Source: Ricordea florida (taxonomy: Eukaryota; Cnidaria; Anthozoa; Corallimorpharia; Ricordeidae). From it: a stretch of DNA of 64,000 nt. How positions within the stretch are numbered: the stretch's first letter is position 1; the number at the start of each line of letters is the position of its first letter. Position numbers and translations under genes: made by a program. The DNA lies in contig OX453282.1 in assembly GCA_949710005.1 (NCBI GenBank), positions 9,055,465 to 9,119,464 of the forward strand, given 5' to 3'. Below the pieces are notes generated by a model, which worked only from the letters and a program-made list of their open reading frames with translations, made no database searches and had not been told where the DNA came from. Below, piece after piece: positions 1 through 64,000 of the stretch.

Positions 1-1
1 C

Positions 2-133
2 AAGTTTGAAAAACTAAAACTCGAAATCCGTCAAAAAGGCCGGAAAGATACAGAAAAAAACTTAAATATGTCACAGATAAGGACAGAGGTTCGTGCGGAA
101 ATTTTAAAGGAGTTAACCGGTCCCGAACGTTGA
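2..133 (+). CDS. 3' end of an upstream Polinton (P1) ORF, partial
   Basis: A reading frame is open from the window edge to a TGA at 131-133. It encodes about 43 residues, strongly charged (many Lys, Glu and Arg) and probably helical. It lies about 100 bases before the next P1 gene and in the same direction, as expected in the compact gene runs of Polintons. Too little is visible to name a function. It could be a chance open frame, but its composition and position suit the C-terminus of a real protein. Confidence 0.35.
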   Translation, partial: KFEKLKLEIRQKGRKDTEKNLNMSQIRTEVRAEILKELTGPER

Positions 134-201
134 AATTTTCATTTGAGCGAACGCCTGTAGGATGGAATTATGAGGTTGGTATTAGAAAAGAACGGTGTTG
201 A

Positions 202-209
202 TTTAAAAA
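202..209 (+). promoter_or_regulatory. TTTAAAAA promoter-like motif of P1 ORF
   Basis: This A/T box lies 35 bases before the ATG at 237. It is a weaker version of the TTTAAAGA box found before most ORFs of both Polintons in the window. The role as a core promoter is inferred from position and recurrence. Confidence 0.35.
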
Positions 210-236
210 CATCTTATTATAAACATAAATAATAAA

Positions 237-1278
237 ATGTTACTCAATGATTTCAGAAATAGGTATCCAAAGGCTGATCACAGTCAATTCGTATTTGTGG
301 CCGATCAATATGGTGGTTACATTAGGTGGAAAGTTAATGGGACAACAATCATGTCTTATGATGACCCCACCGGCAAAACATGGACTGAAGACTTATCACC
401 CCGTTTGAAAAGACTGCTATGGAAAGATTTAGGATTGGATGATGCTGCATTGAGTTCATTCCCAAAGAGTTTAACTATGACCAAACGCTATTACCCAATA
501 CCTGCCATTGATTTTGATGACTTCACAAGTAATATCACAAACATGCTTACCTCATTGGATATATACGTGTCCAATACGAAGAAATTCACCGCTAAGATGC
601 GTAATGTTTTCACCTCCCAAGTTGTGACTTTCAAGTTTGGTAAACAGAGTCGAAAATGGTTGAACGCACCCGATATGAATTATTGGCCTCAACAGCTGAA
701 CTTTGCAGTGTGGTGCGCGACCTCTGGATGCGGAATAAGTCCTTTTGAGAGTCTCAACTATCCCAAAGTCGTTAGTAGCTTCATCAAGTTTCATGTGTAT
801 TTCACTATAAGACGAATACTGTATGAATTGAGTCTTCCCTTACCTGATGAGCAACCCTTTGTAATCAATAACAACCCTTACAGCAAAGTCGCTTATCAAC
901 GATTGTGTGCAGAATTTGGCATCTCAAAAAACTCTGACTTTAGATGGAAAGGTGGTCGAAACGGAGGTTTGGGAGATATATTCATAGATTATGGTTCTGG
1001 ATATCATGGAGATGGGGGTGGATATCAAAATGTACATATGGTAAGGAATTACGATGTTGAAGCTGATCAGTGGCCTGGTGAAGGTGGTAAATTTGCTGAT
1101 GATGGAGGTAAGAAAGAAAAAGGTAATCTCATCTCATTTATCCGTAATGATGACTTTGCCGATTATAAATATGCCTGGTTTATACCAACAAGTGGTTATG
1201 GACTCACTAAAGCTGGACTTGGTAGATTGAATAGATCTGCTGAAGCTTTTGTTTACTGCATATTGGGGGCGCAAGTCA
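237..1278 (+). pseudogene. P1 Polinton structural-type ORF, 5' part (split by copia)
   Basis: This is the first 1042 bases of a Polinton ORF of unknown function. The reading frame stays open into the copia LTR, where an artificial tail ends at 1400. The genuine frame resumes after the right-hand target duplication at 5628 and ends at 6121. The two parts sum to 1536 bases, exactly 512 codons, so the insertion itself appears to be the only break. The part here has aromatic-rich N-terminal segments, a Gly/Asp-rich stretch near residues 235-290 and no transmembrane segment. The protein may be a virion or membrane-associated factor because it lies among Polinton genes, but I do not recognise a named family. 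Confidence 0.6.
1274..1278. repeat. copia target-site duplication, left
   Basis: The 5-bp sequence AGTCA precedes the left LTR and recurs at 5623-5627 after the right LTR. This is the 5-bp duplication expected of a copia integrase. Confidence 0.9.
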
Positions 1279-1510
1279 TGTTGCAAGCGTGGCCATTTGT
1301 TCTTCGGTGGATTGAAGACTCCAAGATCAACTGTAACCAAACATTTATTGTTCTTCTTTCACTGACATTCGCACTAACTAGAAGTTACACGTGGCTATGA
1401 AATATATACATGGTGGCTGATGCAATACAGCCTCGATTTAATGTTAACTTGAATGACATTTCCTGTACGTAAATACTTCCGCTTTATGTAAGTTGGGTTT
1501 GCATCCAACA
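1279..1510 (-). repeat. 3' LTR of copia element
   Basis: This 232-bp LTR is the 3' LTR in element orientation. It appears identical to the copy at 5391-5622. It begins TGTTGCAAGC and ends GCATCCAACA on the plus strand. Confidence 0.95.
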
Positions 1511-1519
1511 CCCCCACTC
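1511..1519 (-). other. Polypurine tract of copia element
   Basis: Read on the minus strand, GAGTGGGGG lies directly against the 3' LTR. This is the usual place and composition of the plus-strand DNA primer. Confidence 0.75.
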
Positions 1520-1538
1520 AATCACAACTTTACAACAT

Positions 1539-4500
1539 TTATGGAAGTAGTCTATTAAGTTTAACCCTAGTTACAGGCTTAGTAAAAATGTCTGCAACAT
1601 TATTTTCTGTTGGTACATATGTCAGCTTGAGGTTTCCATTCTGGATCTCTAATCTTAAGAAGTGGTATTTAACATCAATATGCTTTGATCTCTTATGATG
1701 CACAGGATTATTAGCCAGTGCTATTGCCCCTTGATTATCTACATACATGCGAATAACCTCACAAGGGGGACCCACTAGATCAGCTAATAGTTGCCTAAGA
1801 AATTTAGCTTCCTGGGTAGCCATGGCTAATGCTACATACTCAGCTTCACAAGAAGACAGTGCTACCACTGACTGCTTTGCACTCTTCCACGATATCAGTG
1901 AGCTTGCACTACATAACTTAAAAGCATATCCACTGATGCTTCGTCTATCACTGGATGTTGCCCAGTCTGAATCACTGTACCCCTCTAGTTTCACTTCAGG
2001 CCCTTTTACAAACTTTAAGCATCTATCTTGAGTACCCTTTAGATACCTCAGCACTTGTTTTGATATGGCATAATGTGCCTTCATTGGCTTTGATAGATGC
2101 TGAGAAAGATATGTGACTACATAACACAAATCAGGTCTTGTGCATGTCATGAGGTAAATCAAACTTCCAACAATCTCACGATACAAACCTACATTTTCAA
2201 AATTGCTTTCATTAACTGTACTGCCCTTAGTTACACCCAGCTCACATGGGATTGCCTTTGGCTTGCATTCTGACATGTTAAACCGAGACAAAATCTTTTC
2301 TATGTACTGGGTTTGGTTCATTTCAACATACCCATTTCCACACTTGAATTGGATGCCTAGAAACCATGATAGAATACCCAGATCTTTCATTTTGAATTTC
2401 ATCATAAGACATTCTTTAAATTCTTTCAACACATCTGTGTTGCTACCTGCAATAATTATGTCATCAACCCATACAATTAAAATTACTTGACCACTTTCAG
2501 TAGTCCTGACATAAACACAAGGATCCACTAAGGATTGTACAAACTCTTCTTGTGTTAGATAGTCATGTAACATACTGTTCCAGTTTCTCCCACTTTGTTT
2601 CAAGCCATACAATGATTTCTTTAGCTTGCAAACAAGTTTTTGTCCATTGGGCCCTTTTTGTTCATAACCTTCAGGTTGCTCAACATACAACTCACAGTCA
2701 ATAGGTGCATTCAAATAAGCAGTCTTAACATCCATTTGATGGATAACCATACCTTTTTGAACAGCTAATTGCATTAACATTCGAACCGAAGTTAAACGAG
2801 CAGTTGGAGAAAATGTCTCGTGATAGTCTATACCTGGGGCCTGGGAGTAACCCTTTGCAACAAAACGGGCTTTGTACTTTTCCTCTCCATTGGGACCTAA
2901 TTTGATAGTATAAACCCACTTTCCCCCCACTGAAGTCCGACCCTCTGGTAGGGAGGTGAGTTCAAATGTGTCATTATCCCATAGTGAATTTAACTCTTCA
3001 TCCATAGCAACTTTCCACTTCCCAGACTCTGGGGATGTGATGGCACATTCATATGACTGTGGAACATTTCTAGCTGTGTAACAGTAGTCAACTGTAAAAT
3101 TTGCAAAATCATCAATTGCATGATCAAGTTCCTCCCCTGTTGCATAGTCATCAAGGTATTTTGGTCTGACATGCTCCCTAGTGGGGTAACGCTTAACACT
3201 TTCTACCTTAATCTCAGGCTTTTGCATTTCGGGTTCTTTGGACTTGGCTGAATCAGATAACAATTCAACACTTTCCTCTTTATGGTCGAATCTCTCACTG
3301 AATTTGACACATCTGGCTTTCTTGATGGTGTTTTGATCAGGGTAATAAACAAGAAATGCAGGACTGGACCTATCATAACCTATAAAAATGCCTTCCTTAG
3401 CTCGAGCATCTAATTTGGTTTTGTTCTGTACATAAGCGTGACACAATGAACCAAATACATGCATGTTGGACAAATTTGGTTTGGTACCTGTCAAGCACTC
3501 ATAAGGTGTTTTACCTGTTCTGGAATTATAACACCTGTTGCGGATATGTGCTGATGTCATGACAGCATAGGTCCATAACTGTTTAGGTAACTCTGCTTCG
3601 ATTAACAGACACCTTGCCATATCAAAAAGCGATCGCCATGCTCTCTCAGCTGTCCCGTTTTGGTGGGGTGAATAGGGAGCTGTAAGCTCATGTTTGATGT
3701 GGTTATCTAACAATAAGGATTTGAATTGGTCACTAACGTATTCACCCCCATTGTCAGATCGTAATCGTTTGACTGTACCAAAGGGTGCAGTATCAGCCAA
3801 GAACTGCTTCATTGCTGTGATGGCATCACTCTTGTTCTTTAGGAAATATACCCCAAAGGCACCAGAAAAATCGTCCACAAAAACCATTGCATAATTGTGA
3901 CCATCCCTTGACCCTGGTGTGACAGGACCTGCTAAGTCAGTGTGTACTAACTCGAGAGGTGCAGTTGCACGACTATCTGGCTCTCTATTTCGAAACTGTG
4001 ACATCTTTCCCTTTACACAAGTGTCACATTCAGGCTTACCCTTGGGCTTTGTTGTTATTTTCATCCCCTCAACAACATTTTCTAGTTTAAAAACATCATG
4101 CACGTTGCAATGCCCCAATATTTTGTGCCAAGTTTCCGCACTGTGCGCACCATTACTGGAATCGGCATAGTTGAGGTAATACAACTTCCCATATTTCTTC
4201 ATAGCAAATTTGGTGTCACCTGGTGTACTTAGCTCAGCAGAATCTGGTGTCAAGTGTATGGAATTTCCCCTATAAACGGCAGATTGAACAGAAAATATGT
4301 TCTGTTTATAACTAGGTATATATAAAGCGTCTTCAAGAAAGACTTCATAGGGAACACCCCCTACATCATGCAGAGTAACTTGTGCCCTGCCCCTGGCAGA
4401 CACAACACCACATGCCCTACTGCCATCAGCTAACTCTATGTAATGATTTTCGGGTTTGAAATCATCATCAAAATGTAAAAACTTGGACTTATCATTGAGA

Positions 4501-5408
4501 ATATGAGCAGTAGCTCCTGTATCTACTAATAAGGAATTTTCTCTTGTTACGTTAAGAGAGTCTACAGTCACTTTGAACGCAAATGAAGCGCCCCTCTTAT
4601 CGTCACTCACGGTTTTCGCTGTGTCCTTCTTGCGACAAACATCTGTGTTGTGTGTCTTGGACTTGCAGTGTCTGCACCATCGGTGATTAATCTTCTTCCT
4701 TTGTTCCTTTATGCGACATTCACTTGATTTGTGACCAGGTTGACCGCAGGAGTAACATGTTATATGTCCGTTCGATGCTGAATGTTTCTGTTTACAGTTC
4801 ATAACATTGTCCTCTCCAATTTGTGGCGGCATATGAGATCTTTCGGTCTCTTCATAACTCCTAAGGGCTACTTTGAATTCTTGAAACTGAATCTTGTCGT
4901 CGCGCTGCGAAACAATGGCGGAAAAGGTTTTGTATTCCACAGGTAATCCTTTCAGTACCATGGCAATCAAAAGGCTGTCGCTCACTGTCTCCCCGGCGGA
5001 TTTGAGCGATGCAGCTGCTGTTTCAGCACGTAGAACATAATCTGTTATGCATTCGTCTTGGGCTTTCTGCAGTGAAGTTAGTTCTGTATACAATGCAAGA
5101 ACACGTGGTTTGCTTTTTCCCATGTAATGGTTCCTCAATATTTGGAGGGCTCTTCTGCCATCGTCCCTCGCATCCCTCATAATTAAGGACAGGCTTCGAT
5201 CGTCCAGGTACTGGATCAGTTGAGCGAAGGCATCAATGTTCTTTTCCGTTTCTGTGTCATCTAGCTCACCTTCGGCTAGGAGAACATCGTACAACTTGTG
5301 AAGTCTCATAAGTCCCAGGAATTTTACTTCCCAAAGTTCGTATTTCGTAACATCACCGTCGAACATGAGCCTTCTGCTGGGCCCATAACCTGTTGCAAGC
5401 GTGGCCAT
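1539..5408 (-). CDS. Copia Gag-Pol polyprotein
   Basis: The 1289-residue polyprotein makes the capsid, protease, integrase, reverse transcriptase and RNase H. Order seen: a UBN2-type Gag region (1-190), a CCHC zinc knuckle (CYSCGQPGHKSSEC, near 218), a protease active site (LLVDTGATAH, near 292), a GAG-pre-integrase His/Cys region (WHKILGH then CDTC), an integrase core with HTDLAG, RSDNGGEY and QNGTAERAW, a reverse transcriptase with WVDD at the catalytic YxDD position, and RNase H (YSDSDWA, SSCEAEY, HIDVKYH). The frame is intact. The first ATG lies inside the 5' LTR, so Gag begins 18 bases before the LTR end and reads through the primer-binding site. Confidence 0.95.
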   Translation of the reverse strand: MATLATGYGPSRRLMFDGDVTKYELWEVKFLGLMRLHKLYDVLLAEGELDDTETEKNIDAFAQLIQYLDDRSLSLIMRDARDDGRRALQILRNHYMGKSKPRVLALYTELTSLQKAQDECITDYVLRAETAAASLKSAGETVSDSLLIAMVLKGLPVEYKTFSAIVSQRDDKIQFQEFKVALRSYEETERSHMPPQIGEDNVMNCKQKHSASNGHITCYSCGQPGHKSSECRIKEQRKKINHRWCRHCKSKTHNTDVCRKKDTAKTVSDDKRGASFAFKVTVDSLNVTRENSLLVDTGATAHILNDKSKFLHFDDDFKPENHYIELADGSRACGVVSARGRAQVTLHDVGGVPYEVFLEDALYIPSYKQNIFSVQSAVYRGNSIHLTPDSAELSTPGDTKFAMKKYGKLYYLNYADSSNGAHSAETWHKILGHCNVHDVFKLENVVEGMKITTKPKGKPECDTCVKGKMSQFRNREPDSRATAPLELVHTDLAGPVTPGSRDGHNYAMVFVDDFSGAFGVYFLKNKSDAITAMKQFLADTAPFGTVKRLRSDNGGEYVSDQFKSLLLDNHIKHELTAPYSPHQNGTAERAWRSLFDMARCLLIEAELPKQLWTYAVMTSAHIRNRCYNSRTGKTPYECLTGTKPNLSNMHVFGSLCHAYVQNKTKLDARAKEGIFIGYDRSSPAFLVYYPDQNTIKKARCVKFSERFDHKEESVELLSDSAKSKEPEMQKPEIKVESVKRYPTREHVRPKYLDDYATGEELDHAIDDFANFTVDYCYTARNVPQSYECAITSPESGKWKVAMDEELNSLWDNDTFELTSLPEGRTSVGGKWVYTIKLGPNGEEKYKARFVAKGYSQAPGIDYHETFSPTARLTSVRMLMQLAVQKGMVIHQMDVKTAYLNAPIDCELYVEQPEGYEQKGPNGQKLVCKLKKSLYGLKQSGRNWNSMLHDYLTQEEFVQSLVDPCVYVRTTESGQVILIVWVDDIIIAGSNTDVLKEFKECLMMKFKMKDLGILSWFLGIQFKCGNGYVEMNQTQYIEKILSRFNMSECKPKAIPCELGVTKGSTVNESNFENVGLYREIVGSLIYLMTCTRPDLCYVVTYLSQHLSKPMKAHYAISKQVLRYLKGTQDRCLKFVKGPEVKLEGYSDSDWATSSDRRSISGYAFKLCSASSLISWKSAKQSVVALSSCEAEYVALAMATQEAKFLRQLLADLVGPPCEVIRMYVDNQGAIALANNPVHHKRSKHIDVKYHFLRLEIQNGNLKLTYVPTENNVADIFTKPVTRVKLNRLLP
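5375..5390 (-). other. Primer-binding site, half-tRNA initiator-Met type
   Basis: The 16 plus-strand bases flush with the 5' LTR match the anticodon arm of metazoan initiator tRNA-Met (…GGGCCCATAACC), not a tRNA 3' end. Drosophila copia primes from a cleaved 5' half of this tRNA, and this site fits that mode. It lies within the gag frame. The match is from my memory of the tRNA sequence. Confidence 0.75.
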
Positions 5409-5622
5409 TTGTTCTTCGGTGGATTGAAGACTCCAAGATCAACTGTAACCAAACATTTATTGTTCTTCTTTCACTGACATTCGCACTAACTAGAAGTTAC
5501 ACGTGGCTATGAAATATATACATGGTGGCTGATGCAATACAGCCTCGATTTAATGTTAACTTGAATGACATTTCCTGTACGTAAATACTTCCGCTTTATG
5601 TAAGTTGGGTTTGCATCCAACA
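5391..5622 (-). repeat. 5' LTR of copia element
   Basis: This is the promoter-bearing LTR in element orientation, 232 bp. It appears identical to 1279-1510. It contains the gag start codon at 5406-5408. Confidence 0.95.
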
Positions 5623-5627
5623 AGTCA
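5623..5627. repeat. copia target-site duplication, right
   Basis: AGTCA matches 1274-1278. The split Polinton frame continues directly after it. Confidence 0.9.
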
Positions 5628-6121
5628 ATACTAGAAATTCGATTGTGGGTAGTGGTGGTGGAGCGATTGAGACTCAACAAGAATTTTTAGCCCTGTTTGA
5701 GAGTAGTGTGATCGAGAATGACATTTCTAGTTCGATCCAAAGATATCAATTAGCTGTACAGGAAGCGAAATTACGGCTTGATTTAGCTATTGCTCCTGGT
5801 GTATGGCTAATGCCTAGTAATATGATAATCAATACAGAGAGTGTGACTGGTTTTAATAACAAACTTATGAAAGCTAGTAGTGATATGAGTTTTGGAGTAA
5901 ATAATTCCATAAACACTGAAGCAAAACAGGTTGGAATAAATCATAACATGGGATCTTCAAAGTTAAAGTTACCGCATAGAACTGAGATGAAACCAAAACC
6001 CTCAACGAAAACAGACTCAACGCAAACAGACTCAATGCGACCAGACTCAACGCAACATGAAAAGAATATATTAGCATTTATAGTTGTAGCTGGTGGATTA
6101 GCATGGTATCTATTTCGGTAG
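5628..6121 (+). pseudogene. P1 Polinton structural-type ORF, 3' part
   Basis: This is the C-terminal third of the ORF begun at 237, displaced by the copia insertion. It opens with a Gly/Ser-rich turn and an amphipathic region. Near 6000 follows a short Thr/Asp/Ser repeat (three related units of about five residues). A hydrophobic segment of about 17 residues at the very end (Ile-Leu-Ala-Phe-Ile-Val-Val…) precedes the stop, so the protein looks tail-anchored. An internal ATG-initiated or GTG-initiated fragment could still be made from about 5645, but no promoter box precedes it. Function unknown. Confidence 0.6.
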
Positions 6122-6310
6122 TTCACGAGTATTTCACGTGATTATGATTGTGTGTAAATTAGTGCCCACGTGGAGAACAATAGATTACATACTTTTACGA
6201 CATAGCAACAAGCAAGTTGAAAAGTAGATTTGAAGTTTACTTTTTAGATGGTGGTTTCTAATGTCGCTCAGGAATGTTTTGTTATGTAACACTGACTTGC
6301 GTTATATAAC

Positions 6311-6739
6311 CTAGTGTTTTTGTTGTGTCTCTTGTGTTGTGTGACACTCTGTACATTGTGCCTTCTGTCTGTTGTGTTCGCACATACATAACCTACAAAA
6401 CCATCTTTGTTTTCCATGAATACATATTCCTTTCCCGTTGCATTCTTTACATATATGCCTCCTCCGTTTATGCTCACAAAGACTACCACCGTTGCATTCT
6501 ATACATCGCGTCTTATGTCTGTTGTGTTCACATATTTGAGACCCTCCACAATCCTTACAATAATATTTAACCCTTCCATGAATACACTTATACTTATTAG
6601 TTTTTGTTTTATCTTGTGGTGTTGATGTGAGTGGTTGTGTTAGTGCTTTGATGAGATCGTCTTTACGCAACCGATAATATCCTTTAATACCCTGCTCTTT
6701 GGCAAGGACTTTCAATTGTTTCACTGTTTGGTTCTCCAT
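6311..6739 (-). CDS. P1 protein: Rho_N/SAP-like domain plus Cys/His repeats
   Basis: This 142-residue ORF faces the preceding gene tail to tail and starts close to the P1 terminus. Residues 1-35 form a Rho_N/SAP-like helical domain (VKQLK…AKEQGIKGYYRLRKDDLI), a fold that in known families binds nucleic acid. From residue 50 onward there are about five imperfect units of the form C-x-H-x6-C-x2-C, which should bind zinc. The first domain is nearly the same as the start of the P2 DNA polymerase, and 42 bases are identical. A role in binding element DNA or RNA, or a host partner, is inference. The frame is intact. Confidence 0.75.
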   Translation of the reverse strand: MENQTVKQLKVLAKEQGIKGYYRLRKDDLIKALTQPLTSTPQDKTKTNKYKCIHGRVKYYCKDCGGSQICEHNRHKTRCIECNGGSLCEHKRRRHICKECNGKGICIHGKQRWFCRLCMCEHNRQKAQCTECHTTQETQQKH

Positions 6740-6761
6740 CTATTATTACTACATATGTATT

Positions 6762-6769
6762 TCTTTAAA
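6762..6769 (-). promoter_or_regulatory. TTTAAAGA promoter-like motif
   Basis: On the minus strand the box stands 30 bases before the ATG of the 142-residue ORF. Spacing and sequence match the boxes in P2. Confidence 0.55.
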
Positions 6770-6895
6770 CCTTAAATTTAATTTTATTTTTTGATGCGAT
6801 TCAGTAAAGGTAAAGTTGACATAGGTTGGAGAGGAGGAGGAGTAGGATTTGCGATAGGATCAACTTTTTTGATATCAACTCAATAACAAATTTGT

Positions 6896-6933
6896 AATTT
6901 GCGCTAGAAATTTGCGCTAGAAATTTGCGCTAG
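6896..6933. repeat. Terminal 13-bp repeats of Polinton P1
   Basis: Three head-to-tail copies of AAATTTGCGCTAG (first copy one base short) sit at the P1/transposase junction. TTTGCGCT also occurs in both terminal repeats of the deleted Polinton at 43589-46083, so this is taken as the P1 terminus. The left end of P1 lies outside the window. Confidence 0.55.
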
Positions 6934-6950
6934 GATCGGCCTTATACATC

Positions 6951-7484
6951 TACTACTGTTTCGAAGTATTTATTGAAAAACCCTCTAATCTTCTCGCTCG
7001 AGCTCAAACATTTTCCAACTACAAGCATCATAACACAATCAAAATTTTAATTGGTATTACTCCACAAGGTTCCATCTCTTTTGTTTCTGAATCATGGGGA
7101 GGGCGCACCTCCGATAAGTTTTTAACAGAAAACTGCGGATTTTTGGACAAGCTTGTGCCAGGGGATGTAGTCTTGGCAGACAGGGGCTTCACGGTGGCAG
7201 AGAGTGTGGGCATGAGACAGGCACTACTGGTAATTCCAGCATTTACTAAAGGAAAAAGTCAATTGGACCCAGTAGATGTTGAAAAAACTAGAGGGATTGC
7301 AAATGTTAGGATTCATGTTGAGAGAGTAATTGGATTGTTGCGCAGGAAATATACCATTCTTCAAGGTACTCTTCAAACTGATTTTCTTGTATCTAGTCAG
7401 AATGCCCCACCGGTCATTGACCGCATCATCCGAGTTTGTGCAGCTCTTGTTAATTTATGTCCACCAATATTACCATATGACTAG
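6951..7484 (+). pseudogene. DDE_Tnp_4 transposase, 3' half (IS4/Harbinger-like)
   Basis: An open frame of 178 codons, starting with no ATG right after the P1 terminus, encodes the C-terminal half of a DDE superfamily endonuclease. Recognisable landmarks are the [14 protein letters not shown] block, GITPQG, WGGRTSD, the catalytic-Asp segment LADRGF near 7170, and the ending [13 protein letters not shown]. The 5' half, including the first catalytic Asp, is missing, which fits P1 having inserted into the gene. Transposases of this group cut and rejoin DNA at element ends. Elements of the ISL2EU type also carry a second nuclease-associated ORF; the SWIM ORF at 9024-9701 might be that partner. Confidence 0.75.
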
Positions 7485-8608
7485 GAATTTTGTTACATCG
7501 GGACAGCTCTGCCAGGTTGTTCAAAGCACTCAAGAGCTAATCCTGGATAAGAGCAAATTTTCATCTCTGTTATGTAACTTTTCAGTGAGGTTTTCCAGTT
7601 ATGTGTTTTGACCAGTAGTTTTAGTCTCATGTAGTCACATGAGATGGCTAGAAACATTAAGAGAAAAATTCTAGAGAAAACAAATCAAGATGAGCAGAAA
7701 TCAGCTTTCAACCAACCTGGCTCAGTTTTCTAGTCTCCTTTTTCGATAATAACCCATTATCTAGCTGGTGTTTAAGGAATGAACCTTATGCATGATCACA
7801 TCAGACAGGCAAATTTCACCACCAGGCCCTGTTTGTAAGCACAATTTTTTTGCACTCTTTGTGCGTGTGTATTCTTTTCAATTCTACTGCCTTGGGAATT
7901 CATTTGTGCAAAACTTTGCAATCTTGCAATTTCAAAATGAGGCTTAGTGATGAAATTTGCTCGCCTGACGTAAACATGAATTAGGATTATTGTTAATTCT
8001 TTAAGCCCCAATAGTGACCAGCAGGTAATTTCTCCTAACATTACCATTGCTATCAAACATGCAGGTAATGAGAATGAATGAAATGATCACTAAAGATGAA
8101 ATGTTTTGATGTTTGAATAAATGCTCCCTAGCTGTACCATACAAAATATGGGGAGAGTAGTAAGGCGAATATACATGTTGATATTGGGGCTTGAAGGCTT
8201 AAAGTGCAAGGAACTTAACAGGTGCCACCCAACATTAATTGGCTAATCACAGGCAATATTTACAGCAAAAAGAGTCACATTTTTTGTTCATTTGCCAATC
8301 ATGAGTGGAGCTAAATGAAACTTGTGACAACATACTTAATATACAACTGATGCTGTAAGATAGTTAACTCAGGGTTTTCTATGACATGTAAATACAAGCC
8401 AGAGACATGCTCTTTAGCTGTAAAAAGTGAAAGTGACACAAAACAGCAAGGAGAACAGGTCCTCTCAGAGGTAGTTTACGTAATAAATCATTTCCTTAAA
8501 ATTTTGAATAATTGTATCTGTGGGACCCCTATGGTTACCTGTGGGACTCTCAAACTTTGGTCAAAGGATTCTTAGGGCCTCTGTAATGAAAATTTTGGAA
8601 AATCCTGG
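7485..8608. other. No gene recognised
   Basis: AT-rich DNA lies between transposon remnants. Only short unsupported open frames occur here and no clear repeat was seen. Confidence 0.5.
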
Positions 8609-8885
8609 TTAATTGATTTCACAAACATGGAAATTGAGTAATTGCACCAGCTTTAAAGCAGGCCAATAAATGTGCACGCATTCTAGTGGTGTCAAAAGTA
8701 ATGTCTTGAGGATCATATCCAAACACAAGACTTGTTGCAAAAGCAATTGCAAATAATCCACAATCACTAGCATTTGTTTGTTGCTGGACAGGTGCATACA
8801 CGAGCTCTTTGAAACTGTCTGCTAATAAACTTTGGGCCTGATCCTCAACTTCTTGTGAGATTATGTTGTGAAAAAGACTGTCAAA
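8609..8885 (-). pseudogene. C48 (Ulp1/SENP-like) peptidase fragment
   Basis: The minus strand encodes the C-terminal end of a Ulp1-type cysteine peptidase: VYAPVQQQTNASDCGLFAIA, with the Gln-x6-Asp-Cys-Gly-Leu-Phe catalytic signature. Upstream in frame are residues resembling the family's LF…I…FKELV region. The His and Asp of the catalytic triad, which lie upstream, are not seen. C48 domains occur in host SUMO proteases and in several transposon families; the surroundings favour a transposon origin. Confidence 0.6.
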
Positions 8886-9023
8886 AGTTTAACTAGACCA
8901 GGGGAGCATCCTATTGTGCTTATACAGACCCAATGGTCCCTTCCAGTATGTAATATTTAAACAAATTCACTAGAAACTATGCTGAAATTTCGCACTGGGC
9001 CTAATGTTGGACGTTGAAAACCT

Positions 9024-9701
9024 TCAATCAGAGGGTTTATTTTCTGAAAAAAAAAACCTGTGCACTTTGAATAATTGAGCAATCAAGCCAACCATTTTGG
9101 GGCTACATAATTCTCTCCTTTCACCGATACTGTCAATTTTTGGATCCAAATCCGCTTTTAGTTTTCTTGCTGACGAGAAGTCTATGTCTCGCACTCTAGC
9201 ACAATGAACTTCTTTCACATAGCTGGGCAAAAGCCACGTACATTTCACTTGTGTACAAGACAATTTATCAAGGATTCTTGTCCAAGCTTCGATATAAAAT
9301 AACACACTCGCTACGTGGGAGCATGACTCCGCCATCCCTGCTTTACATCCCAAACAATGTGCTGAATTTATCGTGACATCTTTATCGGCAATGACCCAAA
9401 TTGAAATTAAAGGATCGTTCATTCGCTGTGAATGTCTCACCTTTCCTGTCACAATGTACTTTTCACGAACAACGCAGCCCTTGACGCTGGTAATAAACCC
9501 CGACACCATGAAATTGTAAGCTTCCAAACTCTTGTATGTCTTAAACTGCTGCTTGGTATAGAAGCTGGTTTCAAGGACCAAATAGCTCAACAAATCCGTC
9601 GCTTCCACCGGAGGGAGACACTCCGAGCTGAAATGTTCGTGGGGAATAGTAATGGGATTTACAGCAATAACAGCGACTTTTTCAAGATATCTTCGTTTCA
9701 C
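9024..9701 (-). CDS. SWIM-type zinc-finger protein, probably transposon-derived
   Basis: This 225-residue intact frame contains a SWIM-like zinc motif near residues 117-130 (HCLGCKAGMAESCSHV, with one extra residue relative to the usual CxCx(n)CxH). The same arrangement precedes YqaJ-type nuclease domains in second ORFs of some cnidarian DNA transposons, but no YqaJ domain follows here. The C-terminus ends in a basic/aromatic tail. It may be the N-terminal part of the helper protein of the IS4-like transposon whose transposase fragment lies at 6951-7484. That assignment is inference. Confidence 0.5.
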   Translation of the reverse strand: MKRRYLEKVAVIAVNPITIPHEHFSSECLPPVEATDLLSYLVLETSFYTKQQFKTYKSLEAYNFMVSGFITSVKGCVVREKYIVTGKVRHSQRMNDPLISIWVIADKDVTINSAHCLGCKAGMAESCSHVASVLFYIEAWTRILDKLSCTQVKCTWLLPSYVKEVHCARVRDIDFSSARKLKADLDPKIDSIGERRELCSPKMVGLIAQLFKVHRFFFSENKPSD

Positions 9702-9935
9702 ATTTCAATCAAGGCTTTTGCAATAATCCGATATTATCGGTACCTTACTGCAAAGTTCATCAACATTACTACTAAGTTTGTCAACGGACGAAATTAATTC
9801 ATTTTCAGCAAACTCTATTGCACTCTTCTAGCGGTGGCATATGTAAACACTTTAAAATAGCCCGCGAAGGGACGCCAACATGGCGGATGTCCAAATATGG
9901 AAACGTTTCTGACGTCACGTGCAAACCAAGAATAT

Positions 9936-9962
9936 ATAAATATATATATATATATATATAAA

Positions 9963-9990
<28 letters not shown>
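9936..9990. repeat. (TA)n microsatellite
   Basis: Two TA runs are separated by an AAA interruption. The long Tyr/Ile open frames across it are low-complexity artefacts. Confidence 0.9.
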
Positions 9991-9993
<3 letters not shown>

Positions 9994-11273
9994 CTCTCTG
10001 CTCGATTTACTCGGGCTTGCGAGCCACGTGGTCTGACCGAAGGCGACACGATTAGTAATCTCGCTTCGCGAGGAATTATTTTTTTTGTAAACCATCTACG
10101 CCTAAGAAACTGCATTCATTGCATTCGAAGTCTGTTACACTTCACAACGAAAAAAACGATAAAATTATATTAGCAATAGAATTAAGTTTCTATCCTAGTC
10201 CAATTTCAACCTAAATTTTATAATTACTTTCAATTTACAAAAATCCGCTATATAAATCAAAACCAAAGCATATTAATTTTCATCAAAAGACATACGTATG
10301 CTAAACAAGAATGAACTTGAACGAACGAATCCACTAATTACCGAGCACGACCAACCGCAAGCCCAACTCAGCAGAAAGACAATCAAGGTCGTCCAAGAAG
10401 ATGAATTTCATAACTTACAATCAATTCCAGACAGCACCAGCTGACAGCCATACAATTACTAAACGAGGAGAAAGAACGAAGAAACTACTATGGAATGGAT
10501 ACTCCAAAACCGGACTTTCCTGGGTAATCTTCAAATTTCTATCATAACGAGCATAAAGCTTCAATTAAGCAAGATCAGATTTATATCAACGATATCCAAC
10601 CACAAACACGTGCATAAACAAATATGGTGTTATCCCAAGTCAGTGACATTCACGAATCCGATTTGCTACCACTAACGATAACACTTACCTAATCAGAATT
10701 TGCAACTCATACTAACGATCCCCCCTCTTAACAAATTTTCGCATTATTCCAGTATTAAACCCTTTTCAGCCTTTGCATTGAAATTCTTAATCTGTGAATA
10801 TTTACTCTCACCAAGACGCCATTTTGTTTTTCTTGACAAAGAGGGAACCTGGATCGTCGTTGTCATGGTAACCGCTACAATCACGCCATTCTAGTGTAAG
10901 CACTTCAAGACTTGTTTGATACACCTGTAAGTTACGACTCTCAAATTACAAAAGGTTTTCTCTTACGTAACATTCATCTACTATTTACTCGGGCTTCCGT
11001 AGGAAAGCACGAGTCTTAAAATACCCTAGGTTCTTTTTTTGGTCGCCCAAAGGGGGGTCATGGTCCCAGGCGTTCCTTGCGTGGACTGCGGAAACTGGCG
11101 ATGAGAAGGCGAATTCATGTGCTCACTTTTCGTAAACAACATGATTTACAGAATGGCCGTTGTTTGTGAAGACCGTTTTGCAAAAATACAAAATGATGTC
11201 TAGCGTTGTCGGAATGGGCTGTCGATCCGCGAATGCTTTAGCTTGAAGGCTAGACAAACGTGCAGAGTTCATA

Positions 11274-11452
11274 GTAGTTTTACTAGATAACAAATGAGCC
11301 ATGCATATTTTAGTTGTATAAAAAATATAAAATAAAATAAAGAATAAAGTGTAAAAGCATTGTGACTTCTTCAAAAACTAGCTTCGCGAGGTTTTTGCGG
11401 GAGTCGTATTTCTAGTTTTACTAGATAACAAGTGAGCCATGCATATTTTAGT
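11274..11452. repeat. Direct repeat pair (~42 bp)
   Basis: A segment containing TTTTACTAGATAACAA and CATGCATATTTTAGTTG occurs at about 11276-11317 and again at about 11415-11454. Between them is the sequence that recurs inverted at 22562-22650. Confidence 0.7.
11330..11416 (+). repeat. Dispersed repeat, inverted partner of 22562-22650
   Basis: The segment AGCTTCGCGAGGTTTTTGCG and its flank read as the reverse complement of 22562-22650, including the AT-rich continuation. It is probably the end of a non-autonomous element. Confidence 0.6.
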
Positions 11453-12406
11453 TGCTAAAACTGTGATAGCCGATTGACGCTGAGACGAACACATCACTTG
11501 CTGAAAAATTCAGGAATGTTCGTGGACACAACTTTGAAGCTGGCACCAACAACAGCGAATTGGACAAGGATACTAACAGAGCAACTTGAATAGTAGGGTT
11601 AAATCTGATCTAAGCTTAGTTCTTCCGTTAAATATCCTGTTTCTGCAGGAGTCATGGGCTCCTGGTTTCTGTTAATGGTTTTTATTGGGTTCAATACTTG
11701 TAAAGCGATCTAAATGTTGGTTTGCTCTTTGCCCGGAATTGGATGTGCTTGATAGAATAAAGACATAGTGAATACTCTTGACGACTGCGATCTGCTAGAA
11801 AGAGTTGTCAGTATGACTAATGTACATTAACATAATGATGTTACAATGTCAATAAAACAGACCTGCCAACTCTCACGGTTCTGCCGTGAGTCTCACGATT
11901 TTTTGTCATTTCTCACGGTCTCACGACAAGGCTCCCAGTCTCATTTCAAAATGAAATAAATTAAGTTGTTGAATAAGAATGGAATATTTACGAGGAATGC
12001 TAGTGCCATAAAGTGATAAACTAATAAAGTAAACACTGTACTTACTACTATTTTGTACCGAGCTATGATTTTTGCTTGTGTTCAATAACTGATCGCTTTT
12101 CTCGACGTCTGTCCGCCATATAGAGCGTTTTCACATGACGTCACAGCAGCCATATTGGTGTTCCAAAACAACAAAACGGCGGCCATGTTGGTGTTCCAAA
12201 CTAATCCACTGGGAGTTGAGCTCCTTTCTTATGTAAAAACTTCCTTCTGTTCCAAAAAATGTGCATGGCTGCTGGCCACGTGAGTGAAAACGCTCTATAC
12301 AAAAGGGAGTTCCCAGGCGTCTCCTAGATTGGACCTCGAATCCATGCTCAGTTTCCCAATAGTCTTTGTAAGTTCAGCGAGGGAAAACGATCACAATCGT
12401 ATCAAC

Positions 12407-14545
12407 ATGGCGAAAATGGGTGGTGATTGTTCAATAGAAGATTCGAATTCTGACGGTGAAACGGAAGAACCAGCTGAAAATATTGGCCGAAAATATGATG
12501 GAGCAGCGAAATATCGGGTAAAGTACAACCCCTCTTGGGCCAAAGAATACCCTATTAAGCAGCTGATAATGACCTATATAGCTTCTTCTGTATACCATGT
12601 CGTAAGTCTGTTAGCTGCCACCATCAAGGACTCCGTGATGTAAAAGTGCGCTGTGAGCGAGACACACACAGGAGAAGAGTTGAAGATGAGAAAAAGAGTC
12701 ATTATATACGAAGATTCCTTTCAAAACCTGGGAATTCAGGAAGCAATGTTATTAAAGCTGAGGTTATGACAACTAACTTCTTAGTACAACACATCCTGCC
12801 CATTGCAACAGCGGATCATTTGGGCCTTTTGTTCAAGGAAATATTTCCTGATAGTAACATTGCAACAGCCTATGCCTAAGGACGCACAAAAACTTAATCA
12901 GCAATATTAAACGTTGCCCTGGGTCCCCACTGCCACAATTATTTAGTGGATCATTGCAAAAGCCATCCCTTCAGTGTGATGGTTCAAATGACACAGGACT
13001 GAACAAGATGAACCCTCTAACTATCCGTATATTTGATATAAATAGATCAAAAACGGTCACAAGTCATTTTTATGATATGTGTGTTACCAGTGGGGTTGAT
13101 GGCGGAAAAGCTGCAACCATTTTTGATGTTATAGATCAAAAATTCACAAAAGATATAATGCCGTGGCTGAATGCTGTTAGCCTAAGTGGGGACAATACCA
13201 ATGCTATGATTGGATGCAACAATTCGATTGCATCACGCTGTAAGACAAAAAACACATTGCATTTTTATTTCTGGATGTCCATGTCACTTGGCTCATCTTG
13301 CTGCAACTGCAGCGAATGATTCTTTCACAGAGGTTAATGATGTTAATGTCGAGGATGTGCTTATCGACCTATATTATTGGTTTGATAAGAGTTCCAAACG
13401 CAAAGGAAAGCTTGCAGAGTACTTTGAATTTTGTGACCAAGAGTATCAGCAAGTGTTAAAGCATGTCACCTGCCGTTGGCGTTCTTTGGAACGCTGCATT
13501 GAAAGAGCACTTAAGAAATTTCCAAGTCTGAAGTCTTACTTTCCGAGTGAAGGTTTTCCAGATGCAAGGTTTAAGAGGCTTAAGAATGCATTTTCGAATC
13601 CCCTCCTGGAACCTGTCCTTCTGTTCCATAATGCATCAATTCAGCTGTTCACACAGTTCAACAAACTACTGCAAAGAAGTGAGCCAACAGTCCATATTCT
13701 TCAAAGTTCTATGTTGACCCCGGCCAAAAAGATTGCAAACTGCCTTGTGACGCCCGAAGTCCTTGTGCGTGCTAAAGCTACAGATGTAGATCTAAATGAT
13801 GAGAAAACGTTTATTGAACATCAGAAAGTTTATCTTGGTGGAACTACAAAGCCCACGCTCAACAAGCTCTTAAATGAAGGTGAAATAACAGAAGCAAAGT
13901 ACAACAAATTCTTCTACGCTGCCCACTTTTATTTTAAAAGCTCACTTGCATTTATTCTGGGGAAATTTCAATTGAGGGAAGAATTGATTCAAATCGCAGT
14001 TTGGATAAACATACCCCGGCGCATTGAAGCAGAATGGCAATATGTGGAGTAATTCTATGACAGGTTTGACGCAATATTTCATGATATTCCAGTAGATGCT
14101 CTCTTTGAAGAATTTTGTGACTACCGATCACTTACTGATAGTGACATTGGTGGGGATGTTTGGGTAGGCAGCAAAAGGGGTTGATACAATTGAAGGTGGT
14201 ACTGAAGTATTTCATTATCGTGTTGACATTCTTTGGTGGTACATTGGACACATGAAACAGCCTGGTTCCTCAGCAAAGGGATTCCAGCACCTGACCAGAA
14301 TTGCAGAAGCAGTCCTTGTGATCCCACAAAGTAATGCAGAGGAAGAGCACCTTTTCAGCATTGTTCGTAAAAACAAAACTGACAGTCGTTGCTGTTTAGG
14401 CCTTGATGGCACCTTGTCTAGCATTTTGGCCATGAAGTTGGCTTATCCAGAAGAACTGACACCTTGCTATAAGTTTCGTCCTAGTGATGACCTATTAGAA
14501 TCATCAAAGAAAGCTGCATCTTCTTACAACAGGGAACACAAATAA
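12407..14545 (+). pseudogene. hAT transposase, multiply broken
   Basis: Pieces in changing frames (12407-12643, 12646-12879, 12890-13260, 13240-14052, 14252-14545) together cover a hAT-type transposase. Seen are a basic N-terminal region that could include a BED-like zinc finger, a core segment around GPHCHNYLVDHC and SLSGDNTNAM, the CPCHLAHLAA helix near 13285, a long helical region, and the C-terminal dimerisation block SNAEEEHLFSIVRKNKTD near 14330. At least four frameshifts or stops separate them, so no enzyme can be made. Confidence 0.8.
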
Positions 14546-14690
14546 TTTGTGCTCCCTGTTCCCTGTTGTAAGAAGATGCAGCTTGATGTGATGATTCCAA
14601 TTTGCAATAGGTCATCACTAGAATGAAACTTATAGCAAGGTGTCAGTTCTTCTGACAGTAATTTGTGTTCCCTGTTGTAAGAAGATGCAG
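14453..14690. repeat. Inverted duplication of the hAT ORF end
   Basis: The coding end at 14453-14545 is followed by its own inverted copy at about 14555-14655 (GCTGCATCTTCTTAC reads back as GTAAGAAGATGCAGC). A third partial copy lies at 14660-14690. The arms would form a long hairpin. Confidence 0.8.
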
Positions 14691-14853
14691 CTTTGAAATA
14701 AAACATGGTAACATTTAAATAAACTGTTATCGCTTCCCTCTATTGAAAAGGGGTTTGATTGGGAAAAAATACAATCTCACTATTTTTTGAAGAATCTCCA
14801 GATTTTTTTTCATGAGTCTCCAGATTTCCCTTTACCGGAGGTTGGCAGGTCTG

Positions 14854-16099
14854 CAGTTGACAGAAGCCATCAACAACATCGGGGAAAAAACAGAACCCTC
14901 AGTGGCAATCAGCATTGTGAAACATCAACACCAAAGAGACATTTGGACATTGGACAAACACTTAACGAGTGCACTCGCAGAAAAAAACCAGTAATTAAGC
15001 AATAAATTGACGAGATTTGGTGATGCAACAGACGTAATTGTTGTTAAGATCAAAACAAGGACTTGAAAAAAAGACTTGCTTGTTAACCGATTAATTGACG
15101 AAAATTCGACGCAATAGATATAATTGTTAGGATCAAAACAAGAACTCGAAAAAGTAAGAACTTGTTAGACAATTAGTTGACGCAATACCGAAGCAATAGT
15201 TGTAATAATATGTAATGATATGTAAGGTATTAATATCCCTATGAGAGACTAGGATGTTCATATCATCGGCATACATCCCTAAATGAATTAGTCCTGACAT
15301 AAACTGAGCATGATTTACGTAAATAAGAAATAGTACCGCTTGGTTCGATATGCTTTGAGGTTCTGAACATGGTATATATCTATAGGGAAATTATTCAGAG
15401 CTTGTTCGCCAGGATCCGATTCAGCTTTTGGTAAGCGTCTTGGTTGACTTGGCGCTTTAACAATGCCGCAGGCGGTCTTTGAACTGGTACCCCGGCGGGT
15501 GGACGCTTTTTCCGTAGTAGTTGTCGGATCTAATCCCCTTCTTTATCCACCACGACCTTTGCAGCTTTCTCGGTCGTCGTTTTTGCAGCCTTGACGGCCT
15601 CCTGCTTTACGGCCATCTTCCAATGGTCCTAATGCTGTCTTGGACCACGCCCGACCCACACGTTCGTCATGGAACTTTGCCCACCCGCCTGGATGGTTCA
15701 TTCTATACGACATCGCTGTATATATACATCTGGAGAAAATTTACTCCTTCTCCTCGATCAACATTGCTCAACGCCAAAGGGATCCCGTTGAGGTCCAAGG
15801 TTGGTTTCGCCCATTAGAGACCCGAATCCTTATAGAGTTGATCAAGCTTTTCATCACAGGGTGCCACTCGAGACGATAGGGTTCTTTTGTGAAGGCGTAA
15901 CTAACAGAGAGGCCTGACGTGGAGAAGGCAAACAAGACATCGTTGTGTATATCATTCGCCTGCCGCGAGATCAAGTCGCAGTGAATGAAAATCTAGTCAA
16001 TCTCTCTTGTGATACCAGGGGTTTTGTCTCCAGAGAAACTCTTCGCTCCCCTCAACGCCTTCTTCTTGTATCCAATCAAGTCGGGCAACTCTCCTTGGG
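14854..16099. other. No intact gene; imperfect tandem repeat at 15005-15200
   Basis: Two to three imperfect units of about 90 bp (each with GATCAAAACAAG and AATTGTT) occur at 15005-15200. The remainder to 16099 may include the decayed 5' part of the Penelope-like element that follows, but I could not read it reliably. Confidence 0.45.
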
Positions 16100-17114
16100 T
16101 GAGAAATAAGGACGTAACGACGTCGACAATTTCCTGGATCACCTCAACCAACAGCACCCGTCCATCCGCTTCACCATGGAAACTGAGAACGACAACAAGA
16201 TTTCTTTCGTGGATTCACTAGTGACTAGGGAACCGGAAGGCAGACTCCACACCATCGTCTACAGGAAGCCCACGCACACCGACCAGTACCTAGCGTATGA
16301 TTAACACTATCCACAATCAGTAAAACGCGGTATTGTTAAGTGCCTAAACGACCGGGCAAAACGTATCATCACTAAACCATCGGGAACAGCACAGGAGAAG
16401 AAACATCTATCGACAGTTCTGGTCGCTAACGGTTATACCCTTTCTTTCTTGCAGAAAGTTACCAAAACTAACAATGCAGCACCGAGAAAAGCAAACACGA
16501 CAGATTTTAAGTCTACCGCGGTGCTGCCCTACATCAAAGGAGTCTCAGAGACCCTCCGCCGCAACCTACAACAACAAGGCATACGCGCCGTTTTCAAGTC
16601 TGACACGACACTAAGATCCCGACTAGTCAGATCAAAAGATACCGCTGACCCCAGCAAGCAAGACGGCGTAGTCTACAAAATACCATGCGAATGCGGAAAA
16701 GTCTATATCGGAGAAACGGGACGACCTATGCAAGAAAGAATAAAAGAACATGACAGAGACATCTGCCTCGCTCGAACTCAAAACGTTTCAGAACACGCCA
16801 ATGAAACCGGACACAAGCGGCTTTGGAATGAAGTCAAGTTTATTGATCGTGATAACCACTGGTACACGAGGAAGGTGAAAGAAGTAATTCACATAAGACT
16901 AAACCCTTATAACATCAACAGGGCTAATGGAATTGAAATTCCAGAAGCGTGGATGCCGACGATCAAGAAACACATCAACAAACACGCGGCAAGCCAGCGG
17001 ACCCCTGAGGAAGACACACCAAGTAGGAACAATAGCAGGATTGAAATGCACCAATCAGAGCAGACCATGCAGCTACATAATGGTGAGCCGAAATCAGTCG
17101 ACCCCATCGCCTGA
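16100..17114 (+). pseudogene. Penelope-like element: RT end plus GIY-YIG endonuclease
   Basis: The frame from about 16100 encodes the C-terminal part of a Penelope-type reverse transcriptase (FLDHLNQQHPSIRFTME, then SFVDSLVTR and YRKPTHTDQYL). It is interrupted by a TAA near 16301 and continues through 16449-17114. The second half holds the GIY-YIG endonuclease (VVYKIPCECGKVYIGETGR, with Arg and Glu in RIKEHDRD, and Asn downstream). In PLEs the RT copies the element RNA at a nick made by this endonuclease. The N-terminal RT core is absent or unreadable. A GAAACGTC-containing tail typical of PLE 3' ends follows near 17135-17150. Confidence 0.75.
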
Positions 17115-17616
17115 AGAAGACTAGCAGTAAGCAGTAGAAACGTCGCGATCAACATCCAGTGACCACATCGTGTGACAAATGAACAATTTATATTATCATC
17201 ACATTTTCCACTATGAACAACAATCCTTTCCTTAACATAATCAAACAAGTTAATAAGGTAATTTGTACCACCGTAAGGCAAAAGAAGGGGGTGCTGACGT
17301 TTCGAGCGTTAGCCCTTCGTCAAAGCGAATTAGAGGATTATGGGGTATGTACAATTTATATAGAGAAGTTTGGAGCTATGCTATTGGTGGCGCCATATCA
17401 GCGTGTGAAAGAGAGTAAATTAGTTAAATAAATGAAAAATGATCGTTGAAAACGAGGAGATTAAGCAGAACCGAGTTGTTCTTTGTTCTAGGTTTTTACT
17501 GCGTTCCGTGTTACACTGATGAAAGGCCACAAATCGTCATGTTTTGAGAGGAATGGTTTGACAGATTAAATTGTCGCGCTACTGGTTTAGATGCATCTTT
17601 GTTATTTCTTTCGACG

Positions 17617-17889
17617 TCACGCAGATGTTCGCGAAAACGCCACAAATCTACTTCCTCTCCTGCCGATGTATATCTTCTTGAATAAGGTGCATTTTATGCA
17701 ATAAATAACATTGGCGGAAATACATGTAAAGCGGTCTGTGGTTTTAATCGATCGCTTAGGTACTGTTACTTTGTCTAAGCAGTGAATGAAAGGACAAATG
17801 TTGCATCTTTTGCGTGTGTATTTAAAGGTGCCTTGTATCAACTTAATATCATCTGGGCGCCATCTTGAAATATAAATGACTGACGTCAT
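17617..17889 (-). pseudogene. Penelope-like GIY-YIG fragment in the GFP copy A block
   Basis: The minus strand encodes the Cys-rich linker and GIY-YIG start of a PLE protein (CNICPFI, RFTCISANVIYCIKCTLFKKIYIG) and then shifts frame. The same fragment, with the same flanks, lies at 38387-38817 next to GFP copy D. It was therefore present before the block containing these two GFP copies was duplicated. Confidence 0.75.
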
Positions 17890-18492
17890 TATGGGAAATT
17901 CGGATCAATTTAAGTATTTGATTAACTGTGCACCTTTGCGTTTTTGCGTTTTCACTCGAGCGATCGCACTTTGTCAGAAGAGGCCAAAACTGGTCTGTAT
18001 GAGTAGTTTTATCTCATTCTTATTCCGTACCTCAAGAGTGAGAAAACGGAAAAAAATGTAACAATTGCACTCTTGATTACATAAACCAGCAACTCGCCCT
18101 TCAGTTGACCAGTTACTTATAATGACAAAACTCCACAAAACGTAAATTATTCTCGATTTCGACAACAAGGCTAATTCTCAAAAACTTTTTATGCATGATC
18201 TAGAACAGCTTCAAACCTCTGTATACTCTTCTTGAAATTCAAAAACAATGTAGGATTCGTTTCTCAAGCTTACACGAAATAGCTTTGAAACAACGGTAAA
18301 CAAATTATTGAATTGATAGTGTCAAAAGTTAGAGGCGTCATTCGAAGGTTTTTTTTTCTACAACTCAGTAAATCAAATCTAAAAATGAAGAAATGAAGCT
18401 GTCTAGATCTAGTTTCAATAGCAAATCCTGAACCAAGAATTCAAAAACGCCATTCGATTAAATGCCTTGCTGCCTTCCTAGGTTGCTTGGCT

Positions 18493-21400
18493 TTACGCCT
18501 TTCCTTCGAAGTCTTTCTCCAGCGGAGAGTAGTGGGCTTTAGCGTCTTCGTGCAGTTCAACCACGTTGCAATCAGGGTCTTCTTTACGCACTATCTTAAT
18601 GCAGTGGTCCACAAAATGGTAATCGGGCAGGTTCAAATCCTTGTCGAGTCTAAAAGAGAATTCAACAGACTGCATCAGTGACACTTTGTTGTGTGCATAG
18701 GCATCTTGAAACGCTTGAAATTTTTGTTAAAAAACATAAGGGCCCGCGACTACAAACTCGACAGACTCAGTATTTCACCAGCTTTGTCTAATTTCAGAAT
18801 GGCTTTGCACAGCCTTAAGATAACTGGTTAACTAAAGTGAGAACGAAATTAAAAGATAGATTACTCAAGTGCTCGTGGGTTTAAGTGAGTCACGCTCCTC
18901 CAACAAAAATCACCACCAAGAAAACTTGCCTTTAAAGTCAAGACCAGAGTCACTGAGTCAAGGACAGGAAAAAAAGAAAATAAACAACCAAGGGACCGTT
19001 CACTTTTTAAGGGATGGGGGGGGGGGGGGGGGGCTGGAGGGGTTTGGGGGAGTGTCAGTGGGAAATTGAGTAACCCCCCTCAGCTTGCCAATTTTCTCTC
19101 ATGACCCCCCCTCAAAAGGGTTGGGATGACCCCCCCTTGGCCACCTAGAAAAGATGTTTATATTTCGTGAATAAAGCAAGAGAATTTCTCTTCAATTTAT
19201 TTAAACTTCATACCACTTTTTTTCGCTTGACCCTCCTTTTTCTTCATTTTTTTTGGGGTGGCCCCCCCTTTGAAGCCATTTTTTTCGCGTGGCCCCCCCT
19301 CAAATCCCACCAGCCCCCCCCCCCCCCCCCATCCCTTAAAAAATAAATGGTCCCCAAGTTCTGTCTAAGATTAAAAAGCTGCAGCTGCTTATAAATGTTA
19401 AATAGATGTAAGGTAAAAGTTCATCCTTTGATGATAAACGCGAGCTTTTTGTCCACCACGGCTATGCAGTTTCCTTTGCCCATTTGTGCCCCATGCCACA
19501 TCATGTTAAGAGGTCCCATAGGACGTAATTTAATGATCTGAGAATTCTTTTTAGCTTCTATCCATTTTTATAGATCGAATTTCCAGCGGTCACTATCCTT
19601 ACCAAACGTTATGGGAGTTTGAAATCCGAACGTTAACATTTTTTTTCCTTTAGGATCTTGTTAACTACCATGAAATCTTCAAAAATGGCCGCCCGTGAAT
19701 CCAGAAACCGAAAAGACAATACTGATTGCTTTTAGATGGCGCCCACTTAAAATAATTGATTAAGTTGATTAAGATGAGTTATTGAGTTATCACGGTACAT
19801 AAGAACTTACTTATAAATAGTTTTCTGAAAGTCACATCGATAATGGCCGCCTCCTTCCAGCAACAGACACATGGCAATGTCACCCCTCAGCAATCCATCA
19901 CGTTTAAACAGTTGATGGCTCCCATTTTACTGTCCTTTTCTACATCACTGGACCGTAATGAGGAAAATTCGCTCCCATAAAGTGAATGTCATAATGGAAA
20001 GTGTCATGGTCCATACTGTTAAGACAGAAGTGAGAGCACACAGAGAAACTGAAAAGATCTTATCAAAAGGCATGGTTACCAGTTCAATTGAGTAAAAACC
20101 CCAGTTCACAAAAGAAGTGGACATATAAGCTCTGTTTTCATTTCTCTTCTGATGGTTCTACAAAACTAGGCACGAGGGTTTAAGTTAAAATCTGAATACT
20201 TCAATAAGTATGATTATTTACAGATCTGTTGGTTTGATCCTAACGTTTGCCGTGTTTTCTTTCATGATTGTGGAACGTTTCTCCACGGAGTATGTAAGGT
20301 AACATGTACAAATTATGTTATTTTATTGCTTTCTAATTTTTTTCTCTAAAGTAAAAATCATTGATTAATGTTGCCTCCGTCTTCATAAGTCATGGTTCTT
20401 TGCCAGGAATAACCGCCATCAGGACCAGAACAGATCTGCTTGAAAATATCTGGTATTTCCTTTGGGTAGTTCACAAATGCCCTGTTGCCATACTGGAATA
20501 TCGTTGTCAGGATATCATAAGAGAAAGGCAGAGGCCCGCCTTTCTTCACAGTAAGTTTTAAATCCTGTGATCCTCTACAAAGAAACAAACGAGAAGTTCA
20601 CCAAGAAAACCCAAGGCTCAGACGCAATGCAGAGCGTTCTGAAAGCAATGACGCTATAAATAGACTTGGCTTAATTCATTCTTTGATTGTGTCTCTTCTG
20701 ATCTAGTAGCTGCAGCACGCTTTCGCTTCCTTATGAAATCAGAGATATCCTGTTGTTTCAAAAATTTGTCTTACTTCAACATCAAGAGGTTACTATTTTT
20801 ATTTATCGCCAACATACATATGGAGGGTTAAGAACAACAGGCGTGTCCTTCAGTGGTATGTAACTCGAGAAAATTCCAAAATTAACTGAACAGCCTAATT
20901 CCCGTTGTTCACCTGTCCTTAAAATCAGATTTTGGAGACTTCAAATCGTCATACTCATAAATTAAAAGGAAACAAGCATGTTAGCTGTTATGTTTCATTA
21001 AATAGAGGAAATATTTAAAGCCAAAGAGGAATACAAAGAAACTGTTTTTTATCGCAAAATCAAGATACCCACGTTATGGTTTTACTTATTTTTCGTTAAC
21101 GAACCTAGCGCAAAGAAATGAAACGATTCCCGTAAAAAAACTTACGATCTCAGATCAATGTTCGATAATTTGCAGTTCAACTCGCAACATCAAGTATTGC
21201 ATGGAGGTTTCTTGTAGTTGAAGCACTTTTCAAAGAAATCAGCACTGCTTACAAACTGAAAACAATTGTTAAACATTTTCAAACTTTACTTACTCGTAAG
21301 GCTTGCCTTTTCCGTCTCCAGTGATCTCAAATGGGTACCCGTTCACAACGCCTACCAATGTAAGCTTGATATTCATTTCCTCTTTGAGTGCACTCCGTAA

Positions 21401-21501
21401 ATTTAAAATTGGGTGAAAGCGGGTTAAACTCGAATTACTTTAAGGCATTAAGACAAGAGCTACATGTAGTGAAAAATAGCAACTTTCTCTAGACTTACCA
21501 T
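18493..21501 (-). pseudogene. GFP-like protein gene, copy A (pseudogene)
   Basis: All five exons are recognisable: ATG 21499-21501; 21294-21394; about 20380-20574; 19811-20015; 18493-18649. The chromophore reads Gln-Tyr-Gly (IFQYGNRAF). Four lesions are visible. The exon 2 acceptor reads CGG instead of CAG. About 33 bases spanning the end of exon 3 and its splice donor are deleted. A TAG replaces the conserved CAG in exon 4 (19940-19942), and an 8-base deletion near 19910 shifts the frame. Exon 5 is still open and keeps the C-terminal barrel residues. The closest relative in the window is copy D, in the same orientation. A TATA-like box lies at 21610-21620. Confidence 0.9.
18992..19354. mobile_element. 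GC-tract MITE in intron 4 of GFP copy A
   Basis: This is a 363-bp element with inverted ends (GGGACCGTTCA… and …AAATGGTCCC) followed inward by AAGGGATGGGG and long G/C tracts. It is flanked by the 3-bp duplication CAA (18989-18991 and 19355-19357). Copy D lacks it at the matching site. A 3-bp duplication suits a PIF/Harbinger-type element. Confidence 0.75.
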
Positions 21502-21609
21502 GCTGGTAGAAGTAAAGTAAAATGTTAACTTTTACAGCTGTTCTCGTGTTCCTGATCCTTCCTCTTAAAAATCACCGAGATGAATGGAGACTCATCTCTT
21601 AGGGCTGAG

Positions 21610-21648
21610 CCTTATATACATTTGTAGAATTCCACTCTGGCGCCAAGC
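21610..21648 (-). promoter_or_regulatory. Promoter block of GFP copy A
   Basis: A TATA-like box (TATATAAGG on the minus strand) is followed upstream by the block with palindromes GGCGCC and GGAATTC that is shared by all GFP copies with a 5' end in this window. Confidence 0.6.
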
Positions 21649-22296
21649 TGTTTGTCTTGAAATCACGCTCAGTTGGTCACAAAGAGAGGAATAAGGTTTA
21701 TTAATTTTTGTTCTTTTCTAGATTGAGGGTCTGCGCTTTTAAACTTAGACGAATGTATTGTTACGTAAAAGCGGCTACTTCAAATGATAGACTTCAGACC
21801 AAACAAATCTAATTTTAAATCTGAAACATCTAATGTTAATGATAAATCTAAATTCTACATTCGACATTAAAAGTTTAAATTGAATTGTGAGAAAGGATGA
21901 ACTGTGTATAAGTTTAATAGAAGCACAAAATGAAGTAAAGCAATCATCTTTGCTTTTGTTAACACGAAGACGATTTAATTACAACTTAATGACGTGATAG
22001 ATGCAATTATTGCGCTAAACACTCGCGTCTTGGTACAGAATTCCTAAAATGGTCACATTTACCCTTTGTTCTTGAGAGTATGACGATGAAACTCAGATAT
22101 ATGATGATGATGGGCTCCTGTTGCATGCTGGAAGGAGCTAATTCGAAGCTCCATACAGAGACAAAGCCAGAGACAAACCAAATCAAATTACGGCCAAAAG
22201 AAAATTATATGCGAATTCTATTAAGCGGCCATCTATTAAGCGACCACCCGCCGTTAAACGGCCATTTTCTGAAATCACGAATTATTATTCACTAAA

Positions 22297-22562
22297 ATGA
22301 TAATCATCGATACCACTATTCAACGGCCACCTTCATTAAGCGGCCGCAGCCACCTTTTTGTTATCGCAAGGTCATTATTTATTGCTTTTTTTATCTCTAT
22401 TAAGCGGCCAGTAAATTATCTTTTCAAGCGAAATAGTGACAAGAAGAAGACAGATATGTGGCTCGGAAAGCATGAAGACTGTATCTGTTTGAAAAAAAGA
22501 AACGTTGCCCCACTTGTTTACAAGAGGAGTCAAACATACACTGTACATTTATAAAACTAACT
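22297..22562 (+). repeat. Dispersed repeat, partner of 28926-29180
   Basis: A segment with several AAGCGGCC/AACGGCC motifs recurs in the same orientation at 28926-29180, including the Lys/Arg-coding tail. It lies between divergent GFP copies A and B. Confidence 0.75.
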
Positions 22563-24014
22563 AGAAATACGACTCCCGCAAAAACCTCGCGAAGCTAGTT
22601 TTTGAAGAAGTCACAATGCTTTCATATTTTATTCTTTATTTTTTGTTATATTATATATTTTATTTTTTATATTAGCGTAATCCCCATTATTTTATTTCTT
22701 ATGCTGTGTTTGGTACACAATTAGTGACACCTGGTGCAAATTACAAGATCAGTATACCGCTCAACACAGTGCTTAAAAATTGACCTTCATTTAGCTCTTT
22801 CACTGCCACTGAGATTGCACCAGAGGGAATAGAAGTAAAATTATTTATTATCTTGACAGGGAATACAGAGTCGATGAAGTATCACAATAATATTCACTTA
22901 ACACAAATTGAAAATGATTGTAAATCTTTTGCAGGTGAAATCTTGAAGAGTTGATATGAATGCTTGTGTTTACCACGGTGTAAAAACCTGTGTTTTTTTT
23001 CTTTAGTTTTATTTTCTTAGTCTCTACTGCTTTGTCTTCTTTGTTGTACATCACTTTTGAACACAATATGTTCTTACACAGAGGATGAGCTGAACGCTCC
23101 AATTATTTTTTGTTTATGTTTTTTTGGTTATAATTGCATGAGATTCATTGTAAGAAGAATCTTCTGATTAGATATTTTATTGTCTACTGCAGTCATTATT
23201 TCATTCCCGGGTAACCACAATTGAGAGCATTATGAATAGTGCATGTTTTAATGTGTGTACTCTTTCCAGTTGCAATGGTACCCCCAGTGGTAGATAGAAA
23301 AATTCCTCTTCCCTCAAAAGAGATGCCATATCAACAAATTGGGGGTAAAACAATTGGATTCTACAAAAGCTTTGAATAAAGGTTTGGTAATAGAGAGTGC
23401 CCACTGTATAGTATGTGGTTGTGCTATTTTTAGGTCATATCATAAAAACAATACATGTAAGAAAGAGTTATTGAAATCTTAATATGTTCAAAAAGATTGC
23501 TGCAATACGTACTCCTGTAAAAAAATAATGTGAAATCAACATCAATCAGTCAAAAGTATATACCACATGAAAGTTTAATTGTGCTGTTACAGAAACAGGC
23601 AAAATATCCATACCCAACCATAGAATAGTACATTATTTTGCATATATGAAAATTTCTATTATAAAAACTGCAGAAGAAAGATTTAATATAAGGACGGTAT
23701 TTCATCGAAAAAGTCATGGCAGCCAGAGGTATTGAACTGTAACCAATGACATATAGTAACGAGAAGAACTATCATTATATTATTATCATTATTATTATCA
23801 TTACTATTATTATTACTGGTATTGATATTATTATTGTTATATTTTTTATGTTAAACATAATATATTTTTATGGGGTGGGATTCATGTTTTAATCTTGGTA
23901 AAGTTATTGTTACTCTACTACTAAAAGCAATACAAAAATCTTCTTAATAGGCTTTCCATCAGAGGTGGTAGTAATCAAAACAGCTCCAAACAATACCATT
24001 TCTTCTTAAAGGCT
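22563..24014. other. No gene recognised
   Basis: AT-rich DNA with an ATT/ATC-rich simple repeat at about 23775-23850. The first 90 bases match the inverted repeat at 11330-11416. Confidence 0.5.
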
Positions 24015-24214
24015 NNNNNNNNNNNNNNNNNNNNNNNNNNNNNNNNNNNNNNNNNNNNNNNNNNNNNNNNNNNNNNNNNNNNNNNNNNNNNNNNNNNNNN
24101 NNNNNNNNNNNNNNNNNNNNNNNNNNNNNNNNNNNNNNNNNNNNNNNNNNNNNNNNNNNNNNNNNNNNNNNNNNNNNNNNNNNNNNNNNNNNNNNNNNNN
24201 NNNNNNNNNNNNNN
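24015..24214. other. Assembly gap (200 N)
   Basis: Exactly 200 undetermined bases. The gap ends where the long direct repeat of the Penelope-like element begins, so the repeat probably caused it. Confidence 0.99.
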
Positions 24215-24980
24215 GCGGTTATCTTAGTTCAGGTGTTCAAAGGCCCTGACCTTGGATCTTGTTAGCTTTGTTAGTGCAAGGTTTTCTCAGGGGGCCCCCA
24301 TCGGGGAATTTATTACATTATTGTTGTTTAACGGCCCTGTTCAGGGCGCCTGTTGTGCCTTGCCGCGGCATAGCTTCAAGGGCTTTGTTTGGGGTTTTTA
24401 TTACAAGTTTTTCCTAGGATGGCCTTTTATGAATACTGTGAATATTTTACATGCGGGTCCCTTCACACTTTTGGCTGACTTGACGAATCATGTTATAGTT
24501 TTTTAACATTAATCTTTTTGTATTATATCCGATTATTTATTCATATTTGGTTTGCGTTTCTTGAGTTTTGTATCGCATTGTCATAGTTTCTCGCTTAGTA
24601 ATCACCGATTGTTTATCATTGGTTAATTTTTTCATTTTCATGTGTTACCACGCCCTGTTATGTAATCATCTTTGTTATATTATGTCATCTTTTATACTGT
24701 AAACCTATTTAAGGACATTGTAATTTCTTATTCACTTGCACTGCAACTGATGAAGGTCATTGACCGAAACGTCTATTTTTATTAAATTTTTAAACTTTTT
24801 TTAGATTTTTTACTGTATATATATATATATTTTTTTTTTTTTTCGCTCGAAGTTGTCCGTCCTCGTTTTCCACAATTGCCTACAAATTTCATTACTCGAG
24901 GTTTGGACTACGAATCCTTTTGGATCCTTCTGGCGTGTGGCATCCCTGTTGGCTCGAAGCATCATAACTTTTTATTAATA
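24215..24980 (+). repeat. Left pseudo-LTR of the PLE
   Basis: It matches 27899-28659 throughout. Its left boundary is hidden by the gap. The ORF begins inside its last 105 bases. Confidence 0.85.
24747..24773 (+). ncRNA. Hammerhead-like core motif
   Basis: CTGATGA, a GGTC/GACC stem with an ATT loop, then GAAAC and GTC follow the order of a hammerhead ribozyme core with very short stem III. PLE pseudo-LTRs are known to carry such motifs, proposed to work as dimers. An extra A beside stem II and a weak stem I lower confidence. It recurs at 28430-28456 and, with one base lost, at 28697-28722. Confidence 0.45.
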
Positions 24981-27875
24981 CCTTGTATCCAGCTTTCGTC
25001 CGCCTGTGAATCATCTGCCCAAGTTGATCCAGAGATGCCATTACTTAATTCCACGGTAGCACAAGCAGCACGTGTCTGGGACAAACTGTCCAGATACCAA
25101 CACCATTGTACTTTTCTTACGAACTGCTTGGATAACAATGTCATCCCGGCTGGTTTTAGTTTGAATTTTAATTTGGCACTCAACGTCGATGATGTTGACC
25201 TCGTGAAGCTTTGTAAGCTTTCACTCCAACGAACGTCAAGGGAACTTTGCGTTGCTGTCTTACTAGCCTCGCGGAACAAAGTCGATTGTCTACAACGAGA
25301 GCTCCAATCCTGTAGGGAACAAATCTTTTCATCCATTAATTCTGGCTCTGCGAACTATATCTGGAATGGTCTGAAAACGGAAAATTTCAACCTACTTCGC
25401 ATTTTGAAAGAACGCGAGCAAAGAAAGTTGTTAAAAACAATTCCGTTAGATCAGGAATTACTTTCATCCAGTAACACCATAGATCCACCCACTATAACTG
25501 CCACACAAAACCGTCGTTTCCACGGGTTACACAGGCTACTGAGGAAACGAAAACTTTTTCGTCGAAAGCGCAGGAGGCCTGTTACAACGACTGCTAACGA
25601 TTCACATCAGTTGGATCCCATCAACCTTTCAAGCCAGTCCATCAATCATGACCAAACCAATCTACTCAAGAAAGGACCATCTTTCTGCCCCATGCCAAAA
25701 GATGTTGATTGGCAGCGTGTATATGATGATTTGGAAGCTTTTGAAGCCCGCTTGCGGACAGCAGTATTTTTCATTGAAGGCAATCCTGAGGATAGCCAAG
25801 AACCACCTAGTCACCTTCCTCAAGTTCCAAAGGAAAAGAAATGGAAGCCACCGCCATCAAGGTATCCAGAACTTGAACTTTTTCTAGCTAGCGTTAGACG
25901 TGATTTGATAAACCCTCGTAACATTAAATCAGCTAGAGATAATTTAACCAAAGGGGAACGGGTAGCGTTAAAGCAATTTAGAAATTCTGATGTAGTAATT
26001 CGTATACAAGATAAGGGTTCTCGTTTCGTCTTAATTGATAAAGGGGAATACGAAGATAAAATGTTTGGCCAGCTTCATAACCAGCTCCATTATAAATCCT
26101 TACAGGAAGATCCTACATATAGGCATTTAGCTGTAGTTGAGAGTTGGTGCAACAAATGGGTCAGAAAAGGTGAAATTTCAGACCAATTAGCTAATTGGAT
26201 AATTAACAAAAAAGCCAAACCAGGGGTCGCCTTCGGTAATATTAAAACCCACAAAGCAGGGAACCCACTCAGGCTTATCACATCGTGTTGTGGTACGGCT
26301 ATAGAAAATCTTTCAGCCTTCAGTGAATTTTACTTGCAACCGTTGGCTCGTAAGTTGCCATCTTTCATAAAGGATACGACCGATTTACTTAACAGAATTG
26401 AGGATCTTAATAGGAGTGGCCCTTTCCCCGAAGGCACCCTTTTAGTTTCTTGGGATGTTGTGTCAATGTTCCCCAACATAGATAATCAACTCGGTCTTAC
26501 TGCAGTCAAGAAGGCACTGAATGCTAGAGAAAACCAGCTTCCATCCACTAATTGCATTTTAGAAGCAGTAGAAATTTGTTTGAAGAGCAATCACTCGGTT
26601 TTTAAGGAAATTTTTTTCCTACAAATTCATGGCACAGCCATGGGCCCAAAGAACGCCTGTAGTTACGCGGATCTTGCCATGGGGGAAATAGATTATCAAG
26701 CTAAATTTTCTGGCCCCATAAAGCCGGCCTTATGGTGGCGATACCGTGACGATGTTTTTGATCTCTGGCAACAAGGCCTCCCTGTACTGCATGAGTTTAC
26801 TGACTTTATAAATTCTCTATATCCTACCATTCAATTTGAATTAGTTTTTTCTGAAAGCGAGCTTCACGTGCTAGATTTAACTCTACATCTCATCGGGGGT
26901 TTCATTCAGACAGACGTTTATTCAAAGCCAACTGATAGCCACTTGTATCTTCCACCATCAAGTGCTCACCCCAAACACGTTTTCAAGGCTATCCCTTATG
27001 GCGTAGCAACTAGGTTACAGAGAAACTGCTCTGAACAAGTATTTCTTGCCGAGAGAACAACTGAATACAAGGGTTATCTAGTCAATCAGGGTTATCCCAC
27101 AAAACTAGTGGAAGATCAATTTTCTAAAGCCTTAACTACATCTAGAACTGACTTACTTAGAACTCGTGCCAAAGCTGAGAAGAAATTGTTTCCATTTGTA
27201 ACAACATTTAATCCAAATTTACCTGATGTTGGTCGCATCATCAGAAAACACCTAGGTATTTTGGAATCCAACCCCAAATTAAAAGAATTTTTCCCGCCAA
27301 ATTCCATCATAGCCTCTTTTCGAAGATCTAAAAACCTTAAGGAATTGTTAGCGCCATCTCGTTATGGCTCTAACATTGAAGTTGAAGAGGCTATTGAGGT
27401 TAGGGGTTGCTTTAAATGCAAAAGAACAAGATGTGATCTCTGTTGCAATTACTTTGTCGAATCAAATTCTTTCCAAAGTTTTCAAACAGGCAAGAGCTAT
27501 AAGATACGATCGAAACTTTCTTGTGATTCAAAAAATGTCATTTATTTGGCTTCGTGTAAGAAATGTAACTTACAATACATTGGTTCTACAACAACAGATT
27601 TTAGAGTTAGATTTCGCAACCACAAGTCTGCCATGCTGACCAAGAAAAAGACTTGTGAGGTAGCGGTTCATTTCAACAGAACACCGCACGACTTAAACGA
27701 TTTTTCTTTCCAGTGTATTGATCAAGTGCAGATAAATGCAAACAATACAAGTAACATCGAAAAGCTTTTAATCACTAAAGAGGCATATTGGAGCGCACAG
27801 TTGTTCTCTCTGGCACCTTTTGGCTTGAATAAACGTCAGGAATTCCACTCGAAAAAAAGAATAAACTACAACTAG
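24876..27875 (+). CDS. Penelope-like reverse transcriptase/GIY-YIG endonuclease
   Basis: The 999-codon frame is intact but opens with TTG. The first ATG is at 25035, so the true start, or an upstream spliced exon, is uncertain. The N-terminal third is basic and helical. RT motifs follow: A (LVSWDVVSMFPNID, near residue 525), B (HGTAMGPKNACSYADL, near 585) and C (WRYRDDVFDLW, near 620; YRDD at the catalytic position). Near 845 a Cys-rich linker (CFKCKRTRCDLCC) leads to a GIY-YIG nuclease (VIYLASCKKCNLQYIGSTT, then RFRNHKSAM) as in canonical PLEs. The enzyme nicks target DNA and copies the element RNA there. Intactness and near-identical repeats suggest recent activity. Confidence 0.9.
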   Translation: MPTNFITRGLDYESFWILLACGIPVGSKHHNFLLIPCIQLSSACESSAQVDPEMPLLNSTVAQAARVWDKLSRYQHHCTFLTNCLDNNVIPAGFSLNFNLALNVDDVDLVKLCKLSLQRTSRELCVAVLLASRNKVDCLQRELQSCREQIFSSINSGSANYIWNGLKTENFNLLRILKEREQRKLLKTIPLDQELLSSSNTIDPPTITATQNRRFHGLHRLLRKRKLFRRKRRRPVTTTANDSHQLDPINLSSQSINHDQTNLLKKGPSFCPMPKDVDWQRVYDDLEAFEARLRTAVFFIEGNPEDSQEPPSHLPQVPKEKKWKPPPSRYPELELFLASVRRDLINPRNIKSARDNLTKGERVALKQFRNSDVVIRIQDKGSRFVLIDKGEYEDKMFGQLHNQLHYKSLQEDPTYRHLAVVESWCNKWVRKGEISDQLANWIINKKAKPGVAFGNIKTHKAGNPLRLITSCCGTAIENLSAFSEFYLQPLARKLPSFIKDTTDLLNRIEDLNRSGPFPEGTLLVSWDVVSMFPNIDNQLGLTAVKKALNARENQLPSTNCILEAVEICLKSNHSVFKEIFFLQIHGTAMGPKNACSYADLAMGEIDYQAKFSGPIKPALWWRYRDDVFDLWQQGLPVLHEFTDFINSLYPTIQFELVFSESELHVLDLTLHLIGGFIQTDVYSKPTDSHLYLPPSSAHPKHVFKAIPYGVATRLQRNCSEQVFLAERTTEYKGYLVNQGYPTKLVEDQFSKALTTSRTDLLRTRAKAEKKLFPFVTTFNPNLPDVGRIIRKHLGILESNPKLKEFFPPNSIIASFRRSKNLKELLAPSRYGSNIEVEEAIEVRGCFKCKRTRCDLCCNYFVESNSFQSFQTGKSYKIRSKLSCDSKNVIYLASCKKCNLQYIGSTTTDFRVRFRNHKSAMLTKKKTCEVAVHFNRTPHDLNDFSFQCIDQVQINANNTSNIEKLLITKEAYWSAQLFSLAPFGLNKRQEFHSKKRINYN

Positions 27876-27898
27876 CGTAAAAATAACTTGCTAATTTG

Positions 27899-28659
27899 GC
27901 GGTTATCTTAGTTCAGGTGTTCAAAGGCCCTGACCTTGGATCTTGTTAGCTTTGTTAGTGCAAGGTTTTCTCAGGGGCCCCCATCGGGGAATTTATTACA
28001 TTATTGTTGTTTAACGGCCCTGTTCAGGGCGCCTGTTGTGCCTTGCCGCGGCATAGCTTCAAGGGCTTTGTTTGGGGTTTTTATTACAAGTTTTTCCTAG
28101 GATGGCCTTTTATGAATACTGTGAATATTTTACATGCGGGTCCCTTTACACTTTTGGCTGACTTGACGAATCATGTTATAGTTTTTTAACATTAATCTTT
28201 TTGTATTATATCCGATTATTTATTCATATTTGGTTTGCGTTTCTTGAGTTTTGTATCGCATTGTCATAGTTTCTCGCTTAGTAATCACCGATTGTTTATC
28301 ATTGGTTAATTTTTTCATTTTCATGTGTTACCACGCCCTGTTATGTAATCATCTTTGTTATATTATGTCAGCTTTTATACTGTAAACCTATTTAAGGACA
28401 TTGTAATTTCTTATTCACTTGCACTGCAACTGATGAAGGTCATTGACCGAAACGTCTATTTTTATTAAATTTTTAAACTTTTTTTAGATTTTTTACTGTA
28501 TATATATATTTTTTTTTTTTTTCGCTCGAAGTTGTCCGTCCTCGTTTTCCACAATTGCCTACAAATTTCATTACTCGAGGTTTGGACTACGAATCCTTTT
28601 GGATCCTTCTGGCGTGTGGCATCCCTGTTGGCTCGAAGCATCATAACTTTTTATTAATA
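27899..28659 (+). repeat. Right pseudo-LTR of the PLE
   Basis: This is the second copy of the long direct repeat. It contains the hammerhead-like motif at 28430-28456 and runs into a (TA)n tract. Confidence 0.85.
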
Positions 28660-28823
28660 TAATATATATATATATATATAGTTAGTGCAACTGCAACTGA
28701 TGAAGGCATTGACCGAAACGTCTATTTTTATTAAATTTTTAAACTTTTTTTAGATTTTTTACTGTATATATATATATTTTTTTTTTCGCTCGAAGTTGTC
28801 CGTCCTCGTGTTCCACAATTGCC

Positions 28824-28854
<31 letters not shown>

Positions 28855-28860
28855 CACCAT
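28660..28860. repeat. (TA)n tracts around a partial PLE repeat
   Basis: TA runs at about 28660-28680 and 28825-28852 bracket a truncated third copy of the PLE end (about 28682-28826). Confidence 0.75.
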
Positions 28861-28925
28861 TGATCTAAAAAGCGGTGTCGGGGAATTTAAATTACTTGTC
28901 TGATTTATTTTTAATTCGCCATTAG

Positions 28926-29180
28926 ATGATAATCATCGATACCTTTATTCAACGGCCACCTTCATTGGCCACCATTTTGTTGTCGCAAGGTCATTATTTA
29001 TTGCTTTTCTTATCTCTATTAAGCGGCCAGTAAATTATCTTTTCAAGCGAAATAGTGACAAGAAGAAGACAGATATGTGGCTCGGAAAGCATGAAGACTG
29101 TATCTGTTTGAAAAAAAGAAACGTTGCTCCACTTGTTTACAGGAGGAGTCAAACATACACTGTGCATTCATAACACTAAT
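28926..29180 (+). repeat. Dispersed repeat, partner of 22297-22562
   Basis: Same orientation and near-identical content as 22297-22562, with a short internal deletion in the GGCC-rich part. Confidence 0.75.
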
Positions 29181-29374
29181 GAGGTTCTAATAGCTTTCCA
29201 GACTAATAACTTTTAACAGCATTCGTCTGTCTGGTGATTGCATTGCCAAATTGAAAACAAATTGCCTCGCCGCTTACAACGTCATATGAACAGACGCAAT
29301 TCTAACTCAGTAAAGAGATAATAAAATGCCTGAATTACAACGAGTGAACTTTATGCAAACTGATATGCTTACTG

Positions 29375-29605
29375 TGTCCAACTCGTTTTGTTTTGTGAAC
29401 ATTTTACTTCTGAACATTGACTTTTGGTTTCTGTTTTATAAAAAAATTACCCAAGTACCCTCTACCCCGCTCCACACCGTGTTTTGCATCTCACCACAAC
29501 GGCCATGTCTCTACAACGGCCAATTTGCTCTTTCGCTATAGTGGCCCTTTTGGATAGGTTCGACTGTAATCTGAAAGAAATGTTAAATAAAGCCGCGTTG
29601 TCTAT
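29375..29605 (+). repeat. Dispersed repeat, partner of 42540-42760
   Basis: A C-rich segment ending in GGTTCGACTGTAA and a following TTAAATAAAG occurs in the same orientation upstream of both copy B and copy D, although those genes face opposite ways. Confidence 0.65.
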
Positions 29606-29671
29606 ATAAGTTCATGAACCAAACTTTATTCCTATGTTTGTGCCTAATGATGCGTGACTTCAACACGAAGC

Positions 29672-29695
29672 GCTTGGCGCCAGAGTGGAATTCCA
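29672..29695 (+). promoter_or_regulatory. Conserved promoter block of GFP copy B
   Basis: This is the shared block with palindromes GGCGCC and TGGAATTCCA. The TATATAAGG box that follows it in copies A, C2 and D is replaced here by CTTAAAGC, so the core promoter of copy B differs. Confidence 0.55.
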
Positions 29696-29813
29696 CAGTC
29701 TTAAAGCTGAGCCCTCAGACACGAGTTCCCATTTACCTCGGTTATTTGTAAGACGAAGGATCAGGAACAAGAGAACAGCTGTGAAATATAACATTTACTT
29801 TACTTTTACCAGC

Positions 29814-32402
29814 ATGGTAAATATTGAACAGAAGAGAAAGTTGCTGTTTTGCGCTAAGTGTATTTGTTGACTTAATCCCTTATAGTGATCCTACTTTCAT
29901 CCGGTTTCGCCGTTTTTTCAATTTACAGAGTGCACTCAAAGAGGAAATGAAAATCAAGCTTACGTTGGTGGGCGTTGTTAACGGGCACCCATTTAAGATC
30001 GATGGGAAGGGAAAAGGCAAGCCTTACGAGTATGTAAAGTTTGAAAATGTTTAATAATTGCGTTCGGTTTTTAATCAATGCTGATTTCTTTGAAAAGCTA
30101 CATTTACGAGACGCTTCAATGGAATGTTTGATGTTGCTAGTTGCGTTGTGATTATCGAACATTGGTCTGAGATCGTAAGTTCCTTACGGGAATCGTTTTC
30201 TCTATCCGCTACGTTCATTGAGGTAAAAAAATAACGTGGGAGTCTTCATTTTTGTAAAGAACAACTTTTCTTTGTATTCTCCTTTAGCTAGAAATATGTC
30301 CATTACTAAAGGTATTAGCTACAATGCTTTTTTTCTTTTAATTGATAATAAATATATTATAAATTTCTAGAGTTACATGCCACCAATGGACACAACTCTT
30401 GGGCCTAACTGTCCACTTAACTGTACAGTGTTAGCGATAAACTATGAGATACAATGTTGATTTTGAAATGAGATAAGTTATTGAAAATACAGGATATCTC
30501 TGAACTTATAACGAAGCGAAAGCATTCTGCAGTTATTAAATCAAACTGAGACGTGATCAAAGAAGGAATACGAAATAGATTTATAGCGTCATTAATTCCA
30601 GGGACGTTCTTCATTGTATTATGAGTCGTGCGTTTTCTTAGTCAATTTCTTGTTTCTTTGCTTGTAGGGGATCACAGGAGTTAACCCTTACAGTTGTGGA
30701 AGGAGGGCCCCTGCCTTTCTCTTATGATATCCTGACAACGATAGTTCACTATGGCAACAGGGCATTCGTGAAATACCCAAAGGAAATACCAGATATTTTC
30801 AAGCAGACCTGTTCTGGTCCAAATGGCGGCTATTCCTGGCAAAGGACTATGACTTTTGAAGACGGAGGCGTTTGCACTGCGACAAGCCACATCAGGTTGG
30901 CAACATTTACAACCAATGTCTACCTTAGAGAACAACTTAGTATAGTGACTCACTTCAAATAGATCAAGATAGCATAGTTGTTATATTTAAGTTTATATTT
31001 GAGTACTGTTGTGATTGTGTGTTCTTATCGATTATTCATAGATCAATTAGCTTGGCCCTAACGTTCGTGTATCCTTCTTGATTCCTAAATTGTGGGAAGT
31101 TCAATCACGTTTACCTCTTGTGACAGTGCTTATTTGCTAAGTTATTTGTGAGCTGGCGTTCAGTTTTACTCAATGGCATTGGTAACCATGCTTCTTAATA
31201 AAATCGCTTTAGTTTCTTTGTGTGCTCTCACGTCTCTCTTAATAGCGTGGATGGCGACACTTTCAATTATGACATTCACTTCATGGGAGCGAATTTTCCA
31301 CCTAATGGTCCAGTGATGCAGAAACGAACAGTGAAATGGGAGCCCTCAACTGAGGTAATGTTTAAACGTGATGGATTCCTGAGGGGTGACATTATCATGT
31401 CTCTGTTGCTGAAAGGAGGCGGCCATTACCGATGTGACTTTAAGACCATTTTTAAGTAAGTTCTAATGTGCCGTGACAACTAAATAACTCGGCTGAATCA
31501 ACTTAACTAACTATTTTAAGTGGTTGCCATCTGAGAGTAATCAGTAATGTCTTTCTGGTTGTTGAATTTATGGGCGGCCATTGTAAAGACTGGTGAACAA
31601 GGTTCTAAAACAGAAAATATAACGTTCGGATTTCTAGCTCCGTTGACGGTGGGCATGGATAGTGAGCAGCAACATTGTAATCTATAAAAATAGATAGAAA
31701 CAAAAAATAATTCTCATATTATTAAATTATATCCAAAAGGACCTGTTAACATGATAGTGCATGTGTTAACCTCGTAGTGCAAGGGGGACAAATGGGTAAC
31801 TGGAGCCTGCATAGCCGCGGCGGTGGACAAAGAGCATTCGTTTATGATCAAAAGATGAACTTGTTCTTTACATCTTTAAAGAATTTATAAGCGGCTGCAG
31901 CTTAGTTTTCATTCTTAGACAGAAAATGGTTGTTCTATTGTCCTTTTTCTGTCCTTGACTCATTGACTCTGGTCTTGACTGTAAAGGTAAAGTATTTATT
32001 TGATGTTCGTTGTTGGAGCATGACACTCATTCAGGCCCACGCGCACTTGAATCATCCCTCTTTTAATTTCGTTCTCTCCTTGGTTAACCAGTTACCTTCA
32101 AAACTGCGCAAAGCCACTTTTAAATCAGGCGAAGCTAGTGAAATAGTTTGTCAATTTGTAGCCGCGGGCATTCATTTTTCGTGGTTCGAATTTCGAGCGC
32201 TTTAAGATGCCTATACACACAGCAGTTTCATTTATGCAAATCTGTTCATTTATATGTCAGACCCAACAAGAATGTCGAGATGCCACTTTACCACTTTGTG
32301 GACCACTGCATTGAGATAACGAGTCAACAGGACGATTACAACGTGGTTGAGCTGTACGAAAATGCTGTAGCCCGCTACTCCTCTCTGGAGAAACCGTGCT
32401 AA
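29814..32402 (+). CDS. GFP-like protein, copy B, Kaede-type chromophore His-Tyr-Gly
   Basis: Five coding exons: 29814-29816 (ATG only), 29929-30029, 30668-30895, 31246-31455, 32261-32402. All introns are GT-AG. The total is 684 bases, 227 residues, the usual length of the family. The barrel protein forms its own chromophore from His62-Tyr63-Gly64 (IVHYGNRAF). Arg94 (SWQRTM) and Glu214 (LYEN) match the two catalytic residues of the family, and His196 (VDHC) stacks on the chromophore in relatives. His-Tyr-Gly is the triplet of Kaede and EosFP, which change from green to red under violet light. Photoconversion here is therefore likely but not shown. No lesion is visible. Exon coordinates are from splice signals and alignment with copy D. 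Confidence 0.92.
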
Positions 32403-35400
32403 GCAAAGGCGTAAACACAAGCAACCCAAGCCTGAGACAACAAGGCATTTAATCGAACCAGCTATTCTTGGCTAGAATTTTTTGGTGAAACTAGTAAAAC
32501 TAAGTCTAGAACGTTTCATTTTTCTGGATTTGTTTAACTCATTTGTAGACAAGAGAAAAAAAAAACATTAAAAACTCCCTCAAATGATTTTGTGAGATTT
32601 AGCTTTTGACACTGTCAATGCATGAATTCATTTAGAGAACATTTCGAATCCAAAGCCGTAGTTCGGCTGACCTTGATAACGAATCTTACATTGTTTTAGA
32701 ATGTCAAAACGATGATACAGAGCTATTAAGCTGTTGTAGATATAGACAATAAACGCATAACAGTTTTTGAGAATTAAACTTGTTGTCGAAATCGAGACTT
32801 AACGTTGTGTGGAGTATTGTCATCATAGATTACTGGTCAACTTAAGAGCGAGTTGCTGGATTATAAATTTATGTAATTAATGACTGCATTTGTTACATTT
32901 TTCCCGTTTTCTGAATCTTGAGGTTCGGGAAAAGAATGGGATAAAACGATTCATACAGACCAATTTTAACCTTTTCTGACATAGTGCGATCACGCGAGTG
33001 TAAACACAAAGATGAAGTCTGTCCAATAACGACGTCACATATAATTTAAGACGGCGCCCAGACTAAAATCAGCTGACACAAGGCCAATACTTTCACACGT
33101 TAGCTTTGATATCGTGCAGCATTGATTCGCTCCGTTAGCAGTCAAAATATACACAATATTTTGCAACAGATCACTTTAACAACCACTTGTTTATATAATG
33201 ATAACACGGAGAAGAGCTAGATGACAGAATTGATCTTTTCTTTCGATATCTTTACCAACGAAGAAACATTGATGTCGTGTTATAGAAGTAGTGTTGTTCT
33301 AATTGGCAAGGCATTCGAAGTGCGTTTTTTTCTGTGGCACACTACTGCATATGTTCACAAGGTGCGGAGCGATTGCAGTATGCCCTGCATCTCTAGCTGC
33401 ACGGCGCAGTCGGCAACGCGTGTACGCGGCTACACCGTCTTAATTTATTAATAGCTTTCGTTGAGCTTTCTGAGTAGTGTTTCTCTTTGCTTTATATCTT
33501 TGCTATGTATATGTATTCTTTGATTGAAAAGTTTCAATAATAGTACATTGGGACAGACAAGTTCCATAGCCTTTTCACAATGGGTTTTTACTTTTGAGTT
33601 CCATGTGACCCCATTGGAATTGCTCTCTCAGCTCCCCTGCCTTTTTCCCACAAAAAAGTTATTTTAAACCCTGCTTAGGAAAATGTTACATAATATATTA
33701 ACCTTTTTCGTTACTGATGTTTACTTCATTTCTATGATGTCAAAGGTCAATATTTTACAAATTCACTGTTGCCAAAAATGCTACTTACTAGTTTATCGGC
33801 TAAAAAATTATTCAAAAAGACATTTAACAAAATCTTTAAAAAATCTTTAAAATATTTATAAACCAAAAGTTAAAAAATCTTTCCGTTCCCGGGTAACAAG
33901 TTGTCCAGTGATCAAAGGTCTTAGATAGGTAAAGTTGACTTACCACACGGTTAGAAGCAAAACATAACAGAGAACTAATAAAACCTGTTTTTTTCTGTTG
34001 GAAAGTGATGGAACTGATTGTCAATGGTTGGCCGGCTTTGCTTAGACAAAATCTGGACCACCGAATAGGCCTTTATTTTTGGTAAGGGACTTTGGAATAT
34101 GTGACAAATGTGACGGGAATCGGTATTAGTTGATAAAAAGGCGATTCGCATTGTGATTTCAACAGGAATGGAGGTCAAACATAACTCCTTCGGGTCCTTC
34201 GCCGATGGAGCAATCTCAATATATGTTTGTTATCGTCTTCACTGCTATTAATATTTATGTAAATGATTCCCAAATTAATTACTTTTTTTAAGCAACCAAT
34301 TCCATGTAAGTCTAGAGGTATTGTCGCGAAAAACGCCTGTGAATTAACAGTCTTTATTTCTTCTATTTATTCATTTATTCTGAATCTAAATTTAACGTGA
34401 ATTGTGACCCAACTCGAATAGCTGTGCTAACTGTAGGTAACAAATATTTTACAGTTGTAAGTTTATAGAATCACAATGTATAAACAGATAACAATTGGTG
34501 AACTTTTTATAATTCTTAATTAGAATTTTGTAGATAAGACAATTACCTTAGCTCAATCTGTTTATACGAAACTTTAATTATTTGCTTATATCTCTATCCT
34601 AACTCAACAACAAAAAAATCGATCGCAGACAAAGGCGATACGCATTGTGAATTCAACAGTAATCAAGGTCAAACATAACTCTTTCGGTGGCCCCTTGGCC
34701 AACTGAGAAAACGAAAACCACTACTGTTTCCTCGATGTCCAATAAAGTAATGTCAATTCCTTAAAAAAAAATATTCTAACGCACCTGTTAATTCTAGATT
34801 ATTCATATTATATTTATATAATTACGTTTATCAATTCAGGTTGAGCCTAGTTTGTCGATTTTTCCCGTAAGCGACCACTTTGTCACGCTGCAAGGGTGGC
34901 CGCTAACTAGAGAGTTGAATGCATTCATATTGATCAGTGAGATAAGTTAATTTCCCCAAAGGAGGTGACAGGAAATTAAAAACCCATATTCTGCTGCGAA
35001 TGTCAGACTCCCCAACAATATGGACACAGGACACAAAGGCCACAGGTCTAATGCTGGCGTTTATCAACTACACAATAAAAACACAGGTGAAAAATACAGT
35101 TTGGTAGGTTTCCTCGTCACACTCTCTAAAACAACCAGGTGATTTTTTTTTGGCAAGTTCAGAGATAATAGCTTGAAGTATGTTATCACGTTATTAAGTT
35201 GCTATTAAATGGTTTTCGTGTTAACTAAAGAGAAGGTAATTCCTCTGCTTCATTTCGTACTTATATTAACCTTATAATTTATTTTTTTCAAAAGTTAATT
35301 TGAACTTTTAATATCGAATGTCAAAATTAGTAATTATCGCTGACATTAAACTATCATTTGGAGTAACCGCTTGTCCAATAAGAATACAATCGTCTGAATT

Positions 35401-35505
35401 CAAAGGCGCAAACCCTCAATTAAAGAAAGAACAAAAATAACTTAAATCTGAAGCAAACTTTATTCCTCTGTTTGTGGCTAATGATGCGTGATTTCAAGAC
35501 GAAGC
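32403..35505. other. 3' flank of GFP copy B and non-coding DNA
   Basis: Up to about 33115 the sequence aligns with the 3' flanks of the other GFP copies (for example TTTTGACACTGTCAAT near 32612, recurring near 53600). Beyond that no gene is seen. A segment with CAAACATAACTC occurs at about 34140 and again at 34630. Confidence 0.55.
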
Positions 35506-35829
35506 GCTTGGCGCCAGAGTGGAATTCCACAGTCTTAAAGCTGAGCCCTCAGAGACGAGTTTCCATTTACCTCGGTTATTTGTAAGAGGAAGGATCAGGA
35601 ACAAGAGAAGAGCTGTAAAATATAACATTTACTTTACTTTTACCAGCATGGTAAATATTGAACAGGAGAGAAAGTTGCTGTTTTGCGCTAAGTGTATCTG
35701 TTGACTTAATCCCTTATAGTGATCCTACTTTCACCCGGTTTCGCCCTTTTTTAAATTTACAGTGTGCACTCAAAGAGGAAATGAAAATCAAGCTTACATT
35801 GGTGGGCAGGGAAAAGGCAAACCTTACGA
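35506..35829 (+). pseudogene. GFP-like copy C1: promoter block, exon 1 and broken exon 2
   Basis: The promoter block (35506-35529), the ATG exon (35648-35650) and exon 2 (35763-35829) are present. Exon 2 has lost about 34 bases from its middle, which shifts the frame, and nothing further of the gene follows. About 170 bases later a second copy of the same 5' region (C2) starts, so C1 and C2 are a tandem duplication of the gene's beginning. Confidence 0.8.
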
Positions 35830-36018
35830 GTAAGTAAAGTTTGAAAATGTTAATATTATTGCTTTCCTTCAATTCGTGCTTCTAATAAACTTATCCTCAA
35901 TTGCTATTTTCTCACATTTTAATTTTAACTTTTAATATCGAATGTCAAATTTAGATTTGTCATTGATATTAGATCTAAGATTGACAGCCCTGCGCCAGAG
36001 TGGAATTCCATAGGTTTA

Positions 36019-36255
36019 GGGACGGACCATTAGAAAAGTGATATGGGGGGGGGGGGGGGTGGAAACCAAAAGAAAATTCATACAGAGAAGAAGGTCCAAT
36101 TGTGACTTTTTCACACGTAGTAAAAAAAAATTCGTGCAGATGGGTTCACCTGAAAAAAAATTCCTGCACAAGCAGTGAGCGAAAAAGAAATTCGTGCAAG
36201 CTGAAAATTCCCAACCCCCCCCCCCCCCGCCATCACTTTTCGAATGGTCCGTCCC
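36019..36255. mobile_element. GC-tract MITE next to the TATA box of GFP copy C2
   Basis: A 237-bp element with inverted ends GGGACGGACCATT and AATGGTCCGTCCC, internal AAAAGTGAT arms and G and C runs. It is flanked by the 3-bp duplication TTA (36016-36018 and 36256-36258). Compared with copy D the insertion point lies at the start of TTATATAAGG, and the duplication restores the box. TTA duplications fit PIF/Harbinger-type elements. Confidence 0.8.
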
Positions 36256-36373
36256 TTATATAAGGCTGAGTCCTAAGAGATGAGTTTCCATTCACCTCGG
36301 TGACTTGTAAGAGGAAGGATCACGAACACGAGAATAACTGTAACAGTTAACATTTTATTTTACTTCTACCAGC

Positions 36374-37337
36374 ATGGTAAGTATTGAACAGAAGAGAAAG
36401 TTGCTATTTTGCACTACATGTGACTGTTGTCTTAATTCCGTATAGTAATTCGAGTTTAACCCGGTTTCATCCCATTTTAAATTTACAGAGTCTGACATTG
36501 GTGGGCGTTGTTAACGGGCACCCATTTGAGATCTTTGGAAAGGGAAAAGGCGGGCCTTACGAGTAAGCAAAGTTTGAAAGCAGTGCTGATTTCTTTGAAA
36601 AGTGCTTCATTTACAAGAAGCTCCCATGTAATGTTTGATGTTGCCAGTTGAGCTGCAAATTATCGAACATTGGACTGAGATCGTAAGTTCCCTATGGGAA
36701 TCGTTTTTTCTTTTCGCTTCGTTCATTAAGGATAAGAAGAGACTTTGTATTCTTGTATGGCTTTATTTAATTTATAAATATTATGTTTAAAGCTTTTAAA
36801 ATCTGATTCTTAGGCCAGCTGAACTAATGGAACTAGGCTGTTCAGTAATTTTAAATTTTATAGAGTTACATGCCACTGAAGGACACAGCTATTGGGCTTA
36901 TCTGTCCAGTTGATTTTATATTAGCAATAAATTAAAGGTAACAGCTAGATGTTGAAATAAGGTAAGTTATTAAAACAACTGGATATCTCTGAAAATATAC
37001 TGGGGAAGCGAAAGCATGCTGCAGTTACTAGATCAGAAGAGACGCAATCAAAGAATAAATTTACAGCGTCATTACTTCCAAGAACACTCTGTATTGTATA
37101 TGAGCCTTGCGTTTACTTACTAAATTTCTTGTTTTTAAGACTTACTCTGGTGAAAGGCGGGTCTCTGCCTTTCTCCTATGATATCCTGACAACAGTAGTT
37201 CCTTATGGCAACAGGGCATTCGTGAACATACCAGATATTTTCAAGCAGACGTGTTCTGGTCCTGATGGTGGTTATTCCTGGCATAGAACCATGACTTATG
37301 AAGACGGAGGCGTTTGCACCGCTACAAGCCACATCAG
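36374..37337 (+). pseudogene. GFP-like copy C2: exons 1-3 only, chromophore Pro-Tyr-Gly
   Basis: Exons 36374-36376, 36489-36562 and 37140-37337 keep an open frame and usable splice signals. They carry three deletions, all in frame: 27 bases in exon 2, 18 at the start of exon 3 and 12 after the chromophore (VNIPD in place of VNYPKEIPD). The chromophore reads VVPYGNRAF, with Pro at the first position, which I do not know from any fluorescent member. Exons 4 and 5 are missing. Intron 3 runs straight into sequence that elsewhere lies far downstream (37548 onward matches 54180 onward). It cannot form a barrel. Confidence 0.85.
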
Positions 37338-37547
37338 GTTAGCAACATGTATAACCCATTTCTACTTTAGAGAAAACATTAGCACAATCTCCCACTTTGA
37401 AACAAATGAAATAACATGGTCGTCATTGTCAAGTTTAAATCAGACTACTTTTATTATTATGCTTCCCTTCTTTTAAATACTTCGTTTTAGATTGATCAAA
37501 GATTTGTTGGTTTGTTCCTGACGTTCGTGTTTACTTTTCTCGATATT

Positions 37548-37775
37548 CACACAAAGGAAAACGTATGCTTCCATCCAGAATTTAAAGAAAGCTTTTATAA
37601 ACAAGTAGCTGAATTCGCTAAAAGATCGGCCGCAAGACAGAATTATTTTAGGTTTTTCTTTACAAAGTATTCAAATTTCAGAATCTTTTCTCTGGAGCGC
37701 CTTTTAATTCGCATTCCTTTCTTTTTCTGCTGTTTAAGCGCATTGATCAAATACAATTTCGCCATCGCGTAGAAC
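37548..37775 (+). repeat. Distal GFP flank, partner of 54180-54407
   Basis: This segment (with AACAAGTAGCTGAA and GATCGGCCGCAAGACAGAAT) matches 54180-54407 in the same orientation. Its position right after intron 3 of copy C2 marks the far end of the deletion that removed exons 4-5. Confidence 0.75.
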
Positions 37776-38386
37776 TCAACGATTTCAGCACATATTAGGT
37801 TAAGGGATGTCCAAATAAAATGTTAAGAATTATGAGGATGTCATCCACAGATATAGTATGCTGTGCATGTCGTTTTATTGGTATGTTATTGTATGTTCAT
37901 TTGTTCCATCCACCTTGTCATCTGAGTACTGTGCCTTTAAATTCAGACATCTTTTTAAGACGCTTCATGTTGGTTTAACAATCCAAAGGTTAGGAACTAC
38001 GATCCCATAATCGTATTAAGTATCTTATGCCAACCTGCAGTAGCTTGCCATAGAATATTACGCATTTGTGGGAACTTGAAATGGCAAGTTTGGAATTTGA
38101 AGGCCTTGTCAACTGACTAGAACAACTGTACTTTAATAACACGAAATTAATGTTTCTTCATTTGTAAGGATATGCCCTCCCGGGTAGCCAATGAGAACAC
38201 AGGATTCGCCTTATCTTGGCCGCCCGGGTAGCCAATGAGAACACAGGATTCGCCTTATCTTGGCCGCTCGCGGAACCAGCCATATTCTTGTCGACGGCTA
38301 TGCTATTGGTGGAGCCATAGCAGGGTTTGAAAGAGAGTGAATTAGTTAAATGAATGAAGAACGATCATTGATACCGTGGGGATTAA
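37776..38386. other. No gene; 44-bp tandem duplication
   Basis: Two exact head-to-tail copies of a 44-bp unit beginning CCCGGGTAGCC lie at 38179-38222 and 38223-38266. The rest is featureless until the PLE remnant. Confidence 0.7.
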
Positions 38387-38817
38387 TCAGAACCAAGTTG
38401 CTCTTTGTTCTAGGTTTTTACTGCCTTCCGTGTTACCCTGATGTAAGGAAAGGCCACAGATCCTCATGTCCTGAGTGGAATGGTTCGGTAGATTAAAGTA
38501 TCGCGCCACTGGTTTAGATGCATCTTTGTCATTTTTTTCGAAGTCACGCAGATGTTCGCGACAACCCCACCAAATCTTATGTATATCTTCTTGCATAAGG
38601 TGCGTTTTGTGCAGTAAATAACATTGGCGGAAATGCATGTGAAGCGGTGGGTGATTTTATTCGATCGCTTAGGTCCTGTTACTTTGTCTGTGCTGTGAAT
38701 GAAAGGACAAATGTTGCATTTTTTGCGTGTGCATTGAAAGGTGCCTTGTGTCAGCGGAATATAATCTTGGCGCCATTTTGAATTATAACTGACGTCATTA
38801 GAGGAAATTCGGATCAA
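38387..38817 (-). pseudogene. Penelope-like GIY-YIG fragment in the GFP copy D block
   Basis: This minus-strand fragment (CNICPFI, RFTCISANVIYC, then after a frameshift FEKNDKDASKPVARYFNLPNHS) is the counterpart of 17617-17889. It covers the C-terminal nuclease and tail of a PLE protein. At least two frameshifts make it non-functional. Confidence 0.75.
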
Positions 38818-38822
38818 TTTAA

Positions 38823-38940
38823 GTATCTGATCAACTGTGCACCTACCCCTCCCCTAACCCAACAAGTTATAATAAGTTCAAGTGAAAGTTAGCGTTAATG
38901 TTGGGTTAGGGGAGGGGTGGGTACACAGTTGCCCAGATAC
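38823..38940. repeat. Foldback element (118 bp)
   Basis: The arms GTATCTGATCAACTGTG…CCCCTAACCCAACA and their near-perfect reverse complement enclose a loop of about 35 bases. The matching place in the copy A block (near 17910-17935) has only the outer left arm, so it was gained in the D block or lost in A. Confidence 0.75.
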
Positions 38941-39501
38941 TTCCTTTGATCCGAGAATTTATCTTTGCGTTTTCACTCTCGCTATCAGAAGAGGCCAAAA
39001 ATGGTCGGTATGAGTCATTTTATCTCATTCTATTTCCGTACCTCAAAAAAAATAAATAAAAGAAAACGAGAAAAATGTAACAATTACACCCTTGATTGCA
39101 TAAACCAGCACTGACTCACCCTTCAGCTGACCAGTTATCTATAATGACAAAACTCCACACAACGTAAATTATTCTCGCTTTCGACAACAAGTTTAATTCT
39201 CAAAAACTTTTATGTATGACCTAGAACACATCAAAAGTTCTGTATACACTTCTTAAAATTCATAAACAATGTAAGACTCGTTTCTCAAGCTCTTACGACA
39301 TAGCTTTGTACTAGAAGAAACGGTAAAGGAATTATTGAATTGAAAGAGTCAAGAGTTAAAGGTTTTTTTTTTCCTACTACTCAGTAAAACAAATTTAAAA
39401 AATGAAGCTGTCTAGACCTAGTTTCAACAACAAGTCCTGAACCAAAAATTCAAAAACGCCATTCAATTAAATGTCTTGTTGTCTTCCTAGGTTGCTTGGC
39501 T

Positions 39502-42286
39502 TTACGCCTTTGCTTGGCACAGTTTCTCCAGCGGAGAGTAGCGGGCTACAGCCTTTTCCTGCAGGTCAACCTCGTTGCAATCACGGTCTAGTTTACGCAC
39601 TATCTTAATGCAGTTGTCCACAAAATGATAACCTGGCATCTTCACATCCTTCTTGGGTCTGAAAACAAATTAACAGATTTGCAGCAGTGACACTTTGCTG
39701 TGTGCATAGGCATCTTGAAGTGCTCGAAATTCAAATTACAAAAAATAACTGGCCGCGACTACAAACGCGACAAACTATTTCACCAGCTTTGTCTGATTTC
39801 AAAATGGCTTTGCACAGTTTTGAAGATAACTGGTCAAATAAAGTGAGAATGAAATTAAAAGAGAGATTACCCATGCGCTCGTGGGTTTAAGTGAGTCACG
39901 CTCCTACAACAAACACCACTACCAAGAAAAGTTCGCCTTTACAGTCAAGACCAGAATCACTGAGTCAAGGACAGAAAAAAGAGCAAGAGAATAACCACGT
40001 TCTGTCTAAGATAAAGAAATAAGCTGCAGCTGCTTATAAATATTAAAGGGATGTAAAGAACAAGTTCATCCCTCAATGATAAACGCGAGCTCTTTGTCCA
40101 CCGCAGCTAGGCAGGTTTTCTTATAATCTTCACACATTTGTTCCCTAAGCACCATCATCAACAGGTCCCATAGCATGTAATTCAATAATCTGAGAATTCG
40201 TTTAGCTTCTATCCATTTTTATAGATCAAATTTTGGGTGGTCACTATCCATACCCACAGTAATTGGAGTTAGAAACCCGAACGTTATCTCTTTTTTAGGA
40301 TCTTGTTTACCACTGTGCAGTCTTCAAGAAAGGCCGCCAGTAAATCCACAAAGCGAAACGACATTACTGATTACTTTTACATGGCGACCACTAAAATAAT
40401 TAATCAAGTTGATTAAGCCGAGTTACTAAGTTATCACTGCACATAAGAACTTACTTAAAAATGGTCTTAAAGTCACATCGGTAATGGCCGCCTCCTTCCA
40501 GCAACAGAGACGTGGCAACGTCACCTCTCAGCAATCCATCACGCTCAAACATTATCTCAGTTGATGGCTCCCACTTCGTTGTTTTTTTCTGCATCACTGG
40601 ACCATTAGGAGGAAAATTCGCTCCCATGAAGTGAATGTCATAATGGAAAGTGTCACGGTCCATACTATTAAGAGAATGGTGAGAGCGTACAAAGAAACTG
40701 AAACAATTTTATCAGGAGGCATAGATACCAGTGCGATTGAGTAAAAACGCCAGTTCACAAATAACTATACATATAAGCCCGTCACCATGGGTAAATATGA
40801 TTAAAACCGTTTCTCACTTCTCTTCTTATGGTTCTACAAATCTTGGCACAGTGATTTAAGTTTAAATCTTAATACATTTATGATTGTGCATCCTTTCTTT
40901 TAACTACTTCGTTATAGATTACTCAAAGATCTGTTGGTTTGGCCCTTAGGTTCGTGTTTCATTTGTGATTGTGGAACGTTTCTCCATGGAATATATTAGG
41001 TCTCATGAACAAATTATTTTATTTTATTACTTTCTAATTTTTTTCTCTAAATTAAAAATTGGTGATAAATGTTGCTAACCTGATGTGGTTTGTAGCACTG
41101 CAAACGCCCCCGTCTTCGTAAGTCATGGTCCTTTGCCAGGAATATCCACCATCAGGACCAGAACAGGTCTGCTTAAAAATATCTGGTATGTCCTCTGGGT
41201 AGTTCACGAATGCCTTGTTGCCATACTGGAATATCCGTGTCAGGATGTCATAAGAGAAAGGCAGAGGCCCGCCTTTCACCACAGTAAGTCTTAAATCCTG
41301 TGATCCCCTTCAAACAAACAAACAAGAAATTCACTAAGAAAACCCAAGGCTCATACGCAAGCAGAGGGTTCTTAAAAGTAATGACGCTGTAAATACACTT
41401 CGCATAATTCATTCTTTGATTGTCTCTCTTCTGATCTAGTAACTGCAGCACGCTTTCGCTTCCCTATAAAATCAGAGATATCCTGTTGTTTCAATAATTT
41501 GTCTTATTTCAACATCAAGCGGTTACTCTTTAATTTATCGCCAACATACAATTAAAGTGGACAGTTAAGAACATTAGGCGTGTCCATCAGTGGCATGTAA
41601 CTCTAGAAAATTCTAAAATTAACTGAACAGTCTAATTTCCGTTGTTCACCTGGCCTTAAAATCAGATTTTGAAGGCTTCAAATCATCAAACTTCTAAATT
41701 TAAAGAAAACAAGCATGTTAGCTAATATGTTTGATAAAGTAGCTAATATATTTACACCCAAGGAGGAATATAAAGAAATTGTTGTTTAGTAAAATAAAGA
41801 CTCCCACGTTACGGTCTTACTTTTTTTTAATGAACTTAGCGAAAAGAAAAAAAGAAACAACGATTCCCGTAAAGAACTTGCAATCTCAGATTAATGTTTG
41901 ATAATTTGCAGTTCAACTGGCAACATCAAGTATTGCATGGAGATTTCTTGTAAATGAAGCACTTTCAAAGAAATCAGCACTGCTTACAAACTGAAGACAT
42001 TTATTAAACACTTAAACACTACATGTAGTGCAAAATAGCAAATACATTTGTTAAACACTTTCAAACTTTACTTACTCGTAAGGTTTTCCTTTTCCTTTTC
42101 CAAAGATCTCAAATGGGTGCCCGTTCAAAACGCCGACCAGTGTAAGCTCGATATTCATTTCCTTTTTGAGTGCACTCTGTAAATTTTAAATTGGGTGAAA
42201 CCGGGTTATACTCGAATTACTATAAGGGATTAAGACAACAGCTACATTTAGTGCAAAATAGCAAACTACTGTTCAATACTTACCAT
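39502..42286 (-). CDS. GFP-like protein, copy D, chromophore Gln-Tyr-Gly
   Basis: Exons on the minus strand: 42284-42286 (ATG only), 42076-42176, 41080-41307, 40455-40664, 39502-39658. The total is 699 bases, 232 residues, with GT-AG introns and no stop. The chromophore triplet Gln62-Tyr63-Gly64 (IFQYGNKAF) occurs in green, cyan and some red members, so colour cannot be read from it. Arg94 (SWQRTM) and the C-terminal catalytic Glu215 (LQEKAVA) are present. Next to the chromophore, Asn196 replaces the His of copy B (VDNC). The C-terminus is five residues longer than in B. Promoter and TATA box are intact. Likely a working pigment. Confidence 0.9.
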
Positions 42287-42394
42287 GCTGGTAGAAGTAA
42301 AGTAAAATGTTTACTTTTACAGCTATTCTCGTGTTCCTGATCCTTCCTCTTTCAAATCACCGAGGTGAATGGAAACTCATCTCTTGGGACTCTG

Positions 42395-42433
42395 CCTTAT
42401 ATAAACCTGTGGAATTCCACTCTGGCGCCAAGC
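42395..42433 (-). promoter_or_regulatory. Promoter block of GFP copy D
   Basis: A TATA box (TTTATATAAGG on the minus strand, 42395-42405) lies next to the conserved GGCGCC/TGGAATTCCA block (42410-42433), about 110-150 bases before the ATG. The 5' untranslated exon should start near 42370. Confidence 0.65.
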
Positions 42434-43588
42434 TATCAGTCTTAAAATCACGCTTAGTTAGTTATAAATAAAGAAATAAATCTTATTTAGTTTTGTTCTC
42501 TTCTAGATTGAGATGATTTGAGATTCTAGATTTGCTGACTGTGCCCAAATCGTTTTACTTCTGAACTTTAACTTTTGGTTTTCGTTTAAGCAAAAAGTAA
42601 CCCAAGTACCCCCTATCCCTCCCCACACCATGTGTTTTATCTCCCCACCCAGGCCTTGTCTCTGCAACGACAATTTGCTCTTTCCCTAAGGAAGGTGGCC
42701 CTGTTGGAGAGGTTCGACTGTAACCTAAAACAATGTTAAATAAAGCTCCGGTTTCTATAAAAGTTTTCTTTTCCACATTTTTTATTTTCCGCCTGTGTGA
42801 CAACTCTTTGGCCTCAAAGTAAGAGAATAATAGATTTGTCAGTATTTGTGGCTATCATCGTATCAAGGCAAGAAATGTAAAGCTTTCCTAAAATAGCAAT
42901 CAGTTTCCAAAAGTATGAATTTTACCAATTTGAGTTCGTTTCCAGGCAGAATTAAACATGGAAAGCTAGCGACACTTTCTATCATGATACACCATTGATC
43001 TAAGAAGCTCTTTAGAGGAATTTAAATTACTGATTTATTTATAATACTCAATTAATTAAGGGTTTATAAAACACGCATTAGCTTTGGCCGTGTATCTCAG
43101 TCATTCTGCAAAGGACCAAAAAGAATATTGTAACAGCTTTTCACTGCGTAATGGTGGCAAAGCTAGATGCTTTCTGTGGAAGTGCTGTGGTGAGTCTTCT
43201 ATAACGACATGGTGTAAAATGATACGACACCTTTTGTGAAAACCGAGGGCCTCAAAGGCGAGCTGCGCTCAAACGGAGCGGCTGCGACACAAAACTGCCT
43301 TTAATCAGAAACTGACACTACAGCGCGTATTTGGGAATATCCGTCAAGTAAATGCTATGGTTAGGAGTCGATCGCGAATGATCTTTTGCTTTTCTTCTTT
43401 TCAAGACATTTTCCACAACAAACGATCGATTACGTGAGATATTCATCGCGCAATGCAAAGCAAAAAATCCTGCGCTGCTATTACGAGACTTTTAGCGGCA
43501 AATTTTATTGATCATCACAACTTCATAGAATCATTTTTCCTTTACAACTTTGAGTAGTGGGAAACGGCCGGTCTCAAGAGAAAGTCCT
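42434..43588. other. No gene; dispersed repeat at 42540-42760
   Basis: 42540-42760 matches 29375-29605 in the same orientation. The remainder up to the Polinton terminus has no recognisable gene. Confidence 0.55.
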
Positions 43589-44039
43589 GATATTACAAGA
43601 CAATTAATATTTGCGCTAGAAACTTCCCGCATAAAAATCTTAAACCGAACCCACCAGCAACTCGCATAAATCAAAATCAGCTAAAACTCAGACCAAAAAT
43701 CCCCAAAAGGGGACCAAATAAACCAGAATCAGCGAAAATCAGACTAAAAATAAACCAAAATCCGACAAAATCCGACAAAATGAAAATCCGATTCCATCAG
43801 AACTGTGCCAATTTATGTCAATCAACCAAACTACGTGACATTTACAGGGGCTGAGTACCATTTACACCTGAAAACCGGTCAGTGTACGGTTTCCGCAAAT
43901 AAAATTCTTAGCAAACAACCAGCTCCAAGGAGAAACCAGAGGAATTTCAACAAAATTCTAGCAGAATTCTATCTAAAAATGCTAGTAAAACGCCAAGAAG
44001 ATTACCAACAAATAGTCAATATTTGATTGATTGTAATGT

Positions 44040-45057
44040 CTCACCCCGAATTTCGATCATTGCATCAGCCACAAGAAACATATAGCAGGTTATATTGCCC
44101 GAACCAGTAGGATCTCTCTGGAGTGTGACTCCGTCACGGGTGTCATTTAAGGCCCATCATGTTATCAGTATCGTAGTAACTTCTCATGTTATTCCACAAA
44201 GCAAATTTATCGTCATAAAAGTCTGACTCACCCATACTACCAACATCCCACCGTTGTTTGATACTATTCCAAAAATCGGTCGAAATCATACCTTGGAAAT
44301 ACAATCGATTTGGGATTTCATCAATGTATCTACTTGGACTGAAAACTTTTCGGAGTTTCTCATTCCGACATAACTTTCATCAATAAACAGACATATAGTA
44401 TTCCAGTCACTGATCGTCGTGGAATATTAATGAGTAATATGTAATACCGTTCTTGTTTCGGTCAGTGGTGAATGTTTCTGTGAGATGAATATTTTCATAG
44501 AAAAATCCTTTACCCAGCTGGTATGAAGTTGTTGCTTGTCCGGCCAGATAATCACTAGTTATACATCTGTATTCTTATTCAAGATTAGTTAGCTGATAAT
44601 TCGGCATTTTATCTGCGTGTGTATAGTAAACAACATCATTCACTGGTGCTAGTGTAATCTAAAACTCCAGCGCGTGTGAGAGAGCCTTTGGGAAAAATAC
44701 TCCACCGTCATCCAGGGTGATCAAGTGGAATACAATACTTTATATTATGAATGGCGGAAAGAAGTAGGTCCCGTGATTTGGATTTATCTTGATCTCCAGA
44801 CATTTGTCTGTGTTTTGTCAATGTGTTTTTGTTTTCTTGATGCTGTGCAAAGTCTACAAACTCGTCTACGGAGCAACCAACCGACACAAACCTAGAGCTT
44901 TCCTTCACCTTTTCCGTTTTCGCAAGAAAAATCTGGAGGAGGCGCGCCGCTAAAAAAGGCGCCAAATCTGAAAAGCAATTTGAATGTAACGATGCACGAT
45001 TCTGATTGGCTCAGAAAGACCTTGCGCTATCGTTGATTAGTTATACTTTCACACGTG

Positions 45058-45090
<33 letters not shown>

Positions 45091-45640
45091 CGCTGTTTTC
45101 ACATGTGAAAAATAAAGCGTATAGAATTCTACAAATCAGATTTATGGAATAAAATTATCGTGTTACGTGTAATAAAATACTATATATTATGAATGGCGGA
45201 AAGAAGTAGGTCCCGTGATTTGGATTTATCTTGATCTCCATCGTTGGCGCGTAACCTCCTGATATTCTCTGTGGATATACCCTGTCGCAATCGATTATGG
45301 CGTTCTTCAGACAGGTCTTGGTAGGTCATAATCAAATCATATCTCTGGATATCCTTTAGCTGTTCACCGTCAAAACTTACCTTGAACCGCTTAACAGGAT
45401 TTCTACCAATATTATTAACTTGTGTAATATTCGCATAACTGGTACGTTAAATATCAGAAATACACTGCGGGGTACTATTACCATGTCCTCGTGTAGTTGT
45501 GGAATATGAATGCTGAGAGTTGCACCTGGATTAGCAGTGGATGGGTTTAATGTAATTCTATGTAGCGTGGATTCAGCTTTCAAACCGTTGATAACCGTTT
45601 GGTTCCAAGTCTTCACTTACTGATGTTGTCATCTTAAATT
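44040..45640 (-). pseudogene. Polinton capsid-like gene, decayed
   Basis: On the minus strand, pieces align in order with the P2 protein of 60291-61529: GLKAESTLHRITLNPSTANP near 45580, a segment ending GDQDKSKSRD near 45200, YCIPLDHP near 44720, and IPNRLYFQGM…DFWNSIK near 44290. Several stops and frameshifts and a 380-bp insertion break it. Confidence 0.8.
44799..45177. repeat. Insertion flanked by 63-bp direct repeats inside the capsid pseudogene
   Basis: A 63-bp capsid-coding segment at 44736-44798 is repeated at 45178-45240. The sequence between is foreign to the gene. It contains two palindromic sites of the form TTTCACRYGTGAAA (45047-45060, 45097-45110), each near an ATTGGCT box, which could be regulatory. 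Confidence 0.7.
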
Positions 45641-46083
45641 GGTTAGTGTATCGATTTTAAATGGCTCATCATGAGACGTTGAAGTTATATCATGTTGACT
45701 GGATTAATGGGTGGTAAACAGACAGCGTTGGTAGAAGATTTATCAACCATCGGTATATTATTTACGGAAATTAGTCGAAAAAATTGGACGGATGGTTGTC
45801 AGAGTCAGATCTGATGGATTTTGATTTGGGATCGATTGGATTTTGCTTTACTTTGATTGGAATTTTTCTCATTTTGATCGGAATTTTGCTCTGTATGATA
45901 TCGCTTGATTTTGTTGGAAGTTGTTGAAAGATGTTGGAGTTTCGCCGGTCGTGTTTTGTCGGATTTTGGTCTATTTTTAGTCTGATTTTCGCTGATTTTA
46001 ATTTATGCGGGTTGCTCGTGGGTTTGGTTTATGATTCTTAGGCGGGAAGTTTCCAGCGCAAATATTAATTGTCTTGTAATATT

Positions 46084-46900
46084 GTAAGTTCTTATGTGCC
46101 GTGATAGCTTAAAAACTCCACTTAACCAAATGAATTGAATATTTTTTATGGTTACCATCTAAACGTAATTAGTATCGTCATCAGTACCGATGCTTGGATT
46201 CATGGGCGGCCATTTTGTTGAACAAGATCCTAAAAGAAAACGTTGGGATTTCTAACTCCGAAGACATTGGGTATGGATGGTGACCATTTCATCAAATGAT
46301 GAACTTGTTCTCTTTATCTTTCAAGGATTTATCAGCAGCTGCAGCTTAGTTCTTATTCTTAGACAGAACATGGTTTATATCCTCGCGCTTTTTTTTCTGT
46401 CCTTGACTCAGTGACTGTAAAGACAAAGTATTCTTGGTATCTTTGTTTGCAGGAGCGTTACTCATTCAGAGCAACGCGCGCATGAGTAATCACTTTTTAT
46501 TTCGTTTCCGCTTTAGTTAACCAGTTGTCTTAGCTTCAAAACTGTGCAAATCCATTGTGGAATCAGACAAGGCTGGTGAAATAGATTGTCGCTGAGTTTG
46601 TAGCCGCGTTCAGTTATTTTTTGTAATTCGAATTTTAAGCTCTCTACCGACGATGCCTATGCACACAGCAAAGTGTGACTGATGCACATCTGTTTATTTT
46701 TTTTTAGACCCAACAAGGATGTCAAGATGCCAGGTTACTATTTTGTAGAGCACTGCATTGAGATAGTGCGTCACCAGGATGATTACAACGAAGTTGACCT
46801 GTACGAGGGTGCTGTAGCACACTTCTCTCCGCTTGGGGAACCGTGCCAAGAAACTGAGAGCATAAAGTCAAAAAACCTAAGAAATCAAGAAAGGATTTAA
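46084..46900 (+). pseudogene. GFP-like copy E: intron 4 and exon 5 only
   Basis: The sequence starts exactly at a GFP intron 4 donor (GTAAGTTC) abutting the deleted Polinton. It follows intron 4 and ends with exon 5 (46708-46900). Exon 5 keeps VEHCIEI and the catalytic-Glu region LYEGAVAHF, but an indel moves the stop, giving a longer tail. Exons 1-4 are not found to the left of the Polinton. Confidence 0.85.
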
Positions 46901-47108
46901 TCGAATAAGGTTTTTTTGAATTTTTGGTTCGAGATTAGTTGGAGAAAATAGGCCAAGAAAGCTTTATTTTGCTGGATTTGTTTGGCTTAGTTGTAGACAA
47001 GAGTAAAAAAATAGGTGCTCCATGAGCACATGAATCTACGGCCATAAGTAGTTTCACCTCAAGGAATGTTTAGGAGATTCAGTGAGGCAAGTGATTGGCA
47101 TGACTGGA

Positions 47109-48736
47109 CTATGTTTTGAGTGAAAGTACTTCACTGTAGGACTGTAGCTTCGTTAATGGTACTGGTAACTTGATGAAGTACGAGTCGGGCATGAAATAAT
47201 GAACTTTTATTGAACAAGTGTAAGTTAAAGTGAACAGACAGTTTTTCTCAGAGAACACTAACTTGTTGGAAATCCAATAAGAAGAAGCCTCAATATCGTC
47301 ATCATTTACATCATCAGCAGCTGTTTCTAATGAAAGGTTATCAGTGTCTAACTCATTTGATTGTCTCACATAGCTTCCACTTGAGTCATCTGCTAGTGTT
47401 AGATTTTCCAGACTAGCTGGACGTTTTGCAAATCTTTTTATCAAGCCAGAGGCAAAAATATCCTCAGAGTCATCATCAAGCTCGTTAATATAACTTACTG
47501 GCTTTAATACCTCTACACGCTCATCCTTGGGAGAGGTATTTATAAAAACAATCTGGCGAGATGCCTTTCGCATGGGAAGCTGTAATATGATATAAACTGC
47601 CTCTTGGGCACTAATTTCAACATTATTTAAAAACGTACTGCCAATATCCCTTACTTGCTGCTTAATTGTTGAATTTTGTTTTCTTGCCTCGACACAAGCT
47701 TGACGTAGAAGATCACTCATCCCACTGTGTTTGAAATATAATTCGCCATATAGACAGCACAACCATATACATCTAACAAAAACTGTATATCCATATTTGC
47801 TCTCCATGCCTTCACGCAAGCAGGATTGTAGTTATTAATCCTCAACTCATTTGGACTTCGTTTCAAGAAAACAGTTGGGGTATTTAATGATGACTGTATG
47901 GCGGAAATATAAATGTCTTCAGTGATATTCAAATTTGACAACAACTTGTTAAAAGTGATATCTAGCCCTTCCTTCATATCATTTAAATACTGTTTTATAT
48001 TTTTCCATGTATCGACATACAACCCTCTTTGACTTTGGGCAATGTCTTTATCTAGAGGATAGAGAATTGTTGTCTCCTTCATTGGAGGTTGTGGGTAATT
48101 GAATCTACAAGCATTTCTCCATTTCTTGTGACATGTATGAGAATGTCTATGGATTTGCCTGTTAACCAATTTTAAAAGATCAGCATCACTTTCTGGCTTT
48201 TTGCAAGTGATTATTTTGTCAATAAATAATGTTACCTCTTCATCACTATCTTCTCCGAAAGTGGGCGAATTTTCTAACCATATCAACATGTGAATGTGAG
48301 GGGAACCTCTTTGTTGGTATTCAACTCTGTAAAACCAGTCTGAAATTTTTCCTAATGGTTCAGCACCTCTTAATAGAAATTGTCCAAGAAATTGACTTAT
48401 CTGGTAGTCAAAATGTCTAGCACATGTAACTGGATCAGTTTGAATTAGTCTACACTTTTCATCCCAGTTTAGGTTCTCTATTTCACCATCAGAGTATTCC
48501 TTTTGATCAACAAGTTGCCCAAGTATTCTTAGAAGATGCATCCATTGTGTTTCTACAGATGAGAAACTACAAAACAACGAAGCTGGACCTAATTGCCTGA
48601 TCATTGCACACAGATCTTTTTTGGCTTTCTCAAAATAGGGAGGTGATCCTCTCAAAGCTCTTAAGAATTTAAAACCTTCATCGTGGTGTATCAATCTTTC
48701 TAGTGCTCCTTCTTGCTTCAAATTTCCTGCCCGCAA
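47109..48736 (-). pseudogene. Helitron Rep (HUH) domain, frameshifted, helicase lost
   Basis: The first part (48736 down to about 47710) encodes a Helitron Rep domain: RGSPPYFEKAKKDLCAMIRQ, the HUH motif SPHIHMLIWLE, and the Tyr segment VYGCAVYMANYIS that forms the covalent DNA link in rolling-circle transposition. One base is missing at about 47730. The frame continues at 47819-47109 with GMSDLLRQACVEAR and VSAQEAVYIILQLPMRKASR, the link region between Rep and helicase. The reading then degenerates and the Pif1-type helicase is absent, so the protein cannot work. Confidence 0.85.
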
Positions 48737-48759
48737 AGAATCATTCTTTCTATTCTTGC

Positions 48760-49652
48760 ATTTTCAAAGAGCAACATTTGACTTTCCCAAAAGAATTTTC
48801 ATTTGTAACTTTTTGGCTTTAAAAAAATATTTTCAACATTCATGGCAGCTCTCCTATCAGATCTTCTCAGCTCTGAACAATACTACCATGGATTTTGAGC
48901 TGTTTTCCCCTTGGTGCTTGCATAAGTTTTTGAAAAGCAATTCTTGGAGCTAATCATGGCGAACAATTCCGTACATCATGGCCGCCGCGCATGCGAATCG
49001 CGATACTTCTTGGACTTAGTTTAAATTCCGCAGCGCACGAAAACTGCAGAGGAGACACTGAAGTATAAGCTTACCTTGTAAGAAATTTTGCTCCCACTTC
49101 TTTGGAATATTATTTTCCTGAGTTCCACAAATAACAATTGGAAGATGTGTCTATGTTCTTTTCCCCATACAGTATTATTCGTGGCTTATTCAAGAGTAGC
49201 CGGTTCCCAATGCTTTTAAAAAAATCAGCCACTTATCGACCCATCCGCCATACTTCTCCTTAAAATCAGTGCCGACATGCTACGACAGAACATTTTTGAG
49301 CAGTCCCCAGTTGTTCCTGTTAATGTCCCTAAATCGGAATCAACTGTTGGAACACCAAGGTCGATTTTCATGCCAAAAATGAGGCAATAAAACTTCTTTT
49401 CGAGGTTCCAGGAATCGTCCAAAAACCAATATTTGCGTTCGTTTGAACTCAAAGCAATTGAGTTCACTTTCGAGCGGCAGTTAAGGATCTCTTGGCAAAA
49501 TCGCTCCATTCGCTGAATTCGTCGGCCATTTTAGAAATCTGTTTACAGCTTGGTACCCTCCCCTTTTGTTTAAAGCTTATACCTAGTCTTCTCCCACTAA
49601 GTCCTTTCTTTAAAAATTTCGGCGCGAAAATAGTAAAGCCACTTCTAAAGCC
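48760..49652. other. Foreign segment inside the Helitron, 5' part
   Basis: No minus-strand Helitron protein continues here. A CpG-rich stretch with CATGGCCGCCGCGCATG near 48979 may be the promoter of the plus-strand gene that follows. Nothing else was recognised. Confidence 0.35.
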
Positions 49653-50794
49653 ATGTCTGAAGAGTCAGGAAGTTGTGAACGTGAATATGCAAAGCGAGTT
49701 TTGGTCACTGAACCAGAACTGCGCTATGCATCGAAAGTTCTAGAAAAAAACCCAATGTTTGCCTTAAAAATACCCTATTCCTTACTAAGGAAATGGCATA
49801 AAAACCCCCGCAAGCTTTCCTTGGACAGCAGGTAGATTATACATTTCTGTTGGAAGGAGCAATCCAGGGTCAGGTCTTTTGCTTTACCACTGACAAAGCT
49901 AAGAGGCATGAAATTAATCAAAATTTGTCAAAAATTGCTGGCTCAATAGTAAACCTTTACAAGGCAACAAAAGGCAGGGCCAAGAAACAATTAGACTTGA
50001 GGGAAAGAAAGTTCCATATTTTTCAGGAGCAAGTAAAATCTCCACAGGAACTGCAAAGAGAAGTGAGAAAATTGGAAGAAGAAGTTTTGGAATGGAAAAA
50101 TAATTGCAAGGACCTTGAAAAGGAGAAGGAAGTTTTCTTCAAGGAAATGGGTCAGATTATCCAAGAGAAGGAAAGAGTTATTAGCCACTTGCAAAACACA
50201 AGCAGTGAACTTGAAGATTATGTTACTTATTTAGAGAAATTATCTTGTGTTCAGACCGAGTACAAAGGGAAAACACTTTCTGCCAGCCAAAACAAGTCAA
50301 GAACACTGAAAAATTTTCTGTCAAGGGCTGAAATAGGACTTTGGTTTAGCAAATCCTTTGGGCTCAATGTTGAAACAATATTAGTCTAAGAATGTGACAC
50401 AGGTCTAAAGCACACCTTGAATATGAAATCAAATTGTTCACCTAATTTGTCACCATCTCAAGATCAAGAGCAGGAGATAGATTCAAAGTACAATACCCTC
50501 TCTAAAGAGGATAAACAGCAAATAGAGGAAATTGTTTTCCTTCTTGACAAGTTTGTTGTTGGTGATTCTTTCTTTCATGAACTGAGCATGCTTGTTGATG
50601 GACTTCCCAGGTCCTACCTAATCCAGCAGTGTAGAACTGAACTAAATAAACTATGCCACATAGACCGCCTCCCGGGAAAGCAGCCTGGTGCTAAAGTCCA
50701 TGACATCAGGGAATTGATAAAGGATCATTTATTTTATATATTATCATTTATCATTTATTTCGAAAACAAAATTACATCACTTATCTTTACGTAA
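49653..50794 (+). CDS. Coiled-coil protein of unknown function carried by the Helitron
   Basis: Three open segments on the strand opposite to Rep appear to be one gene or its remnant. 49653-49835 ends at a splice-donor-like CAGGTAGAT. 49850-50389 has a long heptad-rich coiled coil (EEEVLEWKNNCKDLEKEKEV…) and ends IGLWFSKSFGL. 50417-50794 contains FFHELSMLVDGLPRSYLIQQ, then CHIDRLPGKQPGA. I recall similar proteins as a high-copy unnamed family in cnidarians but cannot name one. Between the last two segments an in-frame stop or intron must be passed. It may be a captured host gene. Confidence 0.45.
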
Positions 50795-50940
50795 ACAAGA
50801 GTTTCAACGCACATTCCCAGCAACGGATCTCATAGAAATTATTCTTTCCACTTCATACAACGGCCCCCTTGCAGCAACTTTCCTCCTTTTTCTTTGCGGT
50901 TCAAGAAACTCAGCTGTAATAACCCGCGGCATGCCTTTCC

Positions 50941-51186
50941 CTACAAAGGTCCGCCATGTTTCTTCTTGAGAAAAATACGAGCCCGCAAGGATAATCGCTG
51001 ACAGATTATGCGCCCGCACGGAAACTCGCTGACAATAAGCGAGTAAGCAATAACAACCGCTGACTGTACGGAATTGTTCGCCATGAATAATCTGCATTCT
51101 AGTTCATTGAGATCAAAGAAAGATGGTTTTTGTGGAAATACCATGCCATTGACAACAGCACATGCTGGCATTTTGTCTTTACTCAA
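50941..51186 (-). pseudogene. Helitron DUF6570-like fragment
   Basis: The reading MPACAVVNGMVFPQKPSFFD followed by LNELECRL is a conserved block of Helitron polyproteins upstream of Rep. The similarity stops abruptly near 51090, where the foreign segment begins. The remaining codons are unrelated. Confidence 0.7.
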
Positions 51187-51249
51187 GAACTTTTTGCATG
51201 ACTTACAAAGCCATTCTATACCATCAACACTTACTTTACCACCAAGATG

Positions 51250-51849
51250 TTAACAAATTTCAGGTTTAACCTTTTTAAATGTATCAGCATGAACTACACT
51301 ATGCTTATACCACAATTGATCACAACAACTACATATGTAGAGTGGACCCTTTGAGACTGCTTCATGGAACTTTGCTATATGGAATTCCATGTCACAAATT
51401 TGCAATTTTTTAACTGCTCTGTAATTTTTCTTGCAGTTATTATATAGCTCGTTTGTTGCACCTGACACCTTCTCTGCTCTATATTGTTTCATGTACTCTT
51501 TCATATATTCATGTTTCTTTTTCTTTTTATCTGCACTTTTATTGTTTTGTTGGTCACCTTTGTCTAACTTTCTTTTCAACCTATACTCCTTCATATATGC
51601 ATTATGGTTTTTCCCATCACTTTCAGAATAATGTGCAGCACAGTTAAAAATGGTGCTTACATGAGAACTCTCATGCACCATTTGATTTTCAATTGTTTGT
51701 TGACCAGCTGGTAAAGTAGAAACATAATGCAGCTCACCTATATGTCCAACATATATGGATCTTTCATGTGACAAAGAACTTGCTCCACGAATTACAGTGA
51801 TTTCAGCAAAATTTTTACTAGATTCTATTATACGAATATTTAAATTCAT
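51250..51849 (-). pseudogene. Helitron polyprotein: OTU C-half and Cys-pair region
   Basis: The frame begins within an OTU cysteine-protease domain (SIYVGHIGELHYVST holds the catalytic His). It passes a basic Lys/Tyr repeat (YMKEYRLKRK and YMKEYMKQYR) and ends in the block GPLYICSCCDQLWYKHSVV that precedes DUF6570 in Helitrons. Just upstream, a TGA near 51895 replaces a conserved Trp codon and separates this part from the OTU N-half. Confidence 0.75.
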
Positions 51850-51889
51850 TGAGTCAGCTACTGCCTGTATAATGATGTTATCAGCTCAA

Positions 51890-52398
51890 GTTTGAGTCAT
51901 GGACATACTGCTTAAATATTGCAGCCATGAACTACCAACATAGCTTTCAATAAACCTCTCAGGATTTGCTCTTAAGTACTCAACACCTGCAGTTCTAATT
52001 TCTAAATGATGACTGCAGTTCCCATACAACTGATGTGAAACAGATCTAAAAAACAATCACCACTTCCACCAACATCAAGAGGTATTAATCCATGTCTTAT
52101 TAACCGTATGTTAAGTAGAATAGGAATCTCTGCAGGACCCTGGGTTTAATTCAATGTCTCCCGATAACAAAAGCTCCTTTTCTGACAAGAGGTAGTTGTT
52201 ATTATCAAACAACTCGAACAAAAATTCTGGATAACATCTATAATTCCTCTCAGAAGTCAAACACTTTCGTTGTTCGAATTTCCTTAAAAAATATCGAGTA
52301 AAAAATGACTCTTGTTTATGAGCAAGCTCAACAATCCACAGTTTACCACTGGTAGCCACACTAAATAAAACAGATGAAACGGGAACACTTTTCTTCAA
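51890..52398 (-). pseudogene. Helitron N-terminal region: 2A-like motif and OTU N-half
   Basis: The ORF 52398-52111 ends with LLLSGDIELNPG, a 2A-type ribosome-skipping motif, but the next residue is Ser rather than Pro. A one-base shift at that point brings in Pro and an OTU domain start (LIPLDVGGSGDCFFRSVSHQ, with catalytic Cys in GDCFF) running to about 51895. So an ancestral protein probably had a 2A peptide releasing an OTU protease, and one extra base now breaks it. Confidence 0.75.
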
Positions 52399-52801
52399 GA
52401 TATGTTTAATTCTGACTCTTGGTTTTCTGCGTTTAACTAACTTTGAAACTTTACATGGTAATCTAGATGGTTCTCTGTCTCTTTTCCTGCATGCAGTAAC
52501 TACACGCTTACATCTACCTTGCCTTATTTAGGGTGTAAACACCGGAAAGATTGTCTTCCACTCCGACCATTTGCAGAAAAAGTACTATAAGTTACGTATT
52601 GCCCAGGCATAGCTTCTGTGGATGTGTTTTCCATGGTCATGATTTCGTTAAATAAAGTTTTTTGTTTCCACTCTACTAGGAGAGTCAATACTCTGTAAGA
52701 GGAGCGCTCATGTAATCGCGGTGGAATCGACTGCGTTGTGCGCTGACAACATACCGTATTCTGCATACATGTACATGTAATTCTTCGCATGGGATGCGTG
52801 C

Positions 52802-52917
52802 TCCCTCGAAAGGGTTGAATAATCCCTTGAAAGGGCTGAATAATCCCTGGAAAGGGCTGAACAATCCCTGGAAAGGGCTGAACAATCCCTCGAAAGGGTT
52901 GAATAATCCCTCGATAG
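52802..52917. repeat. 21-bp tandem repeat (about five units)
   Basis: Units of the type CCCT(C/T/G)GAAAGGG(T/C)TGAA follow without spacers. The period is a multiple of three and gives a 7-residue repeat on the minus strand, but no convincing gene surrounds it. Confidence 0.85.
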
Positions 52918-53561
52918 AGATTCGAGATTCCTTGAGAGGAATGAAGTCCCACGAACAGTAAAGTCGTGATTTCTGCGCCATTTGAAGTCGGCAGAGGATG
53001 TAGCTGCCCTGATTGTAGATGCTGTTGTACATTCCTTAACAATATTTCAAAAAGCAAAGATGGATATTTGCTAAACATACTCGACATCGCTCTACGCAGC
53101 AAAGACTGCCCTCCATGGTCACTTGCTAATCTACTCGTCGATTTTATGGCGATTCCTCGTACAGATACACAAGAACTGAAATAAACTTTCTTAAAACACA
53201 TCCACTTAAAGCTTTCCCTAGCTGTAAAAGGCAAATTGAACAAACTCAGCTTACAACAAGGCGAACTATACTCATCAAAACACCGCAATCTTCCTTCAGT
53301 TCCTTCCGAGATACTCCTTGAATGTTTTGCAACCAACTCCCTCTTCCGAACATTGACAGGTTTGACTAACGAGTACTAACGAAACTCTACCGTCAAATCA
53401 ATCACAGTTTTGTTCCTCTCAATCGCACATTCGGTCATTAATCGGGAAGCGATCTTCGCATTTCCGAAATTTGATTAAGTACGAATATTCTTTTGTTACG
53501 CGTTTTTGGTTAACGGACACGCTCGATGACATAGAATCTACGACCCTCCGGCCGTAGATTC

Positions 53562-54440
53562 AAAAAAACCTTTAGATGACTGGTCGCGTTTAGATTTTGA
53601 CACTGTCAATTTAGGAATTCGTTCAGAGAAGCTATAAGGTCTGAGCTTTAGGAACGAATCTTACTCTGTTTTGAACAACAAATGCATAAACGTTTTAGAG
53701 AATTGATCTTGTTGCCGAAGTCGAGAATAAATATACTTTATGTGGAGTTTTGTCATCATTGATAATTTCCTTCTGAAGAATAAGTTGCTGGTTTATGTAA
53801 TCAAGATTGTTATATCTTACCACTCTTGAGGTGCGGAATAAGAATGTGATAAAACCACTCATACAGACCATTTTTCTTCTGACATAGTGCGATCGCGAAA
53901 GTGAACACGCAAAGATAAATTTCCCTAATGACGCCATTCATTTAGGATGTCGCCCAGAAAATAATCAGCTGATAGAAGGCAAATACATTCACACGTTAGC
54001 TTTGATATTAAAGGAATCGCAATCAAGCAGATTTCCTGCTCATTTGGTCAGCTAGCGCTACACTACAAATCGTCAAAGATTAAAAACTGCAGAGATTCAG
54101 GAACAGGAGTTATCAATAAGAATCTATTCTTACATGAAATTACAGAACTGCTTTACATGCAGCTCTGCTCCCATAGGGACTTCACACAAAGAAAAAGGTA
54201 TGCTTCCAACCAAAATTAACAGAAAGGTTTTTATAAACAAGTAGCTGAAATCGCTGAACGATCGGCCGCAAGACAGAATTATTTCAGGTTTTTCTTTGCA
54301 AAGTAATCGAATATCAGAATATTTTCTCAGGAGCGCTCTCTAATTCGCATTCCTTTCTTTTTTGCTGTTTAAGCGCGTTGATCAAATACAATTTCGCTAT
54401 CGCGTTGAACACAACGGGTACAGCAGTAGTATTATAGAGT
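53562..54440 (+). repeat. Displaced 3' flank of GFP copy E
   Basis: After the Helitron end the sequence resumes alignment with GFP 3' flanks: TTTTGACACTGTCAAT near 53600 (as near 32612), then ATAATCAGCTGATAGAAGGC near 53963 (compare 33070), and 54180-54407 (as 37548-37775). It ends at the left terminus of Polinton P2. Confidence 0.75.
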
Positions 54441-54790
54441 AGTTTACCCCGGGATTTTTTTTTATCAGGAATTTTTCAGAAATTTATCAGAAATTTTATT
54501 CCCCGTATTTTTTTTTTTATCAAGATTTTATCAGGGATTTTATCAGGATTCCAGAAACCGATTTTATTCCCCGTATTTTTTTTTATCAGGAATTTATTAG
54601 GGATTTTATCAAGGATTTTATCAAGGAATTTGAAAAAAAGTTAAACCGGATTTTATTATCAACGATTTATTTCTTGATTTTGTTGATACTAATGTGCTTA
54701 GCAACCTGGAATAGTCCGCTAGCAGAAATTAATTTAACCGGATTTTATTATCAAGAATTTTATCAAGGAGTTTTAAAAAATTAATTTGAA
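54441..54790. repeat. P2 terminal region with TTTTATCA-type repeats
   Basis: About ten imperfect copies of a TTTTATCA(A/G)G unit, some with CCCCGTATTTTTTT, fill the terminus. They are probably the terminal inverted repeat with integrase or terminal-protein sites, but the partner end is not in the window. Confidence 0.65.
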
Positions 54791-54796
54791 AAATAG

Positions 54797-54804
54797 TTTA
54801 AAGA
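54797..54804 (+). promoter_or_regulatory. TTTAAAGA promoter-like motif of PolB
   Basis: The box is 28 bases before the PolB ATG, preceded by AG as in several other P2 boxes. Confidence 0.55.
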
Positions 54805-54824
54805 GATAAATATATACCAACAAA

Positions 54825-57800
54825 ATGGACAAGAAATCAGTGAAACAACTGAAAGACATTGCCAAAGAGCAGGGTATTAAAGGATATTATCGGTTGCGTA
54901 GGGATGAACTTATCGAAGCTCTAACACAACCACAAGTCCCTAAAGCTGAACTCATCGAAACACCACTAATAGAAGAGCCGACATCAACACCACGTACTAA
55001 AAAAGCTGAACCAACCAAACGAAGGCCCCCAACACTCCTTATAGTCAGACCCCTCAAAGCATCAGGTACTACCCCTAGAACTAATATCCCCAACCAGCCG
55101 CAAAGACCTATCCCAGCCCCTAGAAAAAATATTCCCAATCAGCCGCAAAGACCTATCCCGGCCCCTAGAAAAAATATTACCAACCAGCAGCAAAGACCAA
55201 AAAATATTGTGTCTAGTTTCATAGATAGTGGAAAGCGGTTAGTGAAAGCCATCACCCAAACAAAGAACAAAACGTTTAATTGGATAAAGAATAAGACATT
55301 GAAAGTGATGGACCGAGTTAAGTCTGTTCGTGAAGAGCTTGCGGATCTCATCATTAAAAATATCTCCGAACTTACTAATAACAGGCTACCCCAACCTAGA
55401 AGACAAACCCTACAAACCCCACAAACCCCACAAACCCCACAAACCCCACAAACCCCACCAAACCAAAATCTAAAAGAGGTTAATGCTGATCTGAATAATG
55501 ACTTATCAAACATGATTTTTAACAAACTCAAACCTGACATAGAGATGCGTTCAAAGATTGTTTACGGTTTTACAGCTAGAATTTATCGCGGGAGTGGAGA
55601 AAAAGTTGATTATGAGAAAACCCTTCGTGGGGAGGGGACTTTTACAAGTTTATCTGAAATAGAGGCTTATATAAAAAGGTGTGAGATCAAAAGGTTAGAT
55701 TTGGAGAATGCAGAAGTGTGGAGCAGCGCGTACCTACCAGCAACAGAGGTTGTTGAAACCCCAGGCGTCTACCAAGGCAGGGTTGAGTTCACTAGGATTG
55801 TGATAAAAGTTATTCACAGCAATGAGCCTTTAATGGGGTGTGGACCCTTACCCGATTGGTTACATAACAAGAAATGCATTCACGCCGTCGATGATAAGAA
55901 CGACAATCTATGTGTCTGGAGGTGTCTAGCTATTTACATGGGGTATCGTGATAAGAAACCTAGACCTGCCGAGGACACTACCAGAAAGGCGCTAAAACTG
56001 GCCAGAGATTTTTACGATAAACCAACACTGAAACCTTCAGAAGTCCGACCAACGAAACTTGTTGATTTTGAAGGCATAGCCAAGATGTTTTCTGTTAACA
56101 TCCGTCTGTATGAACCAAAAGACCAAAAGGTTTGGAAACTTGTGTTCGGTAAAGACCAGTTCAAAAAGAATTTACCATGTATAGACATCGGACTCTATAA
56201 TGGTCACTGTTTCTACATCAAAAATATAGAGATGCTAACTGAACTCTGGGAATGTTCTGGGTGTGAGCAAAGATTTAACAGACATGATAATTACAATAGA
56301 CACGTCACAGAAAAAAGATGTTCGGGAGGAAAAACACAATTGATATGCAAAGGGGAAAAGTTCAAACACATAATGAACAGTTCAGAAAAGGTGTTTTATG
56401 GAGGTAATACCCAATTTAGTTACGCAGGGTGTCGATGGATCGAAGCACAGTCTAAGACTAGAGGCAAACACATTCATCACGCTCTCTGTGGGCATGGAGG
56501 CGAGCGGTGCGTTTTGGAGGGAAAAAAGGAGATTTTGGTTGATGGATACGAGCCGGAGACTAGGACCGTTTTTCAATTCTATGGGTGTAAATGGCACGGC
56601 TGCCCCTGTTCAAGCGACGATGAAAAGAGATACAATGAAACTATTGAAATGGCACAGACGATTAGAAAATTGGGATATAATGTTGTCTCAGTTTGGGAGC
56701 ATGAAAAACCTAAATTAAGTGATATGAGACTTGAAAAGAAATTTACCCCATACCAATATTTTATTGTTTACGATTTTGAAGCATTGCTCCCAAAAATTTC
56801 TCAACAGATGACTGCCGACCTGACTTTCAATACCAAACATATTCCAGTTAGTGTTGCTGTCACCGATAATTTTACAAACGAACCTAACTTTCTTGTAAAC
56901 TCAAACCCAGAAGAGCTTATCAAAGACTTTATTACAGATTTAGAACACCGTCGTAAAGCCATTATCGAAAAAGTTACAAAAGAATACCCGCTTCCTGATG
57001 ATGATTCTATTCCCAAGAACGTTTTAGAGCAGTATAGAAAGTGGTGTAATCAAGTTCCTGTTTTAGGGTTCAATAGTGGAAAGTATGATATCAATATGAT
57101 TAAAGAATATTTTGTAAAGAACATGACCGAGCAAGCTGGAGAGATTTTTGTGGCTAAGAAAGAGAATAACTATATGTTCCTGACAACTGACCATTTTAAA
57201 TTTTTAGATGTAAAGTCCTACTTAGCCCCCGGACTCTCTTTTGATAAGTGGTGTAAAGCAAACAACTGTAAAACACAAAAACTTGTATTTCCTTACGAAT
57301 GGTTGGATAGTTATGAGAAGCTTTCTCACGTAGGCCCTGTGGAATATGAAGACTTTTACTCAAGCCTCCAACAGAAAATCACAGTGTCTCCTCAAGAATA
57401 TGAAGAATTTAAGATCGAATTCCAAAAGCGGGGTTGTGTTACCATGATGCATTGGTTGCGGGAGTATAACCTAGCCGATGTCGTTCCATTTGTGGAAGCT
57501 CTTGAGAAAACTCGACAACAATATTACCCAGATGAAACTGATATGTTAAAAGATGCTGTATCTATCCCCGGTATCTCAATGGTGTATGTGCTCAACAAAG
57601 CAGTAAAAATGAAGAAGAGAGACGAGCCTGCCTTATATGCTCCAGGTAAACCTTGCTTTCATAAATGTGCTAAGACTTGCAGTAAAAAGTTTTGTAAAGA
57701 GTGCTCCAAGGTAAGGAAAGAATGTACCGCATGCCCTAAAAACAAGGCTTATGAACTCTTGAAAACGGGTATGGTTGGAGGGCCCAGTATCGTGTTTACG

Positions 57801-59018
57801 CGGTATGCTGAAAAGGATAAGTCAAAGATTCGCCCCCATAAATACAAAGAACCAAAAACCTGCAAGTCTGTCTGTGGTTATGATGCAAACAGTTTATATC
57901 TATCAGGCTCGGGTCAAGAAATGCCCTGTGGTAAAGAGGAATTCATTGAGCCATTAAAGCCAACAGATTCTGAATATGTTAAGGTTTGTGAAGACATTCT
58001 TACTGACAACTTTTTCGGTTTTTGTCAAGTGGATATCCATGTCCCTGAAAATCTCAAAGAAAAATTTGAAGAGTTTTCACCGTTGTTTGTTGTAGATAGT
58101 ATTCCTGAAGAGCTAGTCCCTGAACATATGAAACAATACCAAAAAGACACTGGCAGAAAAACTCTAAAAGGTACTAAAAAATTGCTTGGGGTGACCAAGG
58201 CAAAGAAGATATTGCTATATACTCCCCTACTGAAATGGTATCTTAATCATGGTTTAGAGGTAACAGCTGTACACAAGATCTTAAAATATGTATCAGGAAG
58301 ACCTTTTAAATGGTTCCCAGACGAAGTCAGTAGCGCTCGAAGAGATGGAGATATCGAGGTTTTAACCAAAAAGTTACGCGAAGCCATTAAGGACAACAAG
58401 AGAAATGATGTCGACACTATTATGAATGAATTAAAACAATTCCCTTCTATAGCCCCCCTGATTGAAGAGAACAAAGACATACATTCCAAGTATGAAGGTT
58501 GCAAAGAACTGGGGGATACTTTCAAGCTAAAAGGGAACTCTTTTTATGGTAAAATGATTGAAGACCTCGAACGACACACAAAAACAAGATATACTAAAGA
58601 CGAGGAGGAGGTTGATAAGGCTTTTAGAAGTCCTTTCTTTGAGGATTTAGAAGTCATAAATGACACGTACGAGTTGAAAGAAAGAAAACGTCAGGTAAAC
58701 GTAAATCGACCTTATCAGTGTGGCATCGCGGTATACCAATTGGCTAAACTACGAATGTTGGAATTTTACTATGACTTCATAGATAAATATATCGATCGAA
58801 TGGATTTTGAACTTATTCAAATGGATACGGATTCTATGTACATGGCTCTTTCAAATGAAAACATTGACAAGATTATCAAACCCGAACTACAAAACGAATA
58901 CTTTAGTAGAGGGAAAGCAAAATTCCTGTCAACCTCAAAATACCACGACAAGACCCCCGGGCTGTTCAAGCTGGAGTTTAAAGGAACTCGAATGATTGCT
59001 CTTGCACCAAAATGCTAA
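54825..59018 (+). CDS. Protein-primed DNA polymerase B of Polinton P2, late in-frame stop
   Basis: This 1397-residue polymerase should replicate the element. Order seen: Rho_N/SAP-like domain (1-36); Pro-rich linker with a repeated RPIPAPRKNI unit and Thr-Pro-Gln repeats (to about 220); a Cys…His region (DNLCVWRC near 363, GHCFYIKN near 460) like the protease-type modules of some Polinton polymerases; a C2H2 finger near 475-497; GCKWHGCPC near 587, as in nuclease-like modules; exonuclease motifs YDFEAL (648) and NSGKYD (749); a Cys cluster near 945-975; polymerase motifs YDANSLY (1018), KGNSFYG (1235) and MDTDS (1334). A TAA at 59016-59018 precedes 81 further in-frame codons (to 59264) that look like the normal C-terminus, so it is probably a nonsense mutation. 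Confidence 0.93.
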   Translation: MDKKSVKQLKDIAKEQGIKGYYRLRRDELIEALTQPQVPKAELIETPLIEEPTSTPRTKKAEPTKRRPPTLLIVRPLKASGTTPRTNIPNQPQRPIPAPRKNIPNQPQRPIPAPRKNITNQQQRPKNIVSSFIDSGKRLVKAITQTKNKTFNWIKNKTLKVMDRVKSVREELADLIIKNISELTNNRLPQPRRQTLQTPQTPQTPQTPQTPPNQNLKEVNADLNNDLSNMIFNKLKPDIEMRSKIVYGFTARIYRGSGEKVDYEKTLRGEGTFTSLSEIEAYIKRCEIKRLDLENAEVWSSAYLPATEVVETPGVYQGRVEFTRIVIKVIHSNEPLMGCGPLPDWLHNKKCIHAVDDKNDNLCVWRCLAIYMGYRDKKPRPAEDTTRKALKLARDFYDKPTLKPSEVRPTKLVDFEGIAKMFSVNIRLYEPKDQKVWKLVFGKDQFKKNLPCIDIGLYNGHCFYIKNIEMLTELWECSGCEQRFNRHDNYNRHVTEKRCSGGKTQLICKGEKFKHIMNSSEKVFYGGNTQFSYAGCRWIEAQSKTRGKHIHHALCGHGGERCVLEGKKEILVDGYEPETRTVFQFYGCKWHGCPCSSDDEKRYNETIEMAQTIRKLGYNVVSVWEHEKPKLSDMRLEKKFTPYQYFIVYDFEALLPKISQQMTADLTFNTKHIPVSVAVTDNFTNEPNFLVNSNPEELIKDFITDLEHRRKAIIEKVTKEYPLPDDDSIPKNVLEQYRKWCNQVPVLGFNSGKYDINMIKEYFVKNMTEQAGEIFVAKKENNYMFLTTDHFKFLDVKSYLAPGLSFDKWCKANNCKTQKLVFPYEWLDSYEKLSHVGPVEYEDFYSSLQQKITVSPQEYEEFKIEFQKRGCVTMMHWLREYNLADVVPFVEALEKTRQQYYPDETDMLKDAVSIPGISMVYVLNKAVKMKKRDEPALYAPGKPCFHKCAKTCSKKFCKECSKVRKECTACPKNKAYELLKTGMVGGPSIVFTRYAEKDKSKIRPHKYKEPKTCKSVCGYDANSLYLSGSGQEMPCGKEEFIEPLKPTDSEYVKVCEDILTDNFFGFCQVDIHVPENLKEKFEEFSPLFVVDSIPEELVPEHMKQYQKDTGRKTLKGTKKLLGVTKAKKILLYTPLLKWYLNHGLEVTAVHKILKYVSGRPFKWFPDEVSSARRDGDIEVLTKKLREAIKDNKRNDVDTIMNELKQFPSIAPLIEENKDIHSKYEGCKELGDTFKLKGNSFYGKMIEDLERHTKTRYTKDEEEVDKAFRSPFFEDLEVINDTYELKERKRQVNVNRPYQCGIAVYQLAKLRMLEFYYDFIDKYIDRMDFELIQMDTDSMYMALSNENIDKIIKPELQNEYFSRGKAKFLSTSKYHDKTPGLFKLEFKGTRMIALAPKC

Positions 59019-59265
59019 TACGCCGAAGAACCGAACGGAAAAACAAAGTTTAGTTGCAAAGGAACCTCCAGAAAGCAAAATGATATGACATGGAATCGAT
59101 ACTACGAAACCTTGAACGGGGTGAAAGATAAAGTACAAAATACCGGCTTTAGAGTTAGCAATAATCAAATTGTGACATACACCCAAAATAAACTTGGTTT
59201 GAGCGCATATTATGATAAACGCATAGTTGCTGCCGATGGAATTCACACAGAGCCTTTGTATTAGC

Positions 59266-60255
59266 TCATTTCAACACAAAATTGGGTGGGAGTTCGGTAT
59301 CTTCCGGTACAACCTGAAGCTCTTCTCTAACGAATGACCTCCTAGGGCCGTCCTCTAGATAATATAAAATAGGCTGATTCTGTGAAACCACACTACTAGA
59401 AATATTGTAAACATTAATACTCCAGATAGAATCCGTAGCACGTCTACGTTCACCACCCTCAAGTTCGCCAGGGGCTAATAGATACCGAACTCTAACCCCC
59501 AGTGGTAGTCTCACCTCATCAAGTCCAACAACTCGCCTATAATTTGGAGGATCAATATCAACCTCTTTCAGTCTTATAGCTTTATCAGGCTCTTTACCAG
59601 TTATTCTCGTTGGTACACTATTCAGAGTTTTCAAAATATCTGGTAATCGTTTCACCCAAACTCTTGATCGATCATCACTAATCATTTCTTGTGCGTATTG
59701 ATGACTAAATAGTTTTTCTGATAATGTTCTATTTGCTCTTTCAACAAATGCTTGAGCTCTATGGTTTCCAGCTTCAGACCGTTGTATGGTTACATTATGT
59801 TTTTCCATAAGTTTTGTTACATCACCCATAAATTCTCTTCCAGGATCAACAATTAATGTTTTAGGATATTTTAACTTTCTGGAGTATATTTTTGTTAAAG
59901 CTTTGGATACCTCATTACTTTCTTTTGAGGTTAGTGGTTCAGCATCTTTATATCTCGAGGCAATATCAATCACAACCAGAGCATATCGATATGTCTTTCT
60001 TCCCACTCTGTCATGTGGTAAAAATAATAAATCCGCTTGGTGAATCTGATTAGGCTTTTCAACATTCCAATGAGGTCTGGGGATATATTTTGGAGCTGGT
60101 AGATAGATTTGCCACAGCGCCTGTTTCTCAAGCCATCGTTTAGCCTCATCTTCACTAACTTTTGCTTTTTCAGCTAATTTTGGAATGGCAGAATACCCTT
60201 TCCAATATCCATAAGTGGAATAATATATTTTTGTTAGCATGTTTTCGTTACTCAT
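59266..60255 (-). CDS. Polinton integrase (rve/DDE family)
   Basis: The 329-residue integrase faces PolB tail to tail with one base between the PolB frame's natural end and its stop. The catalytic residues lie in HQADLLFLP (Asp, near 95), IVDPGREF (Asp, near 154) and RAQAFVERANRTL (Glu, near 190), spaced as in retroviral-type integrases. An N-terminal helical region precedes them (a zinc-binding HHCC is not evident). The C-terminal 90 residues with RVRYLL and a Trp/Tyr-rich tail resemble the SH3/chromodomain-type ends of Polinton integrases. It inserts the linear element DNA with 6-bp duplications. The frame is intact. Confidence 0.92.
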   Translation of the reverse strand: MSNENMLTKIYYSTYGYWKGYSAIPKLAEKAKVSEDEAKRWLEKQALWQIYLPAPKYIPRPHWNVEKPNQIHQADLLFLPHDRVGRKTYRYALVVIDIASRYKDAEPLTSKESNEVSKALTKIYSRKLKYPKTLIVDPGREFMGDVTKLMEKHNVTIQRSEAGNHRAQAFVERANRTLSEKLFSHQYAQEMISDDRSRVWVKRLPDILKTLNSVPTRITGKEPDKAIRLKEVDIDPPNYRRVVGLDEVRLPLGVRVRYLLAPGELEGGERRRATDSIWSINVYNISSSVVSQNQPILYYLEDGPRRSFVREELQVVPEDTELPPNFVLK

Positions 60256-60283
60256 TTAAAGAATAATCATACTATCTTTTAAA
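60255..60283. promoter_or_regulatory. Divergent promoter between integrase and capsid-like gene
   Basis: Only 35 bases separate the two start codons. TTTAAAGA at 60255-60262 (plus) is 36 bases before the capsid-like ATG. A TTTTAAAAGAT box (about 60273-60283, minus) is about 20-28 bases before the integrase ATG. The plus-strand box overlaps the integrase start codon. Confidence 0.55.
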
Positions 60284-60290
60284 ATAAAAC

Positions 60291-61529
60291 ATGTCACAAG
60301 CTATATCTGAAGAAATTAACCCAAACAGGATTCCAATAGAGCCCCTCGGTTTGAAAGCGGAATCATCACTGAATCGAATTACACTCAATCCCTCATCCGC
60401 TAATCCTGAAGAAACCTTGTATATAAATATTCCAAAACTTTCTGAGAATGTAGTGATTGTACCAGGAAGTGTATCTCTACTATTTGACTTGACTGTTGAA
60501 GGTCATGCTAACAACACCCTTGTGAATAACGTAGGCAGTAACCTTGTATCCAGACTTAGGGTTATTTTTGGTGGAGAAACACTACAGGATACTCAAAGAT
60601 ACGATCTCTTTCAAACATACCATGACTTATACTTAACAGCTGAAGATCGTGAGGATGGAATAAAACAAGGTATTTCTTCTGTAAACATGAGGAAGCTTAG
60701 GACAAATGCGGGTGATAAGGTAACATCAGGAAATGATAAGGAAGTAGCTCTTGCGACAGTATACAAAACCAAGTACCGTATCCCACTCAACCATCCTATT
60801 CTCAGCAAGCATGGGGCTTTCTATCCAAAGGCGTTACCTCATCCACTAATCTTTGAGATTACACTGGCCCCAGTTTCAGATATTGTTGTTTATTCTGACA
60901 AGACCAAGACTCCAAATTACAAAATCGCAAACCTTGAGTTGGAATATTCTTGTATCTCAAGTGAATACTTAGCTAGTGAGGCTCAGTCAGCTTATCAGGT
61001 TGGTAAAGGATTCTTTTACGAGAATGTACTTCTACACAAAACTTTTGAAATCTCCAAACCTAATGATAGTTACATAAACGAGAACATTAATATACCTAGG
61101 AGATCAATGACAGGGATATTGTGCTTGTTCACAGAGAGATACGTAGGAGGAGCACGAGATTCTGAAAAGTTTGTAAATCCAAATATTACATCAATCAAGA
61201 TTAACGTTGACGGCATACCAAACCGTCTCTACTCCAAGGGAATGGAACCGTCAGACTTCTGGGATTCGGTAAAGAAGCGTTTCGGTAGAGAGGGTGTCAA
61301 GCTAAATGATTTTTATGCAGACAAGTTTGCTATATGGATTGACTTGAGAACTCACCCTGACAATAGTATTCATGGAGGAGGACTGGCCTTGAACAACACA
61401 CGAGATGGAGTAAAACTAGAAATGAACAGAAAAGTTGGAGGAACAGGAAATATCACCTGTCACATGTTCGTGGTAGCCGATGCGTTGATGGAGATCATGA
61501 ATTCAAACTTAAGATCAATTATGTATTAG
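60291..61529 (+). CDS. Capsid-like protein of P2 (probable double jelly-roll)
   Basis: This 412-residue protein has a beta-rich pattern without membrane segments. The place between integrase and packaging ATPase is where Polintons carry their major capsid protein, a double jelly-roll fold. Recognisable blocks are GLKAESSLNRITLNPSSANP at 20-40, RLRVIFGGETLQ near 85-96, and DFWDSVKKRFG near 320. A decayed paralogue lies at 44040-45640. I cannot verify the fold from sequence alone; a minor structural protein is the alternative. The frame is intact. Confidence 0.75.
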   Translation: MSQAISEEINPNRIPIEPLGLKAESSLNRITLNPSSANPEETLYINIPKLSENVVIVPGSVSLLFDLTVEGHANNTLVNNVGSNLVSRLRVIFGGETLQDTQRYDLFQTYHDLYLTAEDREDGIKQGISSVNMRKLRTNAGDKVTSGNDKEVALATVYKTKYRIPLNHPILSKHGAFYPKALPHPLIFEITLAPVSDIVVYSDKTKTPNYKIANLELEYSCISSEYLASEAQSAYQVGKGFFYENVLLHKTFEISKPNDSYINENINIPRRSMTGILCLFTERYVGGARDSEKFVNPNITSIKINVDGIPNRLYSKGMEPSDFWDSVKKRFGREGVKLNDFYADKFAIWIDLRTHPDNSIHGGGLALNNTRDGVKLEMNRKVGGTGNITCHMFVVADALMEIMNSNLRSIMY

Positions 61530-61537
61530 TTAAAAGT

Positions 61538-62164
61538 ATGGAAGAATTACGAGATAAAGTTCCTTTTCATTGCATTATAACTGGGCCAACAAATTGTGGA
61601 AAGACAAAGTACCTCACGGATCAGCTAAGAGGACCATTCCAAAAAGTTTTTGAATACATTGTTCTCATATGTCCGACTTATGCTAAAAATAAAACCTATC
61701 ATAAATTTGCTCACGGAGATAAACGTTTCTTAGTATTATCACCAGATGCTAGTAACAGCGATGAGATTAACGAGTTATTAAATGATTGTCAAACTTTGTT
61801 CTCTGGTACAAATACACTAATAATTTTAGATGACTGTGCTGTATCGAAAGATCTAAAGAAACGCTCGAACAAGTTTATAGATCTAGCATTCTCTGGAAGA
61901 CATCACGGATTATCAGTTTGGGTTCTCACTCAGCAATTAACATCCATAGCAAAACCATTCCGTGAAAATGTAGCTTGTGTGGTTACATTCCATAATCCAT
62001 CACAAAAGGGGGTGAAGATGCTTTTCGAAGATTATGGAGGTAATTTAGACTCTGAAACTCGTAAAAAGTTTGTAGAAATGTTGAAAACCGAAAAATATTC
62101 GAGACTCTGTTTGTGTTTACGTTATCCATTCCAATGTTATTTAGAGATTCCCGCGGTGATTTAA
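61538..62164 (+). CDS. Genome-packaging ATPase (A32/FtsK-HerA type)
   Basis: The 208-residue ATPase has Walker A ITGPTNCGKTKY near residue 13-24 and Walker B TLIILDDCA near 103-111. SGRHHGLSVWVLTQQLTS near 128-145 carries the conserved sensor-type Gln. This matches the A32-like ATPases of Polintons, adintoviruses and large DNA viruses, which drive DNA into capsids. It starts only 8 bases after the capsid-like stop and has a weak A/T box (TTAAAAGT) just before the ATG, so it may be translated from the same transcript. Confidence 0.92.
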   Translation: MEELRDKVPFHCIITGPTNCGKTKYLTDQLRGPFQKVFEYIVLICPTYAKNKTYHKFAHGDKRFLVLSPDASNSDEINELLNDCQTLFSGTNTLIILDDCAVSKDLKKRSNKFIDLAFSGRHHGLSVWVLTQQLTSIAKPFRENVACVVTFHNPSQKGVKMLFEDYGGNLDSETRKKFVEMLKTEKYSRLCLCLRYPFQCYLEIPAVI

Positions 62165-62168
62165 AAGA
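62160..62168 (+). promoter_or_regulatory. TTTAAAAGA promoter-like motif
   Basis: It overlaps the ATPase stop codon and is 36 bases before the ATG at 62196. Confidence 0.5.
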
Positions 62169-62195
62169 ATCTATGTATTATTAAAAAATTAAAAG

Positions 62196-62681
62196 ATGAC
62201 AAGCGTTGAAGATTTTATTGAAGAACAGCCAGAGGTAAAAGATGAGACCAAAGATAATGATGTTGAAATCAAACAAGAATCACTAGCTATTCTCGCATCT
62301 CTTGGGACCACAAAGGAATATTTAGGTGATGAGATGAGTCTAGGTGATATCAAGAAACTCAAGGCAAAAGATGTAGAAAAATATTATAATCGATACCAGG
62401 CAGTATTAGGTAAGCAAGTTAGTAGTGGATTAGTAGAGTCAGCTCTTGAAGCAGCTTCTAATATCATTTCTTACGTGGTTCCTGTAGATGACACTGAAGC
62501 GCTTAGCAAAGACTTACAGAACGATGAGTTGGTTAAGCGTGAACTCACAAATTTTATAGGTCTATTGGTATTAAAATGTGGAAGATTGGTTGCACTTGCT
62601 AGTGGACTATTCCAGGTTGCTAAGCACATTAAAATCAACAAAACTGAGCAGACTAATGAGCAGGCTACCGAACAAAACTGA
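62196..62681 (+). CDS. P2 protein, 161 aa, unknown
   Basis: Residues 1-45 are acidic. A helical middle (MSLGDIKKLKAKDVEKYYNR) follows, then a mildly hydrophobic C-terminal half near 115-145 (ELTNFIGLLVLKCGRLVALA) that may touch a membrane, and a Gln/Glu/Thr-rich tail. It belongs to the string of P2 genes with their own A/T boxes. I do not recognise the family. Proteins at this place in Polintons are often virion or membrane components, which is only inference here. Confidence 0.7.
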   Translation: MTSVEDFIEEQPEVKDETKDNDVEIKQESLAILASLGTTKEYLGDEMSLGDIKKLKAKDVEKYYNRYQAVLGKQVSSGLVESALEAASNIISYVVPVDDTEALSKDLQNDELVKRELTNFIGLLVLKCGRLVALASGLFQVAKHIKINKTEQTNEQATEQN

Positions 62682-62689
62682 TGATATGA

Positions 62690-62697
62690 TTTAAAGA
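62690..62697 (+). promoter_or_regulatory. TTTAAAGA promoter-like motif
   Basis: 34 bases before the ATG at 62724; the box continues as TTTAAAGATT. Confidence 0.55.
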
Positions 62698-62723
62698 TTA
62701 TTTACTATGGGAAATAAATAATC

Positions 62724-63122
62724 ATGTCTGATGAAGTTGAACAAATTACAATGGATCCTATACCTGAAAAGAAAGATCCAAAAAAGAAAGAGAAAGATCC
62801 TAAAAAGGTCGCTGCCGGTAAGAAACTAGCAGAATATAACAAAAGAGCTAAAGAAGCGTTAGCTAGGGAAACAGCAAGGGAAAAAGATAGGGAAATGAAA
62901 CAGGAAGAGGTAGAAGAAGAAACTACAAAAGCATGGATTCCAGAGCTATCTTTTACTACTGTGTTATCTCTTGTTGGAATAGGGTTTACTGCAGTTGACA
63001 TGTTTATGAGGTACTACAAAAACAGAAAACCACCACCCTCAAATATTCCTACCCAAACACCAACCTCACATTCCACTACCCAACCACCACCCCAACCAAC
63101 TCCGAAAATAGTAATGCTCTGA
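62724..63122 (+). CDS. P2 single-span membrane protein, 132 aa
   Basis: A Lys/Glu-rich N-terminal part (1-70) contains a repeated KDPKKKEK-like unit and a charged helix. One hydrophobic segment near residues 77-92 (TTVLSLVGIGFTAVDMF) is followed by a basic patch (RYYKNRK) and a Pro/Thr-rich tail (PPPSN…TQPPPQP). The topology suggests a virion or host-membrane anchor. Family not recognised. Confidence 0.7.
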   Translation: MSDEVEQITMDPIPEKKDPKKKEKDPKKVAAGKKLAEYNKRAKEALARETAREKDREMKQEEVEEETTKAWIPELSFTTVLSLVGIGFTAVDMFMRYYKNRKPPPSNIPTQTPTSHSTTQPPPQPTPKIVML

Positions 63123-63131
63123 GGAAAGTAG

Positions 63132-63139
63132 TTTAAAGA
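63132..63139 (+). promoter_or_regulatory. TTTAAAGA promoter-like motif
   Basis: 32 bases before the ATG at 63164; AGTTTAAAGATTT here matches the box at 63815. Confidence 0.55.
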
Positions 63140-63163
63140 TTTTCTCTATCCTCAATAAAAATC

Positions 63164-63382
63164 ATGTCAACTGAAAACAAACTTGTGAAAACTGTTACCG
63201 ATTCAGCCGTAATTATCGGATTGGCTGCCGGTGTTGGATATGTAGCTAAAAAGGCTATGAAAGAATCATTTATAAACGATCCCTCCTCAAGTATTACAAA
63301 CTATGCTAAATGGGTCGCTGTCCTATCCGGTAGTATGTACCTAAAAACTTATTTAGAAGATCAAAAGATTTTGCCAACTTAA
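63164..63382 (+). CDS. P2 small membrane protein, 72 aa
   Basis: The protein has two hydrophobic stretches, near 12-27 (DSAVIIGLAAGVGYVA) and 46-60 (AKWVAVLSGSMYL), with a polar loop between and a short charged tail. It could be a hairpin membrane protein. The intact frame, own A/T box and tight spacing support a real gene. Family not recognised. Confidence 0.65.
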   Translation: MSTENKLVKTVTDSAVIIGLAAGVGYVAKKAMKESFINDPSSSITNYAKWVAVLSGSMYLKTYLEDQKILPT

Positions 63383-63386
63383 AGAT
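63378..63386 (+). promoter_or_regulatory. CTTAAAGAT promoter-like motif
   Basis: Overlaps the stop region of the 72-aa gene and is 27 bases before the ATG at 63406. Confidence 0.5.
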
Positions 63387-63405
63387 TTTACATATTGATC
63401 AATAA

Positions 63406-63798
63406 ATGGCGACAATAGCAATGATGATTGGTGGGGCTATTCTGAATGCGACTACCTTCGTTGGTGGCTCGTATCTTGCAAAATATCTCTCAGGTGATAA
63501 AACAGATGCAGAGCGAATACGACACGACAAGGCAATAGAAAAATATCAAAAAGATTATGCTTCATACCAGGAAAAGAGACAGAATCTCATTGATTGGTAC
63601 TCTCAACAGAAGGATGCTAAACACCGGGCTTCACAAAATATTTCGAATACTGATGAAGCTTTGAAATTGTATGGTCAGACACATGAACCAAAATTCTCTG
63701 ATTATTATAGACCTAGCAGCAATCAAAAGATGGGGGAGATGGCATATGTGGGTGGCGGTATGATGGCATTGGGTTATATGGTTAGTAAATTCTTTTAG
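63406..63798 (+). CDS. P2 membrane protein with coiled-coil middle, 130 aa
   Basis: An N-terminal hydrophobic stretch (MATIAMMIGGAILNATTFVG) could be a signal-anchor. A charged helical region follows (residues 30-80, rich in Lys, Asp, Glu and Gln), then a C-terminal Gly/Met-rich hydrophobic segment (AYVGGGMMALGYMVSKFF). Such two-anchor small proteins are common among Polinton virion-type genes. Family not recognised. The frame is intact. Confidence 0.65.
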   Translation: MATIAMMIGGAILNATTFVGGSYLAKYLSGDKTDAERIRHDKAIEKYQKDYASYQEKRQNLIDWYSQQKDAKHRASQNISNTDEALKLYGQTHEPKFSDYYRPSSNQKMGEMAYVGGGMMALGYMVSKFF

Positions 63799-63814
63799 TT
63801 AATTGTGCGACCAG

Positions 63815-63822
63815 TTTAAAGA
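63815..63822 (+). promoter_or_regulatory. TTTAAAGA promoter-like motif
   Basis: 38 bases before the ATG at 63853, in the same AGTTTAAAGATTT context as at 63130. Confidence 0.55.
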
Positions 63823-63852
63823 TTTCTTACAGACAAGTAAAAAATCATTGCA

Positions 63853-64000
63853 ATGGATGTAGACCCAGAAATACCAGACTTTGAACAAGCTGATACAGGA
63901 GATGATGGTGTTGAAAATATGGAAATGACTTCCATATCATCTAATAACGACACAAATGAGAGAACACCGCTACTTAGTGAGCAAAGTGAGAATAGGAGAA
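63853..64000 (+). CDS. P2 acidic N-terminal fragment, continues past the window
   Basis: 49 codons are visible. The sequence is strongly acidic and ends in ERTPLLSEQSE, which contains an acidic dileucine signal (E-R-T-P-L-L) of the kind used for endosomal and lysosomal sorting in animal cells. The rest of the protein is not in the window, so nothing more can be said. Confidence 0.55.
   Translation, partial: MDVDPEIPDFEQADTGDDGVENMEMTSISSNNDTNERTPLLSEQSENRR

Follow-up and report, generated by a model that had tools for sequence, protein, structure and literature searches.

Two element ends in the window

The window is the whole stretch of DNA that was analysed, 64,000 nt of a 538-Mb, 48-contig assembly (C11:9055465-9119464). 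It contains the right end of one element, P1, which extends from 9044.6 kb to 9062.4 kb of C11, and the left part of a second, P2, whose right-end start codon lies at 9123.8 kb (Table 1). In each case a gene starts within the terminal inverted repeat (TIR) and runs inward: a PolB gene in P2, and a gene for a short Cys/His-repeat protein in P1. The rve integrase and A32-like packaging ATPase that mark a Polinton/Maverick were both identified, for P2 only, and a Pfam search for capsid genes gave a weak Capsid_N match at 60291-61529, under the cut-off (E 0.026). The P2 PolB ORF stops short of the C-terminal part present in its relatives. From 54425 to 54753 the P2 repeat has zero mismatches and one gap relative to the far end of the element, and from 54753 to 54922 the two copies are about 85% alike; between the right repeat of P1 and its counterpart at the left end of that element, outside the window (L070), identity is 97.5%.

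A copia-type LTR retrotransposon is found inside P1 (window 1267-5622; a 1289-aa ORF, and 244-bp LTRs that are 98% alike), between the ORFs at 237-1400 and 5645-6121. P1 and a further element, E11, which together fall within C11:9008.4-9063.0 kb (L068-L071), have common outer flanks and a common target duplication. Because these flanks and the 5-bp duplication are identical, we consider E11 and P1 to be segmental duplicates of one insertion, and the copia insertion would explain why P1 is longer than E11.

Table 1. Features of the P1 and P2 termini and associated genes (window coordinates).
Feature	Position	Strand	Remarks
P1 Cys/His-repeat (CxHxR...CxxC) protein, 142 aa	6311..6739	-	start within P1 TIR
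Rho_N domain of P1 Cys/His protein, residues 2-34	6638..6736	-	Pfam PF07498 E 7.6e-9
P1 right TIR, begins AGTAG	6642..6954	-	reaches 97 nt into coding sequence
TTTAAAGA promoter-like motif, P1	6762..6769	-	30 nt upstream of Cys/His start codon
P1 target-site duplication (TSD), right copy, 5 bp	6955..6959	.	
P2 TSD, left copy, 5 bp	54420..54424	.	identical 5 bases at far end of P2
P2 left TIR, begins AGTAG	54425..54922	+	vs P2 right end: 500 columns, 93.8%
TTTAAAGA promoter-like motif, P2	54797..54804	+	28 nt upstream of PolB start codon
P2 PolB ORF, 1397 aa	54825..59018	+	start within TIR; family B polymerase motifs in order
Rho_N domain of P2 PolB, residues 3-38	54831..54938	+	Pfam PF07498 E 4.3e-9
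42-base identity	54859..54900	+	to reverse complement of 6664-6705
P2 rve integrase	59266..60255	-	Pfam rve E 1.6e-9
P2 A32-like packaging ATPase	61538..62164	+	Pfam Pox_A32 E 9.7e-13
TTTAAA/CTTAAAGA upstream regions	60211-60335, 62116-62195, 62644-62723, 63326-63405		

The initial annotation of this DNA had pointed to an inverted identity between the beginnings of these two ORFs, and the 42 bases in question do match exactly. Around them extends a longer inverted match of 109 nt (arms 6631-6739 and 54825-54933; 95/109 positions, or 87%, identical), whose first base is in both ORFs the first base of the ATG and which runs to codon 36. The flanks had been described as different, which holds for their overall identity over 60 nt (35% on the upstream side, 28% on the downstream side) and not for 13 matching bases in the linker or for an AT-rich stretch of the leader, both of which are common to the two loci. 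Both N-termini had been called Rho_N/SAP-like, and both match PF07498 above its cut-off (36.6 and 35.8 bits versus 24.9).

Terminal repeats cross the start codon in paired ends across the genome

A genome search with the start of P1 returned at least 44 matches; among these best candidates, 26 form 13 inward-facing pairs by our own count, and the other 18 are unpaired within that list. Taking three probes and the exact 42-mer together, we counted 43 different inward-facing pairs from the lists of matches, mostly 9-16 kb apart. Eighteen elements were read at both ends, 14 of them in a first set, for which the left end of P2 came from the window, and four drawn from more distant families; all are from one genome, and they amount to 17 independent elements given the duplication of E11 and P1.

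In all 18, the TIR spans a leader of approximately 175-400 nt, the start-codon site, and coding sequence up to a boundary that ranges from +43 to +308, with the coding part in one common frame at both ends and 14 to 103 residues in common. The genes beyond the repeat are PolB at one end and the Cys/His protein at the other in 17 of the 18 elements: 13 of the 14 in the first set were assigned by tblastn, and all four of the further elements from their reading frames, two of them also by a PolB search. The remaining case is E5, where tblastn detected neither gene within 1.6 kb of the end opposite the Cys/His gene. The repeat of the C10 element aligns over 469 columns with one gap and zero mismatches, so that both of its ends encode the same 71 residues. 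That of the F2 pair covers just 14 codons, past which the Rho_N domains of the two ends are different, and in E9 the start codon has been lost at one end. Exact 5-bp TSDs lie beside the AGTAG starts in 13 of the 18 elements (12 of them independent), that of F2 being AT-rich and possibly due to chance, and no exact 5-bp TSD was found in E3, E8, C9F3, C10, or C5. We also observed one element with many tandem leader copies at both ends (C8:29268.1-29284.4 kb).

P1 and P2 themselves are alike in layout, with PolB at one end, the Cys/His protein at the other, and Rho_N at the start of both. The far end of P1 (L070) starts a PolB with Rho_N, and the far end of P2 (L072) starts a Cys/His protein with Rho_N whose sequence is the same as that of a database protein, P0002. 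The suggestion that one domain, inverted, stands at either end of each Polinton is thus borne out in both elements, as it is by the inward-facing pairs at large.

A promoter-like motif in the repeat

Of 54 terminal-gene starts, 40 have the word TTTAAAG[AGT] at -27 to -31, and CTTAAAG is seen by eye in 11 more; both ends of each element enter this count, so the starts are not independent. Among random 60-mers from the window, TTTAAAG[AGT] is found in 0.8%. Of the six other P2 genes, four have TTTAAA 28-36 nt upstream and a fifth has, by eye, CTTAAAGA; no similar word was seen upstream of the P2 ATPase gene. This may be a candidate element-wide promoter motif, which the repeat supplies to both terminal genes. 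The initial annotation had suggested that the terminus may be a module of promoter, start codon, and nucleic-acid-binding domain that is attached to different proteins at the two ends. The start codon and the domain on different proteins are there to be read, and for the promoter it is the conserved motif that speaks.

The proteins that carry Rho_N

As there is no Pfam polymerase match, the PolB assignment is motif-based: DFEA, FNSxxYD, DANSLY, KxxxNSxYG, and DTDS, which we take to be family B DNA polymerase motifs, occur in order in P0001, and each is present in 83-121 of 121 proteins. Sequence searches of Pfam, PHROGs, NCBIfam, and PDB left the polymerase part unnamed, and the structural model of PolB residues 601-1397 is poor (mean pLDDT 50), its best PDB matches being B-family polymerases (E 5e-3). 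Ahead of the exonuclease motif, residues ~480-648 of P0001 show two weak resemblances, one to Vsr endonuclease at profile positions 480-574 (E 0.05 against PDB) and one to phage proteins at residues 560-648 (E 1e-5 by tblastn).

Querying with the whole of PolB gave 450 relatives, of which the 120 listed were used; PolB region 1-64 as query gave zero matches at E 0.001. Rho_N stands at the N-terminus of 59 of the 120 and is missing from 61, many of which begin (by eye) with what comes after the Rho_N linker, while a few are shorter proteins. P0121, a prediction from Nematostella vectensis that is 72% identical over 76% of the PolB query, starts with Rho_N. Within the genome, the domain is present in 24 of 30 PolB copies, and in the other six the longest ORF begins further downstream. 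Given its presence on part of the PolB relatives, Rho_N is an optional head on PolB. Among 117 Cys/His relatives, Rho_N was found in 22, using a profile built from members of the same set.

The best of five AlphaFold models of the Cys/His protein has a mean pLDDT of 84 (the other four, 64-70). In it, the helices of the Rho_N domain match those at the N-terminus of transcription factor Rho to within 0.9 A over 32 residues, with a Foldseek E of 2.4 that is weak because the match is short. We infer that Rho_N most likely binds nucleic acid in both proteins, in PolB at the terminus during initiation, and it might perhaps bring both proteins to the element's own ends. Two Rho_N-like domains are seen in some PolB proteins (L081, L084, L099, L103) and, by eye, in F2-family Cys/His proteins (L105-L109). 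The linkers after Rho_N (for example, at window 55070-55190) contain proline-rich RPIPAPRKNIPNQPQ tandem units, whose number varies among PolB and Cys/His proteins and which sometimes lie inside the repeat.

The CxHxR...CxxC repeat itself is the same as that of known phage and eukaryotic proteins, a number of which also have GIY-YIG or HNH-like parts, but here it is joined to an N-terminal Rho_N and located at a Polinton end. Its occurrence in HNH-like viral-contig proteins (L003, L008; by eye) and GIY-YIG proteins (P0011, P0017) hints that the Cys/His protein may be a nuclease-associated DNA binder. In IMG/VR, queries with the Cys/His protein alone and with PolB found no relative. Alignment A1 led to 39 loci there, with frames at the match listed for 18; among the frames shown at these 18 loci (the matching frame is absent for L001, L005, L006, L013, L014, and others), none joins Rho_N to Cys/His repeats. 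Instead, Cys/His repeats appear in HNH-like or other proteins and Rho_N in phage-type proteins.

Likeness between the two ends of an element

To compare ends, we took as leader the 170 nt before the ATG and as coding part the first 96 coding nucleotides, with E11-P1 cross pairs left out. Leader identity is 0.990 within elements versus 0.827 between elements (n=360 pairs), and the nearest leader is that of the element's own partner end at 28 of 28 ends. For the coding part the corresponding identities are 0.960 and 0.905, and its nearest counterpart is the partner at only 16 of 28 ends, a sign that homogenisation commonly ends within the domain or ahead of it. Mismatches between partner ends are four times as frequent in the coding part as in the leader (42/1230 versus 25/3125; Fisher p 4e-9; E11 left out), and the two domain copies differ at 5-15 of ~96 positions in 5 of 14 elements. 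The position of the change varies from element to element. P2 has no mismatch (one gap) from -400 to -72 and 26 mismatches from -71 to +95, and its domain copies are alike at 24/32 residues; since the well-homogenised part of its repeat stops 72 nt before the ATG, P2 is among the less homogenised cases. Six of eight mismatches in P1 lie from +58 inward, those of E9 begin at +69, start codon aside, and the leader of E10 contains two, with nine more from +21 on.

Where mismatches are numerous, they lie at the inner edge. The simplest reading is that copying keeps the outer part alike while the inner limit moves, and we infer that this copying takes place between the two ends of one element. A comparable process has been deduced for virophages, where, according to the available portion of the source, the TIRs of truncated genomes must have regenerated (PMC8547959).

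We consider it likely that TIRs crossing the start codon, kept alike by end-to-end copying, give PolB and the Cys/His protein one shared N-terminus. In this view, each TIR carries the AGTAG terminus and a leader that includes a TTTAAAGA-type promoter-like motif, followed by the start codon and the Rho_N (SAP-like) domain, whole or in part; beyond the repeat, the frame leads into the DNA polymerase at one end and the Cys/His-repeat protein at the other. Replication or repair of the linear element would copy one end onto the other, so that both proteins acquire and retain the same N-terminus, and the inner limit of the repeat would drift, the domain copies diverging when it retreats.

How far the sameness of the domain itself matters is a separate question, and it is quite possible, though we lean the other way, that the boundary drifts freely into coding sequence as a by-product, with the shared promoter and terminus being what counts and domain sameness unselected. 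The wide range of the boundary fits this, as do the mismatches, which in P2 set in upstream of the ATG and in E9, E10, and P1 fall mostly within coding sequence, the divergence of the domain copies in P2 and the F2 family, and the 61 listed PolB relatives without a Rho_N match. Strict sameness of the domain is evidently not required, given the divergence in P2 and F2, the 5 of 14 elements in which the copies differ, and the 12 of 28 ends whose nearest coding part is not the partner's. However, both proteins keep Rho_N even where the repeat ends inside the domain and leaves it uncovered, most PolB copies in the genome carry it (and the six others are those with a downstream ORF start), and the frame is preserved in all 18 elements. 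Between elements, pS is 0.193 and pN 0.078, a pN/pS of 0.40 (265 pairs, excluding E11 as well as two damaged ends). Differences at codon positions 1/2/3 number 176/88/311 at PolB ends and 165/76/254 at Cys/His ends, a third-position excess that also speaks for coding constraint (11 elements; E5, E9, and E11 left out).

Origin of the identity between P1 and P2

Recombination between elements, with ends as hot spots, might have produced the P1-P2 identity in place of copying between ends, and we think this unlikely. The coding parts at ends of E5, E9, E10, E11, P1, and P2 are nearest to other elements, as such exchange would predict (these are the 12 ends just mentioned), but the leaders are without exception nearest to their own partner, and a 42-base run calls for no special event: runs of at least 42 bases occur in 68 of 312 between-element end pairs, with a median run of 32 (E11 left out). 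As such runs are ordinary among relatives, the P1/P2 identity is a family resemblance under constraint; the identity noted at the outset exists, and what is special is how the two ends of a single element relate to each other, not how P1 relates to P2.

The exact 42-mer has 12 copies in 538 Mb in a whole-genome search, versus 0 for a reversed-pattern control. Eight of these make up four inverted pairs with spacings of 12.5-14.3 kb, two more are the copies in the window, one (C14) is paired with a match from the P1-start search, and for the last (C16) no partner was seen. The possibility that many unrelated host genes contain the same bases is thus not what was found, 11 of the 12 copies lying at ends with an identified partner. 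An origin in chance, a host-gene domain, or an assembly artefact has a negligible probability: the unpartnered C16 copy and the 18 unpaired matches in the P1-start list would suit it, but the expected number of inverted 42-mers in the window is ~7e-16, the reversed control is empty, different flanks with matching 5-bp duplications surround 13 of the 18 elements, and the inner genes differ at the two ends.

Discussion

It is well known that Polintons have inverted repeats, which, to our knowledge, are usually regarded as non-coding termini. What stands out here, as read from sequence, is that a Polinton TIR crosses the start codon, so that two predicted terminal proteins share an N-terminal domain. 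Partial parallels exist elsewhere. In herpes simplex virus, US1 and US12 are two genes reading out of inverted repeats, with a common promoter and 5' leader in the repeat; there the shared part is a non-coding leader, whereas in these Polintons it extends over the start codon and into a folded domain. In the inverted repeats of poxviruses and plastids, the boundary may lie inside a gene, its drift puts the 5' part at both ends, and copying keeps the two alike; the second copy is usually a truncated pseudogene, whereas here both copies head different long ORFs.

The elements resemble Polintons/Mavericks and their adintovirus-like relatives, as the available portion of PMC8097293 describes them, in PolB, rve integrase, A32-like ATPase, and AGT-type termini, and in having TIRs of hundreds of bases and short TSDs; they differ in that both terminal genes have their N-terminal domain encoded within the TIR. 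TSDs are 6 bp in vertebrate Mavericks (PMC8097293, available portion) versus 5 bp in the 13 of 18 elements here with an exact one, and the accessible text of PMC12220804 gives 5-6 bp for Polinton-like viruses. The available portions of PMC8097293, PMC8547959, and PMC12220804 give TIR lengths and make no mention of coding TIRs. Likewise, in a literature comparison that included the accessible parts of PMC12721341 and PMC8363768, and outside of which the founding Polinton, Maverick, and adintovirus papers stand, we found no statement of protein-coding Polinton TIRs and nothing for a Polinton with a SAP domain or Rho termination factor.

An attractive idea, which on present sequence evidence we hold to be rather doubtful, is that the terminal repeat may be a self-contained cassette comprising the terminus as a site, the promoter, the start codon, and a domain able to read that site. 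If so, copying of the cassette would hold the site and its reader in step, both for the polymerase and for the Cys/His protein that partners it, and the cassette could cap new genes with the same DNA-binding head.

More broadly, coding TIRs mean that homogenisation of the ends, a by-product of replication, would drive concerted protein evolution and domain sharing. A repeat boundary that moves in and out of coding sequence with the frame kept would offer a natural series for how linear elements copy their ends, and the shared domain a hypothesis, open to experiment, on the way in which the polymerase locates its origin.
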